From: Sulfurimonas gotlandica GD1
Lineage (GTDB): Bacteria > Campylobacterota > Campylobacteria > Campylobacterales > Sulfurimonadaceae
Assembly: GCF_000242915.1 (NCBI RefSeq)
Contig: NZ_AFRZ01000001.1
Span: 2,294,001-2,358,000, forward strand
Direction of reading: 5' to 3'
Length of the DNA stretch: 64,000 nucleotides
Below, one piece after another: positions 1 through 64,000 of this stretch. The notes beneath the pieces were generated by a model that ran no database searches, had not been told where the DNA came from, and saw nothing but the letters and a program-made list of their open reading frames with translations. The position numbers and the translations under genes were made by a program. Numbering within the stretch: position 1 is the first letter of the stretch; each line of letters opens with the position of its first letter.

Positions 1-522
1 GTTCTAAGTCTAGATGCAGAGGTAGTTAAGTCGTTTAAAGAGAGTGAGATAAAGATACTTCATCAAAGTCACACTAAAAACCTAAATGCACCTCTTAGCT
101 CATCAGTTGGAAGACTCTTTGATGCAATGGCGAGTTTTTCAAACCTCTTGCAGTTTCAAAGTTACGAGGGTGAAGCTGGACTTATCTGTGAGGAAAACTA
201 TAAACAAGATGTAACTCAAACCCTTGAGTACAAAATTGTTGATGGCATCATAGACATAGAGTTTGACTTTTTTGACAAAAATATAGTCTCTAAATTTATA
301 AACACACTAGCACAGATAGTTCTGGATATATCAAAAATAGAAAAGATGGAAGTCATCCTAAGCGGTGGAGTTTTTCAAAATAAAACACTACTTGAACTTG
401 CGGCATCTAAGCTAAAAGATGCAGACATAAAATATTTCTATCAAAGTGAGACTGCAATCAATGACGGCGGTATCGCTTTGGGGCAGGCTTACTTTGAAGT
501 TATGAATCATAAAGAGAGTTGA
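1..522 (+). CDS. hypF: HypF carbamoyltransferase, C-terminal part (partial)
   Basis: The open frame enters from the left edge, so only the last 173 residues are present. HypF transfers the carbamoyl group of carbamoyl phosphate to the C-terminal cysteine of HypE, which starts cyanide-ligand synthesis for the NiFe-hydrogenase active site. The visible part is the Kae1-like YrdC-associated domain, with S-S-V-G-R-L-F-D-A near the start, S-G-G-V-F-Q-N in the middle and N-D-G-G-I-A-L-G-Q-A near the end; these are typical of the HypF C-terminus. It lies upstream of hypBCD on the same strand but is separated by a convergent gene whose 3' end overlaps it by 23 bases. Confidence 0.93.
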   Translation, partial: VLSLDAEVVKSFKESEIKILHQSHTKNLNAPLSSSVGRLFDAMASFSNLLQFQSYEGEAGLICEENYKQDVTQTLEYKIVDGIIDIEFDFFDKNIVSKFINTLAQIVLDISKIEKMEVILSGGVFQNKTLLELAASKLKDADIKYFYQSETAINDGGIALGQAYFEVMNHKES

Positions 523-1159
523 GAATCTCTTTTTGTTCTTTATATGAGTAGTTAAACTTGAACTCTATCTCTTTTAAGTAGTAAAAGAAGTTTTCATCAT
601 TTATTCCATTGTACTTCAATATGGAGTCCTCAAAATAATTCCAAAACTTTGTGATTAGGTTTTCTCTCTTTTGAGTTTTTGATATTTTGTTTAGCATCAT
701 GAACTTTGAAAACTCTTTGAAGTGTGCCTCTTGTGCTCCGCTATCTAAAAACTCACTTTTATATCTTTTTAGATTTGGCATCAGTAGATTATATATCTTG
801 TTTTCATAATGAAAAGTCAGAAAGTTTTGTGCATCGAAGATGTTTTCTTTGACCTTTTTTTTAGAGTGTTCTAAGTAGATGTATTCATCATATTCTAAGA
901 CTGTTTTGTTTTGATACTCTTTTTCTAAATAGTTGGCTAAAAGTGCACGAAAGAGGTCAAATCTCTTTTTAACAGTAATATAATTAATGTCTAGTTTTTT
1001 GGAAGTTTGATTTGCGCTGAAGTTTTGCACAAAGCTATCAATAAGTGCTAAATCTCTTTGAATTTTTTTTGGAGAAAACTTTTTCTTGCACGCTGAACAC
1101 TTTAGTTGTCCGGATTTAAGCTCGTATAATTTTTTATTATTACAATAAATGCAGTTCAT
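500..1159 (-). CDS. IS1595-like zinc-ribbon protein, probably domesticated transposase relative
   Basis: This 219-residue protein starts with a zinc ribbon (C-x-x-C at residues 3-6 and C-x-x-C at 21-24) followed by a helix-turn-helix-like stretch, as in the N-terminus of IS1595/ISXO2-type transposases. The rest is shorter than a full DDE domain, but the C-terminal F-F-Y-Y-L-K-E-x-E-F-K-F-N-Y recalls the end of those transposases. I see no terminal inverted repeats or target duplications. Similar stand-alone proteins are, from memory, scattered through Sulfurimonas and Arcobacter genomes. It overlaps the end of hypF tail to tail. It may be a degenerate transposase or a DNA-binding protein; the function is unknown. 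Confidence 0.6.
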   Translation of the reverse strand: MNCIYCNNKKLYELKSGQLKCSACKKKFSPKKIQRDLALIDSFVQNFSANQTSKKLDINYITVKKRFDLFRALLANYLEKEYQNKTVLEYDEYIYLEHSKKKVKENIFDAQNFLTFHYENKIYNLLMPNLKRYKSEFLDSGAQEAHFKEFSKFMMLNKISKTQKRENLITKFWNYFEDSILKYNGINDENFFYYLKEIEFKFNYSYKEQKEILNSLYDS

Positions 1160-1240
1160 AGATAGATTTTAGCATAGTTTAGTCCCAAAAGTATATAAGA
1201 ATCTCTTTAATTAACATTAGATTAAAATTAAAAAATGTAA

Positions 1241-1260
1241 TATAATGAATACGTATTCAT
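1241..1260 (+). promoter_or_regulatory. Promoter -10 with overlapping 16-bp palindromic operator
   Basis: A perfect -10 hexamer TATAAT lies at 1241-1246. Its last two bases begin a perfect 16-bp inverted repeat, ATGAATACGTATTCAT, at 1245-1260. The shape TGAA-TA-CG-TA-TTCA resembles ArsR/SmtB-family metal-sensor operators. The nickel permease ATG is 18 bases downstream of it, so a repressor bound here would block RNA polymerase. The regulator is not in the window. The palindrome is directly visible; the metal-responsive role is inferred. Confidence 0.6.
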
Positions 1261-1277
1261 AAAAAGGAATTTTGCAC

Positions 1278-1919
1278 ATGGAAAATTTAGGATTACTTCT
1301 TATATTCTGGTATGGAATCTTACATGCATTTGGACCAGATCACCTAACAGCAATAGCAGATTTCTCTATTGGCAAGAGTAAAAAAAAGACTATGACTATT
1401 ACAACTCTTTTTGCTATTGGTCATGGCTTGACACTTTTTATATTTGCAAAGATTTTAGATACTTACAATATCAGTGAGTCGATACTTGGGTATGGAGATA
1501 TTATCTCTGCATCTGTAATATTGGCGATGGGTATTTATCTTCTATATATGGTTTTTAACGATCGTATTCAACTTAAGAAACATATTCACGACGGTAAAGA
1601 ACATATTCATATCTGGTTTGGAAAAAATCATGAACATGATAACCGTGATACAGCTTCGGCATTTACTGTTGGAGCACTTATGGGAATCGGTGGAGTAAGA
1701 GGGATGCTTGTTACTCTTGGTATGGTCGAGGCAAACAGTGTTGATATGACAATGGTACTGGCATTTTCTCTTGGTGTTATGGTTATCTTCGTAGGTTTTG
1801 GTAGTGTGATATTGTATATCAATAAAAATCTATTAAACTCAAAACAAAATTTAAAAAGAGTATTTGCAACGGCTGGTGTAATATCAGTAGTTGTAGGCTC
1901 AAACATGCTTTTAGCATAG
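1278..1919 (+). CDS. NicO/HupE-type nickel (cobalt) permease
   Basis: This is a 213-residue polytopic membrane protein of the RcnA/NicO/UreH family, expected to move Ni2+ across the inner membrane. The first helix carries H-A-F-G-P-D-H, the metal-transport signature, and a second helix has G-H-G-L-T-L. The central loop is rich in histidine (H-I-H-D-G-K-E-H-I-H and following). I chose the ATG at 1278 because AGGA lies 8 bases upstream; a TTG two codons earlier is also open. It sits 23 bases before hypB behind the palindromic promoter, so it probably supplies nickel for hydrogenase maturation. Import rather than export is inferred from this context. Confidence 0.85.
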   Translation: MENLGLLLIFWYGILHAFGPDHLTAIADFSIGKSKKKTMTITTLFAIGHGLTLFIFAKILDTYNISESILGYGDIISASVILAMGIYLLYMVFNDRIQLKKHIHDGKEHIHIWFGKNHEHDNRDTASAFTVGALMGIGGVRGMLVTLGMVEANSVDMTMVLAFSLGVMVIFVGFGSVILYINKNLLNSKQNLKRVFATAGVISVVVGSNMLLA

Positions 1920-1942
1920 AAATAAAATTAAGGAATATAAAT

Positions 1943-2755
1943 ATGTGTAAAGATTGCGGTTGTAGTATAACAGATAGCGAGAGACACTCTCACGGGCATA
2001 GTCATTCTCACGGAGATGAAAAGCATACTCATGAACACTCTCATGGAAATTCTCACGAGCATCAAGATGCGCATCAGCATCTGCATGATAACCCACAGCT
2101 CAATGATCCAAAAACGATTTCGATTATTACAAAGATTTTAGATAAAAACGATCAAGAAGCTCATCACAACAGAGAACACTTTAACTCTCATAATGTACTG
2201 TGTATAAATCTCATGAGTAGCCCAGGAAGTGGAAAAACAGCTCTTCTTGAACACTTAGCTGATGTGGTTGACTTTGAGTTTGGAGTAGTCGAGGGAGATT
2301 TGGAGACTAGCAGAGATGCAGACAGACTAAAAGCTAAAGGCATTCAGGCTCACCAGATTCAAACAGGTTCGGCTTGTCACTTGGATGCATTTATGGTCCA
2401 CAAAGCTCTTCACCATATGGACTTGGAAAATCTTGATGTATGTTTTGTAGAGAACGTTGGAAATCTTGTTTGTCCTGCATCTTATGATGTCGGAAGTCAC
2501 TTAAACATAGTTCTTGTCTCAGTTCCTGAGGGTGAAGATAAGATTGCAAAATATCCTGTAATGTTTCGTCAAGCTGATTTGATTTTATTTACTAAAGTAG
2601 ACCTTCTTCCATATTTTGAATATGACATAGAAAGAGAAAAAGCAGATGCGAGAAAGATCAAACCAAATGTTGACATAATAGAAGTCAGTACAAAAGATGA
2701 AGAGAGTTTGAAAAAAGTCGCACAGTGGATTAAATTTAAAATGGGGATGAGATAA
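1943..2755 (+). CDS. hypB: Hydrogenase nickel incorporation GTPase HypB
   Basis: HypB is the GTPase that, with HypA, delivers nickel to the hydrogenase large subunit. The N-terminus M-C-K-D-C-G-C holds the high-affinity nickel motif (Cys2, Cys5, Cys7). Residues 15-48 contain 14 histidines, a nickel-storage region found in some HypB proteins. The G domain follows, with P-loop S-P-G-S-G-K-T at 93-99, then E-G-D-L and the N/T-K-V-D nucleotide-specificity motif. A Shine-Dalgarno TAAGGA precedes the ATG. The end overlaps the hypC start by one base, indicating co-translation. Confidence 0.97.
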   Translation: MCKDCGCSITDSERHSHGHSHSHGDEKHTHEHSHGNSHEHQDAHQHLHDNPQLNDPKTISIITKILDKNDQEAHHNREHFNSHNVLCINLMSSPGSGKTALLEHLADVVDFEFGVVEGDLETSRDADRLKAKGIQAHQIQTGSACHLDAFMVHKALHHMDLENLDVCFVENVGNLVCPASYDVGSHLNIVLVSVPEGEDKIAKYPVMFRQADLILFTKVDLLPYFEYDIEREKADARKIKPNVDIIEVSTKDEESLKKVAQWIKFKMGMR

Positions 2756-3045
2756 TGTGTTTATCAATACCCTCAAAAGTAGTAAAAATAGATAAAGAGC
2801 TAAACATGGCTACAGTTGATACTATGGGTGTTCAAAGAAATGCTAGTTTAGATTTAATGGCGGAAGATGATATAAAACTAGGTGATTATGTGCTTCTTCA
2901 CATCGGCTTTATTATGAATAAAATTGATGAAGAAGATGCCCTTCTTAGCATTGAGACTTACAAAGAAATTATTGAGTTGATGAATGAAGAAGATAGGCAA
3001 ATGGCAATCTTAGAGGACGACGAATGTCCAAATAGAGGTGCGTAA
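2755..3045 (+). CDS. hypC: Hydrogenase maturation chaperone HypC
   Basis: HypC is a small chaperone that holds the Fe(CN)2CO unit with HypD and passes it to the hydrogenase large-subunit precursor. The start M-C-L-S-I-P carries the essential Cys2 exposed after methionine removal. The body has the family beta-barrel pattern (G-V-Q-R-N-A-S-L-D and G-D-Y-V-L-L-H-I-G-F). At 96 residues it is a little longer than the E. coli protein (about 90), because of an acidic tail. It overlaps hypB by one base and ends one base before the hypD ATG. Confidence 0.97.
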   Translation: MCLSIPSKVVKIDKELNMATVDTMGVQRNASLDLMAEDDIKLGDYVLLHIGFIMNKIDEEDALLSIETYKEIIELMNEEDRQMAILEDDECPNRGA

Positions 3046-3046
3046 A

Positions 3047-4189
3047 ATGGAACTAGAACTTAAAAACCTTTATGATGATTTTAGAGATGCAGACACTATA
3101 AAAGCATTTGCAAGAATCATCAAAGAAGATGCAAAAAAACTAAAGAACCCTATAAACATCATGGAAGTGTGCGGTGGTCATACTCACACTATTATGAAGT
3201 TCGGTATTCCTCAGCTTCTACCTGCCAACATTAAGTTCATTCATGGTCCTGGTTGTCCTGTTTGTATCATGCCAAAAGAGAGAATCGATCACGCTTATGT
3301 ACTTAGTATGCAAGAGAATGTCATCTTGGTAACTCTAGGCGATATGATAAAAGTACCGGGAAGTAATGGAAGTCTTCAAGATGCAAGAAGCAAGGGTGCA
3401 GATGTACGATTTGTGTATTCTCCCTTAGAGTGTCTGAAAATTGCAAAAGAGAACCCAGATGCGAAGGTAATATTTTTTGCCATAGGTTTTGAGACTACAA
3501 CGCCAATGACAGCTGCACTTCTAGATGCAGTTATAAAGCAAGATGTAAAAAACGTTTTCCTTCACATAAATCATGTAACAGTTCCAGAGGTTATGAAAGA
3601 GCTTATAGACTCTAGAGATATTCATGTAGATAGTTACAACAACAAGATAGATGCCTTCCTTGGGCCATCACATGTAAGCGTGATTAGCGGAAGTAAAATC
3701 TACGAAGAGTTCCCAAGAGACTATAACCGCCCAGTAGTTGTTACAGGTTTTGAACCTGTTGATGTTATGCAGGGAATAAGTATGATAGTCAAACAGTTCA
3801 TCGAAGATAGATGCGAGCTTGAAATAGAGTACAAAAGACTTGTAACTTACGATGGAAACAAAAAAGCTCAAGAGCTGACAGAGAAGTTCTTTGAAAAAGG
3901 AGACCTTTTCAAGTGGAGAGGTTTAGGAAACATCCCCGATAGCGGACTAAAACTAAAAGCAGAATTTGCCCAGTATGACGCTGAAGTAATCTACAAAGAG
4001 ATACTTCCACTACAAGAAATAGAAGACCATAAACTCTGCATCTGTGGAGATATTTTAAGAGGAATGGCAAGTCCTCCTGAATGTACAATATTTGGAACTG
4101 CATGTAAACCAACTTCTCCTATTGGAAGCTGTATGGTAAGTAGCGAAGGCGCTTGTGCCGCGTACTATAAGTACGGGAATCTGATATAA
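3047..4189 (+). CDS. hypD: Hydrogenase maturation iron-sulfur protein HypD
   Basis: HypD forms the scaffold with HypC on which the Fe(CN)2CO group is assembled. Visible signatures are V-C-G-G-H-T-H near the N-terminus, H-G-P-G-C-P-V-C, G-F-E-T-T-T-P, and a cysteine-rich C-terminus (C-I-C-G-D-I, P-P-E-C, T-A-C-K-P and G-S-C-M) that ligates the 4Fe-4S cluster. I chose the ATG at 3047 (380 residues), which has AGAGGTG upstream; a GTG three codons earlier is open but overlaps hypC. The gene ends the first hyp segment; hypE follows only after about 5.6 kb of other genes. Confidence 0.97.
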   Translation: MELELKNLYDDFRDADTIKAFARIIKEDAKKLKNPINIMEVCGGHTHTIMKFGIPQLLPANIKFIHGPGCPVCIMPKERIDHAYVLSMQENVILVTLGDMIKVPGSNGSLQDARSKGADVRFVYSPLECLKIAKENPDAKVIFFAIGFETTTPMTAALLDAVIKQDVKNVFLHINHVTVPEVMKELIDSRDIHVDSYNNKIDAFLGPSHVSVISGSKIYEEFPRDYNRPVVVTGFEPVDVMQGISMIVKQFIEDRCELEIEYKRLVTYDGNKKAQELTEKFFEKGDLFKWRGLGNIPDSGLKLKAEFAQYDAEVIYKEILPLQEIEDHKLCICGDILRGMASPPECTIFGTACKPTSPIGSCMVSSEGACAAYYKYGNLI

Positions 4190-4220
4190 TATATCATTAA
4201 AGACTGTAAGGTATGAAGTT

Positions 4221-5189
4221 ATGAGTTATCAACCCCCTTTTACTATTACTTCCAAGATGCTAAATCTGGTTAGTGAGATAACTGAAGCTTTAACTAAAAT
4301 AGAGAGTAATCAAAGCACTTCAATAACTCCATATCTTAGAAAAACAAACCGTATAAAAACATTGGCTGGAACTCTAGAAATAGAGGGGAATTTTTTAGGC
4401 GAAGAAAAAATCACAGCTATTTTAGACGGTAAAAGAGTTTTAGGATCTGTTCGCGAGTTAGCAGAAGTAGATGGGGCTATACAAGCCTATGAAAAGTTTG
4501 AAGAGTATAACCATAACTCTTTAGATGATTTACTTAAAGCACACGAAATCTTGATGAATGGCATCTTAACAACAGCAGGAAGTTTTAGAAGAGTTAATGT
4601 CGGGGTTGGAAGTGAAAGTGGTGTAAGCCATGTAGCACCACCGCATGAGAGAGTTCCAGAGTTGATGATAGACTTGTTTGAGTGGTTAAAAAACTCAGAT
4701 GATCATCCTCTTATAAAAAGTAGTGTATTTCACTATGAGTTTGAGTTTATTCATCCATTTAGTGATGGTAACGGTCGCATCGGAAGACTTTGGCAGAGTG
4801 TGATTTTGTACAACTACAAAAGTATTTTTTCTTCTATCGCCACTGAAAGTATTGTAAGAGACTATCAAGATAGATATTACAAAGCCTTAGAAGATTCTGG
4901 AGAACTTGGAGAAAGTACCCCTTTTATAGAGTTTATGTTGGAAGTTATATTTGAGGCAATTGAAAAAGTCGGTAATAAAGTCGGTAATAAAGTCGGTAAT
5001 GATTTAACTGAGAACCAGATGCAGATTATTCAAAACATGAAAGAGAATTCAAAAATATCAGCTAAAAAATTATCTGATATAGTAGGTATATCAACAAGAA
5101 AAATTGAAGAGAATATATCTAAGTTAAAAGAGATGAAAATTATAGATAGAGTTGGCGGTACTCGTGGGTATTGGGAAGTGTTAGTTTAA
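4221..5189 (+). CDS. Fic-domain protein with C-terminal winged-helix
   Basis: Fic proteins usually transfer AMP from ATP to protein hydroxyl groups. The full active-site motif H-P-F-S-D-G-N-G-R-I-G-R is at about residues 178-189. An inhibitory-helix motif T-L-E-I-E-G-N at 51-57 fits class II Fic proteins, which are auto-inhibited by a glutamate finger. The Fic fold is followed by a linker of three K-V-G-N repeats and a C-terminal region of about 65 residues resembling a winged helix-turn-helix (S-A-K-K-L-S-D-I-V-G-I-S-T-R-K-I). It has its own upstream AAGGT and ends one base before mcrC, so it may be co-transcribed with the restriction genes. Its target is unknown. Confidence 0.9.
   Translation: MSYQPPFTITSKMLNLVSEITEALTKIESNQSTSITPYLRKTNRIKTLAGTLEIEGNFLGEEKITAILDGKRVLGSVRELAEVDGAIQAYEKFEEYNHNSLDDLLKAHEILMNGILTTAGSFRRVNVGVGSESGVSHVAPPHERVPELMIDLFEWLKNSDDHPLIKSSVFHYEFEFIHPFSDGNGRIGRLWQSVILYNYKSIFSSIATESIVRDYQDRYYKALEDSGELGESTPFIEFMLEVIFEAIEKVGNKVGNKVGNDLTENQMQIIQNMKENSKISAKKLSDIVGISTRKIEENISKLKEMKIIDRVGGTRGYWEVLV
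4965..5000 (+). repeat. Three perfect 12-bp tandem repeats inside fic
   Basis: The unit AAAGTCGGTAAT occurs three times head to tail with no mismatch. It is in frame and encodes K-V-G-N repeats in the linker between the Fic fold and the C-terminal winged helix. Copy-number change by slippage would add or remove four residues without breaking the frame. Confidence 0.95.
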
Positions 5190-5190
5190 G

Positions 5191-6330
5191 ATGCAAAATA
5201 TAATATATGAATATACAGAAGTAAATGATAGTACTCTAAAATCTCATATAATAGATACTCCTGCACTACATGACTATTTCAAACTTGATTGGAATATTTT
5301 AAAATCACAACAATATTGTGGAATATTGAACTATGGAAGTACAAATTATTATCTACTGCCAAAAATAAGTAAAAAAGATGAAGAAACAAACCTGAATATT
5401 TTCATCTATATGCTTATGTACGCTTATGATATAAAATTAAAAAATGAAGATATAGCATCTTGTGCAAATGAAAAAAGTAATAATATTTTAGAGGTCTTTA
5501 TACAGCTTTTTGCACAAAAGTTGTTTAAAGAGTTCCAAGCTGGAGTTTACAAAGAGTACATTACAGAACAAGATAATCTGAGAACTTTAAGAGGTAAGTA
5601 CCTTATAAATGAAAATTTAAAATACAATTTTGTAAAAGATAAAATCTATTGTGAATACGACGAGTTTAGTATGAACAACACTCTCAACCAGTTCTTTTTA
5701 TATGCTCTCAAAACTTTGCTTTTATACACAAAAAATAAAAAGCTTTTAAAACAGTGTGAGCTAATACTAGATGAAGTAGAATGCAAACACTTTGATATAA
5801 ATAGTTTAAATATACATTTTAACAGATTAAATAACAGATTTAAAGATAGCTATGAGTTTGCAATTTTACTTTTGAGCAAATCAATTCCACTGTTTGAAAA
5901 AGATAAAAAAAGCTTTGCATTTTTGTTTGACATGAATATACTTTTTGAACGGTTTATTGGTAAAATGATTAAAGAAATAGAACCTAAGACAAAACTACAA
6001 AGTTACGATGTATATGGGGATTTGATTCTAAAGCCTGATATCATAATGAATAATTTAATAATTGACACAAAATATAAAAAGCTAAACTCAAAATCAGATA
6101 TAAAAAGAGATGATAAATTTCAGATGTATGTTTATGGGAAGAATTACAATATAAATAATACGATGCTTTTGTATCCTAAGCATTTAGAAAGTTTTGATTA
6201 TAGTTTGGTTTTAGGTAAAAATGATGATGGAGTTAATATGAAGATAAAGAGTATTGATTTGAATTACGATAGTGCATATACTGACTATCTGGATGAAATT
6301 AGAAATAGATTGGAGAATATAAATGGATAA
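5191..6330 (+). CDS. mcrC: McrC-family restriction endonuclease subunit
   Basis: McrC is the nuclease partner of the McrB GTPase in the type IV modification-dependent restriction system, which cuts DNA carrying modified cytosines. This 379-residue protein has the PD-(D/E)xK core near the C-terminus: P-D-I-I with Asp283, then I-I-D-T-K-Y-K with Asp292 and Lys294. The N-terminal half (including L-R-G-K-Y-L-I) matches the McrC layout. It begins one base after fic and overlaps mcrB by 8 bases. The order mcrC then mcrB is the reverse of E. coli. Base composition is clearly lower in G+C than the hyp genes. Confidence 0.85.
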   Translation: MQNIIYEYTEVNDSTLKSHIIDTPALHDYFKLDWNILKSQQYCGILNYGSTNYYLLPKISKKDEETNLNIFIYMLMYAYDIKLKNEDIASCANEKSNNILEVFIQLFAQKLFKEFQAGVYKEYITEQDNLRTLRGKYLINENLKYNFVKDKIYCEYDEFSMNNTLNQFFLYALKTLLLYTKNKKLLKQCELILDEVECKHFDINSLNIHFNRLNNRFKDSYEFAILLLSKSIPLFEKDKKSFAFLFDMNILFERFIGKMIKEIEPKTKLQSYDVYGDLILKPDIIMNNLIIDTKYKKLNSKSDIKRDDKFQMYVYGKNYNINNTMLLYPKHLESFDYSLVLGKNDDGVNMKIKSIDLNYDSAYTDYLDEIRNRLENING

Positions 6331-8068
6331 TGAAACTAAATTTAAAAAATGGCTAGAAGATAGAGTACAAACACAAGCACCCATTAATAGTTATCCTAAA
6401 GCAATACGAGAATTTATTCCTAATAAACTAAATGAATTAGGAGAGAGTAAATATGGAAATTTATTTTTATGTGATGACATTAATTATTTACAGCTAATAT
6501 TAAAAAGGCTGAGAAGAGGAAAAGATTTATATGAATTTAATGTAGAGACACAAGCTCAATTACCAAGTGCTTCACTAAAAAAGTATATCGAGTTTTTACA
6601 ATATAACAAATTGATTGATACTATTAAAGAATTTGATTTAAATCCACAAGACTTTCCTTTAAATAGTGCATATAGATTTTTTATAATAGAAGGAAATAAT
6701 AATAAATACCCTATTAAAGCTATCTGTAAAAAGATATATAAAGATTTAGATTTAGATGTTGATTTCAGAACGAATGGAGCAATGTCAAAATTGCAACAAA
6801 TTTTTACTTCAAGTAAAGTGTCATTTGTTGATATAAATAATAAAGTTATAGAAAGTCATCTTAAGATTAAGAATATTATACTCTATGGTGCTCCCGGAGT
6901 TGGTAAAACTCATAATTATCAAAATTTGATTTCTATGATAGAAGATGGAAAAAATCAAAGTGAGATATTTAGTACTATTTCACAAAATAATAAAGTTTAT
7001 TTAGATAATGAGACTTTTGAAACAATAAAAAATGAAAAAAGAGTGGAGTTTGTAACTTTTCATCAAAGCTACTCTTATGAAGATTTTATAGAGGGTTTTA
7101 GACCAAATGAAAGTGGAAATATTGAACTTGAAGATGGAATATTTAAAAACTTATCTGACACAGCTAGAAAAAATTTAGAAGAAGCAAAAAAAGACAAGGA
7201 AATAATTAGTCAAGAAAAATTATTTAAAAAGAAAATAGAAGTATTTATTGAAAACCTAGAAGAAGAAATTGAAAAAGATGGGTATTATTCAATAACAGAT
7301 GCAGCATATTTAACAAGTGCAGATATTGATGCATTTAGATATAACATAAGAAGAGAAAACCCTACATATAAATATGATTTGAGAATGAAATTTGAAGATT
7401 TATATAAATTTTATGAAAATAATATAAAATCAAGAAAAGATATAAAATCATTAGAAGGTATTAATCCTTTAGCAAATCAACATGCTAGTTATTTTTTAAA
7501 GGTATATGATAAAATTAAAGATATAAATATAGATGTAGAAAATAATATTGAAAAAATTGAGCAAAAAAACTACTACCTAGTAATAGACGAAATAAACAGA
7601 GGAAACATATCTAAAATCTTTGGAGAACTAATTACACTTATAGAAGAAGATAAAAGAGATATTTACGAAGTAACTCTTCCATACTCAAAAGAGAAGTTTA
7701 AAGTACCTTCAAACCTTTACATCATCGCAACTATGAACTCAACAGATAAATCCATAGCTACGATAGACATAGCACTTAGACGAAGATTTACATTTTTAAA
7801 GATGCAACCAAACCAAGACCTTATAAACTACCCAGATGCGAAAAAACTTTTTAATGAGTTAAACATTTTTATAGAAGAAAAGCTTAGTGAAGATTATAAA
7901 CTAGGGCATAGTTATTTTATGAAAGTTGAGAATAAAGAAGACTTAGAGTTTGTTAAAGAGTATAAAATTAAACCACTTTTAGAAGAGTATTTTTATGCAG
8001 ATGAAGATAATTATAAAAAAGCTATAGAAATTTTAAATAAAAACGAAACAAAGGCAGAAAATGAGTGA
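6323..8068 (+). CDS. mcrB: McrB-family AAA+ GTPase of a type IV restriction system
   Basis: McrB recognises modified DNA through a variable N-terminal domain and drives McrC by GTP hydrolysis. Here about 180 N-terminal residues form the presumed recognition part and look unlike E. coli McrB. The motor follows, with Walker A G-A-P-G-V-G-K-T at 189-196, the McrB hallmark F-V-T-F-H-Q-S-Y-S-Y-E-D-F, Walker B L-V-I-D-E-I-N near 420, M-N-S-T-D-K-S near 470 (compare M-N-T-A-D-R-S, tied to GTP use) and A-L-R-R-R-F. Sampled lines here hold 15-23 percent G+C, against about 40 percent in hypD, suggesting acquisition. What modification is recognised cannot be told. Confidence 0.87.
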   Translation: MDNETKFKKWLEDRVQTQAPINSYPKAIREFIPNKLNELGESKYGNLFLCDDINYLQLILKRLRRGKDLYEFNVETQAQLPSASLKKYIEFLQYNKLIDTIKEFDLNPQDFPLNSAYRFFIIEGNNNKYPIKAICKKIYKDLDLDVDFRTNGAMSKLQQIFTSSKVSFVDINNKVIESHLKIKNIILYGAPGVGKTHNYQNLISMIEDGKNQSEIFSTISQNNKVYLDNETFETIKNEKRVEFVTFHQSYSYEDFIEGFRPNESGNIELEDGIFKNLSDTARKNLEEAKKDKEIISQEKLFKKKIEVFIENLEEEIEKDGYYSITDAAYLTSADIDAFRYNIRRENPTYKYDLRMKFEDLYKFYENNIKSRKDIKSLEGINPLANQHASYFLKVYDKIKDINIDVENNIEKIEQKNYYLVIDEINRGNISKIFGELITLIEEDKRDIYEVTLPYSKEKFKVPSNLYIIATMNSTDKSIATIDIALRRRFTFLKMQPNQDLINYPDAKKLFNELNIFIEEKLSEDYKLGHSYFMKVENKEDLEFVKEYKIKPLLEEYFYADEDNYKKAIEILNKNETKAENE

Positions 8069-8291
8069 AGAAGAAAAAAATAAAAACAATCCACTGCACG
8101 GTATTAAGTTACAAGATATTTTAGAGGCTCTTGTTAAACATTATGGTTGGAAGAAATTAGGACAGCGTATAGACATTAGATGCTTCCTGTTTGACCCAAC
8201 AGTTAATTCAAGTTTGAAGTTCCTTAGAAAGACTCCTTGGGCTAGAACAAAGGTTGAAGAGTTGTACCTTGAAATGGTAAGTAAAAAATGA
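8061..8291 (+). CDS. VF530-family (DUF2132) small DNA-binding-like protein
   Basis: This 76-residue protein matches the VF530/DUF2132 family across nearly its whole length, with N-P-L-H-G-I, H-Y-G-W-K-K-L-G, I-R-C-F, D-P-T-V-N-S-S-L-K-F-L-R-K-T-P-W-A-R and V-E-E-L-Y. A structure in this family suggested a nucleic-acid-binding fold, but no function is established. It overlaps mcrB by 8 bases and sixA by 4 bases. Its base composition is closer to sixA than to mcrB, so it may belong to the resident genes rather than the restriction cassette. Confidence 0.85.
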   Translation: MSEEEKNKNNPLHGIKLQDILEALVKHYGWKKLGQRIDIRCFLFDPTVNSSLKFLRKTPWARTKVEELYLEMVSKK

Positions 8292-8779
8292 AGAGACTGT
8301 TTGTTATTAGACACGCTAAGTCAAGCTGGAAAGATATGACGCTAAGTGACTTTAACAGACCTCTAAACAAAAGAGGTAGTGCAGATGCTCCTTTGATGGG
8401 AAAGCGATTAAAAGAGAGAGATGTTATGCCTGATATCATCCTCTCAAGCCCTGCACAAAGAGCTAAAACTACAGCAGAGATAATTGCAAGTAAAGTGAAT
8501 TATTCTAAAGAAATTGTATTTAACGATGATATATATGCATCTACGGAGATGAGTCTTCACAAAATCATAAAAAATACAAATGATAAACATAAAACACTCT
8601 TCCTTTTTGGACATAATCCAGATTTAAATATGTTTGTAGAAGAGTACGTAGACTTCGATGAAAACATAGTTACATGTGGAGTTGTAGAGATAGAATTTGA
8701 TTGCAAAAGTTGGAAAGATATCAGTAGAAAAAAAGCAAAGTTAATCTCATTTGATTATCCGAAAAAGGAGCAGAAATGA
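8288..8779 (+). CDS. sixA: SixA-type phosphohistidine phosphatase
   Basis: SixA belongs to the histidine phosphatase superfamily and in E. coli removes phosphate from histidine phosphotransfer domains. The catalytic motif here is V-I-R-H-A-K-S-S-W near the N-terminus, followed by N-R-P-L-N-K-R-G. L-S-S-P-A-Q-R-A-K-T-T-A-E and L-F-G-H-N-P-D supply the second arginine and the second histidine. At 163 residues it is the usual SixA length. It overlaps the VF530 gene and the aldo/keto reductase gene by 4 bases each. No partner sensor kinase is in the window. Confidence 0.85.
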   Translation: MKRLFVIRHAKSSWKDMTLSDFNRPLNKRGSADAPLMGKRLKERDVMPDIILSSPAQRAKTTAEIIASKVNYSKEIVFNDDIYASTEMSLHKIIKNTNDKHKTLFLFGHNPDLNMFVEEYVDFDENIVTCGVVEIEFDCKSWKDISRKKAKLISFDYPKKEQK

Positions 8780-9795
8780 ACTATAGATACATAGGAAAAA
8801 CAGGGCTTAGAGTTACACCGATCTGTTTGGGAACTATGGGCTTTGGAAGCTGGAGTGATGAGCATGAATCTTTTAAAATCATGAATAAAGCTTATGAAAG
8901 AGGTATAAACTTTTTCGACACCGCAGAACTTTATCCTGTTCCACCAAAAGAGGTTTATGCCGGTGAGACAGAGATTATCATTGGCAGGTGGTTAAAGAAC
9001 AAAAAAAGAGATAGCATTATCCTCACTTCAAAAGTTGCTGGTGCTGCAAATGGCTGGTTTGTGCCTCCTGTTCGTCACGGTTTTACTGCTGTGGATAAGT
9101 TCCATATCAAAAGAGCAATAGAGGGAAGTCTAAAAAGACTTCAAACTGACTACATAGACCTATATCAGATGCACTGGCCAGATACTGTAGTTCCTATAGA
9201 AGAGTCACTTAGAGCTTTTGAAGAGCTAGTTGACGAAGGAAAAGTAAGATATCTTGGAACTTCAAACGATAGTGCCTATGGTCTTACAAAAGCAAATGAG
9301 ACTTCTAAGAGACTTGGCATCTCAAGATTTGAATCTATTCAAAACAACTTCTCTTTAAACAATCCAAGATTTTTAGATGAACTAGCTCATGTATGTGAGA
9401 AAGAGCAGATTTCACTTCTTCCATATTCACCTATTGGCGGTGGAGTTTTAAGTGGTAAGTACAATGGAAAGTTTTATCCTGATAATGCCAGATTTTCAGA
9501 GTACTTAAAAAATGAGAATCCTCGCATCAAGGCTCAAGGTACAAGATTTGTAAATGAAAAAACATTGGCTGCAACTGCTAAGTATGTAGAGATGGCAAAG
9601 AGACTTGAAATATCTCCAGTTACTTTAGCTGTAGCGTACTCAAAACAGTTTAAGTTTGTAGCATCTACTATAGTTGGGGCAAGAACGACAGCTCAACTTG
9701 ATGATTCATTTGCGGCTATGGATTTAGAGCTTAGTGATGAAGTGATGCAAGAGATAAAAATGATACAAGAAAATATTATGTATCCAATGGGATAA
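8776..9795 (+). CDS. Aldo/keto reductase
   Basis: This is a 339-residue NADP-dependent oxidoreductase with a TIM-barrel fold. The N-terminus Y-R-Y-I-G-K-T-G-L-R-V-T is typical. The catalytic residues can be placed: Asp in F-F-D-T-A-E-L-Y, Tyr shortly after, Lys in L-T-S-K-V-A-G and His in Y-Q-M-H-W-P-D. The insert with P-V-P-P-K-E-V-Y-A-G-E-T-E places it near the Tas/YajO-type members. The substrate is unknown. It overlaps sixA by 4 bases and precedes hypE by 13 bases, with AGGAAG before hypE, so it is probably in the same transcript. Confidence 0.88.
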   Translation: MNYRYIGKTGLRVTPICLGTMGFGSWSDEHESFKIMNKAYERGINFFDTAELYPVPPKEVYAGETEIIIGRWLKNKKRDSIILTSKVAGAANGWFVPPVRHGFTAVDKFHIKRAIEGSLKRLQTDYIDLYQMHWPDTVVPIEESLRAFEELVDEGKVRYLGTSNDSAYGLTKANETSKRLGISRFESIQNNFSLNNPRFLDELAHVCEKEQISLLPYSPIGGGVLSGKYNGKFYPDNARFSEYLKNENPRIKAQGTRFVNEKTLAATAKYVEMAKRLEISPVTLAVAYSKQFKFVASTIVGARTTAQLDDSFAAMDLELSDEVMQEIKMIQENIMYPMG

Positions 9796-9808
9796 TAGGA
9801 AGATTATA

Positions 9809-10807
9809 ATGACAAAAACAATTACATTAGCTCAAGGTAACGGCGGGCAAGAAAACAACGAACTTATTTCAAAAGTATTTTATAAAGCATTTGCAAACGA
9901 GATTTTAGAAAAAAGCGAAGATGCTGCAATTATACATGGTGGTGAACTAGCGTTCTCTACTGATAGTTTTACGGTAAGTCCACTGTTCTTCCCAGGAGCT
10001 GACATAGGTAAACTAGCTGTGTGTGGAACTTGTAATGATCTTGCTATGATGGGTGCAAAGCCAAAATACCTGACTTGTAGTGTTATTATAGAGGAAGGTT
10101 TTCCTGTAAGAGACTTAGAAAAGATAGTACGCAGTATGAAAAAAGAGCTTGAAGTAAATGGTGCTATTGTTGTAAGTGGTGACACTAAAGTAGTTCCTCG
10201 CGGCAGTGTAGATAAGATTTTCATAAATACTACAGGTATTGGAGAAGTTCTTAAAAAAGGCATCAGCTCAAACAACATAACTAAAGATGATTTAATACTT
10301 GTTAATCGTGACATCGGTTGTCACGGTGCTACTATATTTGCTGCTCGCGAAGATATAGATATGAGTAGTTCATTAGAGAGTGACTGTGCTTCTCTTTACC
10401 CACAAGTAAAAGCTCTTCTAGACGCAGACATAAAGATAACTGCTCTTAGAGATGCAACAAGAGGTGGAGTAAGTGCCGTACTAAATGAATGGTCAAAACA
10501 GTCAAATATCTGTATAGAAGTAGAAGAAGAGAAGATTCCTGTAAGTGATGAAGTAAACGGCATCTGTGAGATGCTAGGTTTTGAAGCGGCAGCTCTCGCA
10601 AACGAAGGAACTTTTGTTCTGGCTATTAACAAAGAAGATGCCCACAGAGCGGTAGAGATACTAAAAACATTTGAGAATAATTCTCACGCAACGATAATCG
10701 GTAAGGTTACAGATGCTCACTTGCAAAAAGTAATACTCAACAGTAGCTGGGGTACAAAAAGATTTTTAGATACTCCAAGCGGTGAACTACTCCCTCGTAT
10801 CTGCTAA
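9809..10807 (+). CDS. hypE: Hydrogenase maturation protein HypE
   Basis: HypE dehydrates the thiocarboxamide on its C-terminal cysteine, using ATP, to give the thiocyanate that donates cyanide to iron. The protein ends in P-R-I-C, exactly the required terminal cysteine. The PurM-like ATP-binding features are present: G-N-G-G at the start, F-S-T-D-S-F-T-V, C-G-T-C-N-D-L-A-M-M-G-A and T-R-G-G-V. At 332 residues it is normal length. It is two bases ahead of hypX. Its separation from hypD by unrelated genes is unusual. Confidence 0.97.
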   Translation: MTKTITLAQGNGGQENNELISKVFYKAFANEILEKSEDAAIIHGGELAFSTDSFTVSPLFFPGADIGKLAVCGTCNDLAMMGAKPKYLTCSVIIEEGFPVRDLEKIVRSMKKELEVNGAIVVSGDTKVVPRGSVDKIFINTTGIGEVLKKGISSNNITKDDLILVNRDIGCHGATIFAAREDIDMSSSLESDCASLYPQVKALLDADIKITALRDATRGGVSAVLNEWSKQSNICIEVEEEKIPVSDEVNGICEMLGFEAAALANEGTFVLAINKEDAHRAVEILKTFENNSHATIIGKVTDAHLQKVILNSSWGTKRFLDTPSGELLPRIC

Positions 10808-10809
10808 AT

Positions 10810-12456
10810 ATGAAAATACTTCTAATTATCTCTAGTTTTAACTCTCTTTCTCAGAGAGTATTTTGTGAACTTCAAGATATGGGACACACAGTCTCAGTAC
10901 AGTTTCCTATAAGTGACAAAGAGATGTTAGATGCAGTAGATAGTTTTAAGCCTGATATTATCTTTTCTCCCTTTTTAAAAAAGTTTATTCCCAAAGAGAT
11001 TTTTCAAAATACTCCGACTTTCATTTTGCATCCTGGCATCCGAGGTGACAGAGGTCACAACGCACTTGATCATGCCATACGAGATAAAAAGGAAGAATGG
11101 GGTGTAGTTATACTCAAAGCAAATGAAGAGTTTGACGGTGGTGAAATATATAGCGAAGTACGTTTTAAGATGAGAGATGCATCTAAGGCGTCTATATATA
11201 GAACAGAAGTAGCAGATGCAACACTAAAAGCTATGAAAGAACTCTTTGTAAACTTAGAAGATAAAGCTTTTAAACCGACTCCACAACTCCAAGCTCCGAT
11301 GCATAAATACTTAACACAAGAAGATAGAGCTATAAACTGGGAAAAAGACACAACAAAAGAGATAATAAGAAAAGTAAGATTTAGTGACAGCTATCCGGGT
11401 GTAAAGGATGAGTTTTTTGGCGCCGAGTGTTATCTCTTTGGAGTTTGGGAAGAAGATAAACTAAAAGGCAAGCCAAAAGAGGTTCTTGCTAAAAGGGATG
11501 GCGCTATCTGTGTAGGTACTATAGATGGGGCAGTATGGATAAGCCACCTCATAGAAGATGGAAAGTTCAAGCTTCAAAGTACTTATGTTTTAAAGGAAAA
11601 AATAAAAGGTGTTAAAGAACTTCGTCTTCCTCTTATCTTTGATATGACATATAAAACATTTTACGAGATCGGTTCGCATAGAGACGGTGATGTAGCATAT
11701 CTGTGTTTTAACTTTCATAACGGTGCGATGACTTCTGAGCAATGCATTAGACTAAAGTATGCATTTGATTATATAAAAGAGAGCGCTAAAGTTGTTGTAC
11801 TTATTGGCGCTGAGGAATTCTTCTCAAATGGCATCCATCTAAACATACTAGAAGACTCAAAGAAGCAGGGTGAAGACGGCTGGAGTAATATCAACGCTAT
11901 GAATGATGTAGTCAAGTCTATTATATTTTCTGATGAAATTATTACAGTTTCATCTCTACATAAAAATGCAGGTGCAGGCGGAGTCTTTTTGGCTCTTGCC
12001 TGTGACTACGTTGTAGCATCTGAGTCTACAGTGCTAAATCCCCACTATAAGACTTTGGGTCTTAGTGGAAGTGAATACCATACTTACAGTCTTCCAAAAA
12101 GAGTAGGGGAAGAAAAAGCAAATGAATTACTGGAGAAATGTCTGCCAATAAGTGCCAACAAAGCAAAAGATATAAAGATGATTGATGAAGTCTTTGCTAA
12201 AGAGAATTATTTTGATGATTTGAGAAAGTTTGCAGCATCTTTACTAGAAAATGAAGATAGTTATGATGACTTTATATATGAAAAGCAAGATTATTTAGAA
12301 GATAACAAAGAGTATATAAATAAATGTAAAGAGCAAGAGCTTAAAGTCATGCATCCAGAATTCTGGGATGAGGCAAGTGAGTTCCATGCTTTAAGACATG
12401 AGTTTGTGTATAAAGTATGTCCAATTAAAACACCAGAGAGGTTAAGAGATGCATGA
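10810..12456 (+). CDS. hypX: HypX, carbonyl-ligand-forming hydrogenase maturation protein
   Basis: HypX is a two-domain protein. The N-terminal half resembles formyltetrahydrofolate hydrolase or transferase, and the C-terminal half resembles enoyl-CoA hydratase. In oxygen-tolerant organisms it takes a formyl group via formyl-CoA to CO, giving the CO ligand of the NiFe site under aerobic conditions. Here the formyl domain shows [10 protein letters not shown], and the crotonase half shows [17 protein letters not shown] and [14 protein letters not shown]. At 548 residues it is the family length. It lies between hypE and hypA, overlapping hypA by 8 bases, so a maturation role is well supported. 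Confidence 0.92.
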
Positions 12457-12790
12457 ATATAGTATAGTCCAGTCATTGTTAGATAGTTGTGAAGAAAATG
12501 CAAGAGCAAATAATGCTTCTAGAGTGCTAAAAGTAGTTATAAAGATAGGTGTTATGAGTGGAGTTGAACCAGATCTTTTAAAAACAGCATTTGATACCTT
12601 TAAAGAAAAAACTATATGCGAAGAAGCTGAGTTTATCATTAATATACAGAAGGTTGTTATTTATTGTAACAATTGTGAAAAAGAGTCAACACTTGCCGAA
12701 TTAGAGTACTGTTGTCCTCATTGTGAGAGTGTAGATTTGAAAATAATTGATGGTGAAGATATGTACTTAATGCAATTGGAACTTGATTAA
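12449..12790 (+). CDS. hypA: Hydrogenase nickel metallochaperone HypA
   Basis: HypA binds nickel through its N-terminal M-H-E motif and structural zinc through two cysteine pairs, and works with HypB to load nickel. M-H-E-Y-S-I-V opens the protein. The zinc site is visible as C-N-N-C followed by C-C-P-H-C. At 113 residues it has the normal length. The ATG lies inside the end of hypX, 8 bases before its last base, implying translational coupling. It is the last gene of the hyp locus, with the rplU promoter just after. Confidence 0.97.
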
Positions 12791-12813
12791 ATAAAACTTA
12801 AAGCTTGATTGGG

Positions 12814-12819
12814 TATAAT
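12814..12819 (+). promoter_or_regulatory. Likely rplU-rpmA promoter -10
   Basis: A perfect TATAAT hexamer, preceded by GGG, stands 33 bases upstream of the rplU ATG in the 62-base gap after hypA. No good -35 is seen at normal spacing. That is common in Campylobacterota, where sigma-70 promoters rely on the extended -10 and AT-rich upstream DNA. Confidence 0.6.
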
Positions 12820-12852
12820 TCCGCACTTTTATAAATATTCAAGGAATTGTAC

Positions 12853-13161
12853 ATGTACGCAATTATCAAAAACGGTGGCAAGCAGTATAAAGTTCAAGAG
12901 GGTGATATTTTATTACTAGATAAAATGTCTCTTGAGCCAAAAGCTACTATCGAGATTACAGAAGTTCTTGCAGTAAATGCTGGTGAACTTAAAATGGGAG
13001 CTCCATTCGTAGATGGTGCTATAGTTACTGCTGAAGTAATTAATGAAGGTCGTGACAAAAAAGTTATTATCTTCAAAAAACGTCGTCGTAAAGACAGTAA
13101 AGTTAAAAGAGGTTTCAGAAGAGACTTCACTCGTGTTCGTATCACGAAAATAACTGCATAA
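12853..13161 (+). CDS. rplU: 50S ribosomal protein L21
   Basis: L21 binds 23S rRNA in the large ribosomal subunit. The N-terminus [14 protein letters not shown] is the family signature, and the basic tail has K-K-R-R-R-K and T-R-V-R-I-T-K-I. I chose the ATG at 12853, 102 residues, with AAGGAA upstream; a TTG two codons earlier would add only M-Y. rplU-rpmA-obgE is a widely conserved order. Confidence 0.97.
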
Positions 13162-13178
13162 TTAAGTAGGAGATTCAG

Positions 13179-13436
13179 ATGGCACATAAGAAAGGTCAAG
13201 GTAGTACACAGAATAATCGTGACTCAGCTGGTAGAAGACTGGGTGTTAAGAAGTATGGTGGTGAGGCAGTAATACCTGGTAACATCATTATTCGTCAAAG
13301 AGGAACTAAGATTCACCCGGGTAAAAATGTTGGTATGGGAAAAGATCATACTATATTTGCACTAGTTGAAGGTGTTGTTAAATTCGAAAGAAAAGACAAA
13401 AAACGTCAACAAGTTTCAATCGTACCTGCTGCATAA
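13179..13436 (+). CDS. rpmA: 50S ribosomal protein L27
   Basis: L27 reaches the peptidyl-transferase centre through its N-terminal arm. The 85-residue protein starts [16 protein letters not shown], the proteobacterial form without the cleaved leader seen in Firmicutes. G-V-K-K-Y-G-G-E and I-I-R-Q-R-G-T-K follow. It lies 17 bases after rplU with AGGAG before the start and is followed by a stem-loop. Confidence 0.97.
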
Positions 13437-13443
13437 TTCCACT

Positions 13444-13469
13444 AATATTTGAGCTTCGGCTCAAATATT
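13444..13469 (+). terminator. Stem-loop after rpmA
   Basis: A perfect 11-bp stem (AATATTTGAGC with GCTCAAATATT) is closed by a TTCG tetraloop, 8 bases after the rpmA stop. The following T-run is short (TTTCT), so termination may be partial. The rest of the gap to obgE (13470-13585) is AT-rich with a small AGGTTTAACACCT hairpin; I see no gene in it. Confidence 0.65.
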
Positions 13470-13585
13470 TCTACATTCAACAAACTTAGGTTTAACACCT
13501 AAACAATTTAAATATTTAACAATTTACTCTTTTTAAGCTCAAGTGAATTTTTAAGTATTAAGAAGTATAAAACCAAGGAAAACAA

Positions 13586-14686
13586 ATGTTTACAGATAGT
13601 GTCGAATTAACAGTCTCATCAGGAAAAGGTGGACAAGGGTGTGTATCATTTCGTCGTGAAAAGTTTGTACTTAACGGTGGTCCTAATGGTGGAGACGGTG
13701 GAAAAGGTGGCGATATTTGGTTCAAATGTGATAACAATACACACACACTTTCTCATTTCCAAAGAAAAATGCACATAAAAGCAGAAGGTGGCGTTCAAGG
13801 CGAAGGTTCTCGTATGACGGGTAAATCTGGTGCGAAAAAAGTTATTATCGTTCCTCCTGGAACTCAGATTATAGATATGGAAACTGGTGAAGTTCTTTTT
13901 GACATGCTTGTAGATGGACAAGAAGAGAAGTTTATAGAGGGTGGAAAAGGTGGACTTGGAAATACTCACTTTAAATCACCTACAAATCAAAGACCTACTT
14001 ATGCTCAACCTGGTGAACAGGGTGAAACAAGAGCTATTAAACTAGATCTTAAACTTATTGCTGATATTGGATTAGTCGGTTTTCCAAATGTTGGAAAGTC
14101 TACTCTAATCTCTACAGTTTCAAATGCTCGTCCGGAGATTGCAAACTATGAGTTTACTACACTTACTCCTAAACTAGGTCAAGTAAATATAGGTGACTTC
14201 GAATCATTCGTAATGGCAGATATTCCTGGTATTATTGGTGGAGCACATGAAGGTAAAGGTCTTGGAATTCAGTTTTTAAGACATATTGAAAGAACTAAAA
14301 CTCTTTTATATATGGTAGATTTAGCTTCATATAGAGATCTTAAAGAGCAGATTGATACATTAAAAGATGAGATATCTTCTTTTTCAGAGAATTTGGGAAA
14401 TAATAAGTATGCTATTGCTCTAACACGTGTTGATATAGTTCCACCTGAAGAGGTAAATGATTTAGTAAATGGTTTCTTAGATCTTCTTGGTCTTGAAGCA
14501 AACAAAGGCAGTGAGTTTGATTTTGATTCAGCTATGCCATACTATATTCAAGATTCTGCAGATGAAACATTAGGCTATGACAGAACAAAACCTTACTTAG
14601 TTGCACCAATATCTTCAGCTACTAATAAAAATATAGAAGCATTGAAATATGCACTATTTAATCTAGTTCAAACTGGCAGAGAATAA
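13586..14686 (+). CDS. obgE: Obg/CgtA family GTPase ObgE
   Basis: ObgE is a ribosome-associated GTPase in 50S assembly and the stringent response. The glycine-rich Obg fold is at the N-terminus ([16 protein letters not shown] and [12 protein letters not shown]). The G domain follows with [20 protein letters not shown] and T-R-V-D. At 366 residues, the protein ends soon after the G domain like other epsilonproteobacterial members. CAAGGAAAAC precedes the ATG. It is one base ahead of proB. Confidence 0.97.
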
Positions 14687-14687
14687 A

Positions 14688-15455
14688 ATGAAAAGGGTTG
14701 TTGTTAAAGTTGGTAGTGCTGTTTTAACGCAAGATGATTCTATTGCAGTAGAACGCATGGAAGCTTTGGTTGATTTTTTAGCAGAATTGAAAAAAAGTAA
14801 TGAAGTTATATTAGTATCTTCAGGTGCAGTTGCAGCTGGATATACAAAACTACAACTAGATCGTGATGTACTAAAAAATAAGCAAGCACTAGCATCTATA
14901 GGTCAGCCAATTCTTATGCATAAGTATTCCAAAAAATTTTCTAACTATGACATAATCACTTCCCAAGTTTTAGTAACAGCAGCAAACTTCAAAAAAGATG
15001 GAGATATTAAAAGAATCAAAGATACAGTTGATACTCTTTTAGTAAATGGTGTAATACCAATCATAAATGAAAATGATGCAACAGCAACAGAAGAGCTAGT
15101 AGTTGGTGATAATGATCAACTATCTGCGTACATAACTAAACATACAGATGCCGATATATTGATAATACTATCAGATATAGACGCTTACTATGATGATGAT
15201 CCTCATAAAAACAAAGATGCTAAGGTACTTAAAATTGTCAATAACATTGATAAGTGTGCCTTGGAAAAAGAGGCGACTCCTCACGGTAATTTTGCTACAG
15301 GTGGAATAGTTACAAAACTAAAAGCTGCTTCATATCTTTTAGAGCATGGTATAGATATGTTCTTAGCAAGTGGTTTTGACTTGAGTGATGCTAAAAGTTA
15401 CATGATATATAAAGATCATGATGGCGGAACACTCTTTACGAAGACAAATATCTAG
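14688..15455 (+). CDS. proB: Glutamate 5-kinase
   Basis: ProB phosphorylates glutamate in the first step of proline synthesis. The amino-acid-kinase fold is seen in V-V-K-V-G-S-A-V-L, L-V-S-S-G-A-V-A-A-G, I-P-I-I-N-E-N-D-A and G-D-N-D-Q-L-S-A. At 255 residues it lacks the C-terminal PUA domain of the roughly 367-residue E. coli enzyme, as in other Campylobacterota. It follows obgE by one base and fmt begins directly after its stop codon. Confidence 0.95.
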   Translation: MKRVVVKVGSAVLTQDDSIAVERMEALVDFLAELKKSNEVILVSSGAVAAGYTKLQLDRDVLKNKQALASIGQPILMHKYSKKFSNYDIITSQVLVTAANFKKDGDIKRIKDTVDTLLVNGVIPIINENDATATEELVVGDNDQLSAYITKHTDADILIILSDIDAYYDDDPHKNKDAKVLKIVNNIDKCALEKEATPHGNFATGGIVTKLKAASYLLEHGIDMFLASGFDLSDAKSYMIYKDHDGGTLFTKTNI

Positions 15456-16364
15456 ATGCGTATTATTTTTATGGGCACGCCTGATTATGCTGAGGCAATA
15501 TTAGAGCGTATTATTAATACAGCCGACATGGAAGTAGTTGCTGTTTATACTCAACCAGACAAACCTGTTGGTAGAAAAAAAGTTATTACTCCTCCTGTTG
15601 TTAAGACTTTAGCTCAAAAACACGGGATAGCTGTTTATCAACCAAATAGGCTTAGAGATAGTGAAACAGTAGAAGAACTTTTAAAAATAGAAGTAGATTA
15701 TATAGTAGTTGCAGCTTATGGACAAATACTTCCATTAGAGATTTTACAACACGCTCCATGTATAAACCTTCATGCTTCTATTCTTCCTCAGTATAGAGGT
15801 GCAAGCCCAATTCAGCAAACTCTTCTTAATGGTGATAAAAAAACAGGTGTTACAGCGATGTTAATGGATGTTGGTTTAGATACTGGTGATATATTAAAGA
15901 TAGATGAAATAGATGTTAGTGATGATGAAATGGTAGAGACACTTTTTGATAGACTAACAACTACAGCATCTGAGTTAACTATAGATATACTTAAAAATTT
16001 TAACTCTTATGAGCCTGTTAAGCAAGATGAGTCACTTGCTACTCACTGTGCAAAGATAAGCAAACACGATGGTGAAGTTAGTTTTACAGATGCTACAGAG
16101 CTTTATAATAAATACCGTGCATTTACTCCATGGCCGGCAATATATTTAGAAAGTGGACTTAAACTAAAGAGTATAAAGCTTGAAGAAAAAATATCTAATA
16201 ATGAAAATGGAAAAATACTTCTTATAGATAAAGATTCAATAGTTGTTGGATGCGAAAAGGGAAGTATAAGAATATTCAAAATTCAGCCAGCATCAAAAAA
16301 AGAGATGGATATTCTTTCATACATCAATGGTAAAAGATTGACTCTTGCAGACACTATATCTTAA
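15456..16364 (+). CDS. fmt: Methionyl-tRNA formyltransferase
   Basis: Fmt formylates initiator methionyl-tRNA using 10-formyltetrahydrofolate. M-G-T-P-D-Y-A, V-Y-T-Q-P-D-K-P-V-G-R, N-L-H-A-S-I-L-P-Q-Y-R-G-A-S-P-I-Q and M-D-V-G-L-D-T-G-D-I are all present, covering the catalytic Asn/His/Asp site. The C-terminal domain with F-T-P-W-P-A follows. At 302 residues it is near the usual 310. It starts right after the proB stop and overlaps birA by 20 bases. Confidence 0.96.
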   Translation: MRIIFMGTPDYAEAILERIINTADMEVVAVYTQPDKPVGRKKVITPPVVKTLAQKHGIAVYQPNRLRDSETVEELLKIEVDYIVVAAYGQILPLEILQHAPCINLHASILPQYRGASPIQQTLLNGDKKTGVTAMLMDVGLDTGDILKIDEIDVSDDEMVETLFDRLTTTASELTIDILKNFNSYEPVKQDESLATHCAKISKHDGEVSFTDATELYNKYRAFTPWPAIYLESGLKLKSIKLEEKISNNENGKILLIDKDSIVVGCEKGSIRIFKIQPASKKEMDILSYINGKRLTLADTIS

Positions 16365-16980
16365 AGAGATAGGTTCAACCCAAAACTATTTAAAAGATCT
16401 TATTAAAGCTAAAAAGATAAACCTTCCATTTGCAGTTGTTGCAGATGCTCAAACAAACGGAATAGGCAGCAGAGAAAACATCTGGAACTCGTTAGAGGGA
16501 AATCTATTTTTATCATTTGCAATAGAGTTGAAAAACTTACCAAAAGATTTAAAACTTGAATCAGCATCTATATATTTTGCTTATTTATTAAAAAATACAC
16601 TTAAGAGTTTAAATTCAGAAGTTTGGTTGAAATGGCCTAATGATTTTTATATAAAAGATAAAAAAATTGGTGGAATGATTACAAACATTGTAGGTAATGC
16701 GCTTATTTGCGGAGTGGGTTTAAACTTAGTTACACAACCTGATGGATTTTCAAAGTTAGACATAGAAATTACTAAAGAAGATTTACTAAAACTATATTTC
16801 ACTAATATAGAAAAAAAAATCTCATGGAAGCAAGTTTTTAGTAAATATGAGTTAGAATTCCATAAGAACAAAAACTTTTTTACACATAATAATAGTTTAA
16901 GAATTCCATTGGAAGATGTAACGCTTCAGAGTGATGGCTCGATTGTACGCAACGGCGAAAGGATATATAGTCTAAGATGA
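16345..16980 (+). CDS. birA: Biotin--protein ligase, catalytic form without repressor domain
   Basis: BirA attaches biotin to the carboxyl carrier protein of acetyl-CoA carboxylase. The family motifs are E-I-G-S-T-Q-N-Y-L, A-D-A-Q-T-N-G-I-G-S-R, W-L-K-W-P-N-D and G-G-M-I-T. There is no N-terminal helix-turn-helix, so it should not act as a biotin-operon repressor. The TTG start at 16345, inside fmt, is chosen because the conserved E-I-G-S-T lies only seven residues on and no closer ATG exists. It overlaps parA by 4 bases (ATGA). Confidence 0.92.
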   Translation: MQTLYLKEIGSTQNYLKDLIKAKKINLPFAVVADAQTNGIGSRENIWNSLEGNLFLSFAIELKNLPKDLKLESASIYFAYLLKNTLKSLNSEVWLKWPNDFYIKDKKIGGMITNIVGNALICGVGLNLVTQPDGFSKLDIEITKEDLLKLYFTNIEKKISWKQVFSKYELEFHKNKNFFTHNNSLRIPLEDVTLQSDGSIVRNGERIYSLR

Positions 16981-17759
16981 GTGAAGTAATAGTAATTGCA
17001 AATCAAAAGGGTGGTGTTGGTAAAACAACTACTGCTGTAAACTTAGCTGCATCACTGGCTGTAGCAGAGAAAAAAGTGCTTTTGATAGATGCAGATCCTC
17101 AGGCTAATGCTACTACGTCTTTAGGTTTTCACCGTAATGATTATGAGTTTAATATCTACCATGTATTGATTGGTACTAAAAAGTTAAAAGACATAATTTT
17201 AAAATCAGATTTACCGACACTTCATCTAGCTCCTTCAAATATTGGTCTTGTTGGAATTGAAAAAGAGTACTATGATAATAATAATAAAGATGGGCGTGAG
17301 CTTGTATTAAAAAGAGCTATAGCAAATGTTCAAAAAGATTATGACTATATCATTATTGATTCACCTCCGGCACTAGGACCGATGACAATCAATGCTTTAT
17401 CAGCATCTAACTCAGTGATTATCCCTATACAATGTGAATTTTTTGCACTTGAAGGTCTTGCACAACTTTTAAATACAGTTAAGCTTGTAAGAAAGTCTAT
17501 TAATCCAAGTCTTAGTATAAAAGGTTTTTTGCCAACTATGTTTAGTTCTCAGAATAATTTGTCAAAACAGGTTTTTGCTGACTTATCTCAACACTTTAAC
17601 GGTAAACTCTTTAAAGATCAAAAAAACAAATATATAGTAGTTCCAAGAAATGTAAAATTAGCTGAGGCTCCATCTTTTGGAAAACCTGCAATTTTATATG
17701 ATGTAAAATCCGTAGGCTCTATAGCTTACCAAAATTTAGCACAAACGATAATTGCATAA
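16977..17759 (+). CDS. parA: ParA/Soj chromosome-partitioning ATPase
   Basis: ParA binds DNA in its ATP form and moves ParB-parS complexes during chromosome segregation. The deviant Walker A K-G-G-V-G-K-T-T-T is at the N-terminus, with D-A-D-P-Q-A-N-A-T and D-S-P-P-A-L-G-P following. At 260 residues with no N-terminal helix-turn-helix it is the chromosomal Soj type. It overlaps birA by 4 bases and parB by one base. Confidence 0.96.
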   Translation: MSEVIVIANQKGGVGKTTTAVNLAASLAVAEKKVLLIDADPQANATTSLGFHRNDYEFNIYHVLIGTKKLKDIILKSDLPTLHLAPSNIGLVGIEKEYYDNNNKDGRELVLKRAIANVQKDYDYIIIDSPPALGPMTINALSASNSVIIPIQCEFFALEGLAQLLNTVKLVRKSINPSLSIKGFLPTMFSSQNNLSKQVFADLSQHFNGKLFKDQKNKYIVVPRNVKLAEAPSFGKPAILYDVKSVGSIAYQNLAQTIIA

Positions 17760-18601
17760 TGAAATCTCAAAAACTCGGCCGTGGATTAGACGCTCTTTTA
17801 GGTGAAATAGATGAAGCCTATGAAAATGAAGGTTCATCAAGAGATGAAGTTATGGAATTGCCTCTTAAAGATATCAGACCAAATCCATATCAGCCAAGAA
17901 AGCAGTTTGATGAAAATTCTCTTTTAGAACTTGGTGAATCTATCAAAAATGATGGCCTTCTTCAGCCTATTATTGTTACTCAAGATTTTGATGGATATGT
18001 GTTAATAGCAGGCGAGAGAAGACTTCGTGCATCTAAGTTAGTAAAACTAAAAACAATTCGTGCAATACTTATTCACTCTGATGAGAATAAAATGAGACAG
18101 TTTGCACTTATTGAAAATATTCAAAGAGATGAGTTAAATGCAATTGAACTGGCAGAAGCTTATAGTGAATTAATTAAGATGTATGATGTGACACAAGAAG
18201 AACTTGCAAATAAAATACATAAAAGCAGAACGCACATTACTAATACTATCAGACTATTACAATTATCCCCTAAAACACAAAAAGCTTTAGTTGAGAAAAA
18301 AATTACAGCTGGACATGCAAAAGTTTTAATCGGACTTGATGAAAAACAACAACAACTTATGGTTAACTCGATTATTGGTCAAAAACTTAGCGTAAGAGAA
18401 GTTGAGGGAATTATTAAAAACATGAAAGAAGAAAAAAACTCTTCCGAGCCTAAAAATAATTTCGTTGAGTATGATTTCTCTGATATTAAAGAAAGATTTG
18501 ATTTTCTTGGGTTTAAAGCCAAAGCTTCTAAAAATAAATTGACTATAGAGTTTGACAATGAAAGTCAAATTAGTGATTTTTTAAAGTATATCTCAAAATA
18601 G
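17759..18601 (+). CDS. parB: ParB/Spo0J chromosome-partitioning CTPase
   Basis: ParB binds parS and spreads along DNA as a CTP-dependent clamp. The start L-G-R-G-L-D-A-L-L-G is the ParA-interacting motif. Then come N-P-Y-Q-P-R-K, G-E-R-R-L-R-A and Q-L-A-L-I-E-N-I-Q-R-like motifs of the CTP-binding domain, and a helix-turn-helix (T-Q-E-E-L-A-N-K-I-H-K-S-R-T-H-I-T-N). The C-terminal dimer domain ends the 280-residue protein. I found no clear parS palindrome in the window. Confidence 0.96.
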   Translation: MKSQKLGRGLDALLGEIDEAYENEGSSRDEVMELPLKDIRPNPYQPRKQFDENSLLELGESIKNDGLLQPIIVTQDFDGYVLIAGERRLRASKLVKLKTIRAILIHSDENKMRQFALIENIQRDELNAIELAEAYSELIKMYDVTQEELANKIHKSRTHITNTIRLLQLSPKTQKALVEKKITAGHAKVLIGLDEKQQQLMVNSIIGQKLSVREVEGIIKNMKEEKNSSEPKNNFVEYDFSDIKERFDFLGFKAKASKNKLTIEFDNESQISDFLKYISK

Positions 18602-18644
18602 TGATAAAAGACTGTGTACATTCAGCATAGTTTATATAAATTAT

Positions 18645-18664
18645 AAAATTCTTTAAAATTCTTT
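18645..18664 (+). repeat. Tandem 10-bp direct repeat upstream of atpF'
   Basis: The decamer AAAATTCTTT occurs twice in direct succession in the parB-atpF' gap, about 34 bases upstream of the TATAAT assigned to the ATP synthase promoter. It might be a regulator site or a chance AT-rich duplication. Confidence 0.5.
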
Positions 18665-18697
18665 CATCGTTTAACTATCCTTTCAATTTTCTCATAG

Positions 18698-18703
18698 TAT
18701 AAT
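18698..18703 (+). promoter_or_regulatory. Likely ATP synthase operon promoter -10
   Basis: A perfect TATAAT stands 22 bases upstream of the atpF' ATG, in the only sizeable gap (124 bases) ahead of the operon. A complete Shine-Dalgarno AGGAGGT (18716-18722) follows. No canonical -35 is evident. Confidence 0.6.
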
Positions 18704-18725
18704 CACGCAACTTTTAGGAGGTGCT

Positions 18726-19148
18726 ATGTTAGATATAAATCCGATACTACTTTTAGCTACATTTGTTGTATTTCTTTCACTAATTGCCGTTCTAAACAGT
18801 TGGCTTTATAATCCTTTATTTAGTTTTATGAATAAAAGAAATGATGACATCAAAAAGGACCTACAAAAAGTAGGTAATAATGATGATGAAATCAACGAAC
18901 TTAATTCAAAAGCTCAATCAATAATTACAAATGCTAAGCTGGAAGCTGCGGCCCTAAGAGAGAAAGTTATACAAGATGCTAAAGAGTTAGCAGATAGTAA
19001 GTTAGAAGCGAAGCGTGCTGAATTAGCTAGCCAATATTTAGAATTTGAGCAATCACTTGCTCAATCTAAAGAACAGTTAACAAGTGACATTATGTCACAG
19101 GTTCCACTGTTTAAAGAAGCTGTTAAAGCTAAATTTAGTCAAATATAA
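18726..19148 (+). CDS. atpF': F0F1 ATP synthase subunit b'
   Basis: Subunit b' pairs with b to form the peripheral stalk that holds F1 still against the rotor. An N-terminal membrane helix (about residues 6-26) is followed by a long charged helix rich in Ala, Lys, Glu and Gln, ending in a short tail (140 residues). Having b' next to b is usual in Campylobacterota, cyanobacteria and alphaproteobacteria. It has the best ribosome-binding site in the region. The a and c subunit genes are not nearby, also usual for this phylum. Confidence 0.93.
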   Translation: MLDINPILLLATFVVFLSLIAVLNSWLYNPLFSFMNKRNDDIKKDLQKVGNNDDEINELNSKAQSIITNAKLEAAALREKVIQDAKELADSKLEAKRAELASQYLEFEQSLAQSKEQLTSDIMSQVPLFKEAVKAKFSQI

Positions 19149-19157
19149 GGATGTGGT

Positions 19158-19673
19158 GTGAGTAGAATTTTACTATTAATTATAATGATATCAACTTATG
19201 CATTAGCATCTAGTGGTGCAGAGGGCGGAGGAACAGACATTATCCAAAGAACGGTAAACTTTTTACTATTTTTTGGTCTTGTTTGGTACCTTGTTGCTGA
19301 ACCTGCTAAAAACTATTTTGCTGCGAGAAGTCAGGGAATTGCTGATGAGTTGCAAAAAGTACAAGATAAGTTAAGTGAGTCTGTTTCTCTTAAAAAAGAG
19401 GCGCTAACTAAAATTTCTGATGCTGAAAAGTTTGCAGAAGAGTTAGTAACTGTTTCAAAAAGAGAAAACAAAATCATAAATGACAACATCATGCTTCAAT
19501 GTGAAGCAGACTTAGAAACAATTACTAAGCAAAATACTTCATTGATGGAGTTTGAACAAAGAAAAATGGTTCGAACTGTTGTTCAGGATGTATTAAGTGA
19601 AGTATTAAGTCAAAGTAGTGATAGTTTTGATAAAGAAGCTATGGCTAGTGTTATCTTAAAGAAGGTGGCATAG
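19158..19673 (+). CDS. atpF: F0F1 ATP synthase subunit b
   Basis: This is the second peripheral-stalk subunit. It begins with a hydrophobic segment resembling a signal peptide (I-L-L-L-I-I-M-I-S-T-Y-A-L-A), then a membrane helix (about 35-48) and a long amphipathic coiled coil; 171 residues. The extra N-terminal hydrophobic stretch is typical of epsilonproteobacterial AtpF. The start is GTG at 19158, with AAGGATG upstream, and the protein ends directly before the atpH ATG. Confidence 0.93.
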   Translation: MSRILLLIIMISTYALASSGAEGGGTDIIQRTVNFLLFFGLVWYLVAEPAKNYFAARSQGIADELQKVQDKLSESVSLKKEALTKISDAEKFAEELVTVSKRENKIINDNIMLQCEADLETITKQNTSLMEFEQRKMVRTVVQDVLSEVLSQSSDSFDKEAMASVILKKVA

Positions 19674-20207
19674 ATGGAAGAATTAATTGCAAAAAGATAT
19701 ATCAAAGCTCTAAAACAGGGTTCTGATGCACAGACAATGCAAAATATGACTGTAGTCTTTTCAGCATTGGCCCAATCATTTAAAGATGCAAAATTTATCC
19801 AAATTATTGACAATCCAAATGTAACTAAAGAAGAAAAATTAGAAATTATTTTAGCAGCAGTTAAACCTGCTAAGTCTGAAACTATTGATTCTTTAGTGAA
19901 AATACTTGTAGAGAAAAAACGTCTATTTATCATTCCTGCGCTTGCTGAAGCTATGAGAAAAGACATGGTTAATACAAGTAAAACTTATAGCGGTGTTGTT
20001 TATAGTGATAGTGATATAGATGCCAAAGTTATAGAAGACTTAAGTAGTGGTTTGAGTAAAAAATTTGATTCAAATATTTCATTAGAATTTATTAAAGACA
20101 ACTTTAATGGTATTAAAGTGGATGTAGAAGATCTTGGCATAGAGATTAATTTTTCTAAAACAAGAATTAATAATCAAATTATAGAACATATAGTAAAAGC
20201 AATTTAA
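19674..20207 (+). CDS. atpH: F0F1 ATP synthase subunit delta
   Basis: Delta links the top of F1 to the b/b' stalk. The 177-residue protein starts with A-K-R-Y-I-K-A-L, the family N-terminal pattern. It has the central N-P-N-V-T-K-E-E-K and L-V-E-K-K-R-L motifs and the C-terminal beta-strand pattern around E-F-I-K-D-N-F-N-G-I-K-V. The ATG immediately follows the atpF stop. Confidence 0.94.
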   Translation: MEELIAKRYIKALKQGSDAQTMQNMTVVFSALAQSFKDAKFIQIIDNPNVTKEEKLEIILAAVKPAKSETIDSLVKILVEKKRLFIIPALAEAMRKDMVNTSKTYSGVVYSDSDIDAKVIEDLSSGLSKKFDSNISLEFIKDNFNGIKVDVEDLGIEINFSKTRINNQIIEHIVKAI

Positions 20208-20228
20208 GTTCATGAGAGGAGAAAAGTA

Positions 20229-21746
20229 GTGGTAGCAAAAATTCAAGCTGATGAAATCAGCTCAATAATTAAAGAGCGTATCGATAACTTTGAATTAAGT
20301 GTTGATATTAACGAAACAGGTAAAATCGTTTCTTATGCTGATGGTGTTGCACAAGTTTACGGACTTAACAACGTTATGGCTGGAGAAATGGTAGAGTTCG
20401 ACGAGGGAACAAGAGGTTTAGTAATGAACCTTGAAGAAAGTGTAGTAGGTGTAGTAATACTAGGCCTAGGTACAGAACTTAAAGAAGGTATGTCTGTTAA
20501 AAGACTTGGTCGTCTTCTTAAAGTTCCTGTAGGAGATGCACTTTTAGGCCGTGTAGTAAATGCACTTGGTGAGCCAATTGATGGTAAAGGTCCAATTGAA
20601 ACTACTGAAACTCGTTTCGTAGAAGAAAAAGCACCTGGTATTATGGATAGAAAATCTGTTCATGAACCATTAGCTACTGGTATCAAGGCTATTGACGCAC
20701 TTGTTCCAATCGGTAGAGGTCAAAGAGAGCTTATTATTGGTGATAGACAAACTGGTAAAACAACTGTTGCACTAGACGCTATTATCAATCAAAAAGGTAA
20801 CGGTGTTATTTGTATCTATGTTGCAATCGGTCAAAAAGAATCAACTGTAGCACAGATTATTCGTCGTTTAGAAGAGCATGGTGCATTAGAATATACAATT
20901 ATTGTATCTTCAACAGCTGCTGAAGCTGCTGCACTTCAATTTTTAGCTCCATACACTGGTGTTACTATGGGTGAGTACTTCCGTGATAATGCAAGACATG
21001 GTCTAATCGTATATGATGATTTATCTAAGCATGCAGTTGCATATCGTGAGATGTCACTTATTCTTCGTCGTCCTCCGGGCCGTGAAGCATACCCTGGTGA
21101 TGTTTTCTATATCCACTCTCGTCTTTTAGAAAGAGCTGCAAAAGTTTCAGATGAAAAAGGTGCAGGTTCTTTAACTGCTCTTCCAATTATTGAAACTCAA
21201 GCTGGTGATGTTTCGGCATATATTCCAACTAATGTTATCTCTATTACAGATGGTCAGATTTTCCTAGAGACTGAACTATTCAACTCAGGTGTACGTCCAG
21301 CGATTAACGTTGGTCTTTCTGTATCTCGTGTTGGTGGTGCTGCTCAGATTAAAGCTACTAAGCAAGTTGCTGGTACTTTACGTCTTGACCTTGCTCAGTA
21401 TCGTGAACTACAAGCATTTGCTCAGTTCGCATCAGACCTTGATGAGACATCTCGTAATCAACTAGAACGTGGACAAAGAATGGTAGAAGTTTTAAAACAA
21501 GGACCTTTCTCTCCACTTTCTGCTGAGAAGCAAGTTGTTATTATTTTTGCTGGTAACGAAGGCTTCTTAGATGATTTTGCTCCATCAAATGTAGTTCGTT
21601 TTGAAGCTGAGTTATATCCATTTATTGAAGCATCATATCCTCAAATTTTTGAGAATATCAGAAGCTCTTCTAAAGTAGATGATGATACTAATGCATTAAT
21701 GATTAAAGCACTTGAAGAATTCAAAGCTACTTTTGTAGTGGCATAA
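20229..21746 (+). CDS. atpA: F0F1 ATP synthase subunit alpha
   Basis: Alpha forms the non-catalytic nucleotide sites of the F1 hexamer. The Walker A motif [10 protein letters not shown] is present, with the Gln typical of alpha, followed by [13 protein letters not shown] and the ATP synthase signature [12 protein letters not shown]. The length of 505 is standard. Translation begins at GTG 20229, preceded by GAGGAG. Confidence 0.98.
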
Positions 21747-21756
21747 GGAAAACTTT

Positions 21757-24053
<2,297 letters not shown>

Positions 24054-24077
24054 CTCATAATATACTAAAGGACTGTA

Positions 24078-24473
24078 ATGGATAAGTTAAGACTTGAAAT
24101 CCTAACTCCTAATGGTGAAATCTTTAACGATGACGTCGTTAGCGTAACTCTTCCAGGTGAAGAGGGAGAGTTCGGTGTTTTACCACAGCATGCTTCATTA
24201 ACAACTCTGTTGGAAGCTGGTGTGATTGATATCGAAAAAGATGATAAATCAGTTGAGTCAATTTTAATAAACTGGGGTGTAGTTCAAGTTGACGAAGCCA
24301 AAGTAATTGTTTTAGTTGAAGGTGCTGTTGCTATTCGTGGTGATAATGAAAGTGATATTGCAACTGCACTTGAAGATGCAAAAAAACTTATTAATGATAT
24401 TGCTGATTCAAATCCAGCAATTGCTTCTGTTTCAGCTAGAATTGAATCAGCAGCAAAAAGATTACTATATTAG
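24078..24473 (+). CDS. atpC: F0F1 ATP synthase subunit epsilon
   Basis: Epsilon sits at the foot of gamma and can inhibit ATP hydrolysis. The beta-sandwich shows L-E-I-L-T-P-N-G-E, L-P-G-E-E-G-E-F-G-V-L-P-Q-H-A and the helical hairpin is at the end; 131 residues. Its stop codon is immediately followed by the tolQ ATG, tying the ATP synthase and Tol-Pal genes together. Confidence 0.95.
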   Translation: MDKLRLEILTPNGEIFNDDVVSVTLPGEEGEFGVLPQHASLTTLLEAGVIDIEKDDKSVESILINWGVVQVDEAKVIVLVEGAVAIRGDNESDIATALEDAKKLINDIADSNPAIASVSARIESAAKRLLY

Positions 24474-25040
24474 ATGATCAACAATCTCATAGATTTTTAT
24501 CTTAAAAGTCACCCAGTAACTTTGGGTGTACTGGCTCTATTGTCAGTATATTTTATTGTTCTTAACTGGGTGTTTTTCTACCGCTATTTTTCTATTAATA
24601 GTTGGCTACAAAATGAAAACAGCTCATTAGAGTCTCTTCTTTTGGGTGCTTCAACTGTTAGTGTGAAATCTTTTTTAAATAACTTCTTAAAAACCAGTAC
24701 TAATGTTAGTAAAGAGATTCTAGGATTAGCAATGCTTGCTGCTACGAAAGAGGCAACTAAAGGCTTATCTTTACTATCTATATTTGCATCAACCACTCCG
24801 TTTATAGGACTTTTTGGAACTGTTGTATCAATTTTGGATACTTTTACACATATAGGTCAAAGTACAGGAAGTATGTCAGTTATTTCTAGTGGTGTTTCAG
24901 ACGCACTAGTAGCTACTGCAGCCGGCATATTTGTTGCAATTTTTGCATATACATATCACCAAGTTTTAAAAAGAAAATCTTTCGAACTTGTTAGTTGCCT
25001 TCAGATGCAAAGTGACGCAGTTCTAGCTAGAAAAGTTTAG
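24474..25040 (+). CDS. tolQ: TolQ/ExbB-family proton channel subunit
   Basis: TolQ/ExbB forms the inner-membrane pentamer that, with TolR/ExbD, uses proton flow to power a periplasmic partner. Three membrane helices are visible: one near residues 15-35 (V-L-A-L-L-S-V-Y-F-I-V), one in T-P-F-I-G-L-F-G-T-V-V-S-I-L-D-T-F and one in A-L-V-A-T-A-A-G-I-F-V-A-I-F-A-Y. T-P-F-I-G-L-F-G-T-V is the family signature. At 188 residues it has the compact ExbB size; tolB and pal nearby favour the Tol role. Confidence 0.88.
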   Translation: MINNLIDFYLKSHPVTLGVLALLSVYFIVLNWVFFYRYFSINSWLQNENSSLESLLLGASTVSVKSFLNNFLKTSTNVSKEILGLAMLAATKEATKGLSLLSIFASTTPFIGLFGTVVSILDTFTHIGQSTGSMSVISSGVSDALVATAAGIFVAIFAYTYHQVLKRKSFELVSCLQMQSDAVLARKV

Positions 25041-25044
25041 CAAT

Positions 25045-25434
25045 ATGTATGATTTTGAAGATAAACCAGAGCTAAATATTACTCCACTTGTGGATGTAAT
25101 GTTAGTTTTACTAGCTATATTAATGGTAATAGCTCCAAATATTATATACGAAGAGCAAATAAAACTGCCACAAGGCTCAATGAGCAAACAGCTTTCTAAA
25201 ATACCACCAGTACATATATCTATAGATAAAGAACTAAATGTTAAAATAAATAAAGACAATTATCAACTACATGAATTCATGGATAATTTTTTTCTTTATT
25301 CTAAAAAATTAGATTTAAAAGCTACGGTACTTATTAGTGCAGATAAAACTTTGGACTATGGTGTTGTTATGTCAGTTTTGGCTGCAGTAAAACAAGCAGG
25401 CTTTTCTGAGGTTTCATTAGCTACAAATGGGTAA
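25045..25434 (+). CDS. tolR: TolR/ExbD-family biopolymer transport protein
   Basis: This is the single-span partner of TolQ/ExbB. The membrane helix L-V-D-V-M-L-V-L-L-A-I-L-M-V-I starts with the conserved N-I-T-P-L-V-D, whose aspartate carries the proton. The periplasmic part has the short ExbD fold; 129 residues in total. It overlaps the tolA-like gene by 8 bases. Confidence 0.9.
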   Translation: MYDFEDKPELNITPLVDVMLVLLAILMVIAPNIIYEEQIKLPQGSMSKQLSKIPPVHISIDKELNVKINKDNYQLHEFMDNFFLYSKKLDLKATVLISADKTLDYGVVMSVLAAVKQAGFSEVSLATNG

Positions 25435-26143
25435 TAATAACTCATATTTTTATATAAGTGGTTTTATTTCTTTATCACTTTTTGCTTTCTTTGCATCTCT
25501 CATTATTTATATGTTATTTACAAAATCAAATGTTGATATATACGCTTTAAAAAAAGATAACTATATATCTATATCTCTAAATATGCCAGAAATACAAACA
25601 AGTTCAAAAAAAAGTGTTGCTACACCTATAGAAGAAAATAGCGTTATCGAGCCCAGCGACGTTAATATTGATGACTTGTTCAGTGATGTATGGACTAAAA
25701 GTATTAAAAAACAAAATATAGTTGAAAAAAATGTTGACAACAAAAGATTATTGGAGATTGGGAAAAAATTCAAAACTATTGATAAAAATAGTGTTAAGCC
25801 TGTATCAGAGAAGTTAACTGATAATAGTGTAGTTGAAAAAAGTGATGATTCACAAAAGATTTCAACTGCAAATGCGGTTAATGAATATTTGGCTAAAATT
25901 CAGGCTTTAGTTTATCAGAACTTTGTTCCACCTCAAAATTCTCAAGGACATAGTGTTAAGGCTATTATTGAGTTAAGTGCTATTGGAAAGGTTATGGATT
26001 TTAGAATCTTGACTTATTCAGCAAACAGTAGCTTAAATGATGAGTGTGACAAGATAAAAGATAGACTTTTAGGAGTGTTGTTCCCTGCAAATCCGCAAAA
26101 CAAATCCGGAAATTATGTAATTATGTTAACATCCAAGGAGTAA
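25427..26143 (+). CDS. tolA: TolA-like energy-transducing envelope protein
   Basis: A single N-terminal membrane helix (about residues 10-32) leads to a polar, Ser/Lys/Asp-rich linker. A C-terminal domain of about 90 residues follows, with the TolA/TonB pattern (A-V-N-E-Y-L-A-K-I-Q, V-K-A-I-I-E-L-S-A-I-G-K-V and the later C-D-K-I-K). It would reach from TolQR to TolB/Pal. At 238 residues it is shorter than E. coli TolA (421), with no long helical repeat domain. The assignment rests mainly on position between tolR and tolB. Confidence 0.75.
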   Translation: MGNNNSYFYISGFISLSLFAFFASLIIYMLFTKSNVDIYALKKDNYISISLNMPEIQTSSKKSVATPIEENSVIEPSDVNIDDLFSDVWTKSIKKQNIVEKNVDNKRLLEIGKKFKTIDKNSVKPVSEKLTDNSVVEKSDDSQKISTANAVNEYLAKIQALVYQNFVPPQNSQGHSVKAIIELSAIGKVMDFRILTYSANSSLNDECDKIKDRLLGVLFPANPQNKSGNYVIMLTSKE

Positions 26144-26145
26144 TT

Positions 26146-27396
26146 TTGAGAATATTATTTATACTTTTATTCATATTTAGTTTATCGCATGCAAATGATG
26201 CAACAATTGAAGTTATTAAAAAAGTAGAATCTCTTCCTACATTAGCAGTTGAAGATTCATCAGTAAGTTATGATGATACGTTTAGATTAAAGTTTTTTAA
26301 GGCTTTAGTTGCAGATTTAAATGTAATATCACTATTTAACGTAGATAGACATCATAGACAAACCCACTTTAATGACTCAGCTGTTATGGTTGATAATAAG
26401 GATATGGACTACGTTTTAAGATATAAGATGTTTGAAGATGATGACGGTGCTTTAAATATTGATCTTAAACTTATACATAAAGAAAATATAGCTCTAAATA
26501 AAAAGTATAGAATCAGTAGGAAAAATGTTTTTATGTTTGTTTCTCATACAATAGCTTACGATATTAATGAGTTTATGGGAGCCCCATCGGTTGAGTGGAT
26601 GAAGCGAAGAGTTATTTTTTCTAGAGTTGTTGCTCCACAGAAAACTGAAGTAGTAATTTCAGATTACACTCTTGCGTATCAGCATACTGTCGTGAAGGGT
26701 GGGTTTAATATCTTTCCAAAATGGGCTAATAATGCTCAAAATGCATTTTATTATACATCTTTAGACGAAAAAAAGCCTACACTTAAATATGTTGATATTA
26801 AAACTGGAAAAAGTAAGGCTATTATATCTTCAGATGGTATGATGATCTGTTCTGATGTAAGCAGAAATGGAAAAAAACTACTACTTACAATGGCTCCAAA
26901 AGGTCAACCTGATGTCTATTTATATGATGTAGATACTTTTAAGACTCAACAACTAACTACATATGGCGGAATTGATGTTAATGCGCAATTCATGGACAGT
27001 GAAACAATTGTATTTATATCTGGCAGACTAGGTTACCCAAATGTTTTTTCTAAAAAAATTGGTAGTAACAGTGTAGAGCAAATGGTATATTATGGTAAGA
27101 GTAATTCAGCATGTAGTACACATGGAGAATATATAGTATATAAGGCAAGAGAGAGTTCAAATGCATTCTCAACAAATACTTTTAACTTACATTTGATCTC
27201 AACAAAGACAGATTTTATTAGAAGACTTACAGCTACTGGTGTAAATGAGTTTCCTAGATTTTCTATAGATGGAGATGCCATATTATTTATTAAAAACTAT
27301 AAAGCTCAAAGTTCTATAGGTATTATAAGATTAAATCATAATAAGAATTATCTGTTTCCTCTTAAGTATGGTAAGTTACAAGCAATGGATTGGTAA
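26146..27396 (+). CDS. tolB: Tol-Pal system periplasmic protein TolB
   Basis: TolB is a periplasmic beta-propeller that binds Pal and TolA. An N-terminal signal peptide (I-L-F-I-L-L-F-I-F-S-L-S-H-A) is followed by the D2-type domain and then propeller blades with recurring patterns such as D-V-S-R-N-G-K-K-L-L-L, P-D-V-Y-L-Y-D-V-D-T and F-P-R-F-S-I-D-G-D-A. The 416-residue length fits. The start is TTG at 26146 with AAGGAGTAA just upstream; it is the only start that gives a complete signal peptide. Confidence 0.9.
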   Translation: MRILFILLFIFSLSHANDATIEVIKKVESLPTLAVEDSSVSYDDTFRLKFFKALVADLNVISLFNVDRHHRQTHFNDSAVMVDNKDMDYVLRYKMFEDDDGALNIDLKLIHKENIALNKKYRISRKNVFMFVSHTIAYDINEFMGAPSVEWMKRRVIFSRVVAPQKTEVVISDYTLAYQHTVVKGGFNIFPKWANNAQNAFYYTSLDEKKPTLKYVDIKTGKSKAIISSDGMMICSDVSRNGKKLLLTMAPKGQPDVYLYDVDTFKTQQLTTYGGIDVNAQFMDSETIVFISGRLGYPNVFSKKIGSNSVEQMVYYGKSNSACSTHGEYIVYKARESSNAFSTNTFNLHLISTKTDFIRRLTATGVNEFPRFSIDGDAILFIKNYKAQSSIGIIRLNHNKNYLFPLKYGKLQAMDW

Positions 27397-27434
27397 GAAG
27401 ATAGTAATATAGATGAAATTCATCACTTTGTACT

Positions 27435-27471
27435 GTGATATATCACTTTATTATTCTTTTTTTGGTACAAT
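27435..27471 (+). promoter_or_regulatory. Palindrome, T-run and possible pal promoter
   Basis: In the 105-base tolB-pal gap, GTGATATATCAC (27435-27446) is a perfect 12-bp palindrome followed by a T-rich run ending TTCTTTTTTT, which could be a weak terminator. TACAAT at 27466-27471, 31 bases before the pal ATG, is a fair -10. A second small inverted repeat, GATGAA-A-TTCATC, lies at 27412-27424. Functions are inferred. Confidence 0.4.
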
Positions 27472-27501
27472 CAGAACAATTTAAAATCAAGGTAAGTAAA
27501 T

Positions 27502-28056
27502 ATGAAAAGTATAGTATTCTCAAGTATCGTAATGGCACTTTTAGTTTTTAGTGGATGTGCAGACAAGAAGCCTGCAGTAGATGAAAAAGTAAAAGAAGAA
27601 GTAGTTGCCCAAGAAGTTGAAGCCGTAAAAACTGAAACTGTATCCGCTGAAGATGCAACAGTTGGTGAAAGCAGTATGGAAAAATCAGATTCTAATGAGA
27701 TGAAAATGGCGAACCTAGAAAAAGAATTATCAACTGTATATTTTGATTTTGACAAGTTTGTTATACGTTCTGATATGGAATCAAAAGTTACAAATTCTGC
27801 TACTGTTGCAAATAATACTGCAAAAGCATTCACTGTAAAGCTTGAAGGTAACTGTGATGAGTGGGGTAGTGATGAATATAACTTCGCACTAGGTCTAAAA
27901 AGAGCTTCTACTGTAAAAAAAGCATTAATGGCTGAAGGTGTAAACGAGACTCGTATCACTATGGTGAGCTATGGTGAAAGTAACCCAGTGTGTAATGATA
28001 AAACTCAAGATTGTTGGTCAAAAAACCGTCGCGTAGACTTTAAACTTCTTCCGTAA
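27502..28056 (+). CDS. pal: Peptidoglycan-associated lipoprotein Pal
   Basis: Pal anchors the outer membrane to peptidoglycan and binds TolB. The N-terminus is a lipoprotein signal ending in F-S-G-C (lipidated Cys at about residue 19). An acidic linker follows, then an OmpA-type domain with V-Y-F-D-F-D-K-F-V-I, L-E-G-N-C-D-E-W-G-S-D-E-Y-N, L-K-R-A and N-R-R-V-D-F. At 184 residues it is normal. It lies between tolB and cpoB. Confidence 0.95.
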   Translation: MKSIVFSSIVMALLVFSGCADKKPAVDEKVKEEVVAQEVEAVKTETVSAEDATVGESSMEKSDSNEMKMANLEKELSTVYFDFDKFVIRSDMESKVTNSATVANNTAKAFTVKLEGNCDEWGSDEYNFALGLKRASTVKKALMAEGVNETRITMVSYGESNPVCNDKTQDCWSKNRRVDFKLLP

Positions 28057-28059
28057 TCT

Positions 28060-28980
28060 ATGAATCGCATTATTTTAGTTGTTCTCATTGCAGCTATTGT
28101 GCCATTTAACTTATTCAGTGCTGAACCATCTGCGTTTGGTGCTGGTAATCTAGAAACTTCTCAACCTTATGGCTTAACTTCAAGTGAAAAGGTTATTCTT
28201 CAAAACAAAGACAAATTAAAAAAAGTTGTTGTCAATAGTAATAATCAAGCGAATCAAGTTGATTCATTAAGAGAGAGAATAGACGGTTTGCAAACTATTA
28301 TTGAAGGACTTAGTCAAAAGTCTCAAGAAAATAGACTAAATCTCAAAAATTTAGAGAAAAAAAATACAGATGAGTTAATTAGTTCAAATGAGTATGAAAA
28401 GAGACTAAGTGAAATATCTCAAGCAAATGCTTTAGAGATAAAAGATATGAAGCTTGCAGTTAGTGAGCTAACTGCTTTAGTAAATATTGTAAATACAGCA
28501 TATGTTTCAAAAGATGAATTTAATACTTTAGTAAGTGATTTTAATGTATTCAAAGAGTTAGTATCAAAAGAGTTAAAAGAAGGTTCTACTCCTAAAAAAT
28601 CAAAGATTGATAGTATGTCAAATGCTGAAGTTGCAAAATTAGCACAACAAAGTTATGATAAAAAATATTATACTGAAAGTATTGAATATTATACTCATCT
28701 AATTAAGAAAAACTATAAACCTGCTGGTTCGCATTATAAGTTAGGTGAGATTTATTACTATAGAAAAAATTATGCTGAAGCAATCGCATATTTTAAAAAG
28801 AGTGCTTCATTGTATTCTAAGGCTTCCTATATGCCTACTCTAATGCTTCACACTGCTGTATCTATGGAGAAAACAGGTGATGAAAAAAATGCAAAATCTT
28901 TTTATAACGGTGTTGTAGTTAAATATCCAAATTCTACAGAAGCTAAAACAGCAAAAAGTAATCTTAGTAAGATGAAGTAG
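28060..28980 (+). CDS. cpoB: CpoB/YbgF-like Tol-Pal accessory protein
   Basis: CpoB is a periplasmic TPR protein that couples peptidoglycan synthesis with outer-membrane constriction. This protein has a signal peptide (I-I-L-V-V-L-I-A-A-I-V-P-F-N-L-F-S-A), a coiled-coil region (about residues 50-180) and C-terminal TPR repeats (A-Q-Q-S-Y-D-K-K-Y-Y-T-E-S-I-E-Y-Y and following). At 306 residues it is somewhat longer than E. coli CpoB (263). It starts 3 bases after pal. Confidence 0.85.
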   Translation: MNRIILVVLIAAIVPFNLFSAEPSAFGAGNLETSQPYGLTSSEKVILQNKDKLKKVVVNSNNQANQVDSLRERIDGLQTIIEGLSQKSQENRLNLKNLEKKNTDELISSNEYEKRLSEISQANALEIKDMKLAVSELTALVNIVNTAYVSKDEFNTLVSDFNVFKELVSKELKEGSTPKKSKIDSMSNAEVAKLAQQSYDKKYYTESIEYYTHLIKKNYKPAGSHYKLGEIYYYRKNYAEAIAYFKKSASLYSKASYMPTLMLHTAVSMEKTGDEKNAKSFYNGVVVKYPNSTEAKTAKSNLSKMK

Positions 28981-28981
28981 T

Positions 28982-29008
28982 TGCATAATATTTTAGTAAT
29001 ATTATGCA
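28982..29008 (+). terminator. Stem-loop ending the Tol-Pal operon
   Basis: A perfect 11-bp stem (TGCATAATATT with AATATTATGCA) with a 5-base loop begins one base after the cpoB stop codon. The downstream sequence is AT-rich but lacks a clean T-run. The position between cpoB and slyD suggests a transcript end or an mRNA-stabilising 3' structure. Confidence 0.6.
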
Positions 29009-29050
29009 TATTTATGTTAAAATCCAAAAAAATTAATAAAGGCTAATATA

Positions 29051-29569
29051 ATGGCAATAGAAGCAAATCAAATCGTATCAATAGAGTATGAAGTTCGTGA
29101 TGGAGAGGCTGTAGTAGACAGCAATGTAGGTGGATCACCTTTAGTATTTATGTTTGGTAAGGGTCAAATTATTCCAGGTTTAGAAACTGGAATTGTTAAC
29201 ATGGCAATTGGTGAAAAAGGCGATGTTTTAGTTAAAGCTGAAGATGCTTATGGAACTCATAATCCAGATGCTAAACAAGAAGTTCCTAAAGACCAATTTG
29301 CTGGAATTGACTTAGAAGTTGGAATGACTCTTTATGGTCAAGGTGAAGATGGTGGAACAGTTCAAGTTGTTGTAAAAGAGATAGGTGAAGAGACTGTAAT
29401 AATTGATTTCAATCACCCCCTTGCAGGCAAAGATTTAATGTTCACAGTTACTGTAAACAATGTTAGAGATGCATCTGCTGAAGAAGCAATGACAGGTATT
29501 CCTGCTGAGAATCAACAAGACGATGAGTGTTGTGGTACAGGTGGTGGCACTGGTTGTGGATGCAACTAG
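29051..29569 (+). CDS. slyD: SlyD-type FKBP peptidyl-prolyl isomerase
   Basis: SlyD is a cytoplasmic prolyl isomerase and chaperone with an inserted IF domain; in E. coli it also stores nickel for HypB. Motifs are V-S-I-E-Y-E-V, F-M-F-G-K-G-Q-I-I-P-G-L-E, A-Y-G-T-H-N-P-D and F-N-H-P-L-A-G-K. The C-terminal tail D-D-E-C-C-G-T-G-G-G-T-G-C-G-C-N has four cysteines and no histidine, a reduced metal-binding tail. Given the hyp genes, a nickel role is possible but inferred. It overlaps the next gene by about 14 bases. Confidence 0.93.
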   Translation: MAIEANQIVSIEYEVRDGEAVVDSNVGGSPLVFMFGKGQIIPGLETGIVNMAIGEKGDVLVKAEDAYGTHNPDAKQEVPKDQFAGIDLEVGMTLYGQGEDGGTVQVVVKEIGEETVIIDFNHPLAGKDLMFTVTVNNVRDASAEEAMTGIPAENQQDDECCGTGGGTGCGCN

Positions 29570-30308
29570 TTTCATAACTGCTTCTGAGCCTTCGGCTCAA
29601 GCATTTAAAACAGCAACACTTTTGAAAACACTTAGTGTAAACTCTCTGATTTCTGGAGAAGTTGGTGTCGGTAAGAAAACTCTTGCTCGCTATATACTTC
29701 CAGACGCCATTATAATAGAGGCTTCTGATTTTGATGAATTACTTAGTACACTTGAAAGTGTAAATGAAATAATTATTATCAATTTAGAAAATTCTCCAAA
29801 TATTAAGAGGGTTGTAGATGCTATTAATGTTAACTCTGTTAGGGTTGTGGCAACATCTAAAAGCTCTTTTTCCAATGAATATATAGATGAGATTTTTAGT
29901 GTTAAATTTGATATTCCACCTCTTCGTGATAGATTAGAAGATGTAGAAGAGTTAGTTGTGATGTTTATCAATGAAGCATCTTCTTTGTTTTGTAGTAATA
30001 CTAAATTTAATACTAAAAATTTTACTCCTGACTTATCTCAAAATTCAAATTCACTTAAAAGACAAGTGATGATTCACTCTTTGTTACAAGATATTAAAGA
30101 TGTAGAATTAATGGATATAGTTGAGAATTATTTAGTTGATAAACTTGGTTCACAAAGTGACTATAGAAACTTTTTGCATCTATATGAAGTACCACTTATA
30201 AAAGCTGGTCTCAGTAGATTTAAATCACAACTTCAATTATCGGATAAGTTAGGTTTAAATAGAAATACACTTAGAAAAAAAATTGCGGATAACAAAGAAT
30301 ATTTATAA
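29556..30308 (+). CDS. Degenerate NtrC-like AAA+ protein with Fis-type helix-turn-helix
   Basis: The protein of about 250 residues has a Walker A-like G-E-V-G-V-G-K-K-T-L-A and a D-I-P-P-L-R-D-R-L-E-D-V motif, as in sigma-54 activators (compare P-P-L-R-x-R-x-x-D-I). It ends with a Fis-like helix-turn-helix (L-N-R-N-T-L-R-K-K-I). The G-A-F-T-G-A loop that contacts sigma-54 and a receiver domain are both absent, and the AAA+ core is short, so it is unlikely to activate sigma-54 promoters in the normal way. The GTG at 29556 is a likely start; an ATG at 29523 further inside slyD is open. The function is unknown. Confidence 0.65.
   Translation: MDATSFITASEPSAQAFKTATLLKTLSVNSLISGEVGVGKKTLARYILPDAIIIEASDFDELLSTLESVNEIIIINLENSPNIKRVVDAINVNSVRVVATSKSSFSNEYIDEIFSVKFDIPPLRDRLEDVEELVVMFINEASSLFCSNTKFNTKNFTPDLSQNSNSLKRQVMIHSLLQDIKDVELMDIVENYLVDKLGSQSDYRNFLHLYEVPLIKAGLSRFKSQLQLSDKLGLNRNTLRKKIADNKEYL
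29585..29599 (+). other. GC-rich hairpin inside the start of the AAA+/Fis gene
   Basis: TGAGCC-TTC-GGCTCA forms a 6-bp GC-rich hairpin 16 bases after the slyD stop, within the coding region of the next gene. There is no T-run after it. It could attenuate transcription from slyD or be coincidental; the loop resembles the rpmA terminator (GAGC-TTCG-GCTC). Confidence 0.35.
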
Positions 30309-30326
30309 ATAAAGAAGGGAAATAAT

Positions 30327-31265
30327 ATGAATAAAATAGCAATGATATTTGCAGGACAGGGTAGTCAAGCAGTAGGTATGGGTCAGGACTTTTATGAAAA
30401 TTCAGATATAGCAAAAGAGATGTTTGCAAAAGCTGGTGAAAGAATTGGTGTTGATTTTAAAGAAATTATTTTTGAAGAAAATGAAAAACTAGCTCAAACA
30501 GCTTATACACAACCGGCTATACTTCTTGTCCAAATGGTAGCTTATCGTCTTTTTAAAGAAGCTTGTCCAAAGATTGAAGCAACACTTTTCTTAGGTCATT
30601 CACTTGGGGAATTTTCGGCTTTATGTGCTAGTGGAGCAATAGACTATATTGATGCGGTTGAATTGGTTCATAATCGTGGCGCATTCATGCAGAGTGCTTG
30701 TGATGAAATTGAAGCTGGTATGATGGCAATTGTTGGTTTAGACGATGCTAGTGTTGAATCTATCTGTTCTGCCGCACAATCTGAGGGTAAAAAAGTTTGG
30801 CCTGCAAACTATAATCAGGATGGGCAACTTGTAGTTGCCGGTATGAAAGCAGATTTGGCTTCACTAGAACAAACTTTCAAAGATGCTGGTGCAAAAAGAG
30901 CACTTCTTCTTAATATGTCTGTAGCATCTCACTGTGACATCTTAGCTCCTGCACAAGAGCCTTTAGCTGATATGATGAAGACAATGATTAAAGATGAGTT
31001 CAGTGCACCTATTATTTCAAACGTAACAACTTTACCTTATAGTACAAAAGATGAAGCTGTATCACTGCTAAAAGATCAATTAGTAAAACCAGTAAAATAT
31101 AAACAATCAATATTAGCAATTGCAGGCGATGTTGACATAGCTATTGAATTTGGAAATGGTGTTACTCTTAAAGGCTTAAACCGTAGAATTGCTCAAGAAT
31201 TAATTACACTTAATATATCAGATATGGCTAGTTTAGAAAAAGTTGCAGAGGAAATATGTAACTAA
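30327..31265 (+). CDS. fabD: Malonyl-CoA:ACP transacylase
   Basis: FabD loads malonate onto acyl carrier protein for fatty-acid elongation. F-A-G-Q-G-S-Q at the N-terminus, the nucleophile motif G-H-S-L-G-E-F and the active-site His in S-V-A-S-H-C-D are present. At 312 residues it is the standard length. AGAAGGGAAA precedes the ATG. It is followed one base later by the nitrilase-family gene. Confidence 0.96.
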   Translation: MNKIAMIFAGQGSQAVGMGQDFYENSDIAKEMFAKAGERIGVDFKEIIFEENEKLAQTAYTQPAILLVQMVAYRLFKEACPKIEATLFLGHSLGEFSALCASGAIDYIDAVELVHNRGAFMQSACDEIEAGMMAIVGLDDASVESICSAAQSEGKKVWPANYNQDGQLVVAGMKADLASLEQTFKDAGAKRALLLNMSVASHCDILAPAQEPLADMMKTMIKDEFSAPIISNVTTLPYSTKDEAVSLLKDQLVKPVKYKQSILAIAGDVDIAIEFGNGVTLKGLNRRIAQELITLNISDMASLEKVAEEICN

Positions 31266-31266
31266 C

Positions 31267-31983
31267 ATGAGAGTTACACTTGCTCAAACATCACCTAAAT
31301 TAAATCGTTCTAATTTAGATTATATCTGTAAGACTATAGAAGAATTTAAAGATAAGAGTGATTTAATAGTATTTTGTGAATTATCCCTAAATGGTTATTT
31401 GTTGCAAGATAAACTATACGAAGATGCATGGAATAAGGATGAGCTTAGTTTATTAGAAGATTTAAGCAGTGAGATAGACATTGTAGTTGGGGGTGCTATG
31501 AAAGATAAAGAAGCATTTAGGAATGCAGCTTTATATTTTTCAAAAGGCAAACTTCTAAGTCAACATAATAAAGTTCATCTTCCAAATTATGGGATGTTTG
31601 AAGAGGCTAGATACTTTAAAGCCGGTGAAATATTTGAAAGCTTTACTAGTCAGTTTGGTAAGACTTCAATGTTGGTTTGTGAAGATCTATGGCATGACTC
31701 TGTTCATCATGATTTAATAAAAGAAAACCCAGATTTAATAATTGCACTAGTGGCATCACCTGCTCGTGGTTTTACAGAAGAAGGTTTAGTCATAGAAAAT
31801 AAATGGTACTCTATAATTAAAACCGTAGCTTCAGAATGTAGTGCAGAATTGATTTTCGTAAATAGAGTTGGGTTTGAAGACGGACTTGGGTTTTGGGGTG
31901 GAAGTTGTATAGTAGAAAAGAATGGTAGTATTAGACACCAACTACCGCGTTATGAAACAATAATAAAAACATTTGACATATAA
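31267..31983 (+). CDS. Carbon-nitrogen hydrolase (nitrilase superfamily)
   Basis: The Glu-Lys-Cys triad of the nitrilase superfamily can be placed: Glu in F-C-E-L-S-L-N-G-Y, Lys in H-N-K-V-H-L-P-N-Y and Cys in L-V-C-E-D-L-W-H-D. Closest family resemblance is to amidases and to the glutaminase domain of NAD synthetase, but there is no synthetase domain (238 residues). The ATG at 31267 gives the proper N-terminal strand R-V-T-L-A-Q-T; a TTG at 31243 inside fabD is less likely. The substrate is unknown. Confidence 0.82.
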   Translation: MRVTLAQTSPKLNRSNLDYICKTIEEFKDKSDLIVFCELSLNGYLLQDKLYEDAWNKDELSLLEDLSSEIDIVVGGAMKDKEAFRNAALYFSKGKLLSQHNKVHLPNYGMFEEARYFKAGEIFESFTSQFGKTSMLVCEDLWHDSVHHDLIKENPDLIIALVASPARGFTEEGLVIENKWYSIIKTVASECSAELIFVNRVGFEDGLGFWGGSCIVEKNGSIRHQLPRYETIIKTFDI

Positions 31984-31995
31984 ATAGGAATATAA

Positions 31996-32691
31996 ATGAA
32001 AATAGCAATAATGGGTGCAATGCCAGAAGAAGTGGCTCCAATATTAGAAAAATTAGGAACATATAAAACAACAAAATATGCAGATAATGAATATTATGAA
32101 GCCTCATATAAAGGCGTTGATATAGTTGTAGCTTACTCTAAAATAGGTAAAGTGTTTTCAACATTAACAGCTACTACAATGATTCAGCATTTTAATTGCG
32201 ACAAACTACTTTTTAGTGGTGTAGCTGGTGGCATAAATCCAAGTCTAAAAATTGGAGATTTAATAGTAGCGACAAAATTATCTCAGCATGATTTGGATAT
32301 TACCGCATTTGGACACCCTATGGGCTTCGTTCCAGGTGGTAGTGTATTTGTTGAAGCAGATCAGGGATTAATTGAACTCTCAAAAGAGGTTGCAAAAGAG
32401 TTAGGTAAAACTGTGCAAGAAGGTATTATCGCTACTGGTGACCAATTTGTGCATGATGAAAAAGTTAAAGAGAATATTGTAAAGCATTTTAATGCTGATG
32501 CTTTAGAGATGGAAGGTGGATCTGTAGCAGTTGTTTGTAAATCTTTAAATGTTCCATTCTTTATTCTTCGTGCTATTAGTGATACTGCAGATACAGATGC
32601 CAGTTTTTCATTTGATGAGTTTATGGAATCGAGCGCGATTATATCAGCTGAGTTTATTATGAAAATGGTAGATAAGGTAATTACAAAATAA
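31996..32691 (+). CDS. mtnN: 5'-methylthioadenosine/S-adenosylhomocysteine nucleosidase (MTAN), possibly MqnB
   Basis: MTAN cleaves adenine from MTA and SAH. In Campylobacterota the same enzyme also hydrolyses 6-amino-6-deoxyfutalosine in the futalosine menaquinone pathway. A-I-M-G-A-M-P-E-E-V, F-S-G-V-A-G-G-I, A-T-G-D-Q-F, the E-M-E-G-G-S-V-A region and S-D-T-A-D are the family motifs, including the catalytic Asp and Glu. It has 231 residues and is separated from ttcA-like by no bases. Confidence 0.93.
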   Translation: MKIAIMGAMPEEVAPILEKLGTYKTTKYADNEYYEASYKGVDIVVAYSKIGKVFSTLTATTMIQHFNCDKLLFSGVAGGINPSLKIGDLIVATKLSQHDLDITAFGHPMGFVPGGSVFVEADQGLIELSKEVAKELGKTVQEGIIATGDQFVHDEKVKENIVKHFNADALEMEGGSVAVVCKSLNVPFFILRAISDTADTDASFSFDEFMESSAIISAEFIMKMVDKVITK

Positions 32692-33453
32692 ATGAAAAGA
32701 ATTTGCCCATCTAAAAAAATCATGTCTAAACTAGGTAAAACTAATGCTGAGTTTGGCCTTATAGAAGAGGGCGATAAAATCTTAGTCGGACTAAGTGGCG
32801 GTAAAGACTCTTTAACAATGATTCATGCTATGAAAGAGCAACAGCATCGTGCTCCTTTTAAATTTGAGTTTATAGCTGTAACAGTTGGTTATGGCATGGG
32901 TGAGAACTTTGATAACTTAGCCAAACACTGTAAAGAATATGATATACCTTATATTGTCCACGATACTAAAATATATGATTTAGCAGAAGAAAAAATTAGA
33001 AAAAACTCATCATTTTGTAGCTTTTTTTCAAGAATGAGAAGAGGAACACTTTATGGTATAGCTGAAGAACAAGGATGCAATAAACTTGCCCTTGGACATC
33101 ATATGGATGATGCTGCAGAGAGCTTTTTCATGAACTTTATTTATAATGGTCAGATGCGGTCTCTTGCTCCAAAATATAGAGCAGAAAATGGTTTAATAAT
33201 AATTCGTCCTCTTATCCAGATGAGAGAGCGTCAACTATCCGCTTTTGTACTTGATAATGATATAGCTGCAATTGGTGATGAAGCTTGCCCGGCTATGCGT
33301 TTTGATGTTAAAATGCCACACGCACGAGCGAATATGAAAGAGATGCTATCTAAGATGGAGAAAGAGTTTCCATCGCTCTTTACCTCGCTAAATGCGGCAT
33401 TTAAGAATATTTCTGTTGATAGTTTTTTTGATAAAGAGAAGTTTAATATTTAG
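32692..33453 (+). CDS. TtcA-like PP-loop ATPase, tRNA thiolation family
   Basis: TtcA makes 2-thiocytidine at position 32 of some tRNAs using a 4Fe-4S cluster. The PP-loop S-G-G-K-D-S is at residues 35-40, with L-G-H-H-M-D-D-A and S-R-M-R-R-G-T-L-Y resembling TtcA. TtcA normally holds its cluster with a C-x-x-C plus a later cysteine. Here the pair reads C-S-F-F (Cys109, Phe112), so the second cysteine is missing, while Cys199 may be the third. It could be a diverged TtcA or a related sulfurtransferase with another target. The ATG directly follows the mtnN stop. At 253 residues it is shorter than E. coli TtcA (311). Confidence 0.75.
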   Translation: MKRICPSKKIMSKLGKTNAEFGLIEEGDKILVGLSGGKDSLTMIHAMKEQQHRAPFKFEFIAVTVGYGMGENFDNLAKHCKEYDIPYIVHDTKIYDLAEEKIRKNSSFCSFFSRMRRGTLYGIAEEQGCNKLALGHHMDDAAESFFMNFIYNGQMRSLAPKYRAENGLIIIRPLIQMRERQLSAFVLDNDIAAIGDEACPAMRFDVKMPHARANMKEMLSKMEKEFPSLFTSLNAAFKNISVDSFFDKEKFNI

Positions 33454-33934
33454 AAGCAAGATTTTCTTCATCTTTAGCAATTTGTGATTTTTTATTATGA
33501 AGAGTCTCTTCTTTCAATGTTTTTAAAAATTCTAAAATATTTTCTTGGTATGAAATAGTATCTCTGTCATGTGTTAATTCAATAATAGGTTTTAAAGATT
33601 CTATATCAATTTTTTTAGCATATCTTGGAATAATTTTTAACTCTTTTTGTATGTGTGCAATAAGTGTATCGATATCTAAGCCATTGTTGTCTTGTACTTT
33701 TTTTACAAGTTCTTTTGTAGAGAGCATTAAAAGATTCGCCCTATCTTCGTCATTTTTATATATCTCCATACCAATGTTTTTTACAATAATATAATTTTCC
33801 ACTGTCCTTTCCTCATCGGAAGCTATTAAGAGTGCAAAAATTTTGGCTCGAAATTCTAATGAACCATGATGATGAACAAAAAATTCACGAAAGGCACTGA
33901 AGAAATGGTGTTTAAGTCTAAAACTCAGTCTCAT
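33443..33934 (-). CDS. Conserved-looking hypothetical protein
   Basis: I do not recognise this 163-residue protein. It is charged and mostly helical-looking, without signal peptide or membrane helix. The N-terminus (R-L-S-F-R-L-K-H-H-F-F-S-A-F-R-E-F-F) is hydrophobic-basic, and the rest alternates acidic and lysine-rich helices. A good upstream region and its own divergent promoter gap (33935-34007) support expression. It runs against the ttcA-like gene and overlaps its end by 11 bases. Confidence 0.65.
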   Translation of the reverse strand: MRLSFRLKHHFFSAFREFFVHHHGSLEFRAKIFALLIASDEERTVENYIIVKNIGMEIYKNDEDRANLLMLSTKELVKKVQDNNGLDIDTLIAHIQKELKIIPRYAKKIDIESLKPIIELTHDRDTISYQENILEFLKTLKEETLHNKKSQIAKDEENLASKY

Positions 33935-34007
33935 TTAAATTCCTACTACTTGTATATATGGTATTATACATCTTTGAATTTAAAATATAGTTTTATAGGT
34001 ATGAAAA

Positions 34008-34355
34008 ATGTTAAATGAAGAAGATTATAGCGTTTTAAAAAATAGTTTTATAGATTCACAGAGGCTTTTTAATAAGTTAAATGATGTTGCAAATCAAGCT
34101 TGTGAACTTGATTATGATGAGAGTGGATTGTTCTATGAAAAAGAAGAAATGCTTGACAGACATTGGTTGAAACTTAGCTCAAAAATCATAGATGCTCTTG
34201 GAGCCTCTTTAGAAGCTTACAATGTTGAACTGCTGAAAAATGATACATTAGAAAAAAGAGAGTTAACTATAAATTTAGTAAAAGAAGAAGAATCTAGCAA
34301 GATAATTGTAGATTACAGTGAAGATGGTGCACTCAGCATCTCACAAATAAGTTAA
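34008..34355 (+). CDS. Hypothetical protein
   Basis: This 115-residue acidic protein has no recognised domain, signal peptide or membrane segment. It looks helical in the first 85 residues ([16 protein letters not shown] and following) and ends with a short strand-rich tail. It precedes yebC by 11 bases on the same strand, with TAAGGAGA between them, so the two are probably co-transcribed. No function is proposed. Confidence 0.6.
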
Positions 34356-34366
34356 GGAGAAATTTT

Positions 34367-35077
34367 ATGGGTAGAGCCTTTGAATATAGAAAAGCATCAA
34401 AAATGAAAAGATGGGGAGCAATGTCAAAATTGTTTCCAAAACTTGGCAAAATTATTACTATGGCAGCAAAAGAGGGAAGTAATGATCCTGATATGAACTC
34501 TAAACTTCGTACTGCAATATTAAATGCTAAAGCTGAAAATATGCCAAAAGATAATATTGAAGCAGCAATAAAAAGAGCTTCAGCAAAAGACACTGCAAGT
34601 ATGCTAGAAGTCAATTTTGAAGGGAAAGCTCCTCACGGTGTTTTGCTTTTTATTGAGTGTATGACTGATAATAATACTAGAACCGTTGCAAATGTTAAAA
34701 ATATACTTACAAAGCATGGTGGAGAATTACTAACTAATGGTTCATTAGAGTTTATGTTTGATAGAAAAGCAGTTATTGAGTTTTCTTTAAAAGATGATAT
34801 GGATATTGAAGAACTAGAATTAGAATTAATTGATGCAGGACTTGAAGACATAGAAGCAGAAGATGATGTATGTTTGGTCACTGGTGATTATACTAGTTTT
34901 GGATCACTAACTGAGGCTCTAGAGAGTATGGATATTGAAATAACTAAGGCTAACTTAGAAAGAATGGCTAATACCCCTGTAAACATTACTGAAAAGCAAC
35001 AAGCAGATATCGACAAAATACTAGAAAGATTAGAAGATGATGAAGATGTGCAAAAGGTTTTTACAAATCTAGCATAA
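34367..35077 (+). CDS. yebC: YebC/PmpR/TACO1-family translation or transcription factor
   Basis: YebC-family proteins were described as transcription regulators, and more recently as factors that relieve ribosome stalling at proline runs. The start [16 protein letters not shown] is the epsilonproteobacterial form. [21 protein letters not shown] and Y-T-S-F-G follow. At 236 residues it is standard. It lies one base ahead of the yigZ-like gene. Confidence 0.93.
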
Positions 35078-35078
35078 T

Positions 35079-35654
35079 ATGAAGTTTATTAACACAGTAT
35101 ATACAAATACTCTTGAGGTTAAGCAATCAAAATTTATTGCTTTCCTCACTCCTTACACTCTATTCCAAGAAACACTTGATAAATTAAAACAAGAGCACAC
35201 TAAAGCCAGACATTTTGTTGTTGCGTATAGATACTTAAATGAGTTTAATCAAATTGTAGAGCATTCAAGTGATGATGGTGAGCCAAAAGGTACATCTGGA
35301 AAACCGTCATTGTTCGTTCTGCAAGGCACAGATATGATAAATAGTGCAGTAATTATAGTTAGATATTTCGGTGGCACTAAACTTGGTACTGGTGGTCTTG
35401 TTCGTGCTTATAGTGATGCAGTAAATTTAGTTATAGATGAATCTACTCTTTTAGAATACAAGCAAGAGATAGAGGTGAAAATATATTTTGAATATTCAAA
35501 TATTAGAATAGTAGAATATGAGTGTGAAGTATTTGATGTGCAAATAGTTGATAAATTTTTTGATATTGGGACTATATATATACTAAAAGCAAGTAAAGTG
35601 ATAATGGAAGAGTTTTTAACTAAGCTTGACAGGTTGGTAAAGATCGTAGAGTAG
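35079..35654 (+). CDS. YigZ/IMPACT-family protein
   Basis: The UPF0029/IMPACT signature is clear: H-S-S-D-D-G-E-P-K-G-T-S-G-K-P followed by V-I-I-V-R-Y-F-G-G-T-K-L-G-T-G-G-L-V-R-A-Y. The molecular role of bacterial members is not settled; ribosome or translation links are suspected. The 191-residue protein carries the short C-terminal DUF1949-like region. It converges with the pilus cluster; a small inverted repeat covers its stop codon. Confidence 0.88.
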   Translation: MKFINTVYTNTLEVKQSKFIAFLTPYTLFQETLDKLKQEHTKARHFVVAYRYLNEFNQIVEHSSDDGEPKGTSGKPSLFVLQGTDMINSAVIIVRYFGGTKLGTGGLVRAYSDAVNLVIDESTLLEYKQEIEVKIYFEYSNIRIVEYECEVFDVQIVDKFFDIGTIYILKASKVIMEEFLTKLDRLVKIVE

Positions 35655-35668
35655 ATATAAATATCTAC
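35651..35668. terminator. Small inverted repeat between convergent genes
   Basis: GTAGATAT-AA-ATATCTAC is an 18-base near-perfect palindrome that spans the stop codon of the yigZ-like gene and reaches the last base before the mshG stop. It could act as a weak bidirectional terminator. There is no T-run. Confidence 0.4.
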
Positions 35669-36913
35669 CTACCTACCTTGAACAGCATTCCCCATATCCC
35701 ACATTGGTAAGAATATACCAAGAGCTAAAAGAATTACCATAGATGCTATGATTAATAGCATTATTGGTTCTATCGCTTCAGATAGACCATCGATAATAGC
35801 GTCAAATCTCATTTTATAGTATTCTGCAACTTTTTTTATCATTGTATCTAGTGTACCACTGTCTTCACCGGCTCTGACCATTTGAATAATCATATTTTCA
35901 AAAAGTTTTGTTTCTGCAAGTCCAGTATTTAATGTTCCACCTTTTTCAACAGTCATTCTTACTGACGATAGTTTTAGTTTAAGAGGTAGATTGTCAATCA
36001 TAGCAATAGATGTATCAAGTGCTTCAGCAATTGGAATACCTGCACGAACAAGCTCTGCAAAAACTAAGGTAAAACGACTAAGGGTAGAAAACTTTATAAT
36101 ATTATTTATAAGATATGTCCTAAGTAAAAACTTATGCCATCCAAATCTTATATGTCTATAATTATTTATTAAATATTTAAATGTCGTAAAGGCTAAGAAT
36201 AAAATAGCTAAAACATATAGACCATAATTATTAAATAGATGTTCTAATGTCAGTAGTATTTGAGTAGGCATTGGAAGCTCTGCATTAAGAGATTCAAAGA
36301 TATCTTTAAATTGTGGAACAACATAAGATATGAGAATTGTAAAAGCTATTGCCATTGCTATCATAACATTTCTAGGATATGCCATTGCTTTTTTAAATTT
36401 AATTATATTCGCGCGAATCTCTTCAAGCATATCAGCAAGTGAGTATAAGGCTTCATCTAGGTTACCTGTCTTTTCACCAAGTTGAACCATGGCAATTGAA
36501 AGGTTCCCAAGTTCAAAACGAAAATTTTCCATTGATGAAGATAGTGCATGACCAGCATTGATATCGTCTGCTAGTCTGCCAAATACATGTTTAAGAGCTT
36601 GATCATCTGTTGAAGCAGCAATTTCACTAAGTGAATCATGGATGGAAATACCAGCATTAGTCATTACAGCTAGTTGTCTAACAGCAGCAATAAGTGCATC
36701 TGGCTTAATCTTTCTTTTTTTGATATTTTGAAAAAAGTTTGCTTTAAATCTTTTTAGTTGTGCCTCAAGAGGTTCTTTCCCCTCGACTACTTTAATAATT
36801 ATTCCAGAATGCTTTAGTTTGGCGTACTCATTTGCTTCTTTTCTATCTTTTGCATAAAGCGGTATCTCTTCTCTCTTACCTTTTGTAAGAATCGTTACAA
36901 TAAAATATTTCAT
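35669..36913 (-). CDS. mshG: GspF/PilC/MshG-type inner-membrane platform protein
   Basis: This 414-residue protein has the two repeated T2SF domains (one with L-A-V-M-T-N-A-G-I-S-I-H-D-S-L, the second with F-A-E-L-V-R-A-G-I-P-I-A-E-A-L), each followed by hydrophobic helices. The last helix is near the C-terminus (P-I-M-L-L-I-I-A-S-M-V-I-L-L-A-L-G-I). It forms the membrane base on which the assembly ATPase turns. It overlaps mshE by 4 bases. Order matches the Vibrio MSHA locus, and the Campylobacter competence homologue would be CtsF. Confidence 0.9.
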   Translation of the reverse strand: MKYFIVTILTKGKREEIPLYAKDRKEANEYAKLKHSGIIIKVVEGKEPLEAQLKRFKANFFQNIKKRKIKPDALIAAVRQLAVMTNAGISIHDSLSEIAASTDDQALKHVFGRLADDINAGHALSSSMENFRFELGNLSIAMVQLGEKTGNLDEALYSLADMLEEIRANIIKFKKAMAYPRNVMIAMAIAFTILISYVVPQFKDIFESLNAELPMPTQILLTLEHLFNNYGLYVLAILFLAFTTFKYLINNYRHIRFGWHKFLLRTYLINNIIKFSTLSRFTLVFAELVRAGIPIAEALDTSIAMIDNLPLKLKLSSVRMTVEKGGTLNTGLAETKLFENMIIQMVRAGEDSGTLDTMIKKVAEYYKMRFDAIIDGLSEAIEPIMLLIIASMVILLALGIFLPMWDMGNAVQGR

Positions 36914-38646
36914 CCCTTAGCCACCCTTAATACTTCTTCAATACTAGTTACTCCATCCAAAGCTTTTTGAATGCCATTTTCAAATATTCCTACAAACCCA
37001 TCTTTTATAGCTTGAGATAGCATAGCATCTTTTGGTGCACCTTTTGCAATAAGAGATGATAATTCTTCCGTTACATTTAAGACTTCACAAATCATTTCTC
37101 TACCCATGTACCCAGTGTCATTGCACTCTTTACATCCTTGACCATGATAGAATATTGCATTTTCTGGAATAAATTTTTCTAATTCCTCTAATATGGAAGC
37201 TGGAACTTTTTCAACTGCTTTACATTTAGAACAAATCTTTCTAACTAGTCTTTGCGCTTGTATAGCTACTAATGCACCACTGATAAGATAGTTTTCTATT
37301 CCCATGTCAACCATACGTGGAATAGCACTTATGGAATCATTGGTATGCAGTGTGGATATAACCATATGACCAGTTAAAGCTGCTTTAATGGCAATTTCCA
37401 GTGTTTCTTGATCACGAATTTCACCAATCATAATTTTATCTGGATCTTGTCTAAGAATTGAACGAAGTGCATCCGCAAAACTTAGACCAACTTTTTGGTT
37501 AACTTGAACCTGCTGAATTAGATTCATTCTATACTCAACAGGGTCTTCAACGGTAATAACTTTATCTTCAACATTTCTAAGTTCATTAAGTGCACCATAT
37601 AGAGTTGTTGTTTTACCACTTCCTGTAGGTCCAGTTACAAGTATAATCCCAAAAGGTTCTTTAAGACCTTTTAAAAGTTTGTTGTAGCTAAGCGTATCCA
37701 TACCAGCATCTTCAAGTTTTACAAGTGCTTTTTCTTTGTCAAGTATACGCATAACAATAGATTCACCATACAGGATAGGAAGTGTTGATATACGAAAATC
37801 AAATTCTCTTGTACCAACTGCAGTAGAAAATCTACCATCCTGTGGCTTTCTCTTTTCTGCAATATCAAGATTTGCTAATAGTTTAAGTCTTGAGGCTAGA
37901 GGAGGATATATGTCTTTTTCAAAAATGAATATTTCAGCTAATTTTCCATCAACTCGAGCACGAACAACACAGTTTTTCTCTGTTGGCTCTATATGAATAT
38001 CACTAGCTCTACCTCTAATACAAGCTTTCAAAATAACATCTATAAGTAGCAGAATTGATGAAGCCTCTTGTTGTTCTTCTATAGAGTTAATTGAGTTTAA
38101 TTCATCACGTATTTTTTTTACTAAACCTTTTACACTATCTTTTAGCTCTACTTTAAATAGGTATGATTGTATTTGCTTTTTAGAAGCTGTAGCTATTTTT
38201 ACAATCTTTCTTGGAAAGAGTCTTTGTATTGCTTCTTGAGCTTCAATATTAAGTGGATCACTAAAAGCTATTGTAACATACATGTCATCTTGAGAAATTG
38301 GTAAAGAGAGATATCTTTTAAGTTGAGCTAGTGGTACTTGACTTGTTAAATGATAGTCCATATCTATAGCATCTAAATCTAAAAAAGATAATTCTAAGTC
38401 TTTTGATAATTTTTGTAAAACTTCTTTTTCATCAATGTAGTCATAATTATCAATTATTGAGAGTTCGTAAACACCATTTCTTATTTGTTCAACAATAAAA
38501 CGAATTAACCTATCCATAGTCATAAAGCCAGACAGTGTGATATCTCTCAATATTAAATCTGAACTTAAGCCTTTTGATAAGAGCCTGTCAACTTGGCCTT
38601 GCATGATTGACCCATTGGCAAGCAGGTCATTAGTTATTCTATCCAT
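36910..38646 (-). CDS. mshE: GspE/PulE/MshE-type assembly ATPase
   Basis: This is the hexameric ATPase driving pilus or pseudopilus assembly. An N-terminal MshEN-type domain (about residues 1-150) precedes the ATPase with Walker A G-P-T-G-S-G-K-T-T-T-L-Y, Asp box V-E-D-P-V-E-Y, Walker B L-R-Q-D-P-D and H-T-N-D. A C-x-x-C pair and a second C-x-x-C form the zinc motif near residue 480. The ATG at 38646 has GGA 7 bases upstream; an ATG at 38658, right after the preceding stop, would add four residues. Campylobacter homologue: CtsE. Confidence 0.93.
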   Translation of the reverse strand: MDRITNDLLANGSIMQGQVDRLLSKGLSSDLILRDITLSGFMTMDRLIRFIVEQIRNGVYELSIIDNYDYIDEKEVLQKLSKDLELSFLDLDAIDMDYHLTSQVPLAQLKRYLSLPISQDDMYVTIAFSDPLNIEAQEAIQRLFPRKIVKIATASKKQIQSYLFKVELKDSVKGLVKKIRDELNSINSIEEQQEASSILLLIDVILKACIRGRASDIHIEPTEKNCVVRARVDGKLAEIFIFEKDIYPPLASRLKLLANLDIAEKRKPQDGRFSTAVGTREFDFRISTLPILYGESIVMRILDKEKALVKLEDAGMDTLSYNKLLKGLKEPFGIILVTGPTGSGKTTTLYGALNELRNVEDKVITVEDPVEYRMNLIQQVQVNQKVGLSFADALRSILRQDPDKIMIGEIRDQETLEIAIKAALTGHMVISTLHTNDSISAIPRMVDMGIENYLISGALVAIQAQRLVRKICSKCKAVEKVPASILEELEKFIPENAIFYHGQGCKECNDTGYMGREMICEVLNVTEELSSLIAKGAPKDAMLSQAIKDGFVGIFENGIQKALDGVTSIEEVLRVAKG

Positions 38647-38658
38647 AATTAATTCCAT

Positions 38659-39201
38659 TTACCAGTAAACACGTCGTTTTATGTTTATTGTATCATAAAA
38701 CTCTTCAATAACTATTTTGCTTAGCTTAGTGTCTTTTTCAAGATATAATTTATATGATAGTTTTTTATCATTTTCATCTTCAAAGAGGTAAAAAGCTCTT
38801 GGCTCATGAACACCTAGTTTTGCATAAAAATCAAATACCTTTGATAAGACATAGTCAGTTGTAGGTAGGCTTAAAGACGATAAATCATAGTTGTCAATTA
38901 GTGCATGATAAAGTAGTTTTTTCTGCATAAGTATTACAGAAAAATATGCAGAATTAGCACGAGCCTCACGAGAAAATTTAAGTAAAGCTACTGGTATTGC
39001 TAATCGATCTATGTAGTCAGAGTTTAGGCAAGCAAAGGCGTATAATGAAACAAACTCTTCATCTTTTTTATATTTTTTAAAATTATCAAAACCTATACTA
39101 CACACATCTTCATATTTTTTATTTTGGTAAAGATTAAACATGTTTTGTTTTATATCTGCATATAAGCTAATGCTAAAAAGTAGTATTAGTAATAATTTCA
39201 T
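38659..39201 (-). CDS. Exported hypothetical protein in the pilus-assembly cluster
   Basis: The 180-residue protein starts with a clear signal peptide (L-L-L-I-L-L-F-S-I-S-L-Y-A, cleavage near residue 15). The mature part looks helical and may contain TPR-like helices (F-N-L-Y-Q-N-K-K-Y-E-D-V-C). It lies between the MshN-like gene and mshE, overlapping the former by 4 bases, so a periplasmic role in the same machine is likely. No family was recognised. Confidence 0.65.
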   Translation of the reverse strand: MKLLLILLFSISLYADIKQNMFNLYQNKKYEDVCSIGFDNFKKYKKDEEFVSLYAFACLNSDYIDRLAIPVALLKFSREARANSAYFSVILMQKKLLYHALIDNYDLSSLSLPTTDYVLSKVFDFYAKLGVHEPRAFYLFEDENDKKLSYKLYLEKDTKLSKIVIEEFYDTINIKRRVYW

Positions 39202-39998
39202 TTGAATTTCCCTGATGTAATCTCATCTAAAAGTATTTTAGCCTGACTAGAATGTGAGTGCTCGATGTACTTTTTTAATGTTTTAATAGCTTCATCTTTT
39301 TCATTTAGTTTAACTAATGATTTTGAAAAAATAATCCAACTAGCTTCTATATTGTCATTTATTTCGTTGGTTATAAGTGCATAGTTGTAAGATTTATGAT
39401 ACTCTTCAATTTCATAATATTTTTTTGCTACAAATAGACTAAGAGCTGGATTATTGTTCTTTTTAAATCTTTTTATAACATGGCTAATATCTTCTTGCGT
39501 ATTTTGTCTTTCAATGTGTACTACATTTTTTTTCTCGATTGCTTTTACTTCAATTTGCTCTAGTTTTTCTTTTGGTGCTATTACTTTTTGTGTACTTTTA
39601 TTCTTTGGTTTGATATTTACGCTTGGTGTACGAACTTCGTCATTGTCATCATAAGATATAGAACTATGTTTTATGTTTGACATAAAATTTAATGAAGGAG
39701 AAAGAATCAACATTTTATCATCAGAAGCTTGTTCTTTAGGAATTATTTTTTGAGTTTCTACTTTAGCAACTGTTATATTTTGCTCAATTATTTGCTTTAG
39801 CTTAGGGGTTGTATTTTCGTTTATTTGAATAGTTGTCTTCTCTTCTATTGTTTCTGTATTGGTAAATTTGTCAGAATTATTAACCATAGAAACAAGAATG
39901 AAAATAATAGATAAACTAGTCATTATAACAATATGAGGAATATAAGATTTAATCTTATATTTACGCCATCTTTTCTCTAAGTCATTTACATTAAGCAT
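39198..39998 (-). CDS. MshN-like membrane-anchored TPR protein
   Basis: One membrane helix (about residues 20-40) is followed by a long polar linker rich in Thr, Lys and Glu and a C-terminal TPR-like domain (A-L-S-L-F-V-A-K-K-Y-Y-E-I-E-E-Y-H-K-S). This layout and the place after the MshM-like ATPase fit MshN, a periplasmic assembly component. It overlaps the ATPase gene by 8 bases and the next gene by 4 bases. Sequence similarity itself is weak by eye. Confidence 0.65.
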   Translation of the reverse strand: MLNVNDLEKRWRKYKIKSYIPHIVIMTSLSIIFILVSMVNNSDKFTNTETIEEKTTIQINENTTPKLKQIIEQNITVAKVETQKIIPKEQASDDKMLILSPSLNFMSNIKHSSISYDDNDEVRTPSVNIKPKNKSTQKVIAPKEKLEQIEVKAIEKKNVVHIERQNTQEDISHVIKRFKKNNNPALSLFVAKKYYEIEEYHKSYNYALITNEINDNIEASWIIFSKSLVKLNEKDEAIKTLKKYIEHSHSSQAKILLDEITSGKFK

Positions 39999-40806
39999 TT
40001 ATTAGACCTGTTTGTATAGCTGACATCTCTACAATTTTTTTAGATATTACATCTGTTTTGATATTAGATGGATTATTTTCATAATACCAAGAATATATAT
40101 CAAAGAGTGTATATAGTAATTTATTAGTATCTCTGTAATTGCCTTTTGTTAATTTAAATATTAGATTAACTGGTTTTTGAGAGAACATATTAGCACTATC
40201 AAAACAATTTGCTTTCATTAGTTTCTTTTGTATATAAATTTTTAGTTCACTACTTGAAGCATTTTCAAGTTCAATGGTTTCCCAAATTCTTGTTTGGAAG
40301 TGCTCTTTGGCAATTAAGTCTTCTTTTTCTGTTTTGTGCAGTGTAATGACAAACTTTACAGTTCTTGTATCTGATAAGAGCCTAATCTTTTCCATTTGAA
40401 CACTAGAATATAGTTGTGCTTCATCTAATAATACTAATGGAACTTGAGAATCTTCTTTGAGATTTTGATTTACAATAAGCATAAATTGAGTGAAATTTAG
40501 TTCTCCTTGGTATTTTACTTCAAATAAATCTCGAGCGAGTGATTTAAAAAATTCACTTTCATCTAATATTGGAGTTTGATATATAAATACTTTTTGAGAA
40601 GAAGATAGGTCATGATAAAGTTTTGTTAAAAACATACTTTTGCCAGTTCCAGGCTTTCCATAAAGAAGTATCATCTTTAAAGGTTTTTTTACAGAGTCCT
40701 TTAAAGATTGATAAATAGTTGATACACGATCTAGTTGAATGTAATCTCTTGCGTTTACACTGTCTAGAAAAACATTTTTAGAGTTTTCAAAGATGCTATT
40801 TTTCAT
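39991..40806 (-). CDS. mshM: MshM/ExeA-type AAA ATPase
   Basis: The 271-residue AAA ATPase has Walker A L-Y-G-K-P-G-T-G-K-S and Walker B L-V-L-L-D-E-A-Q, the D-E-A-Q form seen in ExeA, GspA and MshM. ExeA helps insert or assemble the secretin through peptidoglycan, but this one lacks a peptidoglycan-binding domain. It overlaps the secretin gene by 11 bases. The Campylobacter competence ATPase CtsP is the likely counterpart. Confidence 0.82.
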   Translation of the reverse strand: MKNSIFENSKNVFLDSVNARDYIQLDRVSTIYQSLKDSVKKPLKMILLYGKPGTGKSMFLTKLYHDLSSSQKVFIYQTPILDESEFFKSLARDLFEVKYQGELNFTQFMLIVNQNLKEDSQVPLVLLDEAQLYSSVQMEKIRLLSDTRTVKFVITLHKTEKEDLIAKEHFQTRIWETIELENASSSELKIYIQKKLMKANCFDSANMFSQKPVNLIFKLTKGNYRDTNKLLYTLFDIYSWYYENNPSNIKTDVISKKIVEMSAIQTGLINA

Positions 40807-42451
40807 CTTCCTCTTTCACTTTATTGTCTTTTTGATGCTTTCCTGTGCTATCAACTTCTTTTGATAGACTGTCAGCTTGGTTTGATATAGAACTTTTATT
40901 TAGAATAACAGTATGATCTGTTATCCCTTTGTAGCCTAATTCAGCTAAAGAAAGATTATTATTTGCTTTATCGATGATGTGTGGCTCAATTACAATAACT
41001 AGTTCTTGTATTTGTTTTGTCATCTCTTCATATTTGAAAAGATAGCTCAACCCAGGAATATCACCTAATAAAGGTACCTTATTGGATTTGTTGACATTTT
41101 TAGTATTTATTAAACCACCTAAAATAATTCTATTACCATCTTTTACAGTTACTACAGATGATAGTTGACGACGATTTAGGTCTGGAGGCATGACTCTATT
41201 CGCTGAACTCTCTTGAGATATGTCTTGTGCAGTTTCTGAAAGAGAAGGATTAATTTTCAATGTAATTGATTTGTCGTCTGCAATTTCAGGCGTTATGTCT
41301 AAAAGAACACCTGCAAACACTGATTGAACAGTGTCATTTTGAGTAGTAGCGGCTACTCCGCCACCTGTTCCTTGTTGGTTTGTTTCTGATTTTATTTTGT
41401 AAAAATATTCTGTTCCCGCTGTTATAAGTGCAGGTTGATTATTAAGAGTCAAAACTTTTGGATTTGAGATTGAAACTACATCACCTTGCGTTTGTAGGAA
41501 TTTTATAACTTCATCAAGTGTCCCACCAGCTTTTACAGTGACAAGACTTGCTTCATTTACCGCTTGTGCCCCAGCTGTAGTTATTTCAGTTCCAGTAAAT
41601 GTTGGAACATTGTTCTTTGATAAATAGTTAGCAGAGAGTGTAACTTTTTGAAGTGCATAAAGTTGTTGCCAATCTACACCAGTAGTTTTTCCTTCTTCCA
41701 TTGTTACTGAGAGAAGTTGTACATCTATTAATACCTGTAGTTGCACTTTGTCTTGAAGTTTTTTTAAATAACCTTCAAGTCTATTCATTTGTTTTAAAGT
41801 AGCTGTTACAGTTACAAGCCCTGCATTTTTATTAATTATAGGTGCACTGGCTTGATATATATCTTGAGCTGTGTTTATAACTTTTTGGAATTCTAAGTCA
41901 AGTTCCTCCCAAAATTTAACTTCATCTGTAGACTCTATTTTAATTCCAGATTCAGCAGAAGAACCGCCACCAGATGAACTTCCAGAGGCTCCTGCTGTAG
42001 ATGCTGTTGTAGAAGACGTTCCAACAGCTCCGGGAGTGCTTGTAGCTGATGATGAGCTTAGTGTTATATTTGTACTTCCTACACCTTTTCTTTGAGAAAG
42101 AATGTAGTCTATACCAAAAACCTTTGTGTTTAGGTATGATATTTTTAAAATATTATTTTCAAGTGTGTAATATAGATTATTTTCCTTTAAAATAATACTT
42201 AGCACTTCATCAATCGTTAAGTTCTTTAAATGAGTTTTGTTTAGTTCAGTCTCTAAAAACTTTTCAGCATGTGGATCTGTTACTATGACACTAAATTCAC
42301 ACTCATCACTTAGTTGTTCTACAAAATCTATAATTTTAGTATCTTTAGTAGAACTTATGCTAAAAAGCTCATAAGAACAATCTGCGTAACTACTACTTGA
42401 TAAAAGAAGTGTTATAAGTGACCCATAAACTATTTTCTTGATATTTTTCAT
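40796..42451 (-). CDS. mshL: Secretin (MshL/GspD/CtsD type)
   Basis: The secretin makes the outer-membrane gate for a pilus or for incoming DNA. A signal peptide (residues about 1-23) leads to a secretin/TonB short N-terminal domain (about 30-110), a Ser/Thr/Gly/Ala-rich linker (about 125-170), an N1-like domain (G-L-V-T-V-T-A-T-L-K-Q-M) and the secretin core ending V-P-L-L-G-D-I-P-G-L-S-Y-L-F and E-L-V-I-V-I-E-P-H-I-I. A charged tail of about 55 residues follows the core, longer than usual. 551 residues. Confidence 0.92.
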   Translation of the reverse strand: MKNIKKIVYGSLITLLLSSSSYADCSYELFSISSTKDTKIIDFVEQLSDECEFSVIVTDPHAEKFLETELNKTHLKNLTIDEVLSIILKENNLYYTLENNILKISYLNTKVFGIDYILSQRKGVGSTNITLSSSSATSTPGAVGTSSTTASTAGASGSSSGGGSSAESGIKIESTDEVKFWEELDLEFQKVINTAQDIYQASAPIINKNAGLVTVTATLKQMNRLEGYLKKLQDKVQLQVLIDVQLLSVTMEEGKTTGVDWQQLYALQKVTLSANYLSKNNVPTFTGTEITTAGAQAVNEASLVTVKAGGTLDEVIKFLQTQGDVVSISNPKVLTLNNQPALITAGTEYFYKIKSETNQQGTGGGVAATTQNDTVQSVFAGVLLDITPEIADDKSITLKINPSLSETAQDISQESSANRVMPPDLNRRQLSSVVTVKDGNRIILGGLINTKNVNKSNKVPLLGDIPGLSYLFKYEEMTKQIQELVIVIEPHIIDKANNNLSLAELGYKGITDHTVILNKSSISNQADSLSKEVDSTGKHQKDNKVKEEDEK

Positions 42452-42464
42452 TCTCTTATCCTGC

Positions 42465-42935
42465 TTATTTGAATTTTAAATTTCGTTTTGTATCGCTTGT
42501 TGTAAGGACTAACTTTCCATTACCTTTAGTTAGAACTACATTTGTTCTACTGATACTTGAGAGTTTAAAACTATCTACACTCTCATTAATCTTGTACCAT
42601 TCACCATTTATTAGAGCTGAATTATTGATTATAGCACTAAGAATAAGAGGCTTAGATGGTTGATGCAATATAATAATGCTAGTAGAGTCTGATGAAGTTG
42701 TAGACTTTTTAGTAATAGAATGCATCACAGTCTTTTTTTTACTTTTAGTGTATTTTTGCTTAGTACGTTTACCAAAAAAAATAAAAGGATCTTTTATATT
42801 GGTAAGTTCTGAATCATTCATGCCCTTTCTGGCAGGTTTAATTGCTTCTACCTGAGTGTCCACCCATGATAGTTCATTAGCGCTAGGCGCGATTGATAAA
42901 AATAGAGCAAAGGCTATTACAATATGTGTTTTCAT
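42465..42935 (-). CDS. MshK-like periplasmic pilus-assembly protein
   Basis: The protein of about 156 residues has a signal peptide (I-V-I-A-F-A-L-F-L-S-I-A-P-S-A) and a C-terminal fold with L-I-L-S-A-I-I-N-N-S-A-L-I-N-G-E-W-Y-K. This recalls the MshK/PilP/GspC homology-region pattern that docks on the secretin. The ATG at 42935 overlaps the preceding stop by one base; a longer reading from 42953 is less likely. In Campylobacter the position would correspond to CtsR. Assignment is by fold pattern and position. Confidence 0.65.
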   Translation of the reverse strand: MKTHIVIAFALFLSIAPSANELSWVDTQVEAIKPARKGMNDSELTNIKDPFIFFGKRTKQKYTKSKKKTVMHSITKKSTTSSDSTSIIILHQPSKPLILSAIINNSALINGEWYKINESVDSFKLSSISRTNVVLTKGNGKLVLTTSDTKRNLKFK

Positions 42936-43567
42936 TAGTATGTAATCCCCCAAACTGAGATAAATAGTTCTGTATTTAGTGTTTTATCTGCTTTTATGCC
43001 TAAGTCATGGATGTCTACAACTAAATCACTTTGCTCTAATGAGTTTATGAATCTAAGAGTATCTTTATAGTTTCCATTTGTTTTTAAGCTTATATCTAGA
43101 ATATGTCCGAATGAATTATTATTATCTGAATATTGATTTGTAAAATCAATAATCTTTATACCATGTTTTTTTGCATTAATTGAAACAGAATGCAGATACT
43201 CACCCCATGTTCTCTCATCATATATAAGTGATGAAATAGTTTCTATTTTACTTTTAATGTAAGCATTGTTCTCTTTCTGAGTTATTAACTGGGATTCAAA
43301 TTTTTTAATTTCTCTATCTAGTATAGTTATTTTTGACTCAGGATTGGTCTGCAGATATGCTTTATCCATATTTATCTTAGAACTAATAGAAGTAATTTGT
43401 TTGTTTTTCTCTTCAAAACCAGTTTGAGAACTTTCCCAAAAAAGTAGATATGAAAAAGCGAAAATAAGACCAAAAATCATTATATAGGTCATATATATAT
43501 CTTTTTGAGTTTTATCTTTAAAAGAGGCATCTATGCTTTGTAAGTAATCTTCTATATTTATTTTCAT
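42935..43567 (-). CDS. MshJ/PilO-like assembly protein
   Basis: A 210-residue bitopic protein with a membrane helix (about residues 25-43, T-Y-I-M-I-F-G-L-I-F-A-F-S-Y-L-L-F), then a coiled coil and a C-terminal ferredoxin-like domain (L-K-T-N-G-N-Y-K-D-T-L-R-F-I-N-S-L-E), the classic PilO/GspM/MshJ layout. It overlaps the upstream gene by 4 bases and the downstream one by one base. Confidence 0.75.
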   Translation of the reverse strand: MKINIEDYLQSIDASFKDKTQKDIYMTYIMIFGLIFAFSYLLFWESSQTGFEEKNKQITSISSKINMDKAYLQTNPESKITILDREIKKFESQLITQKENNAYIKSKIETISSLIYDERTWGEYLHSVSINAKKHGIKIIDFTNQYSDNNNSFGHILDISLKTNGNYKDTLRFINSLEQSDLVVDIHDLGIKADKTLNTELFISVWGITY

Positions 43568-45099
43568 AATATACTCACTTTTAGTTCACTGAAGTATTTT
43601 TTAGACTTTTCTTTGAATTCTATATGTTCGAGTGAAAAGTTAAATTTACCTTCATGAATTTTTGTTAAATACTCTATCATCTCTGTGATTTTTTTGTCCT
43701 TCTCTGAAATGAGATTAAGCGTAAATGTTTTCAATTTTTCATCTTCTTTGTAAGATAAAGAATCAATATTAATATTAAATTTATTTAAATCTTTTGTCAA
43801 TACAGACAAGAGTTTAGCTTTCATAGGGTAATTGACTTTAACATCATGAATTTTAATTAGAGTAGCTTTTTTCTCAGAATAATCTTTTATTTCTTTATCT
43901 AGTAGAGTTAAAACTTTAGCTTTATCTGCTTCTCTATTTTTTAAAGTTGCTTGTCTAGTTATTTTTATATTATGAAGTTCTGTATACTCTGTACTCAATA
44001 AATCATATTGAAGAGTTTGAGCATAAGTTAAAACCCAGTATGTAACTGGATACATAAAAGCAAGGACAAGTGAAGCTACACTAAGAAGTATAATCTTACC
44101 ACTCTCTCTTTGCATAAATTTTGGAGGACGATGATAAGTTGTAAAGTTACAATCATATTTTTCATCCTTTGGTAGTGTTGTGTATATGTGCATTAATGCA
44201 TGAAGTTGATCTATATATGCACCGTCACTCTCAAAACCATAGTTAAACTCAAAGTTACTTGATTTAATACCGAGTTCAACTTCTGTCATTTCATCTAACT
44301 TAGTTACGGTCTGAATTTGTGAACCTATATAAACATGTTCAATTTTTTCAAGTTCATAAGCTCTTTTTACATAAGTTAAAATATCATTTGCATTTGCAAA
44401 GATTTCTTTGTAAAGTTTAATGAAATATTCTTTGTAATCACTATTTGTCTCTTTTAGATTATGTTCAGAAAAGAATTCTATGAAGTTTTCAAATTCAACT
44501 CTCTCTCCATATAGCTCACAAAATCTTTCATGCATCTGCAAAAAAGAATAGTTAATTGATTTTGTATATAGAAACTCTTTTTCACTATAAACTGTTATAA
44601 ATGCATCATTTTCTTGAAAGTAAATAAAACAGTGCACACCACCGGTTTCTATGATTTCCTTCTCATATAAAGATTTAAGTAGTAATGGAGAAGGAATTAT
44701 TGTATCAATATATTTTATTTTAGAGGTTACAATAGAAAATGTTTCTTCTATTGTTAAAGGATCTATAATAAAAACATGAAAATTTCTGTTGTCTTCATCA
44801 AGAGAATTGAATGTCTCAATAAATTGTATTTGATAGGTAACTGCCTGGTCAAGTGCTAGTTCATCATAAACTTTGTTATTAATAGCATCATGTAAATCTT
44901 CTTCAGGAATATTCTTTGAAATAGATATCTGAGAATTAATAAAGCCTTTAGTATTTAAATATGAAATTGCATACTGTTCTTTACTGAATTCGGGAGAATT
45001 AGTTTGTGAAAGAAAACTAGAGATACCGCTAAGATATGTATCTTTGTATGGATTAACAGAAATTACACTTGAAAAAGAGTGTTCAGTTTTTTTACTCAT
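43564..45099 (-). CDS. MshI-like protein: PilM/PilN- or GspL-type fusion
   Basis: The 511-residue protein has a cytoplasmic actin-like region of about 330 residues, one membrane helix (about 336-358, L-L-S-V-A-S-L-V-L-A-F-M-Y-P-V) and a periplasmic coiled coil with a ferredoxin-like end (about 360-511). This matches GspL or a PilM-PilN fusion, as in MshI. It opens the pilus-assembly block, 11 bases after the csd4-like gene, and ends in a 4-base overlap with the MshJ-like gene. Homology is inferred from layout and position. Confidence 0.7.
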   Translation of the reverse strand: MSKKTEHSFSSVISVNPYKDTYLSGISSFLSQTNSPEFSKEQYAISYLNTKGFINSQISISKNIPEEDLHDAINNKVYDELALDQAVTYQIQFIETFNSLDEDNRNFHVFIIDPLTIEETFSIVTSKIKYIDTIIPSPLLLKSLYEKEIIETGGVHCFIYFQENDAFITVYSEKEFLYTKSINYSFLQMHERFCELYGERVEFENFIEFFSEHNLKETNSDYKEYFIKLYKEIFANANDILTYVKRAYELEKIEHVYIGSQIQTVTKLDEMTEVELGIKSSNFEFNYGFESDGAYIDQLHALMHIYTTLPKDEKYDCNFTTYHRPPKFMQRESGKIILLSVASLVLAFMYPVTYWVLTYAQTLQYDLLSTEYTELHNIKITRQATLKNREADKAKVLTLLDKEIKDYSEKKATLIKIHDVKVNYPMKAKLLSVLTKDLNKFNINIDSLSYKEDEKLKTFTLNLISEKDKKITEMIEYLTKIHEGKFNFSLEHIEFKEKSKKYFSELKVSIL

Positions 45100-45110
45100 T
45101 TACTATAATC

Positions 45111-46418
45111 CTATTTAAAGTGAGCCGTTGACATAGCGCAAAATTCATCATCTTTATAAAATTCTACTCTATATATTTTATGGCTTTTATCAACAGAAAA
45201 GCTTTTATCTAAATCTTTGTATTTTATGTCAATTCCACTCTCATTGAGATGTTCTTGTGACTTAAATCCAATTACATTTACACGAAAACCACTGTTGTTC
45301 ATTATGCTAAAATCGTCATTAACAAAAAAAGATGAAGCAATTTTAACAGATTTTACCTGTTCATCAAATTTAACATCAAATTTTTGTTCACAATTTTTTG
45401 CAATTTTAAAGTATTGAGGTCTTAAAGTTGTTATTTTTTGATTACCGATATAAACAACAAAATTACCATTAATTTTCTTCACACTCCCCAAGGGATGCGA
45501 GAACTCGAATACATTACCTTCTGATTTTATCGGAATAAAGCTTAAAGATTTTTTTATGTCACATAAATTTAATAAGATATTGTTATTTATCCCTAAAGTA
45601 CCATACTTTATGAGTATTTTATTAAGTTCTTTTTCATTTAGTTCAAACTCTCTTTCGAATGCAATATCCATGATTTTCATAAATTCTTCTATGGCTAGTA
45701 GTTGGTAAAAAACTTTTTTTGAGAGAGAAGAAAGGTTCTTACTGCTTTCAATTGCAAAAGCTGGTTTGTTATTTGTAACGGCAAAGTAAGTCAGAGAGAG
45801 TTGCATTGCTTCATCATCAAATTTTGTGTTAGTATTTTTAACACCAAGACTATGATGTTCTTTTAAAAGCTTTTTATTAATATTTTCTGTAACAACGGAA
45901 GCTATAGAATTTAAGTTACCAAATGGTTGTTCTTGTTTTAATTGACATTGATCTATAACACATGTTTGGCCCCAAGAGTTAGGATTAAATATGTTACCTC
46001 GGTGTTCTTTTCTGTAAAAGCCATTGCCATCATGCAAATTTAAAACTAATGATACTTTCTCTGAAAGTATTATATTTTTAATCTCTTCAATAGTTTTTTT
46101 ATCTTTATCATTCTCTTTAATTACAGAAAACTTTCTATTCATATCACCATTTAAGCCTCTTTTATCGGCTTGAATACTTGATTGATTTAGATTTGGTACT
46201 ATCCAAAGATTTTTAGAGTTTATTTTGTAGTGAGTTGAGAGTATTGAAGCAGCAAAATATCCACCAGGTTCATCACCATGAACTCCACCTATAACAAGTA
46301 GTGTAGTGTTTGAATCCGGATTTTCTTTTTTTATGAGTTGTACATTTGAAGAAGCATAAATATTTATATTTAGCAATATAAAAAGAGATATGAAAATTTT
46401 AAATTTAATAAAAGGCAT
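45111..46418 (-). CDS. csd4: Csd4/Pgp1-type peptidoglycan D,L-carboxypeptidase (M99)
   Basis: Csd4 in Helicobacter and Pgp1 in Campylobacter trim tripeptide stems to dipeptides and are needed for helical shape. A signal peptide (I-F-I-S-L-F-I-L-L-N-I-N-I-Y-A) precedes the carboxypeptidase fold with G-G-V-H-G-D-E-P-G-G (zinc His and Glu), N-G-D-M-N-R-K-F and L-N-L-H-D-G-N-G-F-Y-R-K (third ligand His). At 435 residues it matches the family (about 430-460), including the two extra C-terminal domains. It follows the csd6-like gene by one base. Confidence 0.9.
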   Translation of the reverse strand: MPFIKFKIFISLFILLNINIYASSNVQLIKKENPDSNTTLLVIGGVHGDEPGGYFAASILSTHYKINSKNLWIVPNLNQSSIQADKRGLNGDMNRKFSVIKENDKDKKTIEEIKNIILSEKVSLVLNLHDGNGFYRKEHRGNIFNPNSWGQTCVIDQCQLKQEQPFGNLNSIASVVTENINKKLLKEHHSLGVKNTNTKFDDEAMQLSLTYFAVTNNKPAFAIESSKNLSSLSKKVFYQLLAIEEFMKIMDIAFEREFELNEKELNKILIKYGTLGINNNILLNLCDIKKSLSFIPIKSEGNVFEFSHPLGSVKKINGNFVVYIGNQKITTLRPQYFKIAKNCEQKFDVKFDEQVKSVKIASSFFVNDDFSIMNNSGFRVNVIGFKSQEHLNESGIDIKYKDLDKSFSVDKSHKIYRVEFYKDDEFCAMSTAHFK

Positions 46419-46419
46419 T

Positions 46420-47388
46420 TTATTTTTCTGTTAAAATTTTCATATTGTTAGTTGCATCAAGTTTTACTACTAAAGTTTTATCCCCACTAAATTTAAAAGT
46501 ATCAGATTCATAAAATTCTTTAAATGTTATTTGATATACATTATCAGTGTTAGGGTAAGGAATAACATTTATGTTGTTAAAAATTATTGTCTTTTTTTCA
46601 ATTTTTTTAAATATTCTTGTCTTGTATTTTTTAAATCTATCAAAGTTCATTCCATCAAATCTAACAAAATCGCTTGAATAAAAGTTTAAATATCTATCTA
46701 TATCATCAAATAGCCAACTATATCTCCACGAGTATAGTTGAGCAAGAATAGAGGAAAGAATCTCTTTTGAAATACCTTTTTTTACTTCACTGCTATTTAT
46801 AATAAGAAGGGTGTTATCTATATCTATTCTTTTGTTTAGGCACTCTATATTTGGATTGTTTATTGCAATACAGCCTTTTGTGAATTCATCTCTATCTTGC
46901 TCTGTTGGAAGACCATGTATCCAAATGCCATGTCCATTTTTACCTCTATATGTGTCATATACATTAGGGTAAGAAGTGACGAATGCTAAAGGACCATAAA
47001 ATGAATCTAGTTTATTCTCAGTAGAGAGTTTTTTTGTTATTTGATATATGCCTATGGGAGTTTTAAGGTCTCCTTCTTTTATCTTGTCACCTTTTATTTT
47101 TCCAGTATATGCGCTATATTCTTTTTTAAATCCATAAGAGTTATTATTATCTTTTACATATAAATTTAATGTAGATTTTTCTTTATCACATGTTAAAATA
47201 TTTGAATAAGATTCTAAATATCCAAATGTTGTATCAATATTTTTTATATATTTATCCCAATACTCAAGTTTAGTAAGCTCTAAATCCATCTGTTTTTCAA
47301 TATCGTTGATACCATTAATTCTATAGTTAGTCAGTATGTCATTTGCAGATAAAGACAGAGTAATCAGTATTAAAAAAACTATTTTCAC
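46420..47388 (-). CDS. csd6: Csd6/Pgp2-type L,D-carboxypeptidase (YkuD fold)
   Basis: Csd6/Pgp2 cleaves the terminal D-alanine from tetrapeptide stems, giving the tripeptide substrate of Csd4. A signal peptide (residues about 1-16) is followed by a YkuD domain with H-G-I-W-I-H-G-L-P and T-K-G-C-I-A-I (catalytic His and Cys) and a C-terminal NTF2-like domain (F-Y-S-S-D-F-V-R-F-D). 322 residues, close to Csd6 at about 330. It overlaps era by 4 bases. The side-by-side pair with csd4 supports the assignment. Confidence 0.9.
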   Translation of the reverse strand: MKIVFLILITLSLSANDILTNYRINGINDIEKQMDLELTKLEYWDKYIKNIDTTFGYLESYSNILTCDKEKSTLNLYVKDNNNSYGFKKEYSAYTGKIKGDKIKEGDLKTPIGIYQITKKLSTENKLDSFYGPLAFVTSYPNVYDTYRGKNGHGIWIHGLPTEQDRDEFTKGCIAINNPNIECLNKRIDIDNTLLIINSSEVKKGISKEILSSILAQLYSWRYSWLFDDIDRYLNFYSSDFVRFDGMNFDRFKKYKTRIFKKIEKKTIIFNNINVIPYPNTDNVYQITFKEFYESDTFKFSGDKTLVVKLDATNNMKILTEK

Positions 47389-48263
47389 GATTTATATCCT
47401 ATCTCTTCTAAAAATGCTTTATCTTTAGACCAACCTTTTTTTACACTTACTTGTAGGCTTAAAAATGCTTTTTTACCACTTAATCTCTCTACTTTCTCTC
47501 GTGCGGATTTACCAATTCTTTTAATAGATTCTCCACCTTTACCGATAATGATTCCCTTTTGAGATTCTTTTTCAATAATAATGGTTGCATATATTTTATC
47601 GATTCCTTCTTCTTCCTTAATGGAATCAATAAGTACATCTGATTCATAAGGTATTTCATCACTTACATTTTCAAAGATGCCTTCTCTAATAAAACCTGCA
47701 TAGATGTCGCGGACAAGTTCACTCGTTAGGTCTTCTGGATCATACAAAAAAGGCGATTCAGGAAGATTTTTTGAGATTGTTTTTAGTAGGTCTTCATGAC
47801 CAACTTTTTTCGGAATTGCAACTGGAATAAGTGCTTCAAAATAATCTGAAAACTGATTGTAAGATGCGATTCTTTTAAAAAGTTTATCTTGATTTACTTG
47901 GTCTATTTTACTTAGTACAATAATATGTTTAACTTTTGAATTATTTAGTTTTAAAAACTTTTCATAGTGTTCTATAGAGTCAGTAACAGGGGCTAAATAA
48001 ACGATTAAATCACAATCACCCATAGCTTTTAGAGCCTCATCAAGCATAAACTGATTAAGTAATTTTTCTCTCTCATGTAGTCCAGGAGTATCTACAAAAA
48101 TTATTTGTGTGTCTTCATGCATTACGATAGCATTAGAACGCTTTCTAGTTGCATTGGCCTTTTGGCTGACCATTGCTATGTTTTCACCTAATAGTGAGTT
48201 CATTAGTGTACTTTTACCTGCGTTTGGACGCCCAATTAGAGATACGAAACCAGCTTTTGTCAT
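47385..48263 (-). CDS. era: GTPase Era
   Basis: Era binds the 3' end of 16S rRNA during 30S maturation. The G domain shows G-R-P-N-A-G-K-S-T-L-M-N, D-T-P-G-L-H and L-S-K-I-D. The KH domain follows with I-I-G-K-G-G-E-S-I-K-R-I-G. At 292 residues it is standard. It lies between hslU and csd6, overlapping the latter by 4 bases. Confidence 0.96.
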   Translation of the reverse strand: MTKAGFVSLIGRPNAGKSTLMNSLLGENIAMVSQKANATRKRSNAIVMHEDTQIIFVDTPGLHEREKLLNQFMLDEALKAMGDCDLIVYLAPVTDSIEHYEKFLKLNNSKVKHIIVLSKIDQVNQDKLFKRIASYNQFSDYFEALIPVAIPKKVGHEDLLKTISKNLPESPFLYDPEDLTSELVRDIYAGFIREGIFENVSDEIPYESDVLIDSIKEEEGIDKIYATIIIEKESQKGIIIGKGGESIKRIGKSAREKVERLSGKKAFLSLQVSVKKGWSKDKAFLEEIGYKS

Positions 48264-48275
48264 TGTGTGTTACCT

Positions 48276-49604
48276 TTATAGTATATAACGTGATAAGTCG
48301 TCATTTTCAACAACCAAATCAAGTTTTTCATGTACAAGTTCACTTTTTACAATAAACTCTTGTCCTCTATGCTCATCTGCTTCAAAGCTAATTTCTTCTA
48401 AAACTCTTTCTAGAACAGTATGAAGTCTTCTCGCACCAATATCTTCAGTCATTTCATTTGCTTTATGAGATAGTTTTGCAATTGCTTTAATAGCTTCATC
48501 TTCAAAAATTAGTTTTACACCTTCAACACTTAAAAGAGCTTCGTACTGCTTAAGCAGAGAATTTTCTGTTTGTGTTAGGATTTTGTATAGAGTATCTTCT
48601 GTTAGTGATTCAAGTTCAACTCTTAATGGAAACCTGCCTTGAAGTTCAGGAATCAAATCACTTGGTTTTGTTATGTGGAATGCCCCAGCTGCTATGAAAA
48701 GTATATGATCTGTATTAATGACTCCATACTTTGTAGTTACACTGCTTCCTTCGACAATTGGAAGTAAATCTCTTTGAACTCCCTCTTTACTTGGATCATT
48801 TCTTCCTTGAGACTTTTCACTAACAGCAATTTTGTCAATCTCGTCTAAAAAGATTATTCCACCATCTTCAGCACGTTTTAACGCTTCAGTATTAATGTTT
48901 GTCATGTCAAGAAGTTTGTGACTTGCTTCAACTCTTAAGATTGATTTTGCATCTTTAACCGTAACTTCTTTTTTATTATCTTCTTTATTCATTGTTTCAA
49001 AAATCTTAGAAAAACTCTCTTGAACTTTTGCCATCTCTGGAGGAAGGTTTGTGTCATTAAACTCTAAGTGGACTTTATCAAATTGTAGTTCAATTACTCT
49101 ATCATCCATTTCACCATTAATAACTCTCTCTTCCATAGCTCCTAGAAGTCTCTGATAGTCATCTTTTTTACTTTCACTAGCACCATCTGGAAGCGGTGGA
49201 AGAAGTTTTTCAACTATTTTATTTAAAATATAGTTGTCAATTTTTTCTTTGTTTGCTTCTTCTTTTTCTTTTTTTACTATAGATATTGAAGCTACAACTA
49301 AATCACGAATCATTGACTCAACATCACGACCAACAAAGCCGACCTCTGTATATTTACTTGCTTCTACTTTGATAAATGGAACACTCAACATCTTTGCAAG
49401 TCGTCTTGATATTTCTGTCTTACCAACACCTGTTGAGCCAATCATTAAAATATTTTTAGGCATGATTTCATTTTGCAACTCTTGAGAAAGCTGCATTCTT
49501 CTATATCTGGTTCTTAGAGCAAGAGCAATAGTTTTTTTAGCGTCTTTTTGAGATATGACGTATCTATCTAGATACTCAACTATCTCTTTTGGCGTTAAGT
49601 TCAT
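48276..49604 (-). CDS. hslU: HslU ATPase of the HslUV protease
   Basis: HslU unfolds substrates and feeds them to HslV. The start L-T-P-K-E-I-V-E-Y-L-D-R-Y-V-I, Walker A G-S-T-G-V-G-K-T-E-I, the pore motif G-F-V-G-R-D-V and Walker B I-I-F-L-D-E-I-D-K-I are present. The C-terminal R-Y-I-L resembles the HslV-activating tail. 442 residues. It overlaps hslV by one base. Confidence 0.97.
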   Translation of the reverse strand: MNLTPKEIVEYLDRYVISQKDAKKTIALALRTRYRRMQLSQELQNEIMPKNILMIGSTGVGKTEISRRLAKMLSVPFIKVEASKYTEVGFVGRDVESMIRDLVVASISIVKKEKEEANKEKIDNYILNKIVEKLLPPLPDGASESKKDDYQRLLGAMEERVINGEMDDRVIELQFDKVHLEFNDTNLPPEMAKVQESFSKIFETMNKEDNKKEVTVKDAKSILRVEASHKLLDMTNINTEALKRAEDGGIIFLDEIDKIAVSEKSQGRNDPSKEGVQRDLLPIVEGSSVTTKYGVINTDHILFIAAGAFHITKPSDLIPELQGRFPLRVELESLTEDTLYKILTQTENSLLKQYEALLSVEGVKLIFEDEAIKAIAKLSHKANEMTEDIGARRLHTVLERVLEEISFEADEHRGQEFIVKSELVHEKLDLVVENDDLSRYIL

Positions 49605-50146
49605 TATTTATTTTCCTCTAGTGTAAGAGTTTTAATACTGTGATTAGTATAGATGCAAAGATCAGCAGCAATAGATAAACTCTCACGTACAAGCTCTTCT
49701 TCATCTAGTTGTGCATGTTTTTTTAGTGCTCTTGCTGCAGAAATAGCGTAGTTTCCACCACTACCTATAGAAGCAATCTCTCCATCCTCCGGTTCAACAA
49801 CATCGCCATTACCTGTAAGTATAAAGATGTGATCATTGTTTAAAACAATCATCATTGCTTCAAGGCGTCTTAGAACCTTATCTTTACGCCAAGCTTTAGA
49901 AAACTCAATAACCGACTTTAAAAGGTCGCCTTTTTTATCCTCTAAGAACTCCTCAAACATATCAAAAAGATTAAAAGCATCTGCTGTACTACCTGCAAAA
50001 CCAGCTAATATTTTCCCACGGTGAAGTGTACGGATTTTAGTTGCATTACCTTTAAGAACTGAATCTCCAAAAGTAACCTGTCCATCTCCACCTATTACAG
50101 CTTTATTTTTGCCTTTGTAAGCAAGTATAGTAGTAGCGTCAAACAA
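49604..50146 (-). CDS. hslV: HslV protease subunit
   Basis: HslV is the proteasome-like peptidase with an N-terminal threonine nucleophile. The sequence begins [12 protein letters not shown], so a short propeptide is removed to expose Thr5. G-G-D-G-Q-V-T and [14 protein letters not shown] are family motifs. 180 residues. It lies two bases after rplI. Confidence 0.96.
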
Positions 50147-50148
50147 AC

Positions 50149-50595
50149 TTATTCTCCTTGAACATCCACATGCAGTGTACCATGAATGCCATGACCTAAT
50201 TTAAAGTCTAAGTCATGTTCACCAATGGTTTTAATAGCAGATTTTTCATTAATATGCTTTTTGTCTATCTCAATATTATGCTGTTCTTTTAGTGCTTGTG
50301 CAATTTCTTCTTTTGTAACAGAACCGAAAATATGGCCGTTTTGCCCTAACTTTTTAGTGATTATAATTTCACATTTATCAAGTTTTTTTGCTATTTCTTT
50401 AAGAACATTAACCTCTTTTTCAAGATTTTCTGCAACTATGATTTCATCTTGTGCATGTTGAGCTAAAATTTCAGGAGTTGCCTGTCTTGCGAAACCTTTT
50501 CCGATTAAAAAGTTTTTTCCATAACCATCTTTAACTTCTTTAACTTCACCGGCTTTTCCAAGACTTTTAACATCTTTAATTAATAATACTTTCAT
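50149..50595 (-). CDS. rplI: 50S ribosomal protein L9
   Basis: L9 binds 23S rRNA at the base of the L1 stalk. The N-terminal domain reads [18 protein letters not shown], with [14 protein letters not shown] connecting helix and C-terminal domain with F-G-S-V-T complete 148 residues. It is 2 bases ahead of hslV, with the FTR-rhodanese gene 18 bases upstream. Confidence 0.97.
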
Positions 50596-50613
50596 TGTTT
50601 ATCCTAGTTTTAT

Positions 50614-51354
50614 TTATCTTTCTATTTCGCCGCCATAAGAAACGATACCGTGAGTCAAGTTTCCTACTTTAGTGTATCCCATGTCTGTTAAGATTCTAGC
50701 ACAGTGAGCAGAACGGCTACCAACGTGACAGTAAAGGATTATATTTTCATCTTTAGACAGTTTGGCATCATCAAGTACTTGGAAGAAACTACTTGTTGGA
50801 ACTAGTACGTCAGCACCTTTGATGTGACCCATCTGCCATTCCATATGCTCACGAACATCTACAAGCTTAAACTCAACCATACCCAGTTCTCTAGCTTCAA
50901 GAAGTGACATTACTTCATCTCCGTCTAGCTCATATTGTTTAACTAAGAGATTACACTCTTCTTTTGTAAGACCACGTGAATGAGTATGAACAACTTCTTC
51001 CATTCCCATCTCAATACGTTTGTTTGCTGCAAATTCTGGAGTACAGAATATACCACAGTGACAAGCACCAACTTCAGGAATCTCTTTCTCTATCGCAGGC
51101 TTACAAGGACAGATTCTATCATCAACACTTTTTGGTTTATCTCCAGTAGCGTCAACCATAAAACATGGACAAAATCTTTTATTGTACATCATCTTGTATC
51201 TTGCAAGACCCATCTGTACACCTTCATTTACTTCTGCCTGCGGATTATATTCCCAGCCAAATTGTTGAACAACTTTGTCTGTGAATTTTACTGTTTTTTC
51301 CATTTCAGCCTGAAACTCAGGCGAATTCATATCTATCTTGATTATACTCATCAT
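50614..51354 (-). CDS. Ferredoxin-thioredoxin reductase catalytic domain fused to rhodanese
   Basis: The first 110 residues carry the ferredoxin:thioredoxin reductase beta-subunit signature: C-P-C at 62-64, C-P-C at 82-84, C-H-C at 98-100 and C104. These provide the 4Fe-4S ligands and the redox-active cysteine pair. The second half is a rhodanese domain with D-V-R-E-H and the catalytic loop Y-C-H-V-G-S-R-S (Cys209). FTR passes electrons from ferredoxin to thioredoxin; rhodanese carries persulfide sulfur. No variable FTR subunit is seen. It sits between argG and rplI. The combined activity is inferred, perhaps sulfur redox or thiol relay. Confidence 0.88.
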   Translation of the reverse strand: MMSIIKIDMNSPEFQAEMEKTVKFTDKVVQQFGWEYNPQAEVNEGVQMGLARYKMMYNKRFCPCFMVDATGDKPKSVDDRICPCKPAIEKEIPEVGACHCGIFCTPEFAANKRIEMGMEEVVHTHSRGLTKEECNLLVKQYELDGDEVMSLLEARELGMVEFKLVDVREHMEWQMGHIKGADVLVPTSSFFQVLDDAKLSKDENIILYCHVGSRSAHCARILTDMGYTKVGNLTHGIVSYGGEIER

Positions 51355-51373
51355 TTACCCCTTATATTAATGG

Positions 51374-52612
51374 TTATTTGTGATTTCTTTTTTTACCTGC
51401 AATGATTCTTCTTAGTGCATTTAGTCTAATAAAACCTTCTGCATCTTTTTGATTATATACTTCATCTTCTTCAAATGTTGAGTGCGCTTCAGAGTATAGG
51501 GACATATCTGATTCACGTCCTACTACTTCAACATTTCCTTTGTAAAGTTTTAGTTTAACACTTCCTTGAACATATTTTTGTGTAGTGTCAATAGCAGCTT
51601 GAAGCATCTCTCTCTCAGGAGAGAACCAGAATCCGTTATAGATCAACTCAGCATATTTAGCAATCATGCCATCTTTCATATGTGCTTCTTCACGATCTAG
51701 AGTGATAGACTCTATTGCACGGTGAGCTTTTAACATGATTGTTCCACCAGGAGTTTCATAACATCCTCTAGCTTTCATACCAACAAAGCGATTTTCAACA
51801 ATATCAACTCTTCCGATACCGTGCTTATTCCCATATTCATTTAATTTTCTTAGTAATGTAGCTGGGCTTAACTCCTCTCCATTTAAAGAGATAGGGTCAC
51901 CATTTTTATATCCGATTGTAATATATTCTTTTTCATCTGGAGCATTTTGGGGAGAATTTGACCATAACCACATTGATTCTTCTGGTTCATTCATTGGATT
52001 TTCTAAGTGAAGACCTTCGTATGAAATATGAAGAAGATTTGCATCCATAGAATATGGACTTACAGTTGGATTACCATCTGCATCAACATGTTTTTGATCA
52101 ATTTTAATACCGTGTTCTCTAGCATATGATAAAAGCTTTTCTCTAGAGTTTAAATCCCATTCTCTCCATGGAGCAATCACAGTAATATCAGGATTAAGAC
52201 CTAAATATCCAAGTTCAAATCTTACTTGGTCATTTCCTTTTCCAGTAGCTCCGTGAGATACGGCATCTGCACCCATTTTATATGCAATTTCAATTTGTTT
52301 TTTTGCAATAAGCGGTCTAGCTATAGATGTACCAAGGAGGTATTCTCCTTCATAAATAGCATTAGCTCTAAACATAGGGAAAACGTAATCTTTTACAAAC
52401 TCTTCTTGAACATCAAGAATAAAAATATTTTCAGGTTTTATACCGTTGTCAAGTGCTTTTTGACGTGCAGGTTCCACTTCTTCACCTTGGCCTAAGTCAG
52501 CTGTAAAAGTGATAACTTCAGCGTTATACTCATCTTGTAACCATTTTAAAATAATACTTGTATCAAGTCCGCCAGAATAAGCTAAGACTACTTTTTTAAC
52601 TTCTTTTTTCAT
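51374..52612 (-). CDS. argG: Argininosuccinate synthase
   Basis: ArgG joins citrulline and aspartate in arginine synthesis. The PP-loop A-Y-S-G-G-L-D-T-S is at the N-terminus, followed by [16 protein letters not shown] and the [12 protein letters not shown] motif. At 412 residues it is standard. It starts a run of closely spaced minus-strand genes that reaches 35669. AAGGGAAC precedes the ATG by 8 bases. Confidence 0.97.
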
Positions 52613-52652
52613 ATTGATAAGTTCCCTTTTGCAAAATAATTGACGCGATTTT

Positions 52653-52658
52653 ACTATA
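52653..52658 (-). promoter_or_regulatory. Possible argG promoter -10
   Basis: Read on the minus strand, TATAGT lies 41 bases upstream of the argG ATG within the 147-base flaG-argG gap. No convincing -35 is seen. The position after the flaG stem-loops supports it. Confidence 0.35.
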
Positions 52659-52702
52659 AAAGAGATTAAAAAATGGTTAGATTAAATGTATGAATAGATT
52701 TA

Positions 52703-52726
52703 TAAGGAATTGAAATAACAATTCTT
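52703..52726. other. Second inverted repeat in the flaG-argG gap
   Basis: AAGGAATTG and CAATTCTT around a six-base loop form an 8-bp stem including one G-T pair, followed on the plus strand by TATTT. It stands between the flaG terminator and the argG promoter and may be a second terminator or an argG regulatory structure. Confidence 0.35.
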
Positions 52727-52740
52727 ATTTAGTGAAGATT

Positions 52741-52772
52741 CTCAAAGGGCTAATGTTATTTAGCCTTTTGAG
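52741..52772 (-). terminator. Stem-loop at the end of flaG
   Basis: CTCAAAGGGCTAA pairs with TTAGCCTTTTGAG over 13 bp (one G-T pair) with a 6-base loop. The flaG stop codon lies inside the structure. It is the best terminator-like structure in the flaG-argG gap. Confidence 0.6.
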
Positions 52773-53149
52773 TCAAATAGTATACCAGTTACTTCTTGCA
52801 TTTTAGGAAGAAAATCCATCGCTTGTTCTGCTGGGAATCTTCTAATCATTTTATTAGTTTGAGATTCAATTACAGATACATAAAAGATATCTTGTGAATC
52901 AACTCCAAATTTCAAGTTAGTATTCATTGGTGCCATAGCTTTATTAAGCTGATCTACCAAATCTTTTACTTGCTCTTTAGAGTTAATCTTAGTACTTGTA
53001 CTTGAGACTTCTTTCTGAATTTCTTTTACAACATCAGCCTGCTTTGGTTGCTGTACCTGCTGTTGAACTTTCTGAGACACTCTTCCTTGAGCTTCTTGTG
53101 TACCTAGTTGTGATTGTTGTTGTCTTGCAACATTAGCTATGCCATCCAT
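52760..53149 (-). CDS. flaG: FlaG-family flagellar protein
   Basis: FlaG influences flagellar filament length in Campylobacter and other bacteria. A Gln-rich N-terminal half (Q-Q-Q-V-Q-Q and similar) precedes the FlaG domain: V-D-Q-L-N-K-A-M, L-K-F-G-V-D and the characteristic K-M-I-R-R-F-P-A-E. 129 residues. A near-consensus sigma-28 promoter lies 40-66 bases upstream. Other flagellar genes are not in the window. Confidence 0.88.
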   Translation of the reverse strand: MDGIANVARQQQSQLGTQEAQGRVSQKVQQQVQQPKQADVVKEIQKEVSSTSTKINSKEQVKDLVDQLNKAMAPMNTNLKFGVDSQDIFYVSVIESQTNKMIRRFPAEQAMDFLPKMQEVTGILFDSKG

Positions 53150-53188
53150 GACTCACTCCTTATCCAAAGAATATTGTTATTACACAGC

Positions 53189-53215
53189 ATATCGACATAT
53201 AAAAAAATAACTTTA
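53189..53215 (-). promoter_or_regulatory. Sigma-28 (FliA) promoter of flaG
   Basis: On the minus strand TAAA (53215-53212) is followed by exactly 15 bases and then GTCGATAT (53196-53189), against the FliA consensus TAAA-N15-GCCGATAA. Transcription would start about 33 bases before the flaG ATG. This places flaG among the late flagellar genes. Confidence 0.8.
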
Positions 53216-53279
53216 ATATAAAAACATAATTTTTTTTATTTTTTTATTAAATGCCTAATAATATGATAATCTTTCACTT

Positions 53280-54485
53280 ATGAATGAATATATACAACTA
53301 TTAAAATCAGAACCGATTCTTAGAAGATTATCAACAATACAGCTTATCGCATATTTTGGTGCCTGGTTTAGCAATGTAGCCATATATACGTTACTTTTAG
53401 ACCTAAATGTGTCAGCTTCAGTTGTTGCATTTGTAGCAATGTTACATTTTTTAGCTGGAGTGATTCAGGCACCTTTTTCAGGTTCTATTATTGACAGTGT
53501 TCGACCGAAAAAACTTTTATTAATTCTTATCAGTGCAGAAATATTTGCAACTTTTTTCTTAATTTTTGTAAATTCTACATCAGATTTATTGCTTTTATAT
53601 CTACTTATTTTTGTAAAAATGGCAGCGGCAAGTTTTTATTTTACAACTGAGATGTCACTGCTTCCTAAAATCTTGCATGGCGATAAACTTCAAAAAGCGA
53701 ATGAACTTCACTCTATTATATGGTCTTTTTCATATACCCTTGGAATGGCAATCAGTGGCTTTGTTGTCTATTGGTTTGGGGTGAAAGTTGCATTTATCTT
53801 AGATGCCTTAATGTTTGTAGTTGGATTTATTCTACTTTACAATCTAGATATAAAAGTAGAAATTATCAAAACAGGTGAAAATCTACTGCAGATGATGAGA
53901 GACACTTTTAGATATATGAAAAAGACTCCTCAAGCTTTGCATCTAATGTTAATACATGCTTTTGTCGGTTTAACGGCTTTTGATGCATTAGTCGCGTTGA
54001 TGGTTGACAAGTACTATGCATCTGTTATCGCAACTTCTTTAGCTCTTGGACTTTTGCATGCATCTCGTGCCGTAGGTTTGGTTATTGGACCTATAGTTAT
54101 AAGTAATTGGGTAAATAATAGACGAATTGTTTATATTTTTATTGCCCAGGCATTGGCAGTTTGGTTTTGGGCTTTTATGATGAAAGATTTTTATCTCTCA
54201 CTCTTTGCAAGTGTGATTGTCGGTCTATTTACCACAACGCTTTGGTCTTATACATATACACTGCTTCAAAAAAATATTGAAGAAAAATATTATGGACGAA
54301 TAGTTGCATACAACGATATGCTTTTTCTAAGTTCAGCGGCTTTTACTTCATTTATGATAGGTTTTTTAGCAACTACAGGTTTCTCTTTAGAGTTTATTAC
54401 AGTTGTCATAGGAATAGGTTTCATCATTGGTGGAATTTATTTTTCCTGGATTTTAAAAACTCAAAACATTAAGGACATAAAATGA
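53280..54485 (+). CDS. MFS transporter
   Basis: A 401-residue protein with about twelve hydrophobic segments, typical of the major facilitator superfamily. The loop after the second helix reads S-G-S-I-I-D-S-V-R-P-K-K-L-L, matching the family G-x-x-x-D-x-x-x-x-K/R-K motif. It resembles the 12-helix drug or metabolite exporters with MFS_1/MFS_3 folds. The substrate is unknown. It overlaps the following small gene by 4 bases. A weak TATGATAAT lies just upstream of the ATG. Confidence 0.85.
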   Translation: MNEYIQLLKSEPILRRLSTIQLIAYFGAWFSNVAIYTLLLDLNVSASVVAFVAMLHFLAGVIQAPFSGSIIDSVRPKKLLLILISAEIFATFFLIFVNSTSDLLLLYLLIFVKMAAASFYFTTEMSLLPKILHGDKLQKANELHSIIWSFSYTLGMAISGFVVYWFGVKVAFILDALMFVVGFILLYNLDIKVEIIKTGENLLQMMRDTFRYMKKTPQALHLMLIHAFVGLTAFDALVALMVDKYYASVIATSLALGLLHASRAVGLVIGPIVISNWVNNRRIVYIFIAQALAVWFWAFMMKDFYLSLFASVIVGLFTTTLWSYTYTLLQKNIEEKYYGRIVAYNDMLFLSSAAFTSFMIGFLATTGFSLEFITVVIGIGFIIGGIYFSWILKTQNIKDIK

Positions 54486-54754
54486 TATATAAATCAAAGA
54501 TTGGAGATATTGATTTAGCTAAGTTAACTAGACTTTATCCTGCTGCAGTTGTAGAGATGCAAGGTGAAGTGGCTGAGATGAGCTTAGAGTGGATAGAGAT
54601 GAATGAAGATAAAGTAAATCTAAAAGAGTATATTTTAGTTTTTGATTTTACTCCGCTAAAAGAAGAAGTCAAAGATAAAAAAGTTCTTCATTTTGAGACA
54701 AAAGATGAGCTTATTCAGACAATGACAGAGGTAGCACAATTTTTTCAAGATTAG
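54482..54754 (+). CDS. Small hypothetical protein between two transporters
   Basis: A 90-residue, acidic, soluble-looking protein (M-I-Y-K-S-K-I-G-D-I-D-L-A-K-L and following) with no recognised domain. It overlaps the MFS gene by 4 bases. Its last 16 bases overlap the inferred start of the MATE gene, so ribosomes finishing here could re-initiate on the MATE frame. A T6 run close to its end is where a -1 slip would enter the MATE frame. Confidence 0.7.
   Translation: MIYKSKIGDIDLAKLTRLYPAAVVEMQGEVAEMSLEWIEMNEDKVNLKEYILVFDFTPLKEEVKDKKVLHFETKDELIQTMTEVAQFFQD
54727..54741 (+). promoter_or_regulatory. Ribosome-binding site and AUU start codon for the MATE gene
   Basis: AGAGGT (54727-54732) stands 6 bases before an in-frame ATT (54739-54741), inside the end of the preceding gene. 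The MATE reading frame is closed by a TGA at 54706, and between that stop and the ATG at 54841 there is no ATG, GTG or TTG. ATT is therefore the only recognisable start that includes the first membrane helix. Confidence 0.6.
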
Positions 54755-56067
54755 TCTCAAACGATACAAGAAGAGTCTTTAAACTTGCAATTCCTGCAGC
54801 ATTAAAACATCTAGTAGATATCTTACAAATTCTTATTGATATGCTTATGGTCGGTATGGTTAGCGTATCTGCACTTGCAGCCGTTGGTATGAGTATGCAG
54901 TTTATGATGGTCATAAATGTTTTAATGACACTATACGTTGTTGGAGGTAATGCTCTAATCTCCAGATTTATTGGTCAAGGCAGAAAAAGACGTGCTTCTG
55001 CTTTGCTTTATGGATTAGGTGTTTTTGCCATTATCCTGTCAATTTTTGTAACATTTGGCGGTTATTTTGGAAGTGAGTATATTTACGCTCTTATGGGTGC
55101 TTCTGATGATGTAATAGCTCAAGGGTCAATGTATTTTAAAATACTTTCTCTTGGTATTGTAGTTATATTTATTGATAATCTTTTATACAATGCTTTATCT
55201 GCTGCGGGAGATACAAAAAGTTCACTCTATATAAAGCTTGCATCTGCAGCAATAAACGCTTTTTTAAACTATGTTTTAATCTTTGGTCATTATGGATTTG
55301 AGGCATATGGGATAGAAGGAGCGGCTTATGCCACTGTTATAGCTTATTGTTTCAATGTAGTAGCATATTATATGCTCATAAAAAAATCAAAGTCTAAGTT
55401 GAATATCATTCCGATAATCCGTAAAAAAGACATTATTAGAGTTTGGAATGTTGGCTGGAGTGCAGCACTTGATCGTGGCATCTCAAGTCTTTCGTTTTTA
55501 GTTTTTGTATCTATAATAACAGCTTATGGTACAGCCGAGCTTGCAGGCTATCAAGTAGGACTACGTATAGAGGGCATAGCATTTATGCCTGGATTTGGTT
55601 TTGCTATAGCAGCTATGGCTTTAGTAGGTCAAAATTTAGGGGCAAATAATAAAGATAGAGCTTATAATATGGGTATTATCAGTGGAAGAATTGCCTATAT
55701 ATTTATGGGAAGTGTGGGCGTTATATTGATTGTTATTCCAGAGATTTTAGTCTCTTTTTTCACACAAGATACAGCAACTATAGAGGTAGCATCTTATTAC
55801 CTTATTTTGGTTGGATTAGCTCAAATTCCTCTAGCTATTATGTTTGTATATTCTGGAGCTTTAAGAGGAGCAGGGGCAACTAAAACCACTCTCTTAGTCA
55901 ATGTTTTATCTTTATGGTTTTTGAGAGTTGTCCCGTCATATATAGCTTATAAAATGGGCTATGGGATTATTGTAATATTTGTAATTATGAATGTAGAAAC
56001 ATTGCTTAAGGGCTTGATATATTGGTATATATATCAAAAAAGAGAGTGGTTAAACACAAAAGTTTAA
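54739..56067 (+). CDS. MATE-family Na+/H+-coupled efflux transporter
   Basis: MATE proteins export drugs or metabolites in exchange for Na+ or H+. About twelve hydrophobic helices are visible, with P-A-A-L-K-H-L-V-D-I-L-Q, Y-N-A-L-S-A-A-G-D-T-K and V-Y-S-G-A-L-R-G-A-G matching the two internal halves. From the first ATG (54841) the protein has 408 residues and lacks most of helix 1. The frame is open upstream to encode R-R-V-F-K-L-A-I-P-A-A-L-K, and reading from ATT at 54739 gives 442 residues, the normal size. I annotate the ATT start; a -1 frameshift from the preceding gene is the alternative. Confidence 0.8.
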   Translation: MFSRLVSNDTRRVFKLAIPAALKHLVDILQILIDMLMVGMVSVSALAAVGMSMQFMMVINVLMTLYVVGGNALISRFIGQGRKRRASALLYGLGVFAIILSIFVTFGGYFGSEYIYALMGASDDVIAQGSMYFKILSLGIVVIFIDNLLYNALSAAGDTKSSLYIKLASAAINAFLNYVLIFGHYGFEAYGIEGAAYATVIAYCFNVVAYYMLIKKSKSKLNIIPIIRKKDIIRVWNVGWSAALDRGISSLSFLVFVSIITAYGTAELAGYQVGLRIEGIAFMPGFGFAIAAMALVGQNLGANNKDRAYNMGIISGRIAYIFMGSVGVILIVIPEILVSFFTQDTATIEVASYYLILVGLAQIPLAIMFVYSGALRGAGATKTTLLVNVLSLWFLRVVPSYIAYKMGYGIIVIFVIMNVETLLKGLIYWYIYQKREWLNTKV

Positions 56068-56119
56068 ATTAAAAATGTTACAATGTAAAAAATATTAAAA
56101 TTAATAATAATGAGTAGTA

Positions 56120-58279
56120 GTGAATATTCCTGAAAAGACGAAGCAAAAAACACTCTTACTATCCATAACTGTTTTACTTGTATCATGGGTAGTAGGGTAT
56201 ATATTTTTAGATTATCAGTTTAAAAATTCTGTAGATGAGCAGCTTGAGAATATAACTGAATCTACAGAAAAACTTTTTGAGATAAAAGTAAGAGAAGAAG
56301 ATAAAACCATAAAGTTCAGGTTAGCTAGAATAGTCTCTGCAGATGGATTATCTAAGGCGATAGCTGAAGCTGATTATGAAAAAATTCACTCGATAATAAC
56401 TCCTTATTTTAATCGTCTTAAAAGTTTAAACGAAGACGTTAAAATCCTTACATTCCGTTCTCCGGATGGAGTTACCCTCTATCGTGCACATAAGCCTGAA
56501 TTTCGTGGTGACACTTTAAACAATAAAAGAAAACTCATCTTAGACACAAACACTATGCAGAGATCTTTTAGCGGCTTTGAAGTGGGTAAGTTAGAAATGA
56601 CATATCGTACTACACAGGCTATTTTTTATAAAAATATATACGTCGGAAATGTAGAACTTGGTGTCTCTCCTGAGCTGTTTATAAAAGATTTAAATACAAT
56701 CTTTAATATTGATATTGGTATAGCTATAGATAAATCACTTTTAGACATAATGTTAAACAATGACAAAATTTCTATAAATGATACATATACACTTATCAAA
56801 GGCAGTGAAAAATTAAGAAAGTTCTTCACAAGCCCAAAAGAGTTGTCTGATTTTAGAGTAGATATGAATATGCCTTTGCAAAATCATCTATCAAAAACAC
56901 TTGGTATCTTAGTTGTAGGCTTTGATATTTCCAAGATAGTTGAACAAAACAGAGCTTTTATGTATAAGCTGCTTTTTATAGGGATATTTGTTGCTTTGCT
57001 TCTTGTAATTGTTTTGCATGAAGGTTTTAATATGATGTTAAAACATTTTACAAAACAGGTCTATACAGACCATCTAACAGGTCTTAGCAATAGACAAGCT
57101 TTAAATGATGCACTTTATTCCGGAGAGAGTAATGTACTAATTTTAAGTAATATAAAAGAATTTAGTCTTTTAAACGAGCTTTATGGAGTAGATGTAGGTA
57201 ATGAAGTCTTACTTCAAGTAGCACATGAGTTTGAAAAGTTTGGAGTTGAACATGGCTTTAATTCTTATAGAGTCTCATCAGATGAATATGTGTTGCTCAA
57301 AGAAGATTCTAATTTTGAAGCAGAAGTTTATAGTGATTTTTTAGACGAACTACATAATAATATAAGTACGCTTCCAATTTATATAGGAAAAATAGAAGAG
57401 ACTTTAAGAGTAGAGATATACTCGGGTCTTGCTTTTGATCATGAACACTCACTTGAAGAAGCTCAAATGGCTCTTAGAAAAGCTAAGGAAAAGTCGCTTC
57501 CATATTTGGCATACTCACAAAGTGTAGATACAAAAAAGAATTCTGAGCGTATCTTAGGTATGAAAAGAGTTATTAGACATGCGCTTGAACATAAAAATGT
57601 CATTCCATTTTTTCAGCCTATTACAGATAAGAATGGTAACATCATAAAGTATGAAGCTTTGGTTCGTATAGTTGATTTTGAAAATGGTGAAAAGAGTATA
57701 ATTTTTCCTGATGATTTCTTGCCGGTTGCTATAAAAAGCGGACTATACATTGAAGTTGCACAAGAGATGCTTTCTCAGGCATTGTCTTTCTTTTCGGACA
57801 GAGATGAGAAAATATCTGTAAACTTTCTTCCAAATGATTTTTTTAATTATGCTCTTATGGATAAATTAGTGACTCTGATAAGTAAGTTTAAAACATCAGG
57901 AAAGATAGTAATTGAAATCACAGAACAAGAGGGAATAGAAGATTTTGACAGACTTGTAAGAGTTGTTGAGCGTCTGAGAAAACAGGGTGTCTTAATTGCT
58001 ATAGATGACTTTGGAAGTGGGTATGCAAACTATGCACATATCTTGAGAATCAAACCAGACTATCTGAAGATTGATGGTTCTTTAATTAAAAATATATTAA
58101 ATGATAATGACTCAAAGATTCTAGTTAAGAGTATTATACGATTTGCTAAAGATCTAGAAACTAAAACAATCGCAGAGTATGTAGAAAATGAAGAGATATT
58201 TGAACTACTTAAAGAATATGGTGTAGATGAATTTCAAGGATACTATTTTGGTCGTCCTACAGATTTAATAAATAGCTAA
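56120..58279 (+). CDS. Membrane c-di-GMP phosphodiesterase with Cache-like sensor, degenerate GGDEF and EAL
   Basis: The 719-residue protein has a membrane helix (about 13-31), a periplasmic sensor resembling double-Cache domains (about 32-280), a second helix (about 285-303), a GGDEF domain and an EAL domain. The GGDEF motif reads S-S-D-E-Y, so cyclase activity is unlikely. The EAL domain keeps E-A-L (about 511-513), I-E-I-T-E, D-D-F-G-S-G-Y, L-K-I-D-G and F-Q-G-Y-Y-F-G, so it should hydrolyse c-di-GMP. The start is GTG at 56120. It may control motility or attachment. Confidence 0.88.
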   Translation: MNIPEKTKQKTLLLSITVLLVSWVVGYIFLDYQFKNSVDEQLENITESTEKLFEIKVREEDKTIKFRLARIVSADGLSKAIAEADYEKIHSIITPYFNRLKSLNEDVKILTFRSPDGVTLYRAHKPEFRGDTLNNKRKLILDTNTMQRSFSGFEVGKLEMTYRTTQAIFYKNIYVGNVELGVSPELFIKDLNTIFNIDIGIAIDKSLLDIMLNNDKISINDTYTLIKGSEKLRKFFTSPKELSDFRVDMNMPLQNHLSKTLGILVVGFDISKIVEQNRAFMYKLLFIGIFVALLLVIVLHEGFNMMLKHFTKQVYTDHLTGLSNRQALNDALYSGESNVLILSNIKEFSLLNELYGVDVGNEVLLQVAHEFEKFGVEHGFNSYRVSSDEYVLLKEDSNFEAEVYSDFLDELHNNISTLPIYIGKIEETLRVEIYSGLAFDHEHSLEEAQMALRKAKEKSLPYLAYSQSVDTKKNSERILGMKRVIRHALEHKNVIPFFQPITDKNGNIIKYEALVRIVDFENGEKSIIFPDDFLPVAIKSGLYIEVAQEMLSQALSFFSDRDEKISVNFLPNDFFNYALMDKLVTLISKFKTSGKIVIEITEQEGIEDFDRLVRVVERLRKQGVLIAIDDFGSGYANYAHILRIKPDYLKIDGSLIKNILNDNDSKILVKSIIRFAKDLETKTIAEYVENEEIFELLKEYGVDEFQGYYFGRPTDLINS

Positions 58280-58298
58280 AAAAGAGACATTTGAAATT

Positions 58299-59528
58299 AT
58301 GAATTTAGAAACAGATATTATTTATCTTATAGAAGACAACAGTGATTTAATTGAGTATAAAAATAATCAAATAATTATAATAACGAGTAGGTTAAGAGAC
58401 GGCATCTATGAGTTGGTAAAAAAGATTAAAGATGAAATTACAAATGAAAAAGAACTTATTAGACTTGCCATCAGAAAAGCGTTAGAGCTTAAAGATAGTG
58501 ATATCATAGTTATAAAACAAGATCATATCTTTATAAAGATCTTTAACGAAGCAAAAAGATATAAGGTGTCTTCTAGCGATGCAAATACAATTGCAGGAAG
58601 GTTTAACGGAATAGATGAAGTTGAACTTGATGAATTTTACAACGAGTACTTCACAAAAGAAGAGAGTAAGATTTTTTTTAATTCAATTGTAAAGCAGTTT
58701 GTAGAGATATCATTTATAGAAGAAAAAATTGATAATAATATATATGAAAAAAATGTATTTGGATATATTCAAGAATTAATAATGGAGCAACTTGTAAATG
58801 AGTTTGATTACTGCGAGGAGTTTTTAAAAGGCTTTAGCGGTTATGTATTTAGAATACATTTTAATGAAGTTTTTGAATCAATTGCTGAGTTTATGTTAAA
58901 TGAAATCTCAATGTCCAATGAGTATATGGTTGAGTTTTTAAAGTACTACTCTTTAAATGTAGTGATAATAAATGGAGAAAAGTATCAAGTTCCATCTTTA
59001 GAGACAGATGATGGGCTTAAATGGAATGTTATCTCAATGTTGTCAATTGCTAAAGTATTTACAAGAACAAGAACTTCTGTAAACAAACTGCAAAAAGAGA
59101 TATATGTGGTTGATGAGCAAATACTGAAACTGTTTATAAACGAGCTCTCCCCTGTGGAATATAATAATCTCTATATAAAAGAGAAACAAAAACTAGCTGA
59201 CCAATTAAGAAATGAAGGCAGAATCTTAGAAAATCTTTTGGACTCAGTGCATAGAGTAAAGAATGAAAACATTAAAGATGGAATGAGAAGAGATATTGAG
59301 CGAACGAAACAAGATATCTTAGTGACAAAACAAAATATAGCAAAACTAGCTAGTAAAGAGATAAAGAGAAGTGTAATAGATAAGTACTTAAAATTAGAGC
59401 GTGAGATGGATAGTATGATTAGAGAACTTAAAGCTCAAGAGAAAATATTAGCTCAAAATAAAAACTCTTTTTTATCAATTAAAAAAGCACTTGTAAAAGC
59501 TTTAATATCAAAAAAACAGCGTATATAA
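58299..59528 (+). CDS. Hypothetical coiled-coil protein
   Basis: This 409-residue protein is not recognised. It is soluble, strongly charged and low in cysteine and tryptophan. The N-terminal 100 residues look alpha/beta (I-I-Y-L-I-E-D-N, Q-I-I-I-I-T-S-R), the middle is helical, and residues about 290-400 form a Lys/Glu-rich coiled coil (K-Q-D-I-L-V-T-K-Q-N-I-A-K-L). It follows the EAL protein by 19 bases and precedes ligA by 25 bases, so it may be a cytoplasmic partner of the c-di-GMP protein. That link is positional only. Confidence 0.7.
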   Translation: MNLETDIIYLIEDNSDLIEYKNNQIIIITSRLRDGIYELVKKIKDEITNEKELIRLAIRKALELKDSDIIVIKQDHIFIKIFNEAKRYKVSSSDANTIAGRFNGIDEVELDEFYNEYFTKEESKIFFNSIVKQFVEISFIEEKIDNNIYEKNVFGYIQELIMEQLVNEFDYCEEFLKGFSGYVFRIHFNEVFESIAEFMLNEISMSNEYMVEFLKYYSLNVVIINGEKYQVPSLETDDGLKWNVISMLSIAKVFTRTRTSVNKLQKEIYVVDEQILKLFINELSPVEYNNLYIKEKQKLADQLRNEGRILENLLDSVHRVKNENIKDGMRRDIERTKQDILVTKQNIAKLASKEIKRSVIDKYLKLEREMDSMIRELKAQEKILAQNKNSFLSIKKALVKALISKKQRI

Positions 59529-59544
59529 ATTAACATTGAGATAA

Positions 59545-61515
<1,971 letters not shown>

Positions 61516-62058
61516 ATGAAAATAATTTTATCAATACTACTATTTTGTACGCTATTACTAGCAGATAGATCTGGACCATATGTAGGTTTTGGATATGGAC
61601 TCTCTCAGTTTGATGATGATGGCATCTATAAAGAACTTAAAGAGAATGGATCTACTTCTATGACACTTTACGGTGGTGCATATATAAATAAGCATCTTTC
61701 AGTAGAACTTGGTTTCATTAATTTTACTGCCGGTAATTCTTATGAAGCAGTAGATGCTACTAATCAAACAAAAGAACTATCTTTTTCATCTCTAAATGTA
61801 AGTACTTTAGTCCACTACGCTTTTTTTGATGATACTTTAGATTTTTACGGTAAGTTTGGTGTAGGTGATATGACTGCTGGCGGTGTTGGTAGTACAGGAT
61901 TTACAATGCTTGTTGGTGCTGGTGTTGGCGTTAGATTTAGCGAGATGCTAAGTATGAAAGTAGCCTATGATAGATACATCACTGACTATGAAAAAGATGG
62001 ACTTAAAAATGAGATGCATGTAGACTTTATATACACAGCTTTTGAGGTTCAGTTTTAA
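61516..62058 (+). CDS. Outer-membrane beta-barrel protein (OmpA/OprF-like porin fold)
   Basis: A 180-residue protein with a signal peptide (I-I-L-S-I-L-L-F-C-T-L-L-L-A, cleavage near 16). The mature part alternates glycine and aromatic residues (Y-V-G-F-G-Y-G, L-Y-G-G-A-Y-I-N, F-Y-G-K-F-G-V-G) and ends in a strand with the final Phe (A-F-E-V-Q-F), the signal for outer-membrane insertion. It fits an eight-stranded barrel. It overlaps tlyA by one base. The role is unknown. Confidence 0.8.
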   Translation: MKIILSILLFCTLLLADRSGPYVGFGYGLSQFDDDGIYKELKENGSTSMTLYGGAYINKHLSVELGFINFTAGNSYEAVDATNQTKELSFSSLNVSTLVHYAFFDDTLDFYGKFGVGDMTAGGVGSTGFTMLVGAGVGVRFSEMLSMKVAYDRYITDYEKDGLKNEMHVDFIYTAFEVQF

Positions 62059-62765
62059 TGAGACTCGATAACTATCTTGTTGAAAATTCACTTAGCGAGA
62101 GTAGAACAAAAGCCCAGGGTATTATAAAAGATGGACTTGTAAGTGTTAATGGAAATATAATTACAAAGAGCTCACTAAAGATAGATGAAAGTGATGAGGT
62201 AAATGTAGCAGAGCATAAAGAGTATGTTTCTCGCTCAGCTCATAAACTTAGTTTATTTTTAGAAGAACTTAACCTAGATGTAACAGGAAATATAGCTCTA
62301 GATATAGGCTCATCTACCGGTGGGTTCACTCAGGTTCTTTTAGAAAATATGGTTAAGGAAGTCAGTGCTGTTGATGTTGGCCGTGATCAACTACATAAGA
62401 GTCTGCTCAATGATGAACGTGTGTTCTCACATGAAAGCTGTGATATTAGAGAGTTTAAAAGTGATAAGGTCTTTGATATTGTAGTCAGTGATGTTTCTTT
62501 TATATCACTACTAAATATTTTAGATGATGTTGACAGACTTGCATCTGATAAAATCATCCTACTGTTTAAACCTCAGTTTGAAGTAGGACGTGAAGCAAAA
62601 CGAGATAATCACGGTGTAGTACTTGATGAAAAAGCTATTATGAACGCGATGATAAAATTTGAAGATGCAGCTATGCTAAAAGGATGGGAACTAATTATGA
62701 AGTCTCCATCAAAATTAACGGGTAAGGAAGGTAATCTTGAGTATTGCTACTACTATGAAAAATAG
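62058..62765 (+). CDS. tlyA: TlyA-family rRNA 2'-O-methyltransferase
   Basis: TlyA methylates rRNA (C1920 of 23S in Campylobacter; in others also 16S) and affects capreomycin sensitivity. An S4 domain starts the protein (R-L-D-N-Y-L-V-E-N and S-R-T-K-A-Q-G-I-I). The FtsJ-like methyltransferase follows with A-L-D-I-G-S-S-T-G-G-F-T, D-V-G-R-D-Q-L, V-S-D-V-S-F-I-S and F-K-P-Q-F-E. At 235 residues it is the usual length. It overlaps ribF by up to 29 bases. Confidence 0.93.
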   Translation: MRLDNYLVENSLSESRTKAQGIIKDGLVSVNGNIITKSSLKIDESDEVNVAEHKEYVSRSAHKLSLFLEELNLDVTGNIALDIGSSTGGFTQVLLENMVKEVSAVDVGRDQLHKSLLNDERVFSHESCDIREFKSDKVFDIVVSDVSFISLLNILDDVDRLASDKIILLFKPQFEVGREAKRDNHGVVLDEKAIMNAMIKFEDAAMLKGWELIMKSPSKLTGKEGNLEYCYYYEK

Positions 62766-63576
62766 TACTGCCATAGCCATAGGTGGTTTCGATGGTATGC
62801 ACATAGGTCATCAGCATCTCTTTGCAGAACTTGGTGAGCATGGAACTATTGTCGTAATTGAGACTGGTTATGCAAATATTACACCTAAAGAAGAGCGTGA
62901 GAATTTTTCTCACTATCCTATACTCTATCTTGAACTTGATGAGATTCGTCACCTAGATGGAGATGCATTTATATCTCTACTTAAAAGTGAATTTCCAAAA
63001 CTCAAAAAGATAGTTGTTGGTTATGACTTTCATTTTGGTAAAGACAGAAAGTATTCATTTGAAGACTTGAAAACTCTCTTTAGCGGAGAGGTTAAGGTTG
63101 TTGAAGAAGTGACACTAGAGGGTGATTCTATTCACTCTCATAAGATCAGAGCAAAGGTTAAGATAGGTGACATAAAAGGTGCAAATGATTTTTTAGGTCA
63201 TAACTATACTATAATGGGGGCTTTAGTAGCTGGACAAGGTATAGGTAAAAAAGAGTTAGTAGCAACTATAAACATAGAGGCAACAGGCTTTTTAACTCCT
63301 AAAGAGGGTGTTTATGTGACTCTGACTCGCATCGACGATGAAGAGCATTACCATCCATCAGTATCTTTTGTCGGTCATAGAGTTACAACAGATGGCTCGT
63401 TTGCCATAGAATCGCATATACTCGACGGTGAAGTTATATGTAATAAAAAAGCTAGAATAAGTTTTGTCTCATTTATAAGAGATAATAAAAAATTTGATTC
63501 CATTGCGGAGTTGAAAAAAGCGATAAAGAGTGACATCAATATTGCTTCACAAAAATTAAAGTTGTTACAATTATGA
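62737..63576 (+). CDS. ribF: Bifunctional riboflavin kinase/FAD synthetase
   Basis: RibF turns riboflavin into FMN and FAD. The FAD synthetase half has I-G-G-F-D-G-M-H-I-G-H-Q and V-V-G-Y-D-F-H-F-G-K; the kinase half is shorter and diverged (G-D-I-K-G-A-N-D-F-L-G and G-Q-G-I-G-K-K). Two starts are possible: TTG at 62737 with a strong AAGGAAGG upstream, and ATG at 62755 nearer to the conserved strand. The T-N motif of the kinase part appears weakened (V-A-T-I-N-I). 273-279 residues. It overlaps truD by 4 bases. Confidence 0.9.
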   Translation: MSIATTMKNSTAIAIGGFDGMHIGHQHLFAELGEHGTIVVIETGYANITPKEERENFSHYPILYLELDEIRHLDGDAFISLLKSEFPKLKKIVVGYDFHFGKDRKYSFEDLKTLFSGEVKVVEEVTLEGDSIHSHKIRAKVKIGDIKGANDFLGHNYTIMGALVAGQGIGKKELVATINIEATGFLTPKEGVYVTLTRIDDEEHYHPSVSFVGHRVTTDGSFAIESHILDGEVICNKKARISFVSFIRDNKKFDSIAELKKAIKSDINIASQKLKLLQL

Positions 63577-64000
63577 GAAAAAGAGAATATTTACAGAGTG
63601 TTGGTGAAGATATAAGTTTCAAGTTTTATCAGACTCCAACTGATTTCGTTGTTGATGAGATATCATCTACTGAGTTTAAAGGTAAGGGTAACTACCTGAT
63701 ACTTCATGTTAAAAAAGTTGAACTAACAACTTGGGACATGATTGCTATCTTTGCTGAGTATATGGCGGTTCCTGCACAGAAGATAGGTTATGCAGGACTA
63801 AAAGATAAGCATGCTACTACTACTCAGTATATCTCCGTAGATGCTTCTTATGAGACACTACTTAAAAAGTTTTATCATAAGCAGATAAAAATACTGAGCA
63901 CTACGAGACATTCACACTCTATTCGTATGGGTGATTTAGCAGGAAATAGATTTAGTATCAATCTTCACTTTGTAGATAACATAGATGCGGGTAAAATAGA
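63573..64000 (+). CDS. truD: tRNA pseudouridine synthase D, N-terminal part (partial)
   Basis: TruD makes pseudouridine 13 in tRNA-Glu. The reading frame begins at ATG 63573, overlapping the ribF stop as ATGA, and runs open to the right edge (142 residues). V-D-E-I near the start, the catalytic motif Y-A-G-L-K-D-K-H-A-T with its aspartate, and G-N-R-F-S-I are family signatures. The rest lies outside the window. Confidence 0.92.
   Translation, partial: MRKREYLQSVGEDISFKFYQTPTDFVVDEISSTEFKGKGNYLILHVKKVELTTWDMIAIFAEYMAVPAQKIGYAGLKDKHATTTQYISVDASYETLLKKFYHKQIKILSTTRHSHSIRMGDLAGNRFSINLHFVDNIDAGKI

Follow-up and report, generated by a model that had tools for sequence, protein, structure and literature searches.

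Where does translation of a MATE efflux transporter gene begin when its reading frame offers no standard start codon ahead of the first transmembrane helix? Natural AUU starts are documented for few bacterial genes, and automatic annotation generally ignores them. The question is raised by a locus in a 64,000-nucleotide stretch (the window) of a single-contig 2.95-Mb Sulfurimonas chromosome. A first-pass annotation of the window had noted that the MATE frame holds no ATG, GTG or TTG from the in-frame TGA at 54706 to the ATG at 54841. It had offered two ways around this: initiation at an ATT at 54739, with AGAGGT exactly 6 nt upstream and 442 residues to the stop, or a -1 slip at a run of six T residues (T6) fusing the frame to a preceding 90-codon gene. 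These coordinates, that gene included, were rechecked and are correct. Here, we describe a comparative analysis of the locus across the genus, which favors, with a probability of about 0.92, translation of a 442-aa MATE protein from the AUU at 54739, the unusual start being probably owed to the phase of the overlap with the upstream gene.

The locus and its missing start codon

The MATE gene belongs to a chain of three overlapping genes, MFS-ORF90-MATE (Table 1), in which the MFS TGA overlaps the ORF90 ATG (ATGA at 54482-54485) and the last codons of ORF90 contain both the Shine-Dalgarno sequence (SD) and the AUU of the MATE gene. A homologue of ORF90 lies directly upstream of MATE in most Sulfurimonas loci (tblastn) and is adjacent in the outgroup too; searches of Pfam and NCBIfam gave no family match for ORF90, which is a conserved protein nonetheless. 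The MATE protein matches the profiles PF01554 (E=1.4e-50, 171.5 bits against a cut-off of 24.9) and TIGR00797 matE (275.8 bits against a cut-off of 147.4), and its helix 1 aligns with that of Aq128 (PDB 6fv6) from residue 11 of 442. The same genome encodes another MATE protein, a distant paralogue with 27% identity, at C1:2892068-2893327.

Table 1. Features of the MATE locus, in window coordinates.
Feature	Position	Strand	Remarks
MFS transporter gene	53280..54485	+	First of three overlapping genes; ORF list; Pfam MFS_1 E=7.6e-31
Uncharacterised 90-aa gene (ORF90)	54482..54754	+	Stop TAG 54752-54754; ORF list
In-frame TGA, upstream bound of MATE frame	54706..54708	+	
Shine-Dalgarno AGAGGT, core GAGGT 54728-54732	54727..54732	+	6 nt (AGCACA) 5' of ATT
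Proposed AUU initiation codon of MATE gene	54739..54741	+	ATT/ATA conservation; retention after ORF90 loss
MATE efflux transporter CDS, 442 aa from ATT	54739..56067	+	Stop 56065-56067; PF01554, TIGR00797
T6 run, candidate slip site, judged non-functional	54740..54745	+	Not conserved
First in-frame ATG of MATE	54841..54843	+	Internal Met within transmembrane helix 1, not start

Homologous loci (184) were collected by protein search of genus and GTDB genomes and clustered at 97% to 111 distinct loci, 106 from the ingroup and 5 from the outgroup (~61% identity). Among the 105 scorable ingroup loci, 89 have no ATG, GTG or TTG between the last in-frame stop and a conserved D-T-(K/R)-(K/R)-V motif, and 71 of those 89 have no standard start anywhere before the ATG equivalent to 54841. 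Some 10-30 codons free of standard starts are not unusual alone; the absence is judged real because it recurs in 89 loci with conserved N-terminal coding sequence. In five loci (L080, L084, L026, L027, L088) an ATG overlaps the stop of ORF90 and could serve as an alternative start, and a few further loci have a GTG, TTG or ATG nearby. One apparent exception, L173, carries NN in its N-terminal codons, an assembly gap. Two other loci have unrelated upstream genes and still no standard start: L092 has an ATT without a clear SD, and the start of L070 is uncertain, possibly an ATC after GGAGA.

A sequencing or assembly error, or decay of MATE into a pseudogene, is vanishingly improbable as the source of the missing start: genus-wide recurrence means that it is not a single-record error, ~100 independently assembled species-level genomes (single-contig ones included) share the arrangement with no error apparent, and the frame is open to its end.

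Coding constraint and the conserved ATT

The ATG at 54841 is the first standard start of this frame in the window and the expected choice of automatic annotation; initiation there would give 408 aa, with the part upstream untranslated or decayed. The 28 codons that precede it (-28 to -1) have a pN of 0.119, a pS of 0.703 and a dN/dS of 0.062 over 103 sequences, and segments of the MATE body have similar dN/dS values (0.068, 0.176 and 0.063). MATE-frame codons -44 to -37, which lie upstream of the ATT inside ORF90, have a dN/dS of 1.6, the sort of value that an untranslated frame would give. Purifying selection is thus strong on the codons between the overlap and 54841 and absent upstream of the ATT. 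In alignments the 28 codons also correspond to the N-terminal end of helix 1 in solved MATE proteins, bearing out the first-pass view of this stretch as the conserved beginning of that helix; a 408-aa product would lack the initial portion of the helix 1 segment that aligns with Aq128. The contrast in dN/dS, taken with the helix 1 alignment, indicates that translation begins well before 54841 and after codons -44 to -37, which makes a start at 54841 very improbable. One locus narrows the interval: in L056 an in-frame TAA stands immediately 5' of the ATT, so that translation there must begin at or after the ATT codon. In the window, 54739 is the only AUU, AUA or AUC codon from the ATT position to the conserved D-T motif.

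The start region itself is conserved, with GAGGT placed 6 nt before the proposed start, a functional spacing. Of the 97 loci in which the SD can be recognised, 80 have ATT and 13 have ATA at 6 nt downstream of it, 93 together; in only 13 of these 93 does another ATT or ATA follow directly. None of the relatives has an ATG at the SD-spaced codon; an ATG there is what the first-pass annotation had named as pointing to an error in the record. The four exceptions at the SD-spaced codon are L013 (CTT), L052 and L088 (ACT) and L082 (GTG, in a replaced leader); L013 and L052 have an ATT one codon downstream instead, and L181 has an ATT at the standard spacing. Among the overlapping loci, L088 (=L177) alone has lost the SD as well as the ATT; it has instead an ATG start overlapping the TGA of ORF90 (ATGA), which we read as a natural compensatory switch. 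AUA replaces AUU at the same position in part of the genus (L048, L051, L054, L058-L060, L063/L014, L064, L069/L019, L076, L094/L016, L011 and L151), and goes with Tyr for Phe in ORF90.

Since the SD and ATT lie within ORF90, their conservation was compared with codon usage elsewhere in that gene. The Glu codon of the SD is GAG in 79/79 loci with Glu, against 453 GAG and 368 GAA (453/821, 55%, GAG) for Glu elsewhere in ORF90, and the codon that contributes the first base of ATT has A in third position in 84/85 loci, against 533/654 (81%) for Lys and 117/161 (73%) for Gln elsewhere; the 79/79 and 84/85 counts ignore shared ancestry. The SD is conserved beyond the need of ORF90 coding. Part of the ATT conservation is due to ORF90 coding, as a Phe or Tyr codon follows an A-ending Lys or Gln codon.

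The genus infC gene served as a control. It has a TTG start in all 18 genus loci read (L131, from the same genome at C1:1518378, and L198-L215), overlapping the end of a thrS-like gene upstream, and its SD is GAGGT at 6 nt in 17 of the 18 and GGGGT in one. The identical spacing indicates that the genus uses GAGGT at 6 nt. With no AUU or AUA at any of these starts, infC was rejected as a further AUU gene of the genus. A putative RNA structure over the MATE start was also rejected: folds of this region in the window, and of the L112 and L002 leaders, were not significantly better than those of shuffled sequences.

Frameshifting and loci without ORF90

Alternatively, an ORF90-MATE fusion would arise if a programmed or spontaneous -1 frameshift, or transcriptional slippage, took place where ORF90 ends. 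The -1 phase and the T6 run of the window fit such a fusion, and 82 of 89 overlaps could permit -1 re-pairing of a single tRNA under a loose rule. In the other 7, however, it is inconceivable even so, T6 is present in only 48/89 overlaps, and a canonical slippery heptamer (X XXY YYZ) occurs in 1/89. The overlaps thus hold neither a conserved slippery site nor a conserved long homopolymer; in the ATA clade the ORF90 frame reads GCA AAA TAC TTA and the T run is gone. ORF90 is also conserved as a gene in its own right, with a stop codon of its own.

Loci in which the upstream gene has changed bear on this most directly. ORF90 is gone from L004, L112 and L113, which have a divergently oriented alanine-dehydrogenase-like gene upstream (named from its sequence alone), and L002 has a different small gene upstream that ends before the SD without overlap. 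All four retain AGGT or AAGGT followed by ...ACAATT, even though L004 and L112 differ at 93 of 163 four-fold sites (~57%). Neither L112 nor L002 has any frame that both carries a standard start codon and spans the ATT, whatever the phase, and a frameshift would therefore lack a donor; in L113 and L004 there is only a GTG 8 nt upstream. Only L112 and L002 were counted as free of a donor frame. L034 and L075 were left out of this count: they lack the full ORF90, short start-bearing frames cross their ATT, and the L034 frame resembles the ORF90 tail. On the + strand of the L112 intergenic region no sigma-70-like promoter match to the E. coli consensus was found, a result that says little either way.

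With T6 unconserved, heptamers virtually absent and the donor frame missing from two loci that keep SD and ATT, the slip suggested in the first-pass annotation is very improbable, and its other suggestion, the AUU start, is the one that the conserved ATT/ATA and SD favor, both being kept after ORF90 loss. The T6 frameshift, the start at 54841, and sequencing error or pseudogene are all rejected on comparative evidence.

For the AUU start, the 30S subunit would bind the GAGGU SD inside the last ORF90 codons, and fMet-tRNA would pair with AUU, or with AUA in those members of the genus that have it. Initiation would occur de novo or through coupling to ORF90 termination, at a stop codon 13 nt downstream.

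Overlap phase, selection and known AUU starts

The MATE frame is -1 relative to ORF90, and any NTG start there gives TGN (Cys, Trp or stop) in ORF90. The ORF90 codon at the start site is TTT/TTC, TTA/CTN or TAC/TAT (Phe, Leu or Tyr). Standard starts are barred from the SD-spaced position because NTG would force TGN into ORF90, and only the near-cognate AUU and AUA would fit the SD distance in a -1 overlap with ORF90 Phe, Tyr or Leu. The sole free place for an ATG in this overlap is the TGA stop (xxA TGA), as in the five loci with an ATG there. The overlap phase is thus the likely reason that a standard start is absent, and suggests a general rule, that in a -1 overlap an NTG start is possible only where the upstream gene has a Cys, Trp or TGA codon. 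Outgroup loci L097, L099, L101 and L103 have the other overlap phase, with a TTG within or beside the ORF90 end. The deepest ingroup rows (L180 and L030) of a quickly built tree, several forks of which are unresolved, already have ATT, so that the phase change and the AUU probably go back to the common ancestor of the genus.

A competing explanation accepts the AUU as start and differs on cause only: selection for expression that is low or responsive to IF3, not the overlap, may be what maintains the codon. In its favor, AUU was kept after ORF90 loss in L112, L113, L004 and L002, despite the divergence between L004 and L112. A one-step TAA-to-TGA change would make an ATG possible in 22 loci (A before TAA) and is seen in only 5, and AUU/AUA starts lower and tune expression in S. 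aureus (PMC13009471). Against it, leader replacement in other lineages brought ATG (L086, L025/L178, L028, L169) or GTG (L082), the overlap phase alone explains the exclusion of standard starts in most species, and infC of the genus uses TTG, so that no AUU-based IF3 loop is known here. Selection on expression as the cause is therefore possible, if on balance unlikely. Doubtful, too, is a scenario combining both causes, in which an ancestral Sulfurimonas indel changed the overlap phase and trapped MATE at AUU/AUA throughout the history of the genus, and in which the weak start later evolved into a tuned, IF3-sensitive throttle on the pump, persisting without ORF90.

If the AUU is the start, annotation would be expected to drop the first 34 residues of MATE, half of helix 1, genus-wide. 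The ~100 natural variants of the locus (ATT, ATA, shifted ATT, ATGA, TTG and ATG, with or without the upstream gene) could be used to gauge how overlap phase limits the choice of start codon. No earlier report of an AUU start in Sulfurimonas was found in the open-access literature, though one may still exist.

The family and the helix 1 boundary are shared with Aq128 and the TIGR00797 MATEs, and only the start codon is unusual here. The E. coli genes infC and pcnB are cited as having AUU starts (PMC1780047, PMC13009471); as there, AUU would be the natural start of a chromosomal gene, but MATE is a transporter rather than a translation or RNA-processing gene, and its start would be nested in the upstream gene. 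In S. aureus, the starts of cvfC1 (AUU), ccpN (AUA) and infC (AUA) were shown by Ribo-Ret and reporters, and reporter expression from Staphylococcus AUU/AUA starts is below that from AUG (PMC13009471). By analogy, the rate of MATE translation is likely reduced at its AUU. Like these staphylococcal genes, MATE has an AUU/AUA codon conserved within a genus together with a conserved SD; the staphylococcal SD is extended (PMC13009471), whereas that of MATE is a 5-nt GAGGU core nested in the coding sequence of another gene. The AUU start of Borrelia burgdorferi pncA (BBE22) was likewise missed by annotation, leaving the protein ~24 residues short; that case rests on biochemistry and structure in a single species, and the present one on comparison over ~100 species (PMC13398362). 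Streptomyces sigR has a GTC start repressed by IF3 (PMC5472188); MATE would share with it a non-canonical start at a functional gene, but the codons differ and IF3 regulation was shown for sigR. By sequence criteria, the MATE locus would be a new, genus-wide addition to the AUU/AUA-started genes, and it differs from those documented in being nested in another gene and traceable over ~100 species.
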